A stretch of 41,915 bases of DNA from a virus, in IMG/VR virus record IMGVR_UViG_3300024518_003653, positions 1 to 41,915 of that record; one strand, 5' to 3'. The notes beneath the pieces are model-generated. The model was given only the letters and a program-made list of their open reading frames with translations. It had not been told where the DNA came from and did not search any database. The position numbers and the translations under genes are program-made. Positions 1-41,915 of this stretch are shown piece after piece (positions within the stretch are counted from its first letter, which is position 1; the number at the start of each line of letters is the position of its first letter).

Positions 1-151
1 GTTTTTCCTATTCCTGAATTCTTAAAAGAATGATAATTGAGTAATTACGCGATGGGCTTTGCCATCTTTAGCGTATTTGCGAATGTGGCATTGGGCGGCT
101 TTAGCGAAGCTGTTGACTGTTTTAGTTAGCCTGTTGAGTTTCTTATTGTCG
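1..151. repeat. Left copy of terminal redundancy
   Basis: These bases recur at 41765-41915 with only two differences, at 127 and 130 (41891 and 41894). The overlap means the contig closes on itself into a circle of about 41,764 bp, as for a circularly permuted or circular phage genome. Both differences fall in third codon positions of the gene at 22-498 and are synonymous (Leu and Arg codons). That fits two strain variants in a population better than sequencing error. Confidence 0.9.
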
Positions 152-498
152 TCGAAGATGACAACATGCGTAGCGTATTCTGTGGCGCTTTGCGTGTTGC
201 GGATTCCGGCTTTCTTGTCGAATTTGCCGTATTTGTTCTTGCTAATTACGGCATCGGGCTGATTCAAGTCCGACCAATTTGGAACAAAGCGAACTAATTG
301 AATGCTGTGCTTACGCGCCCATTTTCGAGCGGCGTTTTCGGCGCTGTTCTTAAGGTTGTTTGTATGAACGATTTGGATGTCTGCGGCCGAATTGTTCGTT
401 AAGAACAAGTGGTTTAGTTTTGCTTCTAAAACTTTGTAGCTTACGTTGCCAGCAACTAAGACGCGCACGGTTTTGGGTGTAAATTCATGTAATGACAT
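22..498 (-). CDS. SLOG/DUF2493-like nucleotide-binding fold protein
   Basis: A 158-residue protein. The N-terminus reads VRVLVAGNVSYKVLEAKLNHL, a Rossmann-like strand-loop-helix. A middle segment AENAARKWARKHSIQLVRF and a later KAGIRNTQSATEYATHVVIF follow the order seen in DUF2493/YspA-type SLOG proteins (strand, small-residue turn, helix with ARxWA, then GxxRN and a hydrophobic strand). SLOG domains bind nucleotides or nucleotide-derived ligands; the substrate here is unknown. A good ribosome-binding site (AGGAGA) lies just before the ATG. The stop codon falls inside the terminal redundancy, and on the closed circle the next gene is 41298-41762. The family call is by motif pattern only. Confidence 0.6.
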   Translation of the reverse strand: MSLHEFTPKTVRVLVAGNVSYKVLEAKLNHLFLTNNSAADIQIVHTNNLKNSAENAARKWARKHSIQLVRFVPNWSDLNQPDAVISKNKYGKFDKKAGIRNTQSATEYATHVVIFDDNKKLNRLTKTVNSFAKAAQCHIRKYAKDGKAHRVITQLSFF

Positions 499-544
499 TT
501 TCTTTCTCCTAAAATCTTAAATCTTAAAACTCTTATTCTTTAGC

Positions 545-581
545 AAAAGATTGAGCATGTTCTTCACATGCCCAATCTTTT
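545..581. terminator. Bidirectional stem-loop terminator
   Basis: AAAAGATTG-GCATGT arms pair across a 5-base loop (16 bp with one mismatch), with T-runs on the plus side. It lies between the structured RNA at 631-972 and the SLOG gene, and would separate them. Confidence 0.6.
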
Positions 582-596
582 AATAAAAAAACAAAA

Positions 597-635
597 CAAG
601 GAAAAAAAGTAATTTCCAGTTACTTTTTTTCCTTG
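597..635 (-). terminator. A/T-rich 15+ bp hairpin ending the minus-strand RNA
   Basis: A near-perfect palindrome (CAAGGAAAAAAAGTAA arm, about 7-base loop, matching arm) followed on the minus strand by GTTTTGTTTTTTT. It sits directly after the last GNRA hairpin of the minus-strand RNA and probably terminates it. Confidence 0.55.
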
Positions 636-972
636 AAATCCTTTCGGATTTTCAAGTGCTAGTACCTGTCTATGCCCGCCCGCGCCTTCGCGGGAGCTAC
701 TCTAACCAACTCGGTGCCTTATTTCAGACATCCAACCTCGGTTTCGCTTATAGATAGACTTTCAGCTAGCTACTACTGGGGCTGATTGTTCCCACGACTG
801 TGGGTCAGCTTGCTCTTATGGCTCTTTACGGCGGTCGTTCGCGTCGAGAGTATTAGCGGGTACAAAACCCCACCTTCGGGTCATCTTTTCACTGTATTCT
901 GCCCTATCTCTTATAGGTTGGAAGCCTTGCGGGTGACCATTTCCGTTACCGTAAATGCGTTTGTTTAATGTT
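631..972 (-). ncRNA. Large structured RNA, minus-strand copy
   Basis: No convincing protein frame. Read on the minus strand, this stretch aligns along its whole length with the plus strand of 1095-1476. Shared blocks include ATAAGAGATAGG, ATAAGCGAAACC, GAAATAAGG and GGGCA(A)TAGACAG. Hairpins differ by compensatory changes: CCCGCG-AAGG-CGCGGG at 679-694 corresponds to TCCGTG-AAGTG-CGCGGA in the other copy. A GNRA hairpin AAATCC-GAAA-GGATTT at 636-651 corresponds to AAATTC-GAGA-GGATTT. A promoter lies just upstream and a hairpin terminator follows. Size, ornateness and phage location recall the ROOL/GOLLD classes, but I cannot assign it to a family. Confidence 0.75.
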
Positions 973-979
973 CTGACTG

Positions 980-1009
980 ATTAAGGAGCTAAAATCTCGC
1001 GACTGTAAA
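980..1009 (-). promoter_or_regulatory. Sigma70-like promoter for the minus-strand RNA
   Basis: On the minus strand, TTTACA (1004-1009), an 18-base spacer, then CTTAAT (980-985). The -35 box lies in one arm of the central palindrome. The predicted start near 972 is about where homology with the plus-strand RNA begins. Confidence 0.55.
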
Positions 1010-1066
1010 GGGGTACTGTTAAATCTCGTCTTCGAGATTTAATAGTACATGCTTGCCCCTTTACAG
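1003..1066. promoter_or_regulatory. Central palindrome between divergent RNA promoters
   Basis: CTGTAAAGGGG at the left pairs with CCCCTTTACAG at the right. Inside is a strong hairpin (1013-1048), GTACTgTTAAATCTCG over a TCTT loop. The two outer arms carry the -35 boxes of both promoters, so a protein bound here, or a cruciform, could control both RNAs together. Confidence 0.6.
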
Positions 1067-1088
1067 AATAGCTAGTTTTCGCTTTAAT
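1060..1088 (+). promoter_or_regulatory. Sigma70-like promoter for the plus-strand RNA
   Basis: TTTACA (1060-1065), a 17-base spacer, TTTAAT (1083-1088). It mirrors the minus-strand promoter across the central palindrome. The predicted start near 1095 coincides with the beginning of homology between the two RNAs. Confidence 0.6.
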
Positions 1089-1094
1089 CAAGGA

Positions 1095-1476
1095 GGATAA
1101 ACGTTAAACAAAAACGCATTTTACGAGTAACGCGAAATCAGTCATCCGCAGCAGCTTACAACCCAATAAGAGATAGGAGCAGAAGGAAGTGATAAAGATT
1201 GACCCAGTAGGATGGGGTTGTAGCCCGATAATATCTCGATGACAGCGAACAGACCTGCCAGTAAAGGGCTGATAAGATGCAATGCTGACTCCACAGGTTG
1301 AATTGTGGGGACAATCTAGCCTTGTAGTAAGCTAGTGAAACGTCGTGTCGTTTATAAGCGAAACCAGAGGTGGATGTCCAGAAATAAGGTATTGAGTGGC
1401 TTTTAGAGTGGTTCCGTGAAGTGCGCGGAGTGGGCAATAGACAGAGTACAGCACGTAGAAAATTCGAGAGGATTTG
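1095..1476 (+). ncRNA. Large structured RNA, plus-strand copy
   Basis: Homologue of the RNA at 631-972 in the opposite orientation, and the only likely transcript on the plus strand here. Order and spacing of conserved single-stranded blocks are kept while helices vary: TCCGTG/CGCGGA (1413-1429), AAATTC-GAGA-GGATTT (1460-1475), and a GCTGA...CCACA/TGTGG...TAGC arm near 1280-1320. Open frames here are short and lack family resemblance. The transcript may continue through the hairpin cluster to a terminator at 1610-1643, giving about 550 nt. Confidence 0.75.
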
Positions 1477-1485
1477 CCCCCCCTC

Positions 1486-1727
1486 CCCTCGCGCTCGTCC
1501 ACCGGACGGGCTAACAAGGAGCGCGAGGGTTGTAATATGACAGGTGCGTCTGCACCTGCTTCCATGATAATTATCAATTATCGGCTCCTGGCCGATTCCT
1601 TAAAAAGCCACCATCGTCGGCGTTTGAGCGATGGTCGTTTTTTCGTGGCTCGATGCCACAAAAAACGACAAAGGCCAAGGGTTCTATCATCCCTTGGCCG
1701 AAAGTGGTAACTGCCTTAAGCAGTTAC
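1486..1727 (+). repeat. Cluster of consecutive strong stem-loops
   Basis: Palindromes follow one another: 1486-1529 (CCCTCGCGCTC / GAGCGCGAGGG with an inner GTCC..GGAC), 1541-1558 (CAGGTG..CACCTG), 1610-1635, 1636-1667 (14 bp arms including GTGGC/GCCAC), 1673-1699 (GGCCAAGGG/CCCTTGGCC) and 1707-1727 (GTAACTGC/GCAGTTAC). No gene is visible. They may be the 3' part of the plus-strand RNA, a series of terminators facing the operon at 1754, or DNA structures. Confidence 0.6.
1610..1643 (+). terminator. Intrinsic terminator of the plus-strand RNA
   Basis: ACCATCG / CGATGGT stem (7 bp) with a 12-base loop, then CG and six T residues (1638-1643) on the plus strand. Confidence 0.55.
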
Positions 1728-1753
1728 TCGCCCACAAAAAAAGAGAAAATAAA

Positions 1754-1981
1754 TTAAAAAGGAGAAAATTTCAAATCTTTTACCCATACTCCATCAATAA
1801 ACGTATATCCCCATTTATCCTTTAAAGTCTCGTATAAAACTATTCTAGGAATTCGGTCAGCCTCAATAACTGCTTGAAGATACAAAAGTTCTTCGTAATG
1901 TCTTCGGTTAGGATGCTTTTGATCTAAGTACACAACTAGAGCAGCTTTTGCCTTTGCGGTTAATTGTTCGTGTTCACTCAT
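1754..1981 (-). CDS. Small protein of unknown function (75 aa)
   Basis: I chose the ATG at 1981, which gives MSEHEQLTAKAKAALVVYL. It has AGGAAG upstream and overlaps the preceding gene's end by 8 bases, a sign of translational coupling. The protein looks helical in its first half, ends KDLKFSPF, and has no motif I recognise. It is the last gene of the operon that starts near 6.4 kb; the hairpin cluster at 1486-1727 follows it and could end its transcript. Confidence 0.6.
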   Translation of the reverse strand: MSEHEQLTAKAKAALVVYLDQKHPNRRHYEELLYLQAVIEADRIPRIVLYETLKDKWGYTFIDGVWVKDLKFSPF

Positions 1982-2309
1982 TAGGGAAACTTCCTGGTTT
2001 AAAACTGACTGGATGATGTAAAACACCTGGAACGATTGGTAATCCTGGTATGTGATTTTTAAGGTGCAGTTCAATGGTTTTGATGAGAGGTTCTAAGCTC
2101 TTTGGTAATGCCTGTTGGTTAAGTTCAACACCGATTGAGTAGATACGGAAACTGATCTTAAACTGTACAAATAGCAAATTTGATTTATTGTTTGATTCTG
2201 TTGTTCCTATGTAGACGAGTGGTGTAATGTCTGAATGTTTGACCGATTGTAATAGCACCTGCGTGAATGCTGACAATTCCCGATATTGCCGAACGCGCAA
2301 GCGACTCAT
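1974..2309 (-). CDS. Hypothetical protein (111 aa)
   Basis: Starts with ATG after an excellent AAGGAGG site. The N-terminus is basic (MSRLRVRQYREL) and the middle has alternating hydrophobic residues (NLLFVQFKISFRIYSIGVEL), suggesting beta strands. The C-terminus is Pro/Gly-rich (GLPIVPGVLHHPVSFKPG). I do not recognise the family. It is translationally coupled to the gene ending at 1754. Confidence 0.6.
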   Translation of the reverse strand: MSRLRVRQYRELSAFTQVLLQSVKHSDITPLVYIGTTESNNKSNLLFVQFKISFRIYSIGVELNQQALPKSLEPLIKTIELHLKNHIPGLPIVPGVLHHPVSFKPGSFPNE

Positions 2310-2358
2310 AAATCCTCCTTTCGTATAGTTAAAGGGGTAAGTCTAAAAAATGAAGCGA

Positions 2359-2808
2359 CTATAAAAGACGTGGATGCTCGGCTTTTTTGTTTTTGTTGTC
2401 TAAAACGACTATCGCCTCCCGTTCTAATTTGATGCTTGCTTGCTTCATGTATTCTAACTCTTCAATTATCTTTGTTCTTATCAGAGCATTGTGATCAAAG
2501 AGGTTAGCATTTTTCATGATCTCCCAAGTCAGAGTATGGGCTGCATAAATCTTGCCATCTTTTCCTTCGAGTTTTTGATGTAATTCCCAACGGTAATTAA
2601 TCGTGATAATTTCCAATTCTCTATTGGCTATCTTGGCGGCGTGAACTATGTTGTGACGTTCTTTTAGGTCGGCATAAACTTTGGCATGTGCGACTCGCAA
2701 ATCGCAATAACCATCTTTAGGAATAAGCGTTAGAATCTGGTTTTGTTTGCTGTATCTTTGATGCGATTCTTCATTGGCTTCCAGCATTTTCTTGATTAAA
2801 TCTTTCAT
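2359..2808 (-). CDS. Hypothetical helical protein (149 aa)
   Basis: Mostly charged, helix-forming sequence with a Lys/Glu-rich C-terminus; no catalytic motif is visible. Its ATG overlaps the TGA of the 59-residue gene just upstream (ATGA), so the two are translationally coupled. Function unknown. Confidence 0.65.
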   Translation of the reverse strand: MKDLIKKMLEANEESHQRYSKQNQILTLIPKDGYCDLRVAHAKVYADLKERHNIVHAAKIANRELEIITINYRWELHQKLEGKDGKIYAAHTLTWEIMKNANLFDHNALIRTKIIEELEYMKQASIKLEREAIVVLDNKNKKAEHPRLL

Positions 2809-2984
2809 GACATTTTCTCTTGTTCTTCTGTTATATTAGCCTGAAAATAAACTCTGAATTTTTGAGGATTGCTGTTTTCAAGAAGTTCAGATACATCAGC
2901 TAATTTGAATCGAGCATTAAAATACTGCATCCATCTTCTTATCTGCAATTCCGAGCCTTGTATTCTAATCTCTACTGATTTCAT
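2805..2984 (-). CDS. Small protein, DUF3970-like (59 aa)
   Basis: The frame opens with ATG at 2984 after GGAAG and ends in TGA overlapping the next start. The protein begins MKSVEIRIQGSELQIRRWMQ and continues with a helix and a final strand (FRVYFQANI). This beta-alpha-beta pattern resembles DUF3970-type small proteins found on phages and plasmids; that link is tentative. The start signal and four-base coupling make it very likely a real gene. Confidence 0.65.
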   Translation of the reverse strand: MKSVEIRIQGSELQIRRWMQYFNARFKLADVSELLENSNPQKFRVYFQANITEEQEKMS

Positions 2985-3000
2985 CTTTTTGTTCTTCCTT

Positions 3001-3040
3001 CGGCCGTTAATTGTACTGGCAACAGTGCAATTAACGGCCG
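3001..3040. repeat. Intergenic palindrome
   Basis: CGGCCGTTAATTG pairs perfectly with CAATTAACGGCCG, with an inner CTG/CAG. It sits between the gene ending at 3058 and the one starting at 2984 and precedes the latter's ribosome-binding site on the mRNA, a position typical of hairpins in this genome. Confidence 0.7.
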
Positions 3041-3044
3041 TTCA

Positions 3045-3064
3045 TCTATCTATCTATCTATCTA
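3045..3064. repeat. Tetranucleotide microsatellite (CTAT)5
   Basis: Five CTAT units run over the stop codon of the gene at 3058-3282. On the minus strand they supply the stop TAG and further stops. Such tracts are prone to length change; here that would alter only the C-terminal residues. Confidence 0.7.
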
Positions 3065-3282
3065 TACTCCTCTTTTATCTCGCCATCTTCAAAAACAATA
3101 TGAAATGAAATGCCTAGAATGTGCGTAACTTCTTCGGTAGTCAGGCCAAAACAACGACAAGCTTTAGCGAGGAGTGCTGCTTCTTCTAATCCAAATCTCT
3201 CGTTTAGTTCTTCGCTTTTCCTAACTTCGCGAAGATTTGTTACAACCTCTGGCCGTGTGGGCATGGTTAGATCGTATTTCAT
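3058..3282 (-). CDS. Hypothetical protein (74 aa)
   Basis: ATG at 3282 gives MKYDLTMPTRPEVVTNLREV. It has AGGAGC upstream and overlaps the TGA of the preceding gene (ATGA). The segment AALLAKACRCFGLTTEEVTHIL could be a helix-turn-helix, but it is too short to assign. The stop codon lies in the CTAT repeat. Confidence 0.55.
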   Translation of the reverse strand: MKYDLTMPTRPEVVTNLREVRKSEELNERFGLEEAALLAKACRCFGLTTEEVTHILGISFHIVFEDGEIKEEYR

Positions 3283-3965
3283 TTGGGTCTTGCTCCTAAA
3301 ATCTGTTCGTTCCACCAATCATCAGGACGTGGCGGTTCATTTGGCCGAATGGGATAATTCTTGGGAATCTGGTCTTTTTTGTGCGCTATGTAAGCTTGAC
3401 GAATGTATGGAGCAAACACGGTTAGCCATGTAAGATTATTATCTAAAAATCGCTTGTTTGTATAAGCATGGCAATAGACAGATGTAGTCCCGATGTTGAT
3501 TGTAATCGGCTTGTAGTAGAATCCTGCTGCCTCTCTCATGCTTATATCTGTGATGTCATCTTGTGTTAATGCTACGGGATGAAAAAAATCTCTTGGTCGT
3601 CTAAAACTTACCTCTTGTTCTCCATTTTCTTTGAGGAAAATGGTTACTGCCAATTCGGTTACGCTGGGTAATTGTTTGAGGTTTTCTTCGTGCGCTATCA
3701 TGTCTAAGATTTTCGTCAAATACGGATCGCTGGCTGCTAGCATGTCTTTAAAACCACCTAGCATAGAAAGTAGCATTGAATGTGCAGGTGTATTGACGAA
3801 TTCTTCTGCTATTTGATTTACGGCGACAAAGAGAGTGTATAAAGTGCGGAAATCAAATTCTAGTTCAAATGTTATATTTTTTGCGGCGGCTTCGTTGGCA
3901 ATCCCTTTGAAGATTGCTGAATACATTTCTTTTTCAGTTTGTTCTCGTCTTTCTTGCGGAGTCAT
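3279..3965 (-). CDS. Hypothetical protein (228 aa)
   Basis: Starts with ATG after AGGAA. The N-terminal part is helical with no transmembrane segment strong enough to call. The C-terminus is Pro-rich (YPIRPNEPPRPDDWW). No recognised motif. It is coupled by a four-base overlap to the next gene and belongs to the early unit starting at the 6.4 kb promoter. Confidence 0.65.
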   Translation of the reverse strand: MTPQERREQTEKEMYSAIFKGIANEAAAKNITFELEFDFRTLYTLFVAVNQIAEEFVNTPAHSMLLSMLGGFKDMLAASDPYLTKILDMIAHEENLKQLPSVTELAVTIFLKENGEQEVSFRRPRDFFHPVALTQDDITDISMREAAGFYYKPITINIGTTSVYCHAYTNKRFLDNNLTWLTVFAPYIRQAYIAHKKDQIPKNYPIRPNEPPRPDDWWNEQILGARPK

Positions 3966-3989
3966 GTTGATTCCTATAAAATCCTTCAG

Positions 3990-4046
3990 TCATGTAAAAC
4001 ATGACTGCTTTCCTTGAGACACGTTTGTCGGAACAAACGTGTCTTT
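3990..4046. repeat. Two adjacent intergenic stem-loops
   Basis: CAGTCATG / CATGACTG with a short A-rich loop, followed by GACACGTTTGT / ACAAACGTGTC. They fill the gap between the zinc-ribbon frame ending at 4061 and the next gene's start at 3965. Confidence 0.65.
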
Positions 4047-4060
4047 TCATGTCAAGGGTT

Positions 4061-4366
4061 TTATGTTAAAGCCTCGGTTCGTTGAGTGTGCCATGCTTCT
4101 CTTTCGCTTCGCTTTATGTACCACCATTCTCTACATGTTTCTGAGCAAAACCAATGGTCGCATCGGTCTGCATCCAATTTGGTGCCACATGCAACACATC
4201 CGGCTTGATGGCTGGAGCCGAGAATTCTTAACTCGGCTCGTCGTTTTTTTCGCCATCTAGCGGCTGTTCGTGAACAGCCTGGATGATATTTTCTTTTCCG
4301 AGTTTCTCTTTCTAATGCGCCTAAACAAACAGCACATTGCGGAATGTGCCGAGTGGGCGCTAGGTT
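4061..4366 (-). CDS. Double zinc-ribbon frame, probably a -1 frameshift extension of the 4.36-5.2 kb gene
   Basis: A 101-codon open frame with two zinc-ribbon units. The first has Cys11, Cys14, His28, Cys31 (CAVC...YHPGC) followed by a basic stretch RWRKKRR. The second has Cys57, Cys60, Cys69, His71, Cys74, Cys78 (CVAC...CDHWFCSETC), numbered from the slip site. No ATG, GTG or TTG codon occurs before residue 64, so it cannot easily be translated alone. It is exactly in the -1 frame of the upstream gene, reached at the T TTT TTA heptamer (4366-4372). Either the two are one protein made by programmed frameshifting, or a one-base indel in the T6 run broke a single gene. Confidence 0.65.
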   Translation of the reverse strand, partial: NLAPTRHIPQCAVCLGALERETRKRKYHPGCSRTAARWRKKRRAELRILGSSHQAGCVACGTKLDADRCDHWFCSETCREWWYIKRSEREAWHTQRTEALT

Positions 4367-5226
4367 AAAAAACCTTGCCCGGCTCCGTTGGTTGCTGGCT
4401 GTGCTTCTGGCTTTTCGCTGAGAACAGTATCTAAAAATTGAGCGTCATCGAATGGCGATTCTGATGCGCCGTGTAATGCTTCTTCAACTAAACCTAGCAA
4501 TTGCTTTCCTAATTTTGAATGCGGCTTAATTGAGTACTGATCCATGATTTCTTTGACGAGCGTTGTGTACATCGCTCGTGTTTGAATCGCGGCGATTCGC
4601 GAGTCTTGTGCCAAAGACGTTAATGCAGTTTCTTCCATCTTAAGACGGGTTTTTTGCATACCATCCTTGATGGTTGCTAATGCGTCATCTGCGGCTGCAC
4701 GACGTTTTAAGTTCTTGATTTGTACTTCGGCCACAATACGTAATTTCAGACGGATAGAAACTCGTTCATGTGTGAATAACTTAGCCGTATAATAAAACAG
4801 AATTGCGATTCCTGCGCTGACTCCTGGGAAGATGGCTAACGTGTTTGTTAGCGTGATTCCTAGAATGGCAATGTATACCACCAGCATGGTATTCATTGCT
4901 CCTAATATGACACCGAAATAGATTGCGGCTTGCCCTATCGGATGCATTGCAATGTCCCTGTAGTGATTGACTAGGTAAAGCGCGGCCATTTGAGAGAAAA
5001 CGAGTCCTACAATAACCTCTAATCCATATCGTTGTCCCATCTCTGTCCCATAAAAAACACCAATTGTTACAACAATTTCCAATAATGGAAGAAGTGCCAC
5101 GACTTCCGATATTGTGTTAATTGTGTCGCTGCCGACGTGCGCTGCCATTCTGACCAGTTGTTGTCCTGATTTCAGATTCTCATTTAACCGATCCATCTTG
5201 TCCATAAATGTAGTTTCTTGTTCCAT
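4360..5226 (-). CDS. Multi-pass membrane protein with coiled-coil C-terminus (288 aa)
   Basis: I chose ATG 5226 (MEQETTFMDKMDRL) because AAGGAAA precedes it; the longer frame to 5310 lacks a ribosome-binding site and runs into the preceding gene. Residues about 40-150 hold four hydrophobic segments (EVVALLPLLEIVVTIGVFY; VIVGLVFSQMAALYLV; AIYFGVILGAMNTMLVVYIAI; LAIFPGVSAGIAILFYY). A charged helical region and a flexible tail (PEAQPATNGAGQG) follow. The zero-frame product ends GFLT; a -1 slip would add two zinc ribbons on the cytoplasmic side. Function unknown; a membrane-anchored nucleic-acid-binding protein is an inference. Confidence 0.65.
   Translation of the reverse strand: MEQETTFMDKMDRLNENLKSGQQLVRMAAHVGSDTINTISEVVALLPLLEIVVTIGVFYGTEMGQRYGLEVIVGLVFSQMAALYLVNHYRDIAMHPIGQAAIYFGVILGAMNTMLVVYIAILGITLTNTLAIFPGVSAGIAILFYYTAKLFTHERVSIRLKLRIVAEVQIKNLKRRAAADDALATIKDGMQKTRLKMEETALTSLAQDSRIAAIQTRAMYTTLVKEIMDQYSIKPHSKLGKQLLGLVEEALHGASESPFDDAQFLDTVLSEKPEAQPATNGAGQGFLT
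4366..4372 (-). promoter_or_regulatory. Candidate -1 ribosomal slippery site T TTT TTA
   Basis: Codons GGT TTT TTA ACC TAG place the heptamer in the correct phase (X XXY YYZ), two codons before the stop. A GCACATT-CCGC-AATGTGC stem-loop lies 16 bases downstream, longer than the usual spacer of about 5-9. Confidence 0.55.
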
Positions 5227-5251
5227 CTTAGTTTCCTTTTCTTTTCTGATT

Positions 5252-6031
5252 TTATCGCTTGATGATGCCTTCATACTGTTTCGGAACTGCACATTTGCAA
5301 GGATTTTCAAAACATGTTTCGCATCGCATCATGGGCTGATTCCAGCCTCTTTCTAACCGAAAGATGAGCAATCCAGACTCGTAAACTTTATCCCTTTTTT
5401 TTCTCCCCTCTGGAGTATTGGCGTATAGAAAATCAAGGACGTGCGCCTTTACGTAGTGAACGTCTAAATTCATGCCCATGATTTCTAGCCAATGATAGGT
5501 CTTCTTGATAATCCCAGCCTGGGCAAGCCAATACTCGACAGTGTTGGCTTGATCCATCTTTTGAGGATTTTGATCTAGTAGAGTAGTAGTAGGTAGATTC
5601 TCTTCATCTTCATCTGATCTATTACTATCTATACTACTATAGGCTGGGATAATCCCCATCTTTTGAGGATTATCTTCGACTTGATCCATCTTTTGAGGAT
5701 TATCTTCTTTGGGATTGGGGATAAGTTCAGGGTTCTGTGGAAGGAAGTCCATATTATCTGGATCATCCAATATTGCCGACCAGAAGGGGAGGGGGTGCTG
5801 CCTGTTGATGCTCCACCCAATATTTTTGCCATGATGCATAACAAATTCTCTGCTAGCAAGCCAATGTAGAGCCTTCCGAATTGGCGCATCACTGTAATTT
5901 GTGGCTTGCTCTAATTCTGCCTTAGTTAACGTTCGCCGAGAAAGCAGCAGCACCCATAATATGCTGGCTCCGGCTCCTCTGATGTTTCTTACAAAGTCTT
6001 CTACTTCTTGAAACTGAGTCTGAGTTGACAT
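5252..6031 (-). CDS. Replication-initiator-like winged-helix protein (259 aa)
   Basis: Residues about 15-80 form a winged helix-turn-helix (LTKAELEQATNYSDAPIRKA, then WLASREFVMHHGKNIGWSIN), as in phage O-type initiators and replication modules. A hydrophilic middle section repeats NPQKM three times, encoded by exact 16-bp direct repeats in the DNA. A helical C-terminal domain ends with a small Cys cluster (RCETCFENPCKC). An initiator gene that contains its own iterons is the lambda O arrangement. There is no helicase loader or DNA polymerase beside it. The role is inferred from fold and repeats. Confidence 0.6.
   Translation of the reverse strand: MSTQTQFQEVEDFVRNIRGAGASILWVLLLSRRTLTKAELEQATNYSDAPIRKALHWLASREFVMHHGKNIGWSINRQHPLPFWSAILDDPDNMDFLPQNPELIPNPKEDNPQKMDQVEDNPQKMGIIPAYSSIDSNRSDEDEENLPTTTLLDQNPQKMDQANTVEYWLAQAGIIKKTYHWLEIMGMNLDVHYVKAHVLDFLYANTPEGRKKRDKVYESGLLIFRLERGWNQPMMRCETCFENPCKCAVPKQYEGIIKR
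5554..5701. other. Candidate replication origin: three iterons and an AT-rich segment
   Basis: CCATCTTTTGAGGATT occurs exactly at 5554-5569, 5656-5671 and 5686-5701; copies two and three extend further (TATCTTC). Between copies one and two lies a stretch rich in CTA/TAG steps (about 5577-5650), a possible unwinding element. All lie inside the initiator-like gene. Confidence 0.5.
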
Positions 6032-6128
6032 TATTGCTTACCTATATTTTTGCATTAGTTTGATTGTAGATTTAATTAGATAGGGACAATGGGATGGGGG
6101 AAGAGTGCTATTGTCTTGACATTAGTTT

Positions 6129-6338
6129 TTATCTTTCTAGGTCTTTTATCTGCTCCTTTGTCAAATCTGCATGTTCATCAGGATTGTACAATCCTGATTG
6201 AACATAATGATTGACGACAATGCTAGCTAGCATAGCGGCATTGTTGATACCTTGTCTTTTTGCATCTTGCTGTACAAGATGCACAACATAATGAGCGAGT
6301 GTCGGCCGAATATTTCTGCTTGACGTTGAATTGGGCAT
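6129..6338 (-). CDS. Ribbon-helix-helix DNA-binding protein (69 aa)
   Basis: I chose ATG 6338 (MPNSTSSRNIRPTLAHYVVH), preceded by AAGGATGG, over a TTG further upstream. A short strand RNIRPTLAHYVVHLV, a helix QQDAKRQGI and a second helix NNAAMLASIVVNHYV match the CopG/MetJ ribbon-helix-helix layout. It is the first gene after the promoter at 6386-6414, and a perfect 7-bp inverted repeat overlaps the predicted transcription start, suggesting autorepression. Confidence 0.6.
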   Translation of the reverse strand: MPNSTSSRNIRPTLAHYVVHLVQQDAKRQGINNAAMLASIVVNHYVQSGLYNPDEHADLTKEQIKDLER

Positions 6339-6352
6339 GTTACCATCCTTGC

Positions 6353-6385
6353 GCTTGTCCCGACGCGGGACGTAATATGACAAGC
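6353..6385. promoter_or_regulatory. Candidate operator inverted repeat
   Basis: GCTTGTC (6353-6359) and GACAAGC (6379-6385) form a perfect inverted repeat, with a nested GTCCCG/CGGGAC. It starts right next to the -10 box of the promoter, where a bound repressor would block transcription. Confidence 0.5.
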
Positions 6386-6414
6386 ATGGTACAACGAATA
6401 ATTATGAATGTCAA
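6386..6414 (-). promoter_or_regulatory. Sigma70-type promoter of the second early unit
   Basis: On the minus strand, TTGACA (6409-6414, perfect -35), a 17-base spacer, TACCAT (6386-6391). It begins just past the stop codon of the holin-like gene and reads into the ribbon-helix-helix and initiator genes. Confidence 0.7.
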
Positions 6415-6418
6415 GTAT

Positions 6419-6688
6419 TTATTCCTTTGCGCTTGGCTCCTCGCTGATAGATGCTAGCAATTCTTTGAATCCTGGGGGGTTACCATCGGCATAACCTTGA
6501 GCCACATTGTAGCTGGCGAGAAGTCCTCCAATAACGCCTAACACTAAAGTGACGAATTCTAAAATCTGTTCTTGAGGCACATCTGGCAGAGCTAGATGGA
6601 TTAGATAGACGAGTAGGGGCGCGAGTGCGAGAATGCTTCCGGCTCCAACGGCTGTTACAGTGGCTTTTTTGCTTCCAAAGAGTTTCAT
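6419..6688 (-). CDS. Small membrane protein, holin-like (89 aa)
   Basis: Begins MKLFGSKKATVTAVGAGSIL with two hydrophobic segments (residues about 10-32 and 43-62) separated by a short DVPQEQ turn, and ends in a charged tail. Size, two membrane spans and a position at the end of the late region fit a phage holin, but sequence alone does not prove it. Its start overlaps the stop of the EAD7 gene by four bases (ATGA), so the two are translated together. No endolysin gene is adjacent. Confidence 0.55.
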   Translation of the reverse strand: MKLFGSKKATVTAVGAGSILALAPLLVYLIHLALPDVPQEQILEFVTLVLGVIGGLLASYNVAQGYADGNPPGFKELLASISEEPSAKE

Positions 6689-7191
6689 AATACTAATTCC
6701 TTTGTTTGTGGCAATTCAGGCCAATCATAATTAGGTCTGAGTTTCCGACAATAATCTAATAACTGATCTAAACTTTTCCGACGTTCAAAATATGTGATTA
6801 AACTACGGCTTTTATTTGAATGAGTCTCTCCAATTAAATCATCGTAATTTACATCTAAATCAAAACACAAACTGATTAATTCTTCTTCATCAAACGCATG
6901 TTCGATAAGAGGGAATATCGCAATACTCCATTCCCAGCGTTTGACTTTTTCCTCCTTTCGATTTGTGACGATTGCTTCTAATTCATCAAGTCGCTCCTTA
7001 AATCTTGTTAAAATGTCACGTATTTTTTGTGTCCGGTTTTTCTCCTTGCCGTTTGCTGATTCTGCGGCATTGTGAAGAGCAACCAACTCGCGTTTAACAA
7101 GGCCGATATGCTGCCTTAAAACTTGCACCAAAATGTCGTGTTTGCGCTCTAATCTGGTGATGCGAGTTTTTAGGGTGGGTTGTGATGCCAT
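6685..7191 (-). CDS. Effector-associated (EAD7-type, death-like) domain protein with N-terminal coiled coil (168 aa)
   Basis: Residues about 95-158 read FPLIEHAFDEEELISLCFDL, NYDDL, then YFERRKSLDQLLDYCRKLRP and NYDW. This is the hallmark of effector-associated domain 7: a helix with (E/D)EEL..LCFDL, a Y-D-L turn, and (L)..ERR..L..L......RP. In Chloroflexota and cyanobacteria these death-like adaptor domains join sensors to proteases, TIR or NTPase effectors in conflict systems. Here no effector is attached; residues 8-80 are a long coiled coil. The gene is coupled to the holin-like gene. A free-standing adaptor on a phage could act as a decoy that blocks host signalling; that is inference. 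Confidence 0.75.
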   Translation of the reverse strand: MASQPTLKTRITRLERKHDILVQVLRQHIGLVKRELVALHNAAESANGKEKNRTQKIRDILTRFKERLDELEAIVTNRKEEKVKRWEWSIAIFPLIEHAFDEEELISLCFDLDVNYDDLIGETHSNKSRSLITYFERRKSLDQLLDYCRKLRPNYDWPELPQTKELVL

Positions 7192-7223
7192 AAGAATTAT
7201 TCATCTACTGCGCTGTTTCTTCT

Positions 7224-7272
7224 TGTAACAGATATTGCCTGAGCTGGTTTTTGCCGGCGATTATCTGTTACA
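7224..7272. repeat. TGTAAC/GTTACA intergenic element, copy F (short)
   Basis: TGTAACAGATATTGCC pairs with GGCGATTATCTGTTACA around a small central loop. It is followed by CATATTAGGCA, matching the CATGTTAGGCA found at the same place in the copy at 20327-20518. It lies between the genes starting at 7191 and ending at 7275. Confidence 0.65.
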
Positions 7273-7274
7273 TA

Positions 7275-7589
7275 TTAGGCAGGATAATGTTCTGCGTCCA
7301 AAATTTGATAAACATATTCCGAAATCAATTGACCGTTACTTGGATAGGTTGCAATGACGGTTACTCTTCGTTCTTCTTTGCCACCTGTGCCGACTCGGGT
7401 ATTTTCTTCTTTGGTGACCGGAATTGTTACCACCGAGGCAGAACTGACCAGTGTTAATGCCTTGACGGCGGCTCCTGTTCTAATGTCGTCAATTCTATAG
7501 TTAATTGTTGCGGGAGTTTCGGCAACGGCCGAAACATCAAAAAAACTAACTTCAAGATCGGCCGAACTTCCCTCTCTGATTGTATCCAT
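7275..7589 (-). CDS. Small late structural protein (104 aa)
   Basis: Starts with ATG after GGAGC. The sequence is rich in beta-strand-forming stretches (DLEVSFFDVSA, ATINYRIDD, ERRVTVIATYP, LISEYVYQIL), typical of small baseplate or tail accessory proteins of Ig-like character. It lies among adhesin genes, which supports a virion role. No specific family recognised. Confidence 0.55.
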   Translation of the reverse strand: MDTIREGSSADLEVSFFDVSAVAETPATINYRIDDIRTGAAVKALTLVSSASVVTIPVTKEENTRVGTGGKEERRVTVIATYPSNGQLISEYVYQILDAEHYPA

Positions 7590-7595
7590 GTGCCA

Positions 7596-8084
7596 TTAGC
7601 TCCATAAGATGTCTAAATCGACAGTCCATACTTGTCCTGTGACCTTGGTTCCTTGTGCGCTTACAAGTCGATTTAGATTATCGGCTGCATCTGAGCTTCC
7701 GCTGGCAACGGTAAACTCGTTCCAAGCCCAATTAGCATCGCCAGAGCCCATAATAGCTCTCCATGTGGTTGTTTGTGCTGCGATTAACGGGTAAGTCGCT
7801 TCTACGGCTTTGTACAGCTTATTTGTGGCGGCTATTAATCCGGTTTGGGTGGCATTGGCCGCAGTCGCACTATCTCCAACACCTATGTATGAATTCGCAT
7901 TACTGAAAGCTGTTTCGGCTGCACCTATGAGCAAATTCTGCAATGCGGTGATGCCTTCATTAAGAAGGAGATTGCCGACAATCTCGTTCTTTTCGTAATG
8001 CTTGCCGTTTTCAAAATGCTCTTGAGATTTATACTTTGTAAATCTCCATGTGGGCTGTAACTTTATTCCTGATTGTAATTTCAT
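7596..8084 (-). CDS. Late protein, probable minor structural (162 aa)
   Basis: Overlaps the preceding adhesin gene by four bases (ATGA), with GGAGG upstream. It contains NSYIGVGDSATAANATQTGL, a motif style common in phage tail-associated proteins of unknown fold, and ends with alternating hydrophobic residues (VTGQVWTVDLDILWS). Position and coupling to the lectin-like protein suggest it joins the same distal structure. Confidence 0.55.
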   Translation of the reverse strand: MKLQSGIKLQPTWRFTKYKSQEHFENGKHYEKNEIVGNLLLNEGITALQNLLIGAAETAFSNANSYIGVGDSATAANATQTGLIAATNKLYKAVEATYPLIAAQTTTWRAIMGSGDANWAWNEFTVASGSSDAADNLNRLVSAQGTKVTGQVWTVDLDILWS

Positions 8085-9955
8085 ATTCTCATACCTCCGT
8101 GGGTGAGAGTAAATGTTGCTGTGCGCTTTTTCAACGAAAAAGTAGCAGAGCGTATTTTAAGAACGAACGTTGTAATTCGCTTCTTTAACACGAATGTCAT
8201 TGTCACTATCTGTTTTTCATCACCATATATAGTGATTAAATCCGCACCTGTTATTGCATCCGAAACTGCAAAAGCGGCTGTGATTTGTCCTATCAATTCA
8301 CTGGCGGCGGCGGCATCTGCAACGCTGATGCTTGCGCCGATAGAAGATATTTGATCTGTTCCTATGGCACTTTCAACTAACTGGAGCAAATTGTTAATTA
8401 ATTGAACGTCTGTTCCTGTGGCAGAATCGGAAACTGTCAGACTGACAGTAGCGGCTATCGTTGCGCTGCCTGTTCCTGTGTCGGAAACAGACTTTAGAAT
8501 GTCGCCAATGACATCGACGGCTTCTGTGCCACTTGCTGTTTCGCTCAATGTCAACGATACAGTGATTTGATTTATCGAATCGTTTCCGGCTCCGGCCTCG
8601 GTGACGGTGAATTGAACAGTTAGTCCGGCTAACTGGTCGGTTCCCGTGCCTGTTTCTTGTGGTGTCAATGACACAGTGATTTGATTTATCGAATCACTTG
8701 CCACGGCCGTTTCTGCGATAGTTGCTAAAACCTGGCTTAAAATGCTGTCCGCACCTGCTCCGGCTTCGGCAATTGTCAGCCCTGCGGCAATTGCGCCAGG
8801 GGTGTCCGCACCTGCTCCAGTTTCGGCAATTGTCAGTCCTACGCCAATTGCTTGAGCGTCTGTTCCTGCTCCGGCTTCGGCGAGTGGGGGGATTGTGTTT
8901 GCAATCGCGCCAGGAGCGTCTGCACCTGCTCCGGCTTCGGCAATTGTCAGCCCTGCGGCAATTGCGCCAGGGGTGTCTGCACCTGCTCCGGTTTCCGCAA
9001 TTGTCAGTCCTACGCCAATTGCTTGAGCGTCTGTTCCTGCTCCGGCTTCGGCGAGTGGGGGGATTGTGTTTGCAATCGCGCCAGGAGCGTCTGCTCCTGC
9101 TCCGGTTTCGCTAACTGTAGCATCTACAGTTAGCGCGGCTATGCTGCCTACGCCTCCTCCAATGTCGCTGACTGATTTAAAAACGTCTGACGAAAATCCA
9201 AAGATTCTTGGTTCTGGAATCAGTAGCGCGTCTGGTCCTTCTTTGTACAATGTTTCACATTGAGCATCCGACAGGCCAATATTGAATACTTGCGGATGAG
9301 CCATATAACCATCTAAATAATTGCTATTAGCTCCTCCAACAGTACCAAGCATCCGAATGGTGGCCGTGGAATCATTGACCAGACTACTGCCGTGTGACGC
9401 GGTTGCTATATTGCTGCCATCAATACAAATTCTCATTTCATTTGCTTGATTGGTATCGTACATGCCAATAAAATGATACCATTGTCCGGTTGATGCTGTG
9501 CCACCGACTAAGGTTGCTGTTCCGAAACTTTGCTCTTTCATTCGGATACGCCAATTGGTTCCATTTGTTCCTAGCATCCAAAAATGATCATTTGAAGCTG
9601 TTCCTGTCGCTTTTGCAATAATTCTTTGATCGCCAGAAGTTGTATTTAAATAAACCCAACACGAAATGGTGATGGATACTGTATCTGTGTTCCAATTCCC
9701 AACGTCAAAATAATGGCCTGTGCTGCCTACGCCATTAAAGGCCGCGCCTATGCCATTTCCGTATGCAATTCTGGTATCGTTATCTACCCATGTGCCATCT
9801 CTTCGATTATCAGACAGATCGATGACACGATTTCCATGTCCGAAAACGGCCGGATAATAGGCGAGTACATGATTTGCAAGCCAATGTGATTTATTTAAAA
9901 TTAGCCTGGGATATGTCCCAGGATATTTTAGAGTGTTGCCTCTATAGAAACCCAA
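8081..9955 (-). CDS. LamG/lectin-like adhesin with 19-residue repeats (624 aa)
   Basis: The start codon is TTG (9955) with AAGGA five bases upstream; no ATG occurs for over 100 codons. Residues about 25-245 form a concanavalin A/LamG-like domain (AFNGVGSTGHYFDVGNW; ISCWVYLN; GQWYHFIGMYD; GYMAHPQVFNIGLSDAQ). Then follow tandem 19-residue repeats of the type AETGAGADxxGAIxxGLTI; three units make a 57-residue (171-bp) block duplicated almost exactly at 8765-9110. More diverged repeats continue to about residue 575. The C-terminus repeats short strands (TTFVLK, ATFSLKK, ATFTL). Lectin plus long repeats suggests a receptor-binding fibre. Confidence 0.7.
   Translation of the reverse strand: MGFYRGNTLKYPGTYPRLILNKSHWLANHVLAYYPAVFGHGNRVIDLSDNRRDGTWVDNDTRIAYGNGIGAAFNGVGSTGHYFDVGNWNTDTVSITISCWVYLNTTSGDQRIIAKATGTASNDHFWMLGTNGTNWRIRMKEQSFGTATLVGGTASTGQWYHFIGMYDTNQANEMRICIDGSNIATASHGSSLVNDSTATIRMLGTVGGANSNYLDGYMAHPQVFNIGLSDAQCETLYKEGPDALLIPEPRIFGFSSDVFKSVSDIGGGVGSIAALTVDATVSETGAGADAPGAIANTIPPLAEAGAGTDAQAIGVGLTIAETGAGADTPGAIAAGLTIAEAGAGADAPGAIANTIPPLAEAGAGTDAQAIGVGLTIAETGAGADTPGAIAAGLTIAEAGAGADSILSQVLATIAETAVASDSINQITVSLTPQETGTGTDQLAGLTVQFTVTEAGAGNDSINQITVSLTLSETASGTEAVDVIGDILKSVSDTGTGSATIAATVSLTVSDSATGTDVQLINNLLQLVESAIGTDQISSIGASISVADAAAASELIGQITAAFAVSDAITGADLITIYGDEKQIVTMTFVLKKRITTFVLKIRSATFSLKKRTATFTLTHGGMRI
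8765..9110. repeat. Two near-identical 171-bp tandem repeats in the adhesin gene
   Basis: Landmark CGAGTGGGGGGATTGTG occurs at 8881 and 9052, exactly 171 bases apart (57 codons, three 19-residue units). Few substitutions separate the copies, so the duplication is recent or kept uniform. Confidence 0.75.
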
Positions 9956-9957
9956 CT

Positions 9958-10368
9958 CTATCCTTCCTTAGTTAAGATTTGTGCAGATACGGTAATACCA
10001 TCGGTTGCTGCTAGATTAACTGCTTGAATCTTGACAGCATTAACGGCTGCATTGATCGGTACAGTTTTGATGGCAGGGTCTTCAAGGTAGGTGTCTAACG
10101 TTGCTAAAAATGTGGTATGTAATGCCGTGTCATACTCGTCTGCTGAATCGGGATCAACATCAGGGTCGCCAGTTGTGTAAGAAATTTCAAAGGTAACTTG
10201 ACCATCTGATGAGGGAGTTCCGTTGTTATCTGCCTTGAGCGTGACACTGGCGATAAATGCCGCTGCCTCAATTGCGGCACTATCGCTAAGTTCAGTGTTT
10301 CCTGCGCCGACGCTCTTACTATCTGCTGTTGCCCATTCTACTTGGATTTCAGTTGATGTGATTGCCAT
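9958..10368 (-). CDS. Structural protein of the tail region (136 aa)
   Basis: ATG after AAGGAG. The sequence has beta-forming stretches (AFIASVTLKADN; QVTFEISYTTGD; TVSAQIL) and no membrane or catalytic motif. It lies directly before the adhesin gene with a two-base gap. Probably a minor tail or fibre-associated protein; family unknown. Confidence 0.55.
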   Translation of the reverse strand: MAITSTEIQVEWATADSKSVGAGNTELSDSAAIEAAAFIASVTLKADNNGTPSSDGQVTFEISYTTGDPDVDPDSADEYDTALHTTFLATLDTYLEDPAIKTVPINAAVNAVKIQAVNLAATDGITVSAQILTKEG

Positions 10369-10378
10369 ATCTGGCTCC

Positions 10379-10726
10379 TTATCCGAATTGGGCGATGGCT
10401 AATTCATCAATGGCTTCATTGATGTTGTCTTGGATTAGCGTATCAGATGCACCTGTGATAGCTGAAAGTGTTTGACCACTATTTGCCACAATGACGTATG
10501 GTTGCATTCGTTGAGCAATGACCAACGGATTGCGAATGACGCTCGCTGCCCATTTTGCCCTATTTGCGTGATTGGAATCTGCCCACGGCGAAGTTGGCTC
10601 GGCCAACTTCTCGGGGGTGTCGTTATTTGTCAAAATAAGCTGTGCCGCTTTCATGCAAGCTACTAGTAGCTTTTTCTCTAAAGCTCTTTCCTTGAATATG
10701 CCATGTAACTCAATATAATCTGCCAT
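10379..10726 (-). CDS. Tail-region protein of unknown function (115 aa)
   Basis: Begins MADYIELHGIFKERALEKKL with AGGAGA upstream. Mostly helical: ACMKAAQLILTNN, then ANRAKWAASVIRNPLVIAQRM. It resembles the small helical proteins found between tail-tip and fibre genes in many siphoviruses, but I cannot name the family. Confidence 0.55.
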   Translation of the reverse strand: MADYIELHGIFKERALEKKLLVACMKAAQLILTNNDTPEKLAEPTSPWADSNHANRAKWAASVIRNPLVIAQRMQPYVIVANSGQTLSAITGASDTLIQDNINEAIDELAIAQFG

Positions 10727-10735
10727 CGTAATCTC

Positions 10736-11065
10736 CTATTTAGCCTGTCCATTTGTTCGTAGCGAGAGCCGTTCTTTCTTGATTTGCTCTCGCTGTAAAT
10801 CTTGCAACGTTTTACCAACTATGGTTAGTCCATTTATTAATCGCTCAGAAGCATTGAAAATGCCTTCTGAATCTTCGGGCTGTATCTTGTCTAAGGAACT
10901 GCCAAAGCTTAATACTCCCGTTGGTGAAATAGTCAAAGTCAAGTACATGGGGGTTGCCTGTAGAACTTGCTTGCTTTGTGCGATTGCTTGAATCGCGGCG
11001 TCGGCCGAATCAACACCTAGCAATTCCTGTATTGTATTTAACTTATTCTTTAAAGTAGGTGCCAT
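10736..11065 (-). CDS. Tail-region protein of unknown function (109 aa)
   Basis: ATG after TAGGAGAG, directly downstream of element copy B, so its mRNA leader is structured. Helical N-terminus (LKNKLNTIQELLGVDSADAA), a strand pair (PMYLTLTISPTGVLSF), and a C-terminal helix. No recognised motif; a virion or assembly role is inferred from position. Confidence 0.55.
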   Translation of the reverse strand: MAPTLKNKLNTIQELLGVDSADAAIQAIAQSKQVLQATPMYLTLTISPTGVLSFGSSLDKIQPEDSEGIFNASERLINGLTIVGKTLQDLQREQIKKERLSLRTNGQAK

Positions 11066-11079
11066 TTTACACTCTCCTA

Positions 11080-11270
11080 TGTAACGTTTGCTGGTGGCCA
11101 GGCTGTCGGCCGAAGATCTGAAGGCGAATAAGTGTTACCAATTGCAGCGCAATTTGTAACATATTGTGGCCGGTGCAGCTGCGCCCGGACACGTATATGT
11201 TACAGAACATTGACCAGACGGCATTGGGGACTGGTCGCGGCCAAAGCAGAGGGGCGCTTGCAATGTTCTG
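11080..11270. repeat. Multi-hairpin intergenic element, copy B (with second module)
   Basis: First module 11080-11204: TGTAACG...GTTACC, a small AATTGC-AGC-GCAATT hairpin, then TGTAACATAT...ATATGTTACA. Second module 11203-11270: CAGAACATTG ... CAATGTTCTG enclosing GACCAG...CTGGTC (minus-strand reading). It fills the gap between the stop at 11282 and the ribosome-binding site of the gene starting at 11065. Confidence 0.75.
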
Positions 11271-11281
11271 GTTTTTAGTTG

Positions 11282-11533
11282 TCATAACAGGTCATTGATT
11301 CTTTCTGCTTGCTGGGCATGAAAGCCATCATATAATTGCTTCATCTTTTTGATAAGCACTTCCTTCATTCTGCGTTGGGCAAACTGAGTTTTAGTTTCAG
11401 GATTGGCGATTAACTCGCCAGGATTCTGTGGGTCTTCGATTTGGTCTTTGTAGCGATGAATAAAGGCGATTGCGTCAATCATATCTGTCACTTTAGCATC
11501 TGGAATTGTGATTGTAACTGTAAATTCTGCCAT
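11282..11533 (-). CDS. Small tail-region protein (83 aa)
   Basis: Starts MAEFTVTITIPDAKVTDMID after AAAGGAG. A beta strand is followed by helices, with a KMKQLYDGFHAQQAERIND tail. Similar short proteins beginning with a TVTI strand and a DAKV helix sit near tail fibres in other phages. Function unknown. Confidence 0.55.
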   Translation of the reverse strand: MAEFTVTITIPDAKVTDMIDAIAFIHRYKDQIEDPQNPGELIANPETKTQFAQRRMKEVLIKKMKQLYDGFHAQQAERINDLL

Positions 11534-11547
11534 CTTATTTTCTCCTT

Positions 11548-14500
11548 TTAAATGAAATATCCAGTAATTACCCAGCTAACAGTTGCAATTGTGCCTCCGT
11601 TCGCGTCGTGAAGTCTGTAGATGCGACGATCTACAGTTGATTTAATTGCAATGATTCCGTTTCCTCTTGCCCATGCTGATGTGTTTGTACATTCCACAGA
11701 AAAATGAAAACGACTTGCATTGTTGTCATTGTCTGCCCCAAGCGAAAACGTTGCCCCGACAGTATCAGCGTCCATTGCCACACTAACCTGAATGGCTTTT
11801 GCATCTGCTGGAACGGCTGACGGTAAATTTATAAGAGTACCAGTAACATCTGAGCTAGTAAGACTTGTGAAATTAGTCGGGTTGATGAAATCTTGTAACG
11901 GCACATAAATATAGCCTGTGTAATCTGTAGCGGCTTTTGTTGAAATTCTATCTCCGAGAACATAGGAATCAATTCCAACACGGAGGTCATTATTCATGTA
12001 GACCTCTCCATCATGTTCTACTCGCAGACGTTCGCCGCCTCCGCTTGACAAAACGCGGAACAGATTGTCGCCTGATAACGGGTTGGATTGTGGGCGTATT
12101 TGGATGCCTTTATCTGTGTTATATGCAGTATCATCTGAGGATGGGGTGATATTGTAAAAGACGCTTCCATTTCCATCATACATATGCAGAATCTTGTCGA
12201 TTTGCACATTGCCATTGAATTCAGCATCGTAATAGAATCTGGATTCGCCATAAATTCTTACTTCGCCATTGCCAAGAAAACCGAGAGATGGATCAATTAT
12301 AATGAATTCCAAATTTGTATCTAAGGAGATTTGACTTGTGTATGTATTTCCTTGGGCAATTAGTTTGATGATAGAATTATCTGTGCCTTCGGCATAGGCG
12401 TAGATGTCGGCGTAGGAATCTTTTCCTGTGATATGATTAACTCGTAGTTGTGCGCCATGAGAGCCACCTGATTCAATTCCTCTTACCTGACTTGTGACGG
12501 TGCCTCCTGAATTCACGAGATTGTAAGACCTGTCATCAGAATAGGCTGTGTCAATTTCAACCTTAATACCTGCCGGATTAATGAGAACTTTCCCGCTTTT
12601 TATTCCATAGCCATCAGTTCCTAAGTTTCCTATTCTGACTTGCTCGGTGTGATTTCCTGGAACAGATGGGTCTGTTACCCACGTCGAGATGTGGGTATGG
12701 GGTGGGTTGGCTCCTACGGCTGTTGCTTCCCAATAGCCGTCACCGCTTGATCCAAAATCTAACACAGTCGAGCCTGTATAAATCACATCGCTGGTTGTGC
12801 CTGATACTTTTGTGAACAGCCAAGATTGTTCACCATTGGCTAAATTGGCGTAGGTGGTGACAGTGCCCCATGCTTCGCCTACGACTAATCCTGTGGAACG
12901 GTCTACATATTTCATCATTATGTAGTCGCCAGTAATGAAAACGCCTACATCTGGATTCCCTGGCAAATCATAAACATAGATAGTTGTGGTTGTGGCTGGT
13001 ATGGTGAAGTCTCTGCTTAGAACGGCCATTGAACTGGTAACGATTAAGGAGCCAGCTTGCACGATGGACAAGTCAGAAATGAAGTTCTGAATGGTCAATG
13101 TGTCGGCGGTAATGTCTCTAAAATCCGCATGTCCGGCGTATGTGACTCCCCAACCTATTGAGCCGTCTACCCAGTCTTGGCCGGATATGTCCGTATTTGT
13201 GTAAAGCTGAACGGCTCCATTTTCTGCGCGCAAAATAACGTCTTCGGTGTCAGAGCGTAGGGTCAAGTCTCCTGCTGTTATTTGTCTTATGTTTTCTTCT
13301 AATAAGAGAAGTTCGCCTCCCCCTCCATTTACAAGAGAAAACTGGTTGCTTGCTTTTTCCCATACGCTGTTGTACAAACTTCCGTGAAAGGTGATATCTC
13401 CATTACTGCCGAACTTCATGACATTGGATGGGGTGCCATTCGTTCTTATGATGATTTGGCCTCCAGTATCATCAGCACGAAAATAACGGTCACCACTTCC
13501 TGAGAATCCTATGCTAGTCCCGCTTGTGGTGACAACGATGTTGCTGGTACTTCCTTCTAGGCGTAGCATGTCCGTGCCTGTTAGAGATGCGGCTCCAACT
13601 CTAAGTCCTTCGGTTCCTAAAAGTCCTGACGCATTGGTCTTTAGCAGTTTGGCGGCTGCCCCTGGATTTGAGCTAGAATCCAGACTTAACTCTCCACTTA
13701 CAAATTGGAGCAGACTTGTAACATCTAGGTCAACGACGAGTGTTCGGTCTGCGCTTAAATCGCCTCCTCCGCTTAGTCCGTCGCCTGTGTTGATTAGACG
13801 CGAATCACGAACCATGTTGCTGGGGATGTCTCCATCCAGCAACGGCCAGTTGTGATGAGCGTCAGCGTCAACGGCATGAACAGAGATGTCTACGCCATCA
13901 ATAGTAATACCTGGGTCAACGCCAAGATTTCCGGTAAGGGGTCGAGTCCCATCTTCTAGTAGGTAATCAGGATGATCGACAACATCCAGCAATCCGGTCA
14001 AAGCTCCGTGGTCAATGGTTGGATTCCCGCCTCCAGCTTTAGCTGGATTACTGTGTCGCAGTTGGTCGGTGTGACTGCCTTGCTGTTTTAATGTGCTGCT
14101 GGCGGCTGTAACTGGTTTCCAAGCTGCCTGATTTGACACAGTTAATGTCTGAATCATTGCGCCAGCTTTGTTTAAGCTGGTTCTAACATCTTGAATGATG
14201 AGCGATTCGTTGATACTCCATCCGCTAATTGGGTCTGTCCAGTTGACGGTTATATTCTGGAGAGGTTTTAAATTTCGATGAATGGTACAAGTGATTCGAT
14301 ATGTTTTCGCTTCGACTTGACTTTGTATGAGATATTCTAATGCTGTGTTGTATAGAGTGACGGCTGCGGTTGTTTCTGCATCGGTTGTGGCATCTTCGGG
14401 TTGAACGTTGGCAAACGTGACATTTTTGTCAATGCGAGGATTGCTTAATTCCGCAGTATCATGAATTAAGATACTATCCGGCCAACTAGCCGAAATGCCA

Positions 14501-15294
14501 GCGGGTAATGTGACTTCTGTTTCTGCCAACGTGATTAATAGGGCTGTATTTCCAATTCCAGCACCACGTATCTGGATGCGTGTTACGTTTTCTCTGTCTT
14601 GCCCTTCGGTTTCTGTAAAGGAAAGAATCATCCCTTTTGTATTGTCTGCTTCATCTACGGAAGGATCGGCTGGCATTATCAAAGTTGCTCCTGATGAATC
14701 AGGAGCAGTTAACCATGTGATAAGACGGGTGGGTGGGTTTTGTTGGGCAAATCTAAAGTATTCACCAGATTGCTCTCGGGCATTTTGCAGCATCTTGAAT
14801 ATGGTTTCGCCAGCACCTACATGATAGGTGCCGCTTGCTGTGTTGCTGCTGCTTGTCCAGTCTGGTGGCCCATAGGCTAAAATGTCAGCAATGTCTGTTG
14901 CAGATGGCCCAGGTGGGGTTAGCCCATCGCTGATGACGTTTAGCCCGATATTCCTATATGATAATTCGTGAAAAATGCCAGCACCGCTAATTTGCAGCAT
15001 CATGACACCATCTTTTTTACGAATGGTTCTTTGTATCTTTTGGATTATAAAAAAGCAAACAGTGAGTGGCAGTCCCGCAGGTGCTAAACTGTCATTGATG
15101 TAGCAGTAGGCAAATCGACCACGAATAACTTCTGCAATGTTTGGGTCGGTTTCTGGAACTAGACAGCTTCCGCTACCAATTCCATTTGATACAAATCTGC
15201 CTGATGGATTGGTGGCATTGTCGATGGTCGCTTCGCTGAAAAAGCCGCTTCCGCTTTTTGTTTGGATTGAACACTTGAATGTTTGCCAAGACAT
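11548..15294 (-). CDS. Tail-tip/central fibre protein (1248 aa)
   Basis: ATG at 15294 overlaps the preceding stop (TGATG) and has CGGAG upstream. Residues 1-420 resemble the tail-associated baseplate proteins that follow Dit in siphoviruses (FKCSIQTKSGSGFF; FAYCYINDSL; IYRI-type strands; ENVTRIQIRGAG). From about 430 on the sequence looks like a fibre: GLSGGGDLSADRTLVVDLD, repeated short strands, and a C-terminal globular domain with SLGADNDNNASRF. It follows tape measure and Dit in the normal order, so it is probably the Tal-like tip with a fused receptor-binding region. No peptidase or lysozyme motif was found. Confidence 0.7.
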   Translation of the reverse strand: MSWQTFKCSIQTKSGSGFFSEATIDNATNPSGRFVSNGIGSGSCLVPETDPNIAEVIRGRFAYCYINDSLAPAGLPLTVCFFIIQKIQRTIRKKDGVMMLQISGAGIFHELSYRNIGLNVISDGLTPPGPSATDIADILAYGPPDWTSSSNTASGTYHVGAGETIFKMLQNAREQSGEYFRFAQQNPPTRLITWLTAPDSSGATLIMPADPSVDEADNTKGMILSFTETEGQDRENVTRIQIRGAGIGNTALLITLAETEVTLPAGISASWPDSILIHDTAELSNPRIDKNVTFANVQPEDATTDAETTAAVTLYNTALEYLIQSQVEAKTYRITCTIHRNLKPLQNITVNWTDPISGWSINESLIIQDVRTSLNKAGAMIQTLTVSNQAAWKPVTAASSTLKQQGSHTDQLRHSNPAKAGGGNPTIDHGALTGLLDVVDHPDYLLEDGTRPLTGNLGVDPGITIDGVDISVHAVDADAHHNWPLLDGDIPSNMVRDSRLINTGDGLSGGGDLSADRTLVVDLDVTSLLQFVSGELSLDSSSNPGAAAKLLKTNASGLLGTEGLRVGAASLTGTDMLRLEGSTSNIVVTTSGTSIGFSGSGDRYFRADDTGGQIIIRTNGTPSNVMKFGSNGDITFHGSLYNSVWEKASNQFSLVNGGGGELLLLEENIRQITAGDLTLRSDTEDVILRAENGAVQLYTNTDISGQDWVDGSIGWGVTYAGHADFRDITADTLTIQNFISDLSIVQAGSLIVTSSMAVLSRDFTIPATTTTIYVYDLPGNPDVGVFITGDYIMMKYVDRSTGLVVGEAWGTVTTYANLANGEQSWLFTKVSGTTSDVIYTGSTVLDFGSSGDGYWEATAVGANPPHTHISTWVTDPSVPGNHTEQVRIGNLGTDGYGIKSGKVLINPAGIKVEIDTAYSDDRSYNLVNSGGTVTSQVRGIESGGSHGAQLRVNHITGKDSYADIYAYAEGTDNSIIKLIAQGNTYTSQISLDTNLEFIIIDPSLGFLGNGEVRIYGESRFYYDAEFNGNVQIDKILHMYDGNGSVFYNITPSSDDTAYNTDKGIQIRPQSNPLSGDNLFRVLSSGGGERLRVEHDGEVYMNNDLRVGIDSYVLGDRISTKAATDYTGYIYVPLQDFINPTNFTSLTSSDVTGTLINLPSAVPADAKAIQVSVAMDADTVGATFSLGADNDNNASRFHFSVECTNTSAWARGNGIIAIKSTVDRRIYRLHDANGGTIATVSWVITGYFI

Positions 15295-15725
15295 CAAGGA
15301 ATCTCCGTGTAATCACCATAGATTTGGAATGTGACAGATAGGTCTTGTCGACCGAAGTCGAATTCGGCTTCTTTTAAATCTGCTTTGAACTTAATGATTC
15401 TGGCGTTTGTGGTGAGTGTGCTGCCATCTTGTTCTTCGAGAGTTAACACCTTTTTCTTTGGTAGCAAAACGACCAGTGCGTCATAGGCAGTCTTGCAATC
15501 TGCTGCGCTGCCTAATAAAAAACCTTTCCATGTTGGCTTTCCTGGTCGGGTGGGCGCATCTGCGCTGGCATAGGCATCATATAATCCACCACTCGGTAGC
15601 TCAATGGATCCATCTAATATTTCCAACTCTCCCATGTCCCATTCCAGGGTGTGTACAACACCGCTGGCGAAGAGAAATGTATCAAAACTTTTGGGTCGAG
15701 CATAAGCTAATGTTAGAACGGCCAT
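15294..15725 (-). CDS. Distal tail (Dit-like) protein (143 aa)
   Basis: Lies immediately after the tape measure gene and before the tip protein, the usual Dit position. Beta-rich sequence: FDTFLFASGVVHTLEWDMGE, ELPSGGLYDAYAS, LTTNARIIKFKADLKEAEF, SVTFQIYGDY. The size is small for a Dit and fits a baseplate hub or tube-end protein equally well. ATG follows GGAG. Confidence 0.55.
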   Translation of the reverse strand: MAVLTLAYARPKSFDTFLFASGVVHTLEWDMGELEILDGSIELPSGGLYDAYASADAPTRPGKPTWKGFLLGSAADCKTAYDALVVLLPKKKVLTLEEQDGSTLTTNARIIKFKADLKEAEFDFGRQDLSVTFQIYGDYTEIP

Positions 15726-15728
15726 AAT

Positions 15729-18722
15729 TTACTCCGGTACAAGTCCCAGCTCTTGGGCAGCTTCTTGCAGTGATTGCTGGGCTTCGGATAGTAATTGAGT
15801 GACATTATCTTCATGCACTCCTTGTAAAGTGAGATTGAAATTGATTTCAGTTGGGGTGGGGGTGCTTGTTTGAGAGCCTTGGCGATTAAACAATTCGGCT
15901 GTATCTCGACCACTCATCACATAGCCAGGTTGGTCTGGAAAAACCAACTCTGATACGCCAGGAATGACGTTTCCTTGCTGGTCATCACCAACGAGATACG
16001 GTTGATTCGGGTAAATATCACCACCGCCATGACGCGGCCGATTCTCTCCAACTCCAGTAGGAGCCGTATTTCTGGTTTCGTGTGTTGTGGTAAATGTAGC
16101 TGAATAGTTTCCAGATGCTTCTACTAAGGCTGTTCGTAATGCTCTGGCTCCTTCTATTCCTGAAACGACTGACGCATAATCGAATTCGGCTGTGTAATCT
16201 TTTTCAAGCGTACCTGAGAATGTGTTTAAGGCTCCAATGGCCTCGTTGGTTGATAATGTACCATCTTGAAGTCCTTGCGTAACTTCCTCTAAGGCCATAC
16301 GCATCTTTGCTTGGGTGATCATGGTGGTGATGGTTTGCTCGTCGTATACACCGGATGCTCGGGCAAGTTCTTCAAACATGCCCACGTTAACGCCTTTCTG
16401 CGCGGCAGACTTGAACAGTTCATCTGTCCAATTGATTTCGGTTTCTATAGCTCCTAATGCTTGAAGTGCATAACGGCCGAATGCTTGCTCTTTTGCTTCT
16501 AAAAGTGCTAGCGACTCGGCTTGAGCAAACGCTTCTGCCTCTAAAGCGGCGGCGTATTCGGTAGCTTGTTCTTCTGCTTCTTCTGTTACGCTATTTAGTT
16601 GTGCAACTACGTCTAGTTCTTCCCAAGCCACGCCAACGTAGTGGGTTGTGATGTCTGATAGGGCTTCGTAATTGCTGACTTGTTCCTCTATTAGTCCTGT
16701 TTGATGGGTGGTGGCATCCAAACCACCATAGACAGTACCATAGTAATTTTCTGTAACCTCGCTTAGTTCCGCGTAAATCTCGACTTGCCTCTCGGCCAGT
16801 TCTTCTTGCTGAATCTCTGCTTCGATTAGATTCCGTAATTCTGCGGTGGTTCCTTCAAAACCTTCGGTGACTAGTTTCTGGGCAATCGCAGATCGTTGAG
16901 TGTATTCGGTGGCATTTGCCATTCTGACACCTGTTTCTGTTGTTACTTTGCCTACGGCCACGATTGCGCTTCTGGTCAGTTGCACTCCTGCTCCTAATTC
17001 GACCATTGTACTTCGCAATTCTTCGCTTCCTGAATTGATGGTTACAAATGAGCCTAACGCTTCGGCGGCCGCCAATTTTAATTCAAGCCATCTTCTGGTT
17101 GCTGGCTCTAAGGCTTCGCCAATCTGCAATTTCAAAACGGCTGTTGAGGCTTCGGCTTGGTCGTTTGCAAATTGCAGAGAGCCAGCGAATTCCTCTGACG
17201 ACTTGGCAGTCAAGCCAAGTGCGTTGGCGGCTCCTTCTGAAATGTGTGCCATTTCATCTAAATGCCGTCCGGTTAATTCGACAACGCCACGAGCGGCTTG
17301 TACATCGCGGAAGAAAGAAGATGAGCCACCTACCATGTTCAGTAACGAGACTCCGGTTTCTTCCGAATGCGTCTGCATGACTTGAAGCCCTTCGATTAAA
17401 CTACCTCCTGCTTGTTTGAATTCGACAAAGCCAACTCCGGCTGATTCCTTGAAAGCCATACCTAATGCGGAACCTTCAATGGTAAGCTGAGTTAGAACAT
17501 TGGATAGCAGGTCGCCGATTTCGCCAAAGTCGTCACCCTGGCGATTCATGGTGATGATAGCGGCTGAGACTTCATCAAGGCCGACACCAGCTTCAGCGGC
17601 GGCTGAGATGATGCCGTTCATGCCTTGATTCAAGTCGTTGAGTTCAAGGTTTGAGTTTTGGGTGATGAAGGTAAGACGGTCATAAACGTCACCGACGTTT
17701 GTGACTTCACGGCCGTAAGCATTAACCACAGATTCGCCTAAAACTAAGGTTTCTATGAGGTCTGCGCTTTCAACTCGAGCAATGCGGCTAGCATCTGAGA
17801 TTGATCCCATTAATCCCGTTTCGCTTACGCCTAAGTTCAAGGCTTTTCGTAGGGCGGGTAGGGTTTCTTCTGGAAGTCGGCCAAGCTCCACGGCCATGAT
17901 TTTTGCATCACTGGCGATGGTTTCTCGCATCTTGCCTGATAGCTGGGGTGCTTGAGCGAACACTCGACGAGTGTTGTCATCAAAGTCTTGATACGCCTTG
18001 GTGCTGTCTTTAACGAAATCAACGATAGCGTCTTTAGCAACTCCCATCATACTGGCGATGGCGGCTCCTACGCCAAGCTTTGTTAGAAGGCTGAGAGCAT
18101 CTGCAACTTTTCCAGTTTGCTTTGTTAATCCCTGCATATCTTTGGAGGCGCGTTTCGTTGCAGGGGTTAGTCCGTTGAGATAGCCTTCGGCTCGGTCTAG
18201 CTTTCTGTTTAAATCACCAAGACGTTGCTCTGTTCTGGCTGTGTGTCCACCAAATTCATCGTATTCTTTGGACAAGATGCGGGTTGCATTGATCGCTTTT
18301 TGCTCGGCATCTTCGGATTCCCGAATTTTCTGGCTCATCTCTGCCAGTTCTTGTTTTGTGGTGCCAGACTCTTGTCTTAGCTCTTTGAATTCTTTCTTGA
18401 GCGCAATGGTATGCTTGTTGGCATCTTGCCAAGCATCTTCGGCGTGGGTTAGCTCCATGCCAATATCTTTGATGGAGCGTTCTAAATCTTCGGCTGTCCC
18501 TGATAATTGAGTGAATGTATCGTTGCTTTCTTCGGCTTTGTCATTAAGTTCCTGGAAACTCTCAGGCACACGTTCATCAACGACAGGCAAATCTTTGATA
18601 GATTCAGTGACATCTTTGATTGCGGTTGTGGTCTTATCTAAATCCGTATTTAGTTGCTTTAGCCCACTTCCCTTATGTTCCGATTTCGAGACTATCCTAA
18701 GTTCTCTGTCAGCCATAACCAT
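15729..18722 (-). CDS. Tail tape measure protein (997 aa)
   Basis: The longest gene of the tail module. Residues about 20-190 are coiled coil (QLNTDLDKTTTAIKDVTESI; TALKKEF-type heptads). Residues 200-560 hold the TP901-type core: a hydrophobic segment (LLTKLGVGAAIASMMGVA), then LPEETLPALRKALNLGV and LNQGMNGIISAAAEAGVG. Further coiled coil follows, and the C-terminal 100 residues are Pro/Gly-rich. Its start overlaps the end of the frameshifted chaperone. Tape measure length scales with tail length at roughly 1.5 Å per residue, implying a tail of about 150 nm. Confidence 0.9.
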   Translation of the reverse strand: MVMADRELRIVSKSEHKGSGLKQLNTDLDKTTTAIKDVTESIKDLPVVDERVPESFQELNDKAEESNDTFTQLSGTAEDLERSIKDIGMELTHAEDAWQDANKHTIALKKEFKELRQESGTTKQELAEMSQKIRESEDAEQKAINATRILSKEYDEFGGHTARTEQRLGDLNRKLDRAEGYLNGLTPATKRASKDMQGLTKQTGKVADALSLLTKLGVGAAIASMMGVAKDAIVDFVKDSTKAYQDFDDNTRRVFAQAPQLSGKMRETIASDAKIMAVELGRLPEETLPALRKALNLGVSETGLMGSISDASRIARVESADLIETLVLGESVVNAYGREVTNVGDVYDRLTFITQNSNLELNDLNQGMNGIISAAAEAGVGLDEVSAAIITMNRQGDDFGEIGDLLSNVLTQLTIEGSALGMAFKESAGVGFVEFKQAGGSLIEGLQVMQTHSEETGVSLLNMVGGSSSFFRDVQAARGVVELTGRHLDEMAHISEGAANALGLTAKSSEEFAGSLQFANDQAEASTAVLKLQIGEALEPATRRWLELKLAAAEALGSFVTINSGSEELRSTMVELGAGVQLTRSAIVAVGKVTTETGVRMANATEYTQRSAIAQKLVTEGFEGTTAELRNLIEAEIQQEELAERQVEIYAELSEVTENYYGTVYGGLDATTHQTGLIEEQVSNYEALSDITTHYVGVAWEELDVVAQLNSVTEEAEEQATEYAAALEAEAFAQAESLALLEAKEQAFGRYALQALGAIETEINWTDELFKSAAQKGVNVGMFEELARASGVYDEQTITTMITQAKMRMALEEVTQGLQDGTLSTNEAIGALNTFSGTLEKDYTAEFDYASVVSGIEGARALRTALVEASGNYSATFTTTHETRNTAPTGVGENRPRHGGGDIYPNQPYLVGDDQQGNVIPGVSELVFPDQPGYVMSGRDTAELFNRQGSQTSTPTPTEINFNLTLQGVHEDNVTQLLSEAQQSLQEAAQELGLVPE

Positions 18723-19029
18723 TTTCTCTTGCCCACTCTTGGGCTTGCGTTATTTTCCTAATTTTTGGTCGGTCTTGCATTAGCCATTCTTCGTACAACA
18801 TGTCCGAATACGTCCATTCTCGTTTGGGATTGCGTGTTCTTAGCCAATGCTCCCAAGTTCGCCATGTGCTGTACATTAATGGTAAATAATGCTTGTTTTT
18901 TTCGTAACTACCACCCATCGGCCAATTCAGAAAAGTTCCGGTGTTTAAATCCATGCAATAGGCGCATAATTCCCACGTCCACGGCATTGGTCTTGCCGCT
19001 TGAAAGTGGTCAACTACTTGCCACGAAAC
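18709..19029 (-). CDS. Tail assembly chaperone, frameshift extension (gpT-like)
   Basis: Entered by a -1 slip at 19029-19035, this frame adds 106 residues starting VSWQVVDHFQAARPMPWTWE to the upstream chaperone. An internal ATG (18987) exists but has no ribosome-binding site. The sequence is Trp-rich (STWRTWEHWL; EWTYSDMLYEEWLM). Position directly upstream of the tape measure, in the frame of a canonical slippery site, is the lambda gpG/gpGT arrangement. These chaperones hold the tape measure while the tail tube polymerises. Confidence 0.8.
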   Translation of the reverse strand, partial: VSWQVVDHFQAARPMPWTWELCAYCMDLNTGTFLNWPMGGSYEKNKHYLPLMYSTWRTWEHWLRTRNPKREWTYSDMLYEEWLMQDRPKIRKITQAQEWARENGYG

Positions 19030-19784
19030 TTTTTTGTTGAGGTGGCTCTCCTAACAAACTTTTCTGTTTGAGTGTAGACGACGGCGGCAAGAGCCGCTGG
19101 ATACTTCATCTCGAAGAGTTCTTCCTGATCTAACTTCCAATCGTCTAAATGAAATGTAACCAACTTATATCTTGTCCAAAAATCCTGAAATGACGAGCCT
19201 TGAGCAGCGACTTCTTTAGGCATTTTCCGCATACGAATAAAATACGCATTCATTTCCTTCATGGTTGCGGGTCGCTCGGGGTCTGGTGTGGTGATGTATC
19301 CCTTCATGTCGGCTGGCGCTCGAATGTTTACCCATCCTGGCTTTGCTTCTGGCAGGGTGGGTAGGTCTTTATCTTCGTCGTTGTTGAAGGTTCCGTCAAC
19401 GGAAGATTCAACAACGCGATTTATGAATTGCTCGGTATGATCCCACACGAAATAAGCTAAATTGCCAGGATAATTCATGCTGAGTAATCGCTTATCCGTG
19501 ACCTTGAAATCGTCCAGATGAAAGGTGCAAAAAACAGAACGAGTCCAAAGCTGATTGAATGTACCACTTTCTCTTAAAACTTCTGGAGTTCTGTCTCTTT
19601 GTCGAAGTTCAAAATGATTGAATTCCTTCATAGTTGCATGTCGCTCGGGATTTGGAACAGTGATAAAACCAGACAAACCTTCTGGTGCAGCTAAATTAAC
19701 AAAGCCCTTTTTGGCTTTGGGAATAGGTACGGATAAGTTTTGCTTTTTTACACCTTTAAGTTTGCCTGATTTCTTTTTACTCAT
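19014..19784 (-). CDS. Tail assembly chaperone with internal duplication (gpG-like, 256 aa)
   Basis: Two copies of one domain make up the protein. GFVNLAAPEGLSGFITVPNP...TMKEFN...LWTRSVFCTFHLDDFKV (about 27-130) corresponds to GWVNIRAPADMKGYITTPDP...TMKEMN...FWTRYKLVTFHLDDWKL (about 150-250). Typical gpG proteins have one such unit, so the protein is roughly twice the usual length. The ATG overlaps the tail tube stop (TAATG). The zero-frame product ends KKFRGK; slippage at 19029-19035 yields the long form. Confidence 0.75.
   Translation of the reverse strand: MSKKKSGKLKGVKKQNLSVPIPKAKKGFVNLAAPEGLSGFITVPNPERHATMKEFNHFELRQRDRTPEVLRESGTFNQLWTRSVFCTFHLDDFKVTDKRLLSMNYPGNLAYFVWDHTEQFINRVVESSVDGTFNNDEDKDLPTLPEAKPGWVNIRAPADMKGYITTPDPERPATMKEMNAYFIRMRKMPKEVAAQGSSFQDFWTRYKLVTFHLDDWKLDQEELFEMKYPAALAAVVYTQTEKFVRRATSTKKFRGK
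19029..19035 (-). promoter_or_regulatory. -1 frameshift slippery site A AAA AAG
   Basis: Codons ACA AAA AAG TTT CGT GGC AAG TAG place A AAA AAG in frame five codons before the chaperone's stop. It is one of the most efficient bacterial slippery heptamers, and the -1 frame leads straight into the next tail gene. Confidence 0.85.
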
Positions 19785-20308
19785 TATGCAACTACAGCCT
19801 CCGTTAAATCGGGAGTGGACATGGTGAACGTTATCATGATGAATCCAGCGGCAGCGGCATCGCCGATAGGATCGGTTAAGCCAGTTATGAATGATTTTGT
19901 GGCCGAGGATGTGTATTGCATGTCGCCAGTCGCTCCTCCAGCAGGTGAAAAAACAAACTGTAAGGGCAGATCGGTTGTGGTGTACTTTGCTAATTCTCGT
20001 AAGAACGTATACAAATCAACGGTGTCAGTCCCAAAGCTTTCTTGTCCATTTGTGTAAAAACATTGAAACGTAATATCACCTTGCACGAGATGCTTGCTAT
20101 ACGCTTGAACGGCTGCTTGTCCACCAAAGGCGAAGTCTTTGGCAACGGCTCGGGTTAATCCTCCACCACCCATAACTTTAACTACAGATGAAATGTCAAT
20201 GGTTTCTGGAGCAATTAGAGCCATGCTTGCTAGTGCGGCCATTGCCGCAGTTAATTTTAGTTCTATTTTAAAGCCTTCACCTATGATGGCTTCTTGTGTT
20301 TCTGGCAT
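19784..20308 (-). CDS. Major tail (tube) protein (174 aa)
   Basis: ATG at 20308 (MPETQEAIIGEGFKIEL) has a strong CAGGAGAA site and lies immediately downstream of element copy C. The longer frame upstream would run into that element. The sequence has a glycine loop (VMGGGGLTRAVAKDFAFGG), beta strands (DITFQCFYTNG; LPLQFVFSPAGG) and a small Ala-rich end, consistent with a siphovirus tail tube monomer. It directly precedes the chaperones and tape measure, as expected. Confidence 0.75.
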   Translation of the reverse strand: MPETQEAIIGEGFKIELKLTAAMAALASMALIAPETIDISSVVKVMGGGGLTRAVAKDFAFGGQAAVQAYSKHLVQGDITFQCFYTNGQESFGTDTVDLYTFLRELAKYTTTDLPLQFVFSPAGGATGDMQYTSSATKSFITGLTDPIGDAAAAGFIMITFTMSTPDLTEAVVA

Positions 20309-20326
20309 AATATTATTCTCCTGAAT

Positions 20327-20518
20327 TGTAACGCTTATTGGCGGAGGCATCTTCGGCCGAAGATCCACCGGTTGATAACCGTTACGAATTACATTGTAAT
20401 TTGTAACATATTGCGGCTGGTGCAGCTGCGCCTGGCGCAATATCTGTTACATGTTAGGCATCGTTCAGACGGCATTGGGGACTGAACGCGGCGCGAAGCG
20501 GGGGTGCTTGCGATGCCT
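20327..20518. repeat. Multi-hairpin intergenic element, copy C (with second module)
   Basis: First module: TGTAACG.TTATTGG...CCGTTACG, the hairpin AATTAC-ATT-GTAATT, and TGTAACATATTGCG...CGCAATATCTGTTACA. Second module 20456-20518: AGGCATCG...CGATGCCT enclosing GTTCAG...CTGAAC. Compared with copies A and B, the outer stem is replaced by a different perfect stem while the loops are conserved. Confidence 0.75.
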
Positions 20519-20521
20519 TGC

Positions 20522-20761
20522 TTATTTGCCTCCAGCTTTTCCTTCGTTTGTCTTAAGCCACTCAGAATGGAGCATGATACATCGACGTTCCATAACGAGA
20601 AACGCAATAGCTGGCTCATCTAAATGGCTGAGTTTAAAGGTTTGTTTCTTTCCCTTTTCATCGACACTTGCCGATGAAAATGTTTTGTTTACAGCACCTT
20701 GTACTCGGACATTTCCAGCAGTTACACAATATGATGCGTTTGGGTCAAATTTTTGAGTCAT
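20522..20761 (-). CDS. Small late protein (79 aa)
   Basis: Starts MTQKFDPNASYCVTAGNVRV after AAGGAA, one base after the upstream stop. Short strands are followed by a helix (SHLDEPAIAFLVMERRCIML). It sits between the tail terminator-like gene and the tail tube. Family not recognised. Confidence 0.55.
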   Translation of the reverse strand: MTQKFDPNASYCVTAGNVRVQGAVNKTFSSASVDEKGKKQTFKLSHLDEPAIAFLVMERRCIMLHSEWLKTNEGKAGGK

Positions 20762-21223
20762 TTACTTTTTCCTTACTAAAACGAGAATTGTAGAGACTTG
20801 GTATTTCTGCCAAAACTCGTGCATCCCATTACGAACGGGAACTTGCTCGGGCATGATGCTAAACCAATTGCTTGGGTTGGCAGGTTCGCTTGTAATGGCT
20901 TCGATTATCATTTCTTCGGCATCATTAAGCCAAGTTTCGGCGGCGGCTTTTGATGCCTCGATTTCAATGTCAAAACGACTGAATAGATGTATGTCAAAAC
21001 GAGACACAAGTCGCTTAGAATCCATGCTATGATCCTGGTAGTAAGTAGGCTTGGTCGCCAGGATGCACCAATTTGCACCACCATCTTCATCTGGTGTGGT
21101 AGCATGATCGAGTACGTTTTCAGCATCAATAGGACAAACGTAGGTGCTGCCAGCGGCAGCGTCTACGAACCATTGTTTGATGCTGGTGAATAGGATTGTT
21201 TTAATCGCGTTTGTTGTGGGCAT
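20762..21223 (-). CDS. Tail terminator/completion-like protein (153 aa)
   Basis: Helical N-terminus (AIKTILFTSIKQWFVDAA), an internal beta region (NWCILATKPTYYQDHS; FDIHLFSRFDIEIEA) and a C-terminal strand (KYQVSTILVLVRKK). The alpha-beta layout and position between the gp10-like protein and the tail tube are those of gpU/Gp17-type tail terminators. Assigned mainly from order. Confidence 0.55.
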   Translation of the reverse strand: MPTTNAIKTILFTSIKQWFVDAAAGSTYVCPIDAENVLDHATTPDEDGGANWCILATKPTYYQDHSMDSKRLVSRFDIHLFSRFDIEIEASKAAAETWLNDAEEMIIEAITSEPANPSNWFSIMPEQVPVRNGMHEFWQKYQVSTILVLVRKK

Positions 21224-21655
21224 TTAAGTGAATACCTGTAATGTGTTTACCAAACTTTCTTCACCTATGTCGAGTATTTCCTCGCCATGTTCTATGATTG
21301 TCTGATCGTAGAACGCTCGGATATGACCGCTTCGTGACGTTCCTCCCATTGCGTGAATATCTGGCCCATATTCGGCCGGATTTTCAGGGCTAAATGGATT
21401 AACGGCTGATAGAGAGATATGGACATATGTTTCATGTGTCTGAATAACCTCGTGACTGGTCGCGAGACTTCCTGATCGAACAGGCGTTAGTGATGATGCA
21501 AACAAAGTTGCAGCCACGGCCATGTCCATCTCCGTTTTTTTTCTTATGTCGTCACTGTCGTTCACGGCCATGCGAGTAACTGCTAGCAACTCGGTCATGA
21601 TAGAGTGCTGTTGAGCCATGTATAACTCTAACTCAATAGGGATTAGATTTGTCAT
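21224..21655 (-). CDS. HK97 gp10-like neck/tail-completion protein (143 aa)
   Basis: I chose ATG 21655 (MTNLIPIELELYMAQQHSIM), which overlaps the preceding stop by four bases and has AAAGGAAA upstream. Ala-rich helices (MAVAATLFASSLTPVRSGSLA) are followed by strands and EYGPDIHAMGGTSRSGH. The segment LTPVRSGSLATSH is the characteristic 'P..TG.L..S' turn of HK97-gp10 proteins. Confidence 0.6.
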   Translation of the reverse strand: MTNLIPIELELYMAQQHSIMTELLAVTRMAVNDSDDIRKKTEMDMAVAATLFASSLTPVRSGSLATSHEVIQTHETYVHISLSAVNPFSPENPAEYGPDIHAMGGTSRSGHIRAFYDQTIIEHGEEILDIGEESLVNTLQVFT

Positions 21656-21972
21656 GCTCGTTCTTTCCTTTGCTGGAGAGGCACATGGTAAAGAGTTGGT
21701 TTTCTGCGATTCTCCCACTTTCTCGGAATTGCCATGACTGTGTACTTGATTGTGTCAATGGTTACGATGTCGCCCCGATTAATCGACGATGCTTCTGTGT
21801 AAATTTCAAACATCTGGAAGATGCTTTGAAGTTCAAACATATCGGCTGCTTTTGAGCCGATAGGGTGGGGGGCTGTGCAAGGCACAGGCACGATGATAGT
21901 TGCGGCGGCGGCTGCGTCGGCGGTTGCGGGATTTACAGCAGTAAATTCCGATGTCATGGCAATTCGAGTCAT
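21652..21972 (-). CDS. Head-tail joining (stopper-like) protein (106 aa)
   Basis: Overlaps both neighbours by four bases, indicating a tightly coupled neck operon. A Pro/Ala-rich start is followed by strands around GDIVTIDTIKYTVMAIPRKW, the beta pattern of head-completion stoppers that hold 'GD.....Y.V' motifs. Assigned by order and this short motif. Confidence 0.5.
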   Translation of the reverse strand: MTRIAMTSEFTAVNPATADAAAAATIIVPVPCTAPHPIGSKAADMFELQSIFQMFEIYTEASSINRGDIVTIDTIKYTVMAIPRKWENRRKPTLYHVPLQQRKERA

Positions 21973-22349
21973 GCGCGTTTTACTCCGATGCTGAATCCTG
22001 ATTTAGCGTTGTCCGCTTGTCCACCAGTTTCAGTATAGCCATGACGAGTTCTTAGCGTCTTGGCTAGTTCCCGAAACTCCTTCGCTTGTCGTGCTGACTC
22101 GGATTCTTGGCCGAGTCGCCAAGTGAGCGTGTTCTTGCTCCACTCGGCGGCTAACGTTTCGCATAGATACGCATGTGTGCGTCCAAGGTCAGAGACTTCC
22201 TCAGAATAAGCAAGGAGCAACTCTTCGTCCGAATAGTTTAGGCCACTTGGCCTAGCACCAGAGTCTTGGATGGTGTCTCCAATTCTAAGCCGTAACTTCG
22301 CAATCACTAGCTCATTCCCGATTGCTTCAACATCATAGGTGAATGTCAT
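21969..22349 (-). CDS. Head-tail connector (adaptor) protein (126 aa)
   Basis: LRLRIGDTIQDSGARPSGLNYSDEELLLAYSE, with SDEEL followed by a helical bundle (RTHAYLCETLAAEWSKNTL), is the usual start of gp6/gp15-type connectors ('LR..IGD......LSDEE'). It forms the ring under the portal. ATG overlaps the end of the HhH gene region, with GAGGAA upstream. Confidence 0.7.
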   Translation of the reverse strand: MTFTYDVEAIGNELVIAKLRLRIGDTIQDSGARPSGLNYSDEELLLAYSEEVSDLGRTHAYLCETLAAEWSKNTLTWRLGQESESARQAKEFRELAKTLRTRHGYTETGGQADNAKSGFSIGVKRA

Positions 22350-22350
22350 T

Positions 22351-22773
22351 TCATTCCTCTTCGTCTGAGAGTAGAGTGCTTGCTTGCTCTATCCAATTCT
22401 GAACGCGAGTCGTGTTGGTTTTCAACATGGCTGCTAGCATCTCTGGAGATGCTCCGGCCAATTCTCGAAGGGTGTAGATGTCGGCACTATTCAGCTTTTC
22501 GACAGTTCCGTCGCCGATTCCATCAATCAGAGAAAGAGACATTGGTTCTTCGTGCGATTCATCAATGCTTGTGTCTGCTTCGTGCAACAAAGATTCTAAG
22601 AAGAATTGCATCTCTATTCCTTGTCCTGCTCTGGCTGCGTCTTCGTTTTCTGCATACCAGTATTCATCAAGAATAGGTTCACCAGTAATCGAACAACTGT
22701 TTGGCAGTCCTGCCGATGTTGCTATAAACACACGTCCATCGGGTAGTTTTATGGAAGGCTGACTTGTTGTCAT
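22351..22773 (-). CDS. Helix-hairpin-helix protein in the capsid cluster (140 aa)
   Basis: The N-terminal half is strand-rich (IKLPDGRVFIATSAG). Residues about 78-130 hold a helix-hairpin-helix unit (LIDGIGDGTVEKLNSADIYT, then LRELAGASPEMLAAML), a DNA-contacting motif also used in phage head proteins. It lies between capsid and connector genes. ATG follows AGGAG. Confidence 0.6.
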   Translation of the reverse strand: MTTSQPSIKLPDGRVFIATSAGLPNSCSITGEPILDEYWYAENEDAARAGQGIEMQFFLESLLHEADTSIDESHEEPMSLSLIDGIGDGTVEKLNSADIYTLRELAGASPEMLAAMLKTNTTRVQNWIEQASTLLSDEEE

Positions 22774-22792
22774 TTTAACTCCTAAATTCCTT

Positions 22793-22838
22793 CTGTAGGC
22801 GATTGCAATTTATGGCTTGCAATCGCCTAACAGAAAAG
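22793..22838. terminator. Stem-loop between capsid and neck genes
   Basis: TCTGTaGGCGATTGCAA pairs with TTGCAATCGCCtAACAGA across a short loop. On the minus strand it comes directly after the major capsid gene and could attenuate readthrough into the neck genes. There is no long T-run, so it may be an mRNA 3'-end stabiliser instead. Confidence 0.5.
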
Positions 22839-22858
22839 AAAAGTGCCAATAAGATGGC

Positions 22859-23953
22859 CTAAGTAATTGTTGGAGTCGTGTAATCGCCAGTAGTATCGTT
22901 CCGAACCAGAACGGCGGCCTCACGACTACGGCCAACACCAACACCAAATTCTACGATAGGCGTTGCGCCTTGCAACGGATATGCTCCTACGAGCGAGACA
23001 TTTACGCCAGGAGTGAACGAGCCACGAATGGCTAGCGGATTGTTGGGGTCGTTTGCGCCATACGACTTTGTAACTGCCCAATAAGTTGTAGGAATTCGGC
23101 CAGATGCGTACAGATGGCAGAATCCATTTTTACATTTCACACCACCAATGTACATATCTCCTACGTTGGCTAGATTCTCGCTGGCTCCTCCGTACATGAC
23201 GCTAGGGTCTGGTCGCTCAACATAGCCTGTAACATTAGCGACGGTAGTCCATGCTGTGATGTCTGCTTCTGCGATGATTAGCTCGTATGGCCCATCAATG
23301 CCATGTTCCCAAAGATGGTCAACAGCTTGGTCTAAAATCACCTGCGTAATACCATTCAGGCGTAGATAATGATCATGTGTGGCTAAGAAGGACTTGCCCC
23401 GGGCTGCGTTTTTTCGCGGCGTGTAGGCAATCGCACCTGCTCCACCATCACAGAACGGCACAGATGTGCCTGTCCCCAGGCCGTAGTAGTTACCTGTTTC
23501 CTCTTCCATCTTGAACAGGCGTGTCAACGTTTGTTGATATGATAGTTCCTCTGCATTTTGAATCAGAGCATCAATGTCCGCGTCAATCTGTGATCGACGG
23601 GCTTGCTTTAGAAACTTCTGCGTCCAATAGAACTGATAATCCCAATCGGTTAACGGCAGCATATGCCCAACGGTTGAGGCGCGACGGCCACCGCCAAGAG
23701 CGCGTTCTGTCGCTCGTTCAAAACCAACGGTTTGACCACTAGGATACTCTAGCTCGGTGACATCGCTGTTATATGTCAGGTTTGCGAGATAGCTTTTCCC
23801 GACGTTTTCTTCTGCGATTCCTAATGCGGCCTCGATGTCGCTGACGACATCTTCATAGGTTGTCCCATCTACTAACGAGAGGCGAAGCAACTCGTCTCCA
23901 TCCCATCCTGGAGGCAGACTTAAATGTTTTAGATCATGAATTTGAATAGTCAT
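22859..23953 (-). CDS. Major capsid protein, HK97-fold (364 aa)
   Basis: Follows scaffold and decoration genes. Helical N-arm (MTIQIHDLKHLSLPPGWDGD), a spine-helix region (QFYWTQKFLKQARRSQIDAD), A-domain-like strands and a C-terminal AVLVRNDTTGDYTTP. Length and placement fit a HK97-type coat protein. No N-terminal protease-cleaved domain is apparent, and scaffold is a separate gene. Hairpins on both sides (22793-22838 and 23980-24004) may set its mRNA level. Confidence 0.8.
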   Translation of the reverse strand: MTIQIHDLKHLSLPPGWDGDELLRLSLVDGTTYEDVVSDIEAALGIAEENVGKSYLANLTYNSDVTELEYPSGQTVGFERATERALGGGRRASTVGHMLPLTDWDYQFYWTQKFLKQARRSQIDADIDALIQNAEELSYQQTLTRLFKMEEETGNYYGLGTGTSVPFCDGGAGAIAYTPRKNAARGKSFLATHDHYLRLNGITQVILDQAVDHLWEHGIDGPYELIIAEADITAWTTVANVTGYVERPDPSVMYGGASENLANVGDMYIGGVKCKNGFCHLYASGRIPTTYWAVTKSYGANDPNNPLAIRGSFTPGVNVSLVGAYPLQGATPIVEFGVGVGRSREAAVLVRNDTTGDYTTPTIT

Positions 23954-23979
23954 AATTAGTTCCTTTTCGATTAGCGGAA

Positions 23980-24004
23980 ACTGTTTAAGTAAAACTTAAA
24001 CAGT
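23980..24004. terminator. Stem-loop before the major capsid gene
   Basis: ACTGTTTAAGT / ACTTAAACAGT, a perfect 11-bp stem with a three-base loop, in the mRNA just upstream of the capsid gene's ribosome-binding site (AAAAGGAAC). Confidence 0.55.
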
Positions 24005-24006
24005 GA

Positions 24007-24435
24007 CTAAACGATGGCTACTCCTATCGCGCTTTGCGGTGCTACGAACACCTGAGTTGCTGAGTATGCCCAACCTGCAATGAACGGAACTTCTGTGGAC
24101 GTTGAAGTGAGAGTCTGATCGCCTTTCCCTGCTGTGTCGGGAGAAACATAAACTAAGCCACCAGGGGTCATACCTGAACCCCATTCGACGAGTCCATAGA
24201 AACAAAGTTCTACGTTTGCGCCGATAGGATAGGCTGTTCCTAAAATACCTCCACCAATTAAAAGGGCTTTAGCATCGGCCGTTGCTACAGCATTGGCTAG
24301 TGCTTTCTTCCACCCGTTTGCTCCATCTAAATAGAGCCAATCGCCGACATTTGCGGCTACGCCAAGTATGCCGCGTTCCACCATTGAGGCGGGGGACGCT
24401 GCAACATTAGCAGGTACTACAGTAATTTCTGCCAT
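24007..24435 (-). CDS. Capsid decoration protein, DUF2190-like (142 aa)
   Basis: Begins MAEITVVPANVAASPASM after CAGGAGA. Short beta segments with glycine turns (LYLDGANGWKKA; GMTPGGLVYVSPDTAG; PFIAGWAYSATQVFVAPQ) match the small trimeric head-stabilising proteins (gpD/DUF2190 type). These usually sit next to the coat gene, as here. Confidence 0.65.
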   Translation of the reverse strand: MAEITVVPANVAASPASMVERGILGVAANVGDWLYLDGANGWKKALANAVATADAKALLIGGGILGTAYPIGANVELCFYGLVEWGSGMTPGGLVYVSPDTAGKGDQTLTSTSTEVPFIAGWAYSATQVFVAPQSAIGVAIV

Positions 24436-24437
24436 AA

Positions 24438-25058
24438 TTATCTCCTGAGACTAGGAAGGCGACCTCTTAATCGTTTCTTTCGCGCTTCATCTGTCTCGGC
24501 TTGTGTGCTTTTCCCACCTTTTGCGGCACTATTGATGTTCGGTTTAGTAGGTGGTGGGTTAGGTGAAGCAAACGCTTCACGGTTCTTAGTAAGATAGTTG
24601 AGTTGGGCTAAAGCATCCTTCTCTTCAAGTAATGACTTGATATGATCGGGAATGTCTAATTGCTTTTGTAAATCTTCAACAAAAGCGGTCACAGCCTCTT
24701 GGTAACTGGTGACTTGCGTCGTTAATGCCTCAACCTTCTCGGCCTCGGATTGTGCGGTTACTAGCTGGGTTGTTAGTCTCTCGACTTCTCCCATCTTTTC
24801 CAGTTCGGCGGCACTTGCTGCATCTTCATACTCTTTGAGTTTATGACGACGACCAGCGGATTCTTTGTTGACTTCGCTTAGTTGTGCTTGCAGTGCTGTG
24901 ATTTGCTTCTCCAACTCTGATGATGAATCGGTACTAGCTTCTGATGTCTCATCAGAAGATGTTGTTTGGGCAGATGCGGCTGCACTAGCGGCTGCTTCTG
25001 CTTCTGATTCATCGCTGTTCTTGTTTTGTGCTGTCTCCAGCTTCTCTGTTCCTGACAT
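24438..25058 (-). CDS. Capsid scaffolding protein (206 aa)
   Basis: Acidic Ser/Ala-rich start (ESEAEAAASAAASAQ), a long coiled coil (ELEKQITALQAQLSEVNKES to about residue 125) and a basic C-terminus (EARKKRLRGRLPSLRR). This is the composition of GP20-type scaffolds, whose basic tail contacts the coat protein. ATG follows AAGGAG. No protease domain. Confidence 0.8.
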   Translation of the reverse strand: MSGTEKLETAQNKNSDESEAEAAASAAASAQTTSSDETSEASTDSSSELEKQITALQAQLSEVNKESAGRRHKLKEYEDAASAAELEKMGEVERLTTQLVTAQSEAEKVEALTTQVTSYQEAVTAFVEDLQKQLDIPDHIKSLLEEKDALAQLNYLTKNREAFASPNPPPTKPNINSAAKGGKSTQAETDEARKKRLRGRLPSLRR

Positions 25059-25117
25059 CTCGTCAAATCTCCTTGATTTTATGAGAATCGGCTCACCAGA
25101 GCCGTTCTACGGATAAG

Positions 25118-25462
25118 TTAGTTTGAATCGTTGAAAGGATTGTCCGTTCTTCTGCCTAGTAAGGCATCCAACAAAGTTGGATTTTCACGCAAGAGCGAAG
25201 GAATCGTGTATGTAAGCAGGTCGATGAATGCCTCGCTTGGCTGTTCGGTTCCATACTGGTCAAAGATGGCATGAAGAATTTCATGGAAAAGCGTGAACGG
25301 TTTTTGTTGTTCTGATTGGGCGTCGCTTATTTCAAGTATCTGATTCTGATACGTGACTTGTCCTAATAGCTTTACACCATCCTTGTCTTTTAAATCTTTG
25401 GTTTCTGTAACCTTGTAGTTAAGTGCGCCAACGCGCACATAAAAATCTTCAAAGTTAGGCAT
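25118..25462 (-). CDS. Small HExxH metallopeptidase-like protein (114 aa)
   Basis: ATG 25462 (MPNFEDFYVRVGALNYKV) has GAGGAG upstream and overlaps the portal stop by eight bases. Residues 55-70 read PFTLFHEILHAIFDQY; His60, Glu61 and His64 form the zinc-binding HExxH, and Glu77 may be the third ligand. This resembles the ImmA/IrrE-type (DUF955) minimal peptidase core. In the capsid cluster it could be a maturation protease of unusual type, or a peptidase against a host factor. Confidence 0.65.
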   Translation of the reverse strand: MPNFEDFYVRVGALNYKVTETKDLKDKDGVKLLGQVTYQNQILEISDAQSEQQKPFTLFHEILHAIFDQYGTEQPSEAFIDLLTYTIPSLLRENPTLLDALLGRRTDNPFNDSN

Positions 25463-26984
25463 CGTCAGGCTCCTCGCTGCTCGTTTCTTCTGTGCTGCCA
25501 GTGGCGGCTTCGCCATCGCTGGCTGGCATAGCATCAATCTCTGCTTGAGTGTAGCCATACACATCACGCTTGATGCTATCGTCATCGACTCCGGCCAACT
25601 GTCGGCCGGAAACGTCGTCGATTCTGACATCTTGGTTAACCAACTCTGTTGGCGACCATTGCACAGCAATGACAGAATCGGTACTCCAAGATTCTGAGCC
25701 AAAGATAAGTGCTTGCTGCCGAGCAAGCGTGAAAATCTTGACCCAGGTCGGCTCGAATCTGTCGATGAGTTCATTGGCTGAAGCCAATAACTCAACTTCG
25801 CCATACTGCAATGCCTTGCCACTAGAAACTTGTCGTGTAAAGACGAAGTTCTTTAACGGCAATCCTGCGACTAAGGCTGTCATCATGGCTATCTTATCAA
25901 TGCCATCAATGATTGGCCGCAGGTCAGCAGGGGGAAGGGCTTTCATGTCCGCTTTTGTTTTTGGAACTGCGGTTCCAAGTATTTGACGGGGGCTAATCTC
26001 CATGAGATTACTCCCGTCATCGGCTGGTACTTTCCCGTCCGTTGTTGGGTAGAATCCAATGGCAACTAACAATTGATGGGCTGTGACACTGCCAGTCCCT
26101 AGTAGCATTGACCAAAACTGATCCATGCCTGCCTGTAATCCCCAAATGCTGCGTTCTCCTGGCGCTGTTGATTCGTTTCTGAAAACGGCGACGGGAATCT
26201 CCATGGATTCTCCTGCTTCGGTCTGGTCGATTGTCCACCAAATCGGCCACTCTTCGTCTGTTAAATTGCCGCTTTCATCGACAATCTGATCGGTGTGTTC
26301 TGCCCACGCGCCATCATCGTCGATGATGAATTTCTCGATTCTAGCGGCAATCTCCGGCTGCTTATTAATGTATAGAGTCATCCGTTGGCTGGTGATGGGT
26401 TCACCATCTTCGTAGACTGTCTGTACCCAGCGTTTGGAAACCATTTCCAAATGCTGATTAGGGTCATTGTTTCTCCAATGAGCCTTGCATCCTTCTCCGT
26501 TGCCAGTCTCGCCGAACACGGCGATAGATGGGTCTGTATACCGTTCGTGAACGGTAATGACTGGCATTCCTTTTGCTCCTTCTTCATACGGCCGATTAGC
26601 CGATAGATCATAATCTACGATTGCGAACGAAACACCATCTCTTTGTGCCATTCGATGCAGTTCTCGCTGTATCGAATTTAACTGATTAAATGACCATACG
26701 CTTTGCATCCATGAAGCAAGTGCTTCATCAGGGCTGGTCATTTCAGTGACATTGACACGTCGCACTAACGTGCGATTGGCAATGAGGCACATGTTAACTC
26801 CCGAGATGTCATCGGCCGTTCCTCCGATTAGCTTGTTCTGTGTTGCAGTGGCTAATGTTGAATCGAAGTACCCTTCTTGCAACGCTCTTGCTTTGATGAT
26901 TCGCGCTTGAGTTTCTTGCTCTTCTGCCACTTGATGCTGCAAGAATGCTATCTCGGCCAAATTGATCTGATTGGGAAGAATCAT
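25455..26984 (-). CDS. Portal protein (509 aa)
   Basis: The order terminase-portal-scaffold-coat and length near 500 fit an SPP1 gp6-like portal. Visible elements are an N-terminal helical region, the wing with SIQRELHRMAQRDGVSFAIV, a stem/crown region near LSTVG-like GMDQFWSMLLGTGSVTA, PLKNFVFTRQVSSGKALQYG, and an acidic tail (EETSSEEPDDA). Its ATG overlaps the previous stop by one base (TAATG). Confidence 0.8.
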   Translation of the reverse strand: MILPNQINLAEIAFLQHQVAEEQETQARIIKARALQEGYFDSTLATATQNKLIGGTADDISGVNMCLIANRTLVRRVNVTEMTSPDEALASWMQSVWSFNQLNSIQRELHRMAQRDGVSFAIVDYDLSANRPYEEGAKGMPVITVHERYTDPSIAVFGETGNGEGCKAHWRNNDPNQHLEMVSKRWVQTVYEDGEPITSQRMTLYINKQPEIAARIEKFIIDDDGAWAEHTDQIVDESGNLTDEEWPIWWTIDQTEAGESMEIPVAVFRNESTAPGERSIWGLQAGMDQFWSMLLGTGSVTAHQLLVAIGFYPTTDGKVPADDGSNLMEISPRQILGTAVPKTKADMKALPPADLRPIIDGIDKIAMMTALVAGLPLKNFVFTRQVSSGKALQYGEVELLASANELIDRFEPTWVKIFTLARQQALIFGSESWSTDSVIAVQWSPTELVNQDVRIDDVSGRQLAGVDDDSIKRDVYGYTQAEIDAMPASDGEAATGSTEETSSEEPDDA

Positions 26985-27181
26985 TATCCATAGCTCCTAC
27001 ACAGAATGCATAGACATGCGTTTTCGTACCATTCTGGATGTTCATCTATAAACACTGTTTCCTTTAATAGGATTGATGCTCGTGGATTATCGGATGGCAA
27101 AGCGTCCAGTTCCTTGTAGAGCCGATCTATTTGCAATTCTTCTTCGCCTATGCTTGGTTCTTGAAATTCACTTTCTTCCAT
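26984..27181 (-). CDS. Small protein upstream of portal (65 aa)
   Basis: ATG 27181 (MEESEFQEPSIGEEELQIDR) has GGAG upstream; the longer frame would begin inside element copy D. Very acidic N-terminus, then a helix, and a Cys-containing end (ENACLCILCRSYG) that could hold a metal. Function unknown; coupled to the portal gene. Confidence 0.55.
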   Translation of the reverse strand: MEESEFQEPSIGEEELQIDRLYKELDALPSDNPRASILLKETVFIDEHPEWYENACLCILCRSYG

Positions 27182-27192
27182 GTAATGCTCCG

Positions 27193-27939
<747 letters not shown>

Positions 27940-29370
27940 TTAATATTTGACAGCAAAACCTCCTCGGTTTTGCTGTGCGGCCGAAGGCCATCTTAACATT
28001 GCCAAGCCTATGATTAAAGTCATAGCACGGTCATCCGTGCCACCGCTTGGCGCGGCCAATGTGCTGGCATCAATTGCAAGCAACTCGACACGAGTTGCTT
28101 GTGTGTGAATCACACAATCACCTGCTTTTAAGCAGGTGGCGGCGTTATTGACTGCTAGCGTCTTGTACTTGGAAGACGACAACCATCCGTCTTTGTCGTC
28201 ATGTGGATTCTGGTAGATGTTTGGATAATCATCTCGATGCAAAGCGAGATGCACGGCATGGCCGTGATTATTTCGTTCGACACAGAGAACGGCTTCTCCG
28301 TAGTAATAGCCTATTTGTTGAATGTATCCGGCCAATGTGTCCGGCTCAAATCGGCCGAAGAGATGAGCTACTTCTTCCCAGGTTTCAATGCAAAAGACAG
28401 TCGCTGGTGACGGGTCACTGGTTGGGTCGCCTTCACATGTATCTACAGAAATGGCGTAGGTTCTGGTCGCTGCATACTGTCTGTAAATTGTTAAGCCAGG
28501 AATGGCTGGCACATCTTCGGGATAGATAGGAGTCGCGTCTCCGCGACAATTATCTATCCATTCTGAATTGAAACGCTTGCTAGATGCGCGGCCACTAAGG
28601 GCTTCCTCTGGTGATGATGGGTATTCTTGATGCACATCATCAATGGTTTCAGCATCGGCGATTTGTTGCTGATACCATTCGTCATCTCGATGCGGGTGTA
28701 CTTGCCAGGACAGGAAAACGGGCGTGTAACTAGATGCTGACTCTTGTGCATTTCTCCATAGATTCTTAAAAGGGGAGTGGGGTTTGTCTTTGTCTGGTGA
28801 TGAGAGCATCACCATCTTGCCACCATTGTCGATAGTTGGCTTCACGGCGTTCATTACTTGCTTGAACCATTCAATCCAATCTGCTTCATCTAGGATTGCC
28901 ATAGTTCCTGTAAACGAGCGACCAGCTTTCTTGGTGCTTGCGAATGACCTTGCTCGGCTTCCGTTGCCGAGTTCTAACTCATGGTCATTATCGGTTACAA
29001 TGCTAGATTGTAACCACTCTGGCAATCTTGTGTGCATCCCTTTGATGCGTTCGAGGAAATTGACGGCGGCTGTATCTCCGGCCGAGAAAATGAGAATCAC
29101 GGCTCCGGCCGTGAAGAGCATCAGATGCAGAGCGACAGCGACAACAAGCCACGTCAGTCCCAACTGACGTGCTTTTAAAATCAGAATCTTATCGTCGTCG
29201 ATTAAGATTCTGAGTGTGTCGGTCTGAAACGGCCAAAGATGAAACGGAATCCATTCCGTTGTGTCCAGCTTTGGTTCTTCAATCATACAATAAGTATGAA
29301 TGAAATACCGTGCAGACCTATCACACTTCACTTGCTCGATTGAGGTGCGATGCTTCTCGGCTCTAAGCAT
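27940..29370 (-). CDS. terL: Terminase large subunit (476 aa)
   Basis: I chose ATG 29370 (MLRAEKHRTSIEQVKC), overlapping the small subunit by eight bases with GGGAGC upstream. Walker A ARQLGLT (67-73), Walker B ILDEAD (159-164), coupling motif VMLSSP, and a C-terminal RNase H-like nuclease with AISVDTCEGD, VLCVERNN and a late DDRAMT. It packages DNA into proheads through the portal. The T4/P22-like ATPase form is compatible with headful packaging and thus with a circularly permuted genome. Confidence 0.92.
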   Translation of the reverse strand: MLRAEKHRTSIEQVKCDRSARYFIHTYCMIEEPKLDTTEWIPFHLWPFQTDTLRILIDDDKILILKARQLGLTWLVVAVALHLMLFTAGAVILIFSAGDTAAVNFLERIKGMHTRLPEWLQSSIVTDNDHELELGNGSRARSFASTKKAGRSFTGTMAILDEADWIEWFKQVMNAVKPTIDNGGKMVMLSSPDKDKPHSPFKNLWRNAQESASSYTPVFLSWQVHPHRDDEWYQQQIADAETIDDVHQEYPSSPEEALSGRASSKRFNSEWIDNCRGDATPIYPEDVPAIPGLTIYRQYAATRTYAISVDTCEGDPTSDPSPATVFCIETWEEVAHLFGRFEPDTLAGYIQQIGYYYGEAVLCVERNNHGHAVHLALHRDDYPNIYQNPHDDKDGWLSSSKYKTLAVNNAATCLKAGDCVIHTQATRVELLAIDASTLAAPSGGTDDRAMTLIIGLAMLRWPSAAQQNRGGFAVKY

Positions 29371-29920
29371 CTTGTTCTTGCTCCCATTCGGCGAGTTCTT
29401 TCTCGGCTGCATCTTGGTTCTTCTTGTAATCGTCCATATTGACGATTACATCGCCATGATTTGTCTTGTCGGCCGTTAATACCGAAGCTCTATCAAGACC
29501 GCCAAAGGCGGCTTGTAGCTGGGTGCTGGGCTTGACTCCATAACCACCTTGTGCGATTTGAATAACAGCCTGGGCGAAAGCTGGGGCGTTTATCTGTAAC
29601 AAGGTCGCGGCTTCGTCCACACCTTCTAATGCCTTGATAGTTCTGTGCTTCATTGCTAACAAGATGACATTATCTAAAACCTCTTGCCAAATCGGGTCGT
29701 CTTTTTTCCACTTGTTATAAGTAGATCGAGCGCACACATCGAGTCTGTGCCAAAATTCGGCGGTGTCTGTTGCGTGTCCTAGCATCTTGTTTTCAGCAAT
29801 TGCGATTGCTGTGCTTTGCTTAAGTGCCGTATCTAATCGGCACAATTCATCTGAGGCTGTGATTATCCAGTGCTGCGGTGCTGATTCTTCTTCTGTTATG
29901 TCAAATTGCTCTGTAACCAT
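29363..29920 (-). CDS. terS: Terminase small subunit, probable (185 aa)
   Basis: Immediately upstream of and overlapping the large subunit. The central part has a helix-turn-helix-like segment (FWHRLDVCARSTYNKWKKDD) followed by helices, and the C-terminus is a charged coil (QDAAEKELAEWEQEQ). This composition, DNA-binding then oligomerisation, suits a small terminase. Its ATG lacks a clear ribosome-binding site; a perfect hairpin (TTCTAATCA...TGATTAGAA with an AGGA pair) lies about 35-60 bases upstream. Confidence 0.7.
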   Translation of the reverse strand: MVTEQFDITEEESAPQHWIITASDELCRLDTALKQSTAIAIAENKMLGHATDTAEFWHRLDVCARSTYNKWKKDDPIWQEVLDNVILLAMKHRTIKALEGVDEAATLLQINAPAFAQAVIQIAQGGYGVKPSTQLQAAFGGLDRASVLTADKTNHGDVIVNMDDYKKNQDAAEKELAEWEQEQDA

Positions 29921-30013
29921 AGTCTATAAATAGTCCGGTTTTATTTTTCTAATCAGGAAACTCCTGTGATTAGAATGCTGTCTAGACGACTACGCGAAGA
30001 AAGGGACAAAAAA

Positions 30014-30058
30014 ACAGCTTGGCCGAACCAGTTACGGAATCGACTAAGCTGTCTTTTT
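30014..30058. terminator. Bidirectional terminator before the packaging genes
   Basis: ACAGCTT (30014-30020) pairs with AAGCTGT (30046-30052). On the minus strand the stem is followed by seven T residues, on the plus strand by CTTTTT. It would stop early transcripts before terS. Confidence 0.65.
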
Positions 30059-30060
30059 CA

Positions 30061-30157
30061 GGGTAGGATGCCGGGATAGCATCGGATGCTAATACGCATC
30101 GGTCACTATTTAAAATAACACAGGTGATCCATGTCTGTCAAATATATCGCCCTACCC
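30061..30157. ncRNA. Candidate branched RNA fold
   Basis: GGGTAGG and CCTACCC close a multi-arm region with an AGCAT-CGG-ATGCT hairpin and a GGTCAC...GTGATCC arm that contains TATTT/AAATA. Only one copy is present, so covariation cannot be judged. Confidence 0.4.
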
Positions 30158-30217
30158 TACCAACGTTCTGAGCCGTCGAACGGCGATTGAGTGAGCGTCA
30201 CAGCGGCGTGGAGCGTA

Positions 30218-30251
30218 GGCATCGCAATCAAGACCGAGAGGTCGCGATGCC
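30218..30251 (+). ncRNA. Bulged GNRA hairpin motif, copy 1
   Basis: GGCATCGC, a six-base one-sided bulge AATCAA, GACC, tetraloop GAGA, GGTC, GCGATGCC. The second copy at 30326 keeps the inner part and replaces the outer stem. The GNRA loop exists only when read on the plus strand, suggesting that is the RNA sense. Confidence 0.65.
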
Positions 30252-30325
30252 GTTCTTCTCTCTACTCAATTGCTATAAAGAGAAACCAACTCCCTCAGTC
30301 TTGCAGCCAAAGGGAAATTCTCTTA

Positions 30326-30359
30326 GGCCAAACAAACTAGACCGGGAGGTCGTTTGGCC
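30326..30359 (+). ncRNA. Bulged GNRA hairpin motif, copy 2
   Basis: GGCCAAAC, bulge AAACTA, GACC, tetraloop GGGA, GGTC, GTTTGGCC. Same geometry as copy 1 with six of the eight outer pairs exchanged, all complementary. Confidence 0.65.
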
Positions 30360-30491
30360 GTGCGCCCGAAAACGCTGAGAACGGGAGTGAACCGTTTTGC
30401 TCGTCTGAGCTACAACACCCTGGAAAAGGTTCCTCAAATGATGCGGCACAAGTCTACTTTGACTCAGACTCCCCCCTTGGTGTCCTTCAAA

Positions 30492-30520
30492 GAAAAACAA
30501 AAAGCGCAGTTTCCTACGCT
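30492..30520 (-). terminator. Intrinsic terminator after the zinc-ribbon gene
   Basis: Minus strand: AGCGTAG-GAAA-CTGCGCT stem-loop followed by TTTTTGTTTTTC. It lies about 170 bases after the stop of the gene at 30688. Confidence 0.65.
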
Positions 30521-30687
30521 CTTTGCTTCCAATTCCCAAGATGCCAGCCGATCACTGAATCTTTGGAATTTATAAAATTGTCAGATGATTGTATCTTGTT
30601 CTCTGAAAGAGCCAAGCTGCGGCTTATAACAACTCATCTTTTATATCTTAACTTCCAGTTGGAAAATTAAGAAACGTAGGCTCTTTC

Positions 30688-31119
30688 TTATCTTCGGCCG
30701 AGTTCTTTTCTCGGCTTATTCAACGCCTTCTCTACATCATTGACCATTTCTCGATACATATGAAGGCTGTTGATAGTAGACTCTTTTTGTTTGATTCTGT
30801 AATCGTGTTTAAGCCCGAGTTCAAGATGGATGTCCCAAGCTACCAGAATTGTTTGCTCCACGGCGACAATGCCATGTTTGACGCAAATGTCGATGATTCG
30901 ATTACGACCATCTTTAGATGGCGTAATGGATTCATACATTTGGATGATCGTAGCATCCAATTTTTCGCGCATTTCTTTTAATGCGGTAGTTCGTTTGGTA
31001 TCCAAACGATGTTGTGCTGTTCGGCATTTTGGCGAACAGAACTTTGCATCATTGCGGCCAGCTTGAAAAGTCTGGTTGCAGTGTTCGCAAGTTCTTTTAT
31101 ATGATGCGTATCTATTCAT
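30688..31119 (-). CDS. Zinc-ribbon DNA-binding protein (143 aa)
   Basis: ATG 31119 (MNRYASYKRTCEHCNQTFQA) with AAAAGGAAAG upstream; it follows element copy E. Residues about 10-32 form a four-Cys zinc ribbon (CEHC...FCSPKC) followed by a basic helix RTAQHRLDTKR, the form seen in small phage and plasmid regulators. The rest is helical (ALKEMREKLDATIIQMYESI), with a basic tail. It may be a transcription or replication regulator; target unknown. Confidence 0.6.
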   Translation of the reverse strand: MNRYASYKRTCEHCNQTFQAGRNDAKFCSPKCRTAQHRLDTKRTTALKEMREKLDATIIQMYESITPSKDGRNRIIDICVKHGIVAVEQTILVAWDIHLELGLKHDYRIKQKESTINSLHMYREMVNDVEKALNKPRKELGRR

Positions 31120-31144
31120 GAGTGCTTTCCTTTTCTTTTCTGTT

Positions 31145-31269
31145 TGTAACGGCTGTCGATTGACCAATCGACGGCCGTGCCTCGCTCAGCGAGATTGCGT
31201 TACACAAATTGCCTGTTTGTGTAACACACTACTGCCGGCAGCAGCTCATCGATGGCACTATCTGTTACA
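31145..31269. repeat. Multi-hairpin intergenic element, copy E
   Basis: TGTAACGG...TTGCGTTACA with inner GTCGATTG/CAATCGAC and CTCGCT/AGCGAG hairpins, then CACAAA...TTTGTG, then TGTGTAACACAC...TATCTGTTACA. The minus-strand stop TAA of the gene at 31265 lies inside the last GTTACA. No second module. Confidence 0.7.
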
Positions 31270-31450
31270 GGTGGATAAACTCTGCTTTATTATCGCGAAA
31301 AGCCTGAGTGTACTTGTGTAAGGGCATCTTGCAATACGACACTGTGAACCATAACCACCATGCGCGATGGCTCGGAACATCATCCAGTGTTCCGCGAAAA
31401 TATCCTGGCTTGGCCTGAAATGGCCGTGAAATCTCAATAATGAAAATCAT
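31265..31450 (-). CDS. Small protein, unknown (61 aa)
   Basis: Start overlaps the upstream TGA by four bases. Trp-rich middle (HRAWWLWFTVSYCKMPLH). The stop is part of element copy E. Four-base coupling supports reality; function unknown. Confidence 0.5.
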   Translation of the reverse strand: MIFIIEISRPFQAKPGYFRGTLDDVPSHRAWWLWFTVSYCKMPLHKYTQAFRDNKAEFIHL

Positions 31451-31671
31451 ACTTTTTTATCCTTTTTGTATTGTTGATATTCTTTCTTTGTTATAACCCG
31501 AAGATTAATCAGGCGAGTTTGCGTTTCGATGCTTTTGGGCTTGTCCCATTCATCACCTGCGATTGCTCTTGTCGCTTCATCTTTTAACTCCTTCGCGTTG
31601 TTTCCTTCTCCCAACGTTGTATAACCAAGCGCTCTAAAATTGATTGTTGTTACTGCATAATATTTTGACAT
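31447..31671 (-). CDS. Small protein, unknown (74 aa)
   Basis: Begins MSKYYAVTTINFRALGYTTL after AAGGAG; beta start, helical middle (AKELKDEATRAIAG), basic end (YQQYKKDKKV). The opening resembles that of the next gene upstream (RYFAITSS), so the two may be distant relatives. Confidence 0.55.
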   Translation of the reverse strand: MSKYYAVTTINFRALGYTTLGEGNNAKELKDEATRAIAGDEWDKPKSIETQTRLINLRVITKKEYQQYKKDKKV

Positions 31672-31680
31672 GTTAAAGTA

Positions 31681-31962
31681 TTATCTCCTTGTCACTTCTT
31701 CTGTCTTATCTAATTCTTCAAATGGAATGCCGAAATAAATCTTTGCAAACGAACGGCTGCATACTTGTAAATTCTCCATCTTATTCCATAGCGCACTAGT
31801 TGCTTTACCTTGCCATAATTCTAGAAACAATTTAGAGGCTCCTTCTTTCATTGCTATTTCTCTGCCATATGAATAAGTTGCATAGAGCAAGGGTGTCCAA
31901 TCGCCTTTTTTGGGTTTAGACCTGGAACTGGTAATTGCAAAATAACGAGTTTTTCTAGGCAT
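31681..31962 (-). CDS. Small protein, unknown (93 aa)
   Basis: MPRKTRYFAITSSRSKPKKG with AAGGA upstream, then aromatic strands (LLYATYSYGREIAMKEGASK) and a helix. Belongs to a run of short early genes with close spacing. No motif recognised. Confidence 0.55.
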   Translation of the reverse strand: MPRKTRYFAITSSRSKPKKGDWTPLLYATYSYGREIAMKEGASKLFLELWQGKATSALWNKMENLQVCSRSFAKIYFGIPFEELDKTEEVTRR

Positions 31963-31966
31963 ATAT

Positions 31967-32254
31967 CTAATCCTTTGTGTAATCGAAAAGTTCTATGGCT
32001 TTGTCTTCGATTTTATATTCTTGGGACGCAGTTGCACGTCTTACAACGCGAAACGACATCGCTTTTCTGATGATGTCGTCTTTATCTCCTGTGAGAATGA
32101 GTAAATTAATTAACGTGAACATGCCCAGCCGGACACATTCAAGTTGATCTGGATGCGCGAAAATCGGCTCCCAATCTCCTGGTTCCAAACCGTTGCCGTT
32201 AACAATCGCGACATATCCTGGAAATGCTCGTCTATTCTTTAGGGGTGTTGGCAT
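31967..32254 (-). CDS. Small protein, unknown (95 aa)
   Basis: Begins MPTPLKNRRAFPGYVAIVNG after GAGGAACG; a central hydrophobic helix (LGMFTLINLLILTGDKDDII) is too charged at its ends for a sure membrane span. Overlaps the preceding gene by 23 bases. Confidence 0.5.
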   Translation of the reverse strand: MPTPLKNRRAFPGYVAIVNGNGLEPGDWEPIFAHPDQLECVRLGMFTLINLLILTGDKDDIIRKAMSFRVVRRATASQEYKIEDKAIELFDYTKD

Positions 32255-32438
32255 CTTCGTTCCTCTTGATTTTGGCCTCTAATACATCAACACACTCGGC
32301 TAGTTCAACTATGACACTTGCTAATTGTTCGATGTACCAAGGAATTGGTGGGGCTTCGCTTCCGTGCAAATCATGGTCGGCATTATACTTGCTGAAAATC
32401 GAAGATAGCCGACGTTCTGCTATCTCTTTTGCTAACAT
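32232..32438 (-). CDS. Small protein, unknown (68 aa)
   Basis: ATG 32438 (MLAKEIAERRLSSIFSKYNA) with GGGAGA upstream. Two helices are separated by PPIPWY; the second (QLASVIVELAECVDVLEAKI) is amphipathic and could dimerise. It starts three bases before the upstream gene's stop. Confidence 0.5.
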   Translation of the reverse strand: MLAKEIAERRLSSIFSKYNADHDLHGSEAPPIPWYIEQLASVIVELAECVDVLEAKIKRNEDANTPKE

Positions 32439-32440
32439 CT

Positions 32441-33115
32441 TTATTTCTCCCAACAGGCTTTTACCTGTTCGGCAACGACTTGTCGTTGCTTGATGGATTG
32501 AGACACAGTAATGTCTCTATATCCATGTGCTTTTAGCATCCTGGCGAGGCGCACAGCACCTCGCATACAGCAGCATGAAATGTTGCGTTCTGATTGCGGC
32601 CAATCAAAGAATCCGATTCTTTGATAGAGCGTTGCTTCAACGCTTGCGATTGTTTTAATCCGGCTGTTCGTCGGATTAAAACAATCGACTGTGGCCTTGT
32701 TATTTGGCGTGTGGTGGCATGTCTGACATGCTGGTTGTGGAATCTTACGAATACCTCCATAGCGTTTAGCTTGCTCCAGCAAGTCTAACGCGGCTTGATT
32801 GCATGAGACGAAGGGTTTATCGGCGAAAGGCTGAATCATGCCTTGTTCTTTGATATTTCTTCTCGACTGCTCTGCATGTCGTTTTGCCGAAGCGAACACA
32901 CGTTCGCGAACTTTTGCCCATTGCTTTCCCCATTCGGGTGACATCTTGTTTCCATACAAATCTATCCATTCGTTCCATCGTTTCGAGAAGTCCGGCCAGC
33001 TTTCGTGTTTTCGCTGACGTGGGCTGTTCGGCCGACGCTGGCGGCGTTTCTTTTTGACCTTCACGGCTTTCTTTCGCTTGGGCTGAACTAGGTTAGGAAA
33101 TAACGATTTCTGCAT
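32441..33115 (-). CDS. Basic Cys-rich protein, unknown (224 aa)
   Basis: A strongly basic N-terminus (KRKKAVKVKKKRRQRRPNSP) suggests nucleic acid binding. CQTCHH near residue 133 and CCCM near 182 could bind zinc. The region SKRWNEWIDLYGNKMSPEWG is Trp-rich. I do not recognise the family. The ribosome-binding site is weak. It sits at the head of the run of short early genes. Confidence 0.55.
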   Translation of the reverse strand: MQKSLFPNLVQPKRKKAVKVKKKRRQRRPNSPRQRKHESWPDFSKRWNEWIDLYGNKMSPEWGKQWAKVRERVFASAKRHAEQSRRNIKEQGMIQPFADKPFVSCNQAALDLLEQAKRYGGIRKIPQPACQTCHHTPNNKATVDCFNPTNSRIKTIASVEATLYQRIGFFDWPQSERNISCCCMRGAVRLARMLKAHGYRDITVSQSIKQRQVVAEQVKACWEK

Positions 33116-33124
33116 GGCTATATT

Positions 33125-33430
33125 CTATTGCTCAAACTCAAGAAGATCGATAATAAAATAATCTATTCCTTTTGAATCTATGCTTTCTAGCCATTCTATG
33201 TCCTGATCCATTTTGATGTCTTGCTCATCTTCCTCATGCAGAAATGCATACATGCCCATCCTGTCTTTTGAGTCGTGAATAACGTCACGCAGCATATCGC
33301 CTTGAATTATTAGTGTAAATTCAACTCGGCCAACACCGAGGGAATTGATAAGATTCAGAATTGTTTTTGCTGCTAGCCCTTTTAGCTCACATGTGATTAT
33401 AGTTTTGACTGTGGAGTTGTGTTGTTTCAT
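33125..33430 (-). CDS. Small acidic protein, unknown (101 aa)
   Basis: ATG with GAGGTGA upstream. Beta-alpha start (VKTIITCELKGLAAKTILNL), then an acidic half (LHEEDEQDIKMDQDIEWLES). Small acidic early phage proteins are often inhibitors that mimic DNA, but nothing specific supports that here. Confidence 0.5.
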   Translation of the reverse strand: MKQHNSTVKTIITCELKGLAAKTILNLINSLGVGRVEFTLIIQGDMLRDVIHDSKDRMGMYAFLHEEDEQDIKMDQDIEWLESIDSKGIDYFIIDLLEFEQ

Positions 33431-33435
33431 GGTTC

Positions 33436-33696
33436 TTAATCACCTCTTGGCAACGATTTTGGTAACATCGGATATTCACGACTTGCTGTGGACAGAAATC
33501 TGGCGAAGTTCTCTACATCTGAATCTTCCATCCTTCGATACATATAAAACACGTTTCTGTCACTTGTGACTGTTAGTCTCGGCCATAACACATCTGCACG
33601 TTCTCGTCCAAATATATTGACAAATTGTTTATACGTCGTATCTTCTCGGAACTGGAATATTAGAGATAATAATAATTCGACTTGTCCTTCGTTCAT
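33436..33696 (-). CDS. Small protein, unknown (86 aa)
   Basis: Starts MNEGQVELLLSLIFQFREDT after TAGGAGA. Helical N-terminus, a strand pair (WPRLTVTSDRNVFYMYRR) and a further helix. Compact alpha-beta domain of unknown role, five bases from its neighbour. Confidence 0.5.
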   Translation of the reverse strand: MNEGQVELLLSLIFQFREDTTYKQFVNIFGRERADVLWPRLTVTSDRNVFYMYRRMEDSDVENFARFLSTASREYPMLPKSLPRGD

Positions 33697-33708
33697 GAGT
33701 TCTCCTAT

Positions 33709-34026
33709 CTAATTTATTATCCAACCAAGCGTTAACCATGTGGCGATAAAGAATGTAGCAAAGCAGCAAATTCCGAGAATCCACATTGCTAATACTCTGC
33801 GAGAATCATTGCTTAATCTAACACGGCTCTCTTGCTTAGCGCGTTTGGCTTTTAATGCGGCGAGATTTGCTTGTATTCTGGCTCTGCTTATTTTGACGGG
33901 TGGAGTGCTTTCATCTTGTGGTTGAATCGGTACGAGTTCTGATTGATTCTTGCCAGATTTTACTAAATCTCTTGAATGCACGAAATAGAGTTTGCCATTA
34001 ATCTTAAGTGGTATTCTTTTGTCCAT
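33709..34026 (-). CDS. Single-span membrane protein (105 aa)
   Basis: A beta start (PLKINGKLYFVHSRDLV), a linker rich in Pro, and a basic helix (RIQANLAALKAKRAKQES) precede one strong C-terminal membrane segment (VLAMWILGICCFATFFIATW). The topology suggests a tail-anchored protein with its soluble part in the cytoplasm. ATG follows AAAGGAAA. Confidence 0.55.
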   Translation of the reverse strand: MDKRIPLKINGKLYFVHSRDLVKSGKNQSELVPIQPQDESTPPVKISRARIQANLAALKAKRAKQESRVRLSNDSRRVLAMWILGICCFATFFIATWLTLGWIIN

Positions 34027-34046
34027 AATACTTTCCTTTCCTTGAG

Positions 34047-34081
34047 CGTTTCCTGCACCTGGGTCACAGGTGCAGGAAACG
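34047..34081. repeat. Intergenic perfect hairpin
   Basis: CGTTTCCTGCACCTG / CAGGTGCAGGAAACG, 15 bp with a five-base loop, in the leader of the membrane-protein gene. Confidence 0.7.
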
Positions 34082-34089
34082 GCCGTTAA

Positions 34090-34530
34090 TTATCGCATCC
34101 GGTCAATGGGATGTCGGATTAGAACGTAATGAGGCTTGTCGCAAACTTCGATCAAGAATTTCAGCCTTTTAAGCTCATCTACTGTCTTTTCTGAGTAGAC
34201 GGCTCCATCAGGGTCATAGCTAACCCATTCGTTTAGTTCGTCAACGACTTCGGCATAATGATCTGGATATGAGATGATGATACCCATCTCTCCTACCATT
34301 GCCCATCGGTGGATAGCAATGTGAGCGAACGTTTCAGAGGTTATTTCGCTGACAATGCTAAGACGCATTTCTTCTGAATGGAAGCGTAGTTGTGATGGTT
34401 GCACATATCTGTGAAGATGTTCTCTTTGCTGGTCATAATCTCCTGTGTCAGGCATTCTGACGACAAATGAACCACCACCTAAATATTGAATTGGTTGATC
34501 TGATTCAACGAATGTAATTTCTTGGGTCAT
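34090..34530 (-). CDS. Hypothetical protein (146 aa)
   Basis: ATG 34530 (MTQEITFVESDQPIQYLGGG) with AAAAGGAC upstream. Beta-rich first half, then VSEITSETFAHIAIHRWAMV and a strand (EMGIIISYPDHYAEV). No family recognised. It is flanked by hairpins on both sides. Confidence 0.55.
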   Translation of the reverse strand: MTQEITFVESDQPIQYLGGGSFVVRMPDTGDYDQQREHLHRYVQPSQLRFHSEEMRLSIVSEITSETFAHIAIHRWAMVGEMGIIISYPDHYAEVVDELNEWVSYDPDGAVYSEKTVDELKRLKFLIEVCDKPHYVLIRHPIDRMR

Positions 34531-34553
34531 TATCTTGTCCTTTTCTTTTCTTG

Positions 34554-34589
34554 GGTTGGGATCTATCCGTCTGCGGATGAATCCCAACC
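34554..34589. repeat. Paired intergenic hairpin, copy 1
   Basis: GGTTGGGAT...ATCCCAACC with an inner ATCCG/CGGAT. The homologue at 35075-35110 has a compensatory T-A to C-G change in the outer stem. Lies upstream of the ribosome-binding site of the gene starting at 34530. Confidence 0.65.
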
Positions 34590-34609
34590 AAAATAAATAT
34601 TATTGGTTC

Positions 34610-35059
34610 TTATTCTTCTTCTTCTCTTGCTAGCCAATCCTCAATAGGCTCTAACCAAAAAGGTTCGTAAATCTTAAAGTTGACATCTTTGGGAAGTTTG
34701 CCGAATTGTTCTCTGATTTTAAATGGAATGAAGAAATTCTCGCCTACTTCGTAGTGCTTATTTCCTGTTATGAAGTCCAGATACTTGGCAGCATCGTGTA
34801 AGTGTATAGGCCATAATGAATGATCTGTTGAAATCTGTAGCACTATCAATTCCTCGATAACAATATTTATTGTCTGAACGTTATTGATAACTAAGCCAAT
34901 CAAAGCAATGGCTGTCATTCGTTGATCTTTTTTTGTTTGGGCTATCCGATACATTAGTTCATGAGGGAAAAATGAACTACCATTTTCGCCTAAGAAAGGA
35001 GGGAAGAAAGTTCCTTTCTTTTCTCCTTTCAGTGGTTTTCTTGCTGCTGTTAATTCCAT
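34610..35059 (-). CDS. Hypothetical protein (149 aa)
   Basis: ATG after AGGAAAGGA. After a basic N-terminus it has a helix (MTAIALIGLVINNVQTINIV), a segment LWPIHLHDAAKYLDFITG and an acidic tail (WLAREEEE). No recognised motif. Confidence 0.55.
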   Translation of the reverse strand: MELTAARKPLKGEKKGTFFPPFLGENGSSFFPHELMYRIAQTKKDQRMTAIALIGLVINNVQTINIVIEELIVLQISTDHSLWPIHLHDAAKYLDFITGNKHYEVGENFFIPFKIREQFGKLPKDVNFKIYEPFWLEPIEDWLAREEEE

Positions 35060-35074
35060 GATTTTCCTTTCCTG

Positions 35075-35110
35075 GGTCGGGATCCATCCGTCTGCGGATA
35101 AATCCCGACC
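35075..35110. repeat. Paired intergenic hairpin, copy 2
   Basis: GGTCGGGAT...ATCCCGACC with inner ATCCG/CGGAT; same loop and position as copy 1 at 34554-34589. Confidence 0.65.
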
Positions 35111-35122
35111 TAAAATATATTC

Positions 35123-38100
35123 TTATCCGAATAAACTAAGTTGAGTATTAGTCACCTCCGTCTTTTTGCGTCGTTTCTTTTTGGGAGGAATGCCTGTAGT
35201 AAGGCCAAAGACAAGTCGTGTTTGCCGCACTTTCGGCACGAAATCAATTGGCGGCATGTCCGGCTCTGGTTCTGGCTCCGGTTCTGGTTCTAGCTCCGGT
35301 TCCGGCTCCATGTCTTCCATCTCGTAACCAATGTAAGACTCATCGTTTGCGAATTCTTCGTTAGCTTTCTTGAACGCATCGGCCAAACTTTCCACGTCCG
35401 GCATTTCTGATTCTGCCACATCTGGATGATACTGTAATGCTAGAGCGCGATACAGTTTCTTTGCTTCTTTTTTGCTGGTACATTCAGCAAAATGTCCTGC
35501 AAAAATATCTTGTTGAACATCGGCATACTCATTGTTAATACGCTGCATCTTTTCCGTGATGTCTGGTGCTTCGGTTAACAGTCTTGCTAATGCTGATTCG
35601 ATGTCAGTTTGACTAAGGTCATCCAATTCGGCTAATGATTCGTCGGGAATGGTATCACCATTCACGCGCAAAGTTGCGGCTGCTTTAGCCGCAATGAGCA
35701 TTAGCGCATCTTGCTGCAAAGTATTCTCGTAACAATAATAGTAAACTTTGACTGGCTCTGTTTGCCCAATTCGCCAGGAGCGTCGGCTGGCCTGTAGAAC
35801 AGTGTAAATGCTGTACTCGGTTCCCATCCAAACGATAGTTGGAAAATCGAGTAAATCGAGTCCTGTCTCGACTTTGCGAGGATGGGTGATAAGGACGTTT
35901 ACGTCGTTATCAACCTGTTTCTTGATCCAGGCTTCGCGTCTGTCTGGTGCCACTTTGAGAACGGCAGCTTTCAGGCCAATATTCTCAATCATTTGCACCC
36001 ACTCGGCAGTAATGTCGAGTGTGCCAGTCTGCTGGCAAAGCAGGAGAACACGTCGTCCTGCGGCATGTTCTTCTGCAATCAAATCCAGGATAGCTTGCTC
36101 TTTTGGATATGGTGCTCCATATTCAAGTGCTTGCGCTGCGGCTATGATTCGGTCAGGGTCTTTCGGGTCTTTGACAATTCTGACTCGCCAAGGCGCGTCC
36201 GGCCATGTTAGTAAAGCCTGTAAGTAGGCTCCGAGCAACGATTTATCCTTTCGGATAAGTCGTTGTCTGAGTTCGTTTTTTAGACTGTTTGCAAACGAAC
36301 TGTAAACGGCTTCCATTTCTGGAGTCATGCCTACAGAAATGGGTATTTCTTCGTAAGTGGGAAGTGCAAATCCCATATCTCTGAGCGATACAAAGATGCC
36401 TCTGTTCAAGAGCCAATACATCATTGAAGGACTGCCTCCTGGCAGTTCTTTGACAGTAGTTCGGCTCTTGACATTTCCTGATCCACTATGTTCTTCTGAG
36501 AACGTAGTGGTTTCGACGCTTTGCAGAATCCCGTATTTAGCCACCCACTTTTTGACTTCTGTTTTCTGGTACTCTTCGGCCATTTGTGGAATCGCACGAT
36601 GGAACAAATGGAAAAGTGTTGACGCTTTTCCTCCGTAAATCGTGCCAGTTAAAAGGACTATTTTTCTGGCGGCGACACATAGACGATGAAACGCATAACC
36701 ACGATCTGAATCTGTTCCTTTGAATTGATGACACTCGTCAGCAATTAGCAAATCAACATACCGTTTGTACTTGCGATTAATGTAGGTAGCCAACGGGTAC
36801 CGTGCATTATTGCCTCGTTTGTCTCGAATATCTTGATAAAGAGGCGATTTGCATTTGTGGCATTTTACGCGATTGCTTTTCAAGTCTCCTGGTTGAAGCA
36901 ACGTGTCTCGCCAGTATTGTCTTGTGCCGCAATCTGGACAACGCAATGCTCGTGCATTCGTGTATTGGTTCCATTTTTCTGCCGGAATATGAGGCTTGCC
37001 ATTTGACGCAGGTGTTCCTAAATGGAATCGAGACAATCTTGTTGGCTTGATTCCTCCTTTCGGTGATGTTCGTTCAAATGTGGCCGAGCCACACCAATCT
37101 AGGGCATGTTCCCATCCTGACCCGCTTCGACTTTTGGTTTCCTTTAGGATACCAAAGATTATACCGTCTGCTTTCATCCAACGGTCTACGTCACTAATTG
37201 AATTTAGCTTGATAGTTTTGGCGACAGGCCATACATGCTTAATTTCTCGTATCCATTTATTTACGAGATGTGGTGGACATAGAACGAGAATGTGATTCAT
37301 TCGCTTGCCTGAACCGTGCAGTGCTGCGGCAATGCCTGGGCCAATCAAGGTCTTTCCGGTTCCCATCTCTCCCACGACGATAACCTCGCGGCGAGTCTTG
37401 AGTCGGGTGGCGGCTGCGGCTACAGCATGGGCTTGAGCAGGTAAGAGTCCTGGTTTCCCGACCAGGGGAATGAGTCTATGAGGATTGAGTTTTTTAATGG
37501 TTTTCCCAAACCCATTAAAATCAAAGTTGTATTTGGGTGGATAATCATCTTTGATTATTGCAGTCAAATGACCGATCCATTTTTCCAAAAATGGATGAAG
37601 TGCTGCTCCTTCATGCTGCGTGATTTTGCCCTCATTGTCTATGGTCGTGATGCGCGTATCCACCTGCTCAGTAGTTCGCTTAACTTCTGCACGGCCGTTT
37701 TCTCTTGGTTCCGTCGTTTGAGTGACAACGAACTTCTTGTGCGATTGACCTTTGATAAGCAGTCGGATATTGCCTTCTTGCAATATCTGATTGTTCAAAT
37801 GTCCGGCCGCGATGGTTCCGACCAAGTGGCCGATTTTCATCGGGGTCAATGGACGCAAAACTGAATGTATTTCAGTTGGATGAAGATGTGTCTGATAGGA
37901 ATCAGAGTTGACTACTCCATGTTTCCGTGCTTCGGCTAATGCATCCGCAGGATTGATAAACATGCCCTGAAATTTAAACGAGGAGTCTGGCACAATTGCC
38001 TTCTTAGGCAATTTGTACTCGTTTTCTCCCGTCTTTAATACTTCCCATGCTTCGCCTTTCTCTCCGATTTCGAGCAATAAATTCACTTTGTCAGCCGTTG

Positions 38101-38686
38101 GGATGCCTGACTTTTTGTTTCTTAGACCAAAGACAACAACCTGATTAAATTGCTCGTAAAATGGATCAGGAAAACGATACACTTGAATAGTATTGAACCA
38201 AGATGTCAGATAACGAACCGTTTTCTTTCTGGTCAGCATATGGTGTGGCACAACCCATACCAACAGTCCAAACTCTTGCAACCATTTGCGAGTGTGGACG
38301 AGCCAAGTATGCTCGGCTCGGCCGAGATGCTCGTCGAGCCACAGGTACGGCGGGTTCTCGTACAACATGCCAAACCCATCTGAGCTAACTGTGGCATTAA
38401 AATAAGATTCATTTAAAACGTGCGTTTTATTGTCGTTTTGCTCAGTTTCGTCCAGAAATTGAGCAAGCATCTTTTGTGTACTTTCGGCACGTTCTTTGTG
38501 AATCTCAATTGCATACGGGTTTCCTTGAATGCAATTTGCTAATCGGGTGATTGCTGCTCCACCACCAGCGCAAGGGTCTAGCATTCTGACTCCTGGCTGT
38601 GGCTGAACATGCGAGGCAATCAATTCTGTTATTTCCGGTGGAAGCGGGTAATATCCCGCTTTCTTTACATTTTGTAATCGTGACAT
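35123..38686 (-). CDS. Methyltransferase + SNF2-type helicase + J-domain fusion with clamp-binding tail (1187 aa)
   Basis: Residues 1-190 are an adenine-N6-type methyltransferase: MLDPCAGGG (35-43), IEIH (60-63), NPPY (111-114). Residues about 400-980 are a superfamily 2 ATPase: GEMGTGKT (439-446), DECH (650-653), LLTGTIYGG (679-686) and a late RRSWRIGQTEPVKVYYY (motif VI of SNF2 enzymes). A zinc ribbon (CPDC 583-586, CHKC 609-612) is inserted between Walker A and DECH. Residues about 1065-1115 form a J-domain (LYRALALQYHPDVA, HPD 1087-1089; FKKANEEFA). An EP-repeat linker and a basic patch lead to QLSLF (1182-1186), the canonical beta-clamp peptide. ATG follows TAGGAGA. It probably remodels replicating phage DNA with host clamp and DnaK. 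Confidence 0.85.
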   Translation of the reverse strand: MSRLQNVKKAGYYPLPPEITELIASHVQPQPGVRMLDPCAGGGAAITRLANCIQGNPYAIEIHKERAESTQKMLAQFLDETEQNDNKTHVLNESYFNATVSSDGFGMLYENPPYLWLDEHLGRAEHTWLVHTRKWLQEFGLLVWVVPHHMLTRKKTVRYLTSWFNTIQVYRFPDPFYEQFNQVVVFGLRNKKSGIPTADKVNLLLEIGEKGEAWEVLKTGENEYKLPKKAIVPDSSFKFQGMFINPADALAEARKHGVVNSDSYQTHLHPTEIHSVLRPLTPMKIGHLVGTIAAGHLNNQILQEGNIRLLIKGQSHKKFVVTQTTEPRENGRAEVKRTTEQVDTRITTIDNEGKITQHEGAALHPFLEKWIGHLTAIIKDDYPPKYNFDFNGFGKTIKKLNPHRLIPLVGKPGLLPAQAHAVAAAATRLKTRREVIVVGEMGTGKTLIGPGIAAALHGSGKRMNHILVLCPPHLVNKWIREIKHVWPVAKTIKLNSISDVDRWMKADGIIFGILKETKSRSGSGWEHALDWCGSATFERTSPKGGIKPTRLSRFHLGTPASNGKPHIPAEKWNQYTNARALRCPDCGTRQYWRDTLLQPGDLKSNRVKCHKCKSPLYQDIRDKRGNNARYPLATYINRKYKRYVDLLIADECHQFKGTDSDRGYAFHRLCVAARKIVLLTGTIYGGKASTLFHLFHRAIPQMAEEYQKTEVKKWVAKYGILQSVETTTFSEEHSGSGNVKSRTTVKELPGGSPSMMYWLLNRGIFVSLRDMGFALPTYEEIPISVGMTPEMEAVYSSFANSLKNELRQRLIRKDKSLLGAYLQALLTWPDAPWRVRIVKDPKDPDRIIAAAQALEYGAPYPKEQAILDLIAEEHAAGRRVLLLCQQTGTLDITAEWVQMIENIGLKAAVLKVAPDRREAWIKKQVDNDVNVLITHPRKVETGLDLLDFPTIVWMGTEYSIYTVLQASRRSWRIGQTEPVKVYYYCYENTLQQDALMLIAAKAAATLRVNGDTIPDESLAELDDLSQTDIESALARLLTEAPDITEKMQRINNEYADVQQDIFAGHFAECTSKKEAKKLYRALALQYHPDVAESEMPDVESLADAFKKANEEFANDESYIGYEMEDMEPEPELEPEPEPEPEPDMPPIDFVPKVRQTRLVFGLTTGIPPKKKRRKKTEVTNTQLSLFG

Positions 38687-38695
38687 AATTCTCTC

Positions 38696-39277
38696 CTAAA
38701 AGCTAAGAGCATTGCTATTCAATCCACTTGACAGCAGTCTTGCCCACTTGTCCGTGTCTGTGATGACGTACCATGCACCTAATCCAATACTGTCGTATAT
38801 TGATGTTTGCGTGATGTATCGCTGTTTTCGTCCATGCTCCCACAGGTACAAAATCCATTCAAATTTAGAACGTAGTGGCAACGGCAACGCCTTGTCTAAC
38901 ATCAGATAGAAATTCCGAGGTATCATCTCTTCCCCATCACCGAGTAAGTAAAAATACCCCTTTCCTGGCTCCATGCTTTTGTAGCTGGCTTGTTTGTTAA
39001 TTAACCACATTTCTTTCCAGCCACATGGCAAGACAGCGGTCATTTTTAAGAAATCTTTACTACCTCCTAATTTCACGGCGCAGGTGTTGATTGAGTGCTG
39101 GCTTCCTCCATGCATCAGAGATGCCCAATTGGAATTAACACGAGCAGCATCACCAATCATTTGCATGGCGACAATTGTAGATTTGGATTCATGTGGCACA
39201 AATGTTGGTACATGTGTGCGGAATTGACCAAGATGAATTGTAAAATCGTCGCGTACCCGATATTTTAAATAGCTCAT
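38696..39277 (-). CDS. Hypothetical protein coupled to the helicase (193 aa)
   Basis: ATG with AGGAGAG, next to element copy A. A beta-rich N-terminus (YRVRDDFTIHLGQFRTHVPT) is followed by mixed alpha-beta sequence with EWILYLWEHGRKQRY. It lies ten bases upstream of the helicase gene, so a role with the helicase is likely. No motif recognised. Confidence 0.55.
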   Translation of the reverse strand: MSYLKYRVRDDFTIHLGQFRTHVPTFVPHESKSTIVAMQMIGDAARVNSNWASLMHGGSQHSINTCAVKLGGSKDFLKMTAVLPCGWKEMWLINKQASYKSMEPGKGYFYLLGDGEEMIPRNFYLMLDKALPLPLRSKFEWILYLWEHGRKQRYITQTSIYDSIGLGAWYVITDTDKWARLLSSGLNSNALSF

Positions 39278-39289
39278 GACACTCTCCTA

Positions 39290-39480
39290 TGTAACGTTTA
39301 CTGGTGGCCAGGTTGGCGGCCGAAGATCTGAAGGTGGATAACTGTTACCAATTGCATCGCAATTTGTAACATATTGCGGCCGGTGCAGCTGCTCCGGCCG
39401 CAGTATGTGTTACAGAACATTGTTCAGACGGCATTGGGGACTGAACGCGGCCAAAGCAGAGGGGCGCTTGCAATGTTCTG
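39290..39480. repeat. Multi-hairpin intergenic element, copy A (with second module)
   Basis: First module 39290-39414: TGTAACG...GTTACC, AATTGC-ATC-GCAATT, and TGTAACATATTGCGGCCGG...CCGGCCGCAGTATGTGTTACA. Second module 39413-39480: CAGAACATTG...CAATGTTCTG around GTTCAG...CTGAAC on the minus strand. Closely related to copy B at 11080-11270. Confidence 0.75.
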
Positions 39481-39536
39481 GCTCCTAAAAGCTAGAAATA
39501 AATGGAGAATACCCTGCTCCGAGGAGCCTGATTCTC

Positions 39537-40100
39537 TTAGGTTGCTATTGCTGAACTGTTCGCCCATGTGTAAAACTCCGTCGCCGAAGGATTCCAGCCG
39601 TCTCCATGCAGACTAATACCCATTTTAAACATTGTGTGCATTCGTTCAGGAATTTCTTTTCCGTCAGAAAACTGGAGACTCTTAGGAATCGAGTTGATGA
39701 CGGGTTTCTGCTCTGGTGCATTTTTCCCAGTTACCTGCTCTACTAGAAAATCTAACTTAGCATTGATTTGCTCTAAAGTTTTGTGGATGGCCGGATCGTA
39801 ACTGGTTGCATTGGTGGTGCCAGTTGCCACGGCCGACTCCAAACGGATGATGTCCTTGTAGGGATTGCCTTTTGCATTCGTTTTTTCGCTTTCAGTGTAA
39901 TAAGCGTAAAACGCACAATGCTCGGGCAATTTTTCAGGATTGACTCCTACTTGCAACAACATGGCTGGATCGAATAATGACAAAACAGGGTAAGCCAATC
40001 GAGAATGTTCGCCTCCGGCGAATAGCTGCACGATGGGCTTTCCTGCTTTTGTGGTGTTAGCTAACACCTTAGTGATTAAGTATCGCTTTTCTTCGTTCAT
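39537..40100 (-). CDS. Hypothetical replication-region protein (187 aa)
   Basis: Overlaps the SWIM gene by four bases. Its first 90 residues look like a small beta domain (RYLITKVLANTTKAGKPIVQ; PYKDIIRLESA), followed by a coiled linker (KTLEQINAKLDFLVEQVTG) and a C-terminal domain (SATEFYTWANSS). The N-terminus could be an OB-type fold, which is only a suggestion. It is encoded between SSB and helicase. Confidence 0.5.
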   Translation of the reverse strand: MNEEKRYLITKVLANTTKAGKPIVQLFAGGEHSRLAYPVLSLFDPAMLLQVGVNPEKLPEHCAFYAYYTESEKTNAKGNPYKDIIRLESAVATGTTNATSYDPAIHKTLEQINAKLDFLVEQVTGKNAPEQKPVINSIPKSLQFSDGKEIPERMHTMFKMGISLHGDGWNPSATEFYTWANSSAIAT

Positions 40101-40681
40101 GGTCTTATTCCTCGTCGGCGAACAGGAACATGTTCTTTTGTTGTGTCGAATTCTCGCCCCTTGGCGCGAATTCCACGACGCAATTCAAAAGCAGTACGAT
40201 AACGCTCGTTTTTATTTATCGGTGCTTGAGCCGTTGTGTTCCAAGTGATGTTCACTTTACCTAATGAGTGCAAATACATCAGCAAACGATATGCCAGCAC
40301 ATGCTTGCATAGACGTTCACCATGAATGTAAGGCGCGAATGATTGACCATCCTTGCAGGTGCATTCTGCATGTCCGTTTTCTTTGCGTAAAATCGAGTAG
40401 GGTTCCGGCCGACTGATTGTTTCTATTCTGGCTAGTAGATGACGGCTAAAACTAGCCGGATTCGGCTTACAAGCATCAATGGCTCCTGCCCTGATGATTG
40501 CGGCGGCTTTCCAAAGCCGTCCGGCCAGAATGGGATACGACTGGGCGCATTTCCAAGCATACAAATGTTCAGTGAATAGACTGGTTGCTCGGGTGTCAAC
40601 AATTTCGCCATTTTGGATTAATTCATACTGAGGCACATGGGGGTTGTAAACGAATTCTGTTTGTGTTATATTCTTAGGCAT
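40097..40681 (-). CDS. SWIM zinc-finger protein (194 aa)
   Basis: Cys107-x-Cys109 ... Cys125-x-His127 (ECTCKDG, then GERLCKHVLAYRLL) is a SWIM zinc finger, a DNA- or protein-binding module often paired with SNF2-type helicases. The C-terminus is basic (RAKGREFDTTKEHVPVRRRG). AGGAGG precedes the ATG. Its neighbours are SSB and the SNF2-like fusion, so joint action in replication or repair is likely. Confidence 0.75.
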   Translation of the reverse strand: MPKNITQTEFVYNPHVPQYELIQNGEIVDTRATSLFTEHLYAWKCAQSYPILAGRLWKAAAIIRAGAIDACKPNPASFSRHLLARIETISRPEPYSILRKENGHAECTCKDGQSFAPYIHGERLCKHVLAYRLLMYLHSLGKVNITWNTTAQAPINKNERYRTAFELRRGIRAKGREFDTTKEHVPVRRRGIRP

Positions 40682-40717
40682 ATCGCCTCCTATTTATGAT
40701 GGTGAGGTAAAAGCAGA

Positions 40718-40750
40718 AAAGTCACGGTGATTCACGTTTTCCGTGACTTT
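40718..40750. terminator. Bidirectional stem-loop
   Basis: AAAGTCACGG / CCGTGACTTT, 10 bp with a 13-base loop; T-run on the plus side, CTTTT on the minus side. It separates SSB from the SWIM gene. Confidence 0.6.
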
Positions 40751-40765
40751 TTTGTTGTCACGGAT

Positions 40766-40803
40766 AAAGAATGGCCGAGCAAGCAATTGCTCGGCCGTTC
40801 TTT
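40766..40803. terminator. Stem-loop after the SSB gene
   Basis: AAAGAA(T)GGCCGAGCAA / TTGCTCGGCC(G)TTCTTT, 16 bp with a four-base loop, 16 bases past the SSB stop on the minus strand. Confidence 0.65.
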
Positions 40804-40818
40804 GTTTTACAAGAATGA

Positions 40819-41226
40819 CTAGAAAGGAATGTCGTCCTCTTCTTGCCCAGCTTGCCCTTGAGAGGTTTGATAGCTGCCACCATTCGCGCTGTTCAAAAAG
40901 TGAATTTTCTCGGCGGTCACTTCAAACGACGCGCCAGCGGAACCGTCTTGACGGGTGAAAATGCGAGGAGAGCCGTTTTCGCTTCGCAAACGGCCGATGA
41001 CGTGAACTTGTTTGCCTTTTTCAAGGTACTGGTTGCAAGTTTCGGCCATACGTCCCCAAACGCTGATACGCAACCAAGTGGTTTCTTCTTGCTTGTTGCC
41101 CTGGGCATCATTCCATTTCCGATTAACGGCCATAGAGAAATTAGTGACGGGCGTACCATCTTGTAGATAGCGCATTTCTGGATCATTGCCTAAATTGCCG
41201 ATTCCTTGTACTTGTAAAAAAGTCAT
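40819..41226 (-). CDS. ssb: Single-stranded DNA-binding protein (135 aa)
   Basis: ATG 41226 (MTFLQVQGIGNLGNDPEMRY) has AAGGAGA upstream; the longer frame has no site. OB-fold landmarks: GNLGNDPEMRYLQDG, VTNFSMAVNRKW, TTWLRISVWGRMAE, KGKQVHVIGRL. A short linker leads to the acidic tip EEDDIPF, which binds host repair and replication proteins. It covers single strands during phage replication. Confidence 0.95.
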   Translation of the reverse strand: MTFLQVQGIGNLGNDPEMRYLQDGTPVTNFSMAVNRKWNDAQGNKQEETTWLRISVWGRMAETCNQYLEKGKQVHVIGRLRSENGSPRIFTRQDGSAGASFEVTAEKIHFLNSANGGSYQTSQGQAGQEEDDIPF

Positions 41227-41297
41227 GATTATCTCCTTAAAGATAGGTAAAAGATGGATAAGATTTATTGGGAGCATTTGTGCTTGCTCCCGAGCAT

Positions 41298-41762
41298 TTA
41301 AGACGTAATGGCTTTCATTAGGTTGAAAGATGCGTCGAAGCCTTCAACGAATTCGACGGTGCCATCTTCTTGTTGCCAACAATAGTTGTTAACTTGAACA
41401 ACGCTAACGGTGCTTGCTTGGATAGCACGAAGTTGGCGCATAAAGTCGTTGGCATCTTTTGCAACGACTGTGGCCGTGTAACATGCATAGCCGTATTGGA
41501 TTTGGACGAGGAGAGGATACTTGGGCATAAGAAGGTCTAACTCTTGCAAGGCTAGGAAAACGGAGTTTTTTGCCGACCTTCCTTCATCTCTTGCGATGAC
41601 GGTTCTTTCGTCATCCCAAAAAGTGAATGCGGTGATTGTCCAAGGTGTATCGGGGGCGATGGCATTGAGCAATTGTCGGAGAAACTCTTTAGGGGAGTCA
41701 TCGCCGATAATTAAGATGCGGTCATCGTATTTGAGGTCTTCTAACATGGCTTGGTATTGCAT
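41298..41762 (-). CDS. Hypothetical protein downstream of the SLOG gene (154 aa)
   Basis: TAGGAA precedes the ATG. Alpha-beta sequence: DRILIIGDDSPKEFLRQLLN, TITAFTFWDDERTVIARDEG, SVVQVNNYCWQQEDG. No family recognised. On the closed circle its ATG begins 23 bases after the stop of the SLOG-type gene, and it lies about 70 bases before SSB, so all three are probably co-transcribed. Confidence 0.6.
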   Translation of the reverse strand: MQYQAMLEDLKYDDRILIIGDDSPKEFLRQLLNAIAPDTPWTITAFTFWDDERTVIARDEGRSAKNSVFLALQELDLLMPKYPLLVQIQYGYACYTATVVAKDANDFMRQLRAIQASTVSVVQVNNYCWQQEDGTVEFVEGFDASFNLMKAITS

Positions 41763-41764
41763 GA

Positions 41765-41915
41765 GTTTTTCCTATTCCTGAATTCTTAAAAGAATGATAA
41801 TTGAGTAATTACGCGATGGGCTTTGCCATCTTTAGCGTATTTGCGAATGTGGCATTGGGCGGCTTTAGCGAAGCTGTTGACTGTTTTAGTCAGTCTGTTG
41901 AGTTTCTTATTGTCG
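41765..41915. repeat. Right copy of terminal redundancy
   Basis: Second copy of the first 151 bases, with T-to-C at 41891 and C-to-T at 41894 relative to the left copy. When the circle is closed, the gene at 22-498 lies directly upstream of the gene at 41298-41762, so the two form one transcription unit. Confidence 0.9.
41786..41915 (-). CDS. Partial second copy of the SLOG-like gene end
   Basis: The last 42 codons of the gene at 22-498 repeated at the contig end and cut by it. Its two differences are synonymous. It is not a separate gene. Confidence 0.85.
   Translation of the reverse strand, partial: DNKKLNRLTKTVNSFAKAAQCHIRKYAKDGKAHRVITQLSFF

Follow-up and report, generated by a model that had tools for sequence, protein, structure and literature searches.

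Why would a phage carry two diverged versions of one sequence, reading outward from a common centre in the one sizeable gap between its long genes, and what are these sequences? The window analysed here is the whole of a 41,915-nt virus record (IMG/VR IMGVR_UViG_3300024518_003653). Its ends repeat each other (positions 1-151 match 41765-41915 at 99%, with two mismatches), and we therefore treat it as a circularly mapping, essentially complete genome of ~41.76 kb; the record itself is classed as 'linear', although the terminal repeat implies a circular or terminally redundant complete genome. The long, main ORFs lie on the minus strand and run leftward from the pair, and the genes on this strand include a T4-like terminase, portal, capsid and tape measure. 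The pair itself sits inside the sole large intergenic gap between long ORFs (~500-1750). The phage also has an SSB gene and encodes an RNase H-like protein (27313-27930; PHROG E 8e-51), and its circular genome holds no tRNA genes. Comparison of terminase, helicase, capsid, portal or tape measure revealed no close phage relatives.

A mirror-image pair around a shared palindrome

The two copies, here called L (minus strand) and R (plus strand), are 77% identical over 337 nt by blastn (E 5.7e-41; minus 636-972 against plus 1100-1475). A preliminary description of this DNA had aligned minus 631-972 with plus 1095-1476 over their full length, and this homology is upheld by both blastn and nhmmer (Table 1). 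The blocks that it had singled out as conserved (ATAAGAGATAGG, TATAAGCGAAACC and GAAATAAGG) are found in both copies. Searching with a two-sequence nhmmer profile of L and R returned no third copy in the genome. On both sides the match begins at promoter-like sites and ends just past a 3' hairpin with a GNRA loop, the flanks beyond these hairpins being unrelated; by blastn and extended alignment, the homology is confined to promoter and transcript. L stands upstream of, and co-directional with, the entire leftward gene array, a feature that had been overlooked, and R is without a downstream gene on its own strand.

Table 1. Position and strand of the features in and around the L/R pair, in window coordinates.
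Feature	Position	Strand	Evidence
L copy, putative non-coding transcript of ~340-375 nt, homologous to R	636..972	-	blastn; nhmmer 971-635
R copy, putative non-coding transcript of ~380 nt up to the homology edge, perhaps ~545 nt up to the first clear plus-strand terminator	1100..1475	+	blastn; nhmmer 1101-1476
Central palindrome CTGTAAAGGGG...CCCCTTTACAG, inner arms TACTGTTAAATCTCG / CGAGATTTAATAGTA, 8-nt insertion on one side only; putative shared operator or DNA hairpin	1003..1066	.	DNA fold; arms read directly
R promoter-like TTTACA-N17-TTTAAT	1060..1088	+	exact pattern match
L promoter-like TTTACA-N18-CTTAAT	980..1009	-	sequence
Intrinsic-terminator-like hairpin and T tract after L	597..635	-	16 pairs, tail TTTTGTTTTT
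L 3' hairpin CTTGAAAATCC-GAAA-GGATTTCAAG	638..662	-	fold; in R as AAATTC-GAGA-GGATTT
R 3' hairpin with GAGA loop, counterpart of the 3' hairpin in L	1459..1475	+	folds
GC-rich hairpin CCCTCGCGCTC...GAGCGCGAGGG directly after R, without T tract	1484..1530	+	fold
Hairpin ACCATCG...CGATGGT, then T6 on the plus strand and a T run on the minus strand	1606..1648	.	sequence inspection; minus-strand version also from terminator scan
First gene past L in the downstream direction, for a 158-aa YspA-like protein of the SLOG family	22..498	-	Pfam PF10686, E 1.3e-7

Between the copies lies a near-perfect palindrome of 64 bp. Folded as DNA it reaches -21.2 kcal/mol (z -10.7, with 0 of 200 shuffles as strong), its arms match at 25 of 26 positions once the one-sided insertion is set aside, and CTGTAAAGGGG without mismatch is unique to it within the window. 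As had been proposed, both -35 boxes fall in the palindrome arms (TTTACA at minus 1009-1004 and plus 1060-1065). The proposal that each copy has a promoter of its own holds in part: the hexamers TTTAAT (plus 1083-1088) and CTTAAT (minus 985-980) are present at spacers of 17 and 18 nt, but both lack the usual A at position 2 and are unlisted by a consensus scanner. Judged from these motifs, promoter activity at the two putative sites is plausible. The terminators described on both sides are likewise only half confirmed: L is followed by a good hairpin (635-597, minus), whereas the strong GC hairpin at the end of R (~1484-1530) lacks a T tract, and the first plausible plus-strand terminator, recognized by inspection, lies at ~1606-1648. 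Situated between R and the point where the leftward genes end, this last hairpin probably terminates transcription in both directions. The central observation, that of diverged paralogues in divergent orientation around a common palindromic control region, is supported and largely real, with both the paralogy and the shared palindrome standing.

Coding potential, RNA structure and known families

Conserved protein frames, raised beforehand as one point that would speak against an RNA, were checked in L and R, and neither strand is convincingly coding. The sense frames hold many stops (longest open stretches of 52 codons in L and 32 codons in R), and comparison of the translated frames gave marginal similarity (best E about 3e-4 in a two-sequence comparison), some of which is expected at 77% DNA identity. 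With closed sense frames and mostly single-base indels between them, L and R are best read as non-coding, and protein coding was rejected on these grounds.

The preliminary description had further taken the copies for large structured RNAs. This claim is unsupported: covariation and fold signal are at chance, both in the two-sequence alignment and against simulated drift, in tests whose low power, resting as they do on two sequences, leaves room for structure. Taken alone, R folds no better than shuffles (z +0.80, or -0.04 with a 3' extension) and L modestly better (z -2.07). A consensus fold on the L/R sequence alignment stays at chance level (z -0.36, no two-sided changes), and a structure-aware alignment yields four two-sided pairs, against a mean of 2.95 in shuffled alignments taken through the same pipeline, of which 33 of 100 reach four. 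Some windows on the structure-aware alignment descend to z -4.4, but that alignment is itself optimised for structure, and the like-for-like control shows no full-length signal. Pairing in L is kept in R no better than under simulated random drift (104 of 200 simulations at or above the observed value; 26 of 200 in the reverse comparison). The two copies have three or four short hairpins in common (GGG/CCC, CCAC/GTGG, CCCGCG/CGCGGG and the 3' hairpin). The helices said to change in a compensatory way do so at one end pair, which is altered on both sides (C-G to U-A), the rest of the changes being one-sided (G-C to G-U), and the GAAA/GAGA swap that had been offered as helix support sits in the loop. 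Homology and hairpins in two copies are no proof of an ornate RNA.

Rfam gave no match at the gathering score over the whole window, and the covariance models of ROOL, GOLLD, OLE and raiA, which had been named as candidates, do not match at E<=10 in 1-2400 or 625-1660. A plant microRNA model reached E 1e-7 with a hit that spans the central palindrome, scores 35.6 bits against a gathering score of 500 and reflects the long inverted repeat; it was rejected as a link to a known family. No sequence relatives of L or R were found in INPHARED or PLSDB. Motif patterns, five of them run against IMG/VR and one against GTDB genomes, gave isolated motif matches only, and the long-range pattern matches from these scans lay in apparent coding sequence. 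Among 23 IMG/VR records, most with a distant relative of the 1187-aa methyltransferase-helicase of this phage, no L/R relative was present, and a set of 398 genomes from one phylum yielded one match only, 25 nt long and located within an ORF.

Indel-dominated divergence and competing readings of the locus

The unexpected part of the locus is its indel-dominated divergence. Aligned positions of L and R are ~89% identical, and about 41 indel events stand beside 36-41 substitutions, 29-30 of these events being single bases extra in R. RNase P RNA pairs from one bacterial order, aligned by the same method and 65-90% identical, show at most 12 indel events and a ratio of at most 0.25 (15 sequences, the pairs being non-independent). 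In divergence simulations, which recover fewer separate single-base gaps than observed and so give a rough null only, about a quarter of R's single-base insertions stand before a G (15 of 30 observed) and about 12 identity runs of at least 8 nt are kept between L and R (4 observed, a depletion). The 123-nt leader module of this phage is constant in length across its copies, which makes the indels specific to the L/R pair and led us to reject a genome-wide indel bias as their cause. Because they differ mainly by single-base indels, the two copies fit poorly with a conserved ornate fold, a consequence that had been missed.

The best explanation, to which we give a probability of about 0.45, is the inverted duplication of a phage non-coding RNA gene with its promoter, or the inverted acquisition of a second version, such that both copies diverge from one palindromic operator, the divergence of the arms perhaps being driven by selection that disfavours long perfect palindromes. 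It is consistent with what the sequence shows: two homologous units point outward from one palindrome, whose arms hold the matching promoter-like sites where they begin, and they have short blocks and a 3' hairpin in common before giving way to unrelated flanks. One regulator, or the DNA hairpin itself, would act on the palindrome and switch both transcripts together. The RNAs would in turn act through short conserved, mainly purine-rich blocks (e.g. AATAAGAGATAGG, TATAAGCGAAACC, GAAATAAGG) presented to a common partner, and not by way of a single rigid fold of the whole molecule. Bacteria do not stably maintain long perfect DNA palindromes. Since arms as long as these would form such an unstable palindrome, scattered single-base indels that break the arm-to-arm match may have been tolerated or selected, with the short central palindrome kept as a control element. 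Against this explanation stand the weak -10 boxes, the folding of R like its shuffles, the absence from all collections searched of a relative that would show either unit to be conserved, and the fact that palindrome avoidance, suggested here by sequence comparison, is gauged against simulations that are only a rough null. Among phage gene start regions no complementary mRNA target stands out, and antisense targeting of phage mRNAs was rejected, the pairing energies being as for shuffled start regions (mean -90.5 vs -89.6, best -114.4 vs -113.9).

A bolder form of the inverted duplication, which we hold to be possible but doubtful, would make the locus a previously unseen phage RNA gene with its mirror-image duplicate about a shared palindromic switch, the copies being functionally equivalent and forced apart by scattered single-base indels through which the locus escapes long-palindrome instability. 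If true, this would add a novel means by which genomes can maintain an inverted duplicate of an RNA gene. Should both transcripts be real, they would form an orphan phage RNA family whose two members diverge from, and are controlled by, a single palindromic element, and the natural indel-dominated divergence of mirror copies would make palindrome selection shaping duplicated loci directly testable.

Put and nut elements occur as homologous pairs in divergent early transcripts. L and R resemble HK022 putL/putR and lambda nutL/nutR in being homologous elements at the head of two putative divergent phage transcripts, and L could serve the main leftward transcript as a 5' leader, acting in cis as an antiterminator or attenuator in the manner of put or nut; R would then be its mirror copy in the rightward transcript. 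The surroundings of L agree with such a role: the main ORFs run leftward from it, it lies upstream of and co-directional with the gene at 22-498 (minus), two strong hairpins separate it from this gene (635-597 and, by inspection, about 593-555), and no obvious second promoter precedes the gene. A position between a putative early promoter and co-directional, terminator-guarded genes is true for L but untrue for R, where a cis antiterminator would serve nothing. The put and nut elements are moreover much shorter than L and R and have genes downstream of both, whereas here R has none and cis action of the copies is putative; there is also no Rfam match. We consider this leader role for the pair unlikely, although L may be a leader of the main leftward transcript in addition to, or instead of, an RNA gene, and HK022 put RNA sets the precedent of a nascent-RNA antiterminator (PMC9378689). 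A role at the DNA level, as a replication origin or something similar that depends on the central hairpin, with the divergent transcripts acting as primers or being incidental, appears quite unlikely. The strong hairpin, its location in the only wide intergenic gap of a circular genome that codes in one direction, and the presence of an RNase H-like protein and SSB argue for it; but the conserved blocks span the whole transcripts and not just the surroundings of the palindrome, and DnaA-box-like sites occur only at chance frequency, with none in the L/R region, so that a DnaA-box cluster was rejected. A hairpin telomere as in N15-like phages was rejected as well, no telomere resolvase being found (PF16684 unmatched at E<=10 across the genome). 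The RNase H-like gene and the transcripts at a compact control region recall the structured non-coding transcripts of ColE1-type RNA-primed origins. ColE1 RNA I and RNA II, however, overlap as antisense, whereas L and R are same-sense paralogues diverging from a palindrome.

An assembly artefact, in which one arm would be a fold-back copy of the other, left unpolished or joined as a chimera, might be suspected from a divergence that resembles raw long-read error (indels about as frequent as substitutions, no structural constraint) and is local to the pair. It is nevertheless very unlikely, with flanks that are wholly different, homology that stops at the 3' hairpin on both sides, a centre that matches at 25/26 positions against a difference of about 23% in the arms, intact long ORFs elsewhere, and few single-base gaps that are homopolymer changes (6 of 29). 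Highly improbable, finally, is the reading of L and R as members of a ROOL/GOLLD-like class of large ornate phage RNAs, in which both paralogues would assemble together into multimeric cages. Like these RNAs, which are phage- or prophage-encoded and non-coding, L and R would measure several hundred nt, but at about 340-380 nt they fall short of ROOL env-120 (659) and of many GOLLD (>800), they lack a covariance-model match (low E-values came only from implausible microRNA or sRNA models), and they have no demonstrable ornate structure and no structure above chance. ROOL and GOLLD are often close to tRNA islands (PMC12286853), whereas L and R have no tRNA neighbours in a phage without tRNA genes.

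Other repeats and genes of the phage

Several further features of the genome were observed. The 1187-aa protein encoded at 35123-38686 (minus) is a fusion of a DUF6094 methyltransferase-like region and a helicase; distant relatives of it occur at 23 IMG/VR loci and in phage records from the human gut. At 6685-7191 (minus) lies a gene for a phage protein with the C-terminal effector-associated domain EAD7 (Pfam E 3.8e-19), a domain linked to bacterial conflict systems. Tandem repeats of 57 and 171 nt (8730-9118) are found within the gene for a 624-aa LamG-domain protein, and a 53-nt hairpin repeat (34541-34593 and 35062-35114, 87%) marks the start of two adjacent genes.

The 123-nt module is present in five copies, all on the minus strand (39291-39413, 31146-31268, 27194-27316, 20328-20450 and 11081-11203), each composed of a 48-nt hairpin GTAACA...TGTTAC, a 17-nt spacer and a 58-nt hairpin GTAAC...GTTAC. 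The copies share 48-87% ungapped identity with length unchanged, and an ATG follows each within about 27 nt. A single hairpin of the same kind lies at 7225-7271. The module has no phage match, and the copy tested gave no plausible Rfam match; its appearance suggests an array of repeated regulatory leaders or operators. Three of the modules are preceded by an element of ~70 nt (minus strand; 39414-39481, 11204-11271 and 20451-20520), which carries compensatory changes around an invariant TCCCCAATGCCGT (TTCAG/CTGAA vs ACCAG/CTGGT) and an outer helix that reads GAACATTG/CAATGTTC vs AGGCATCG/CGATGCCT.
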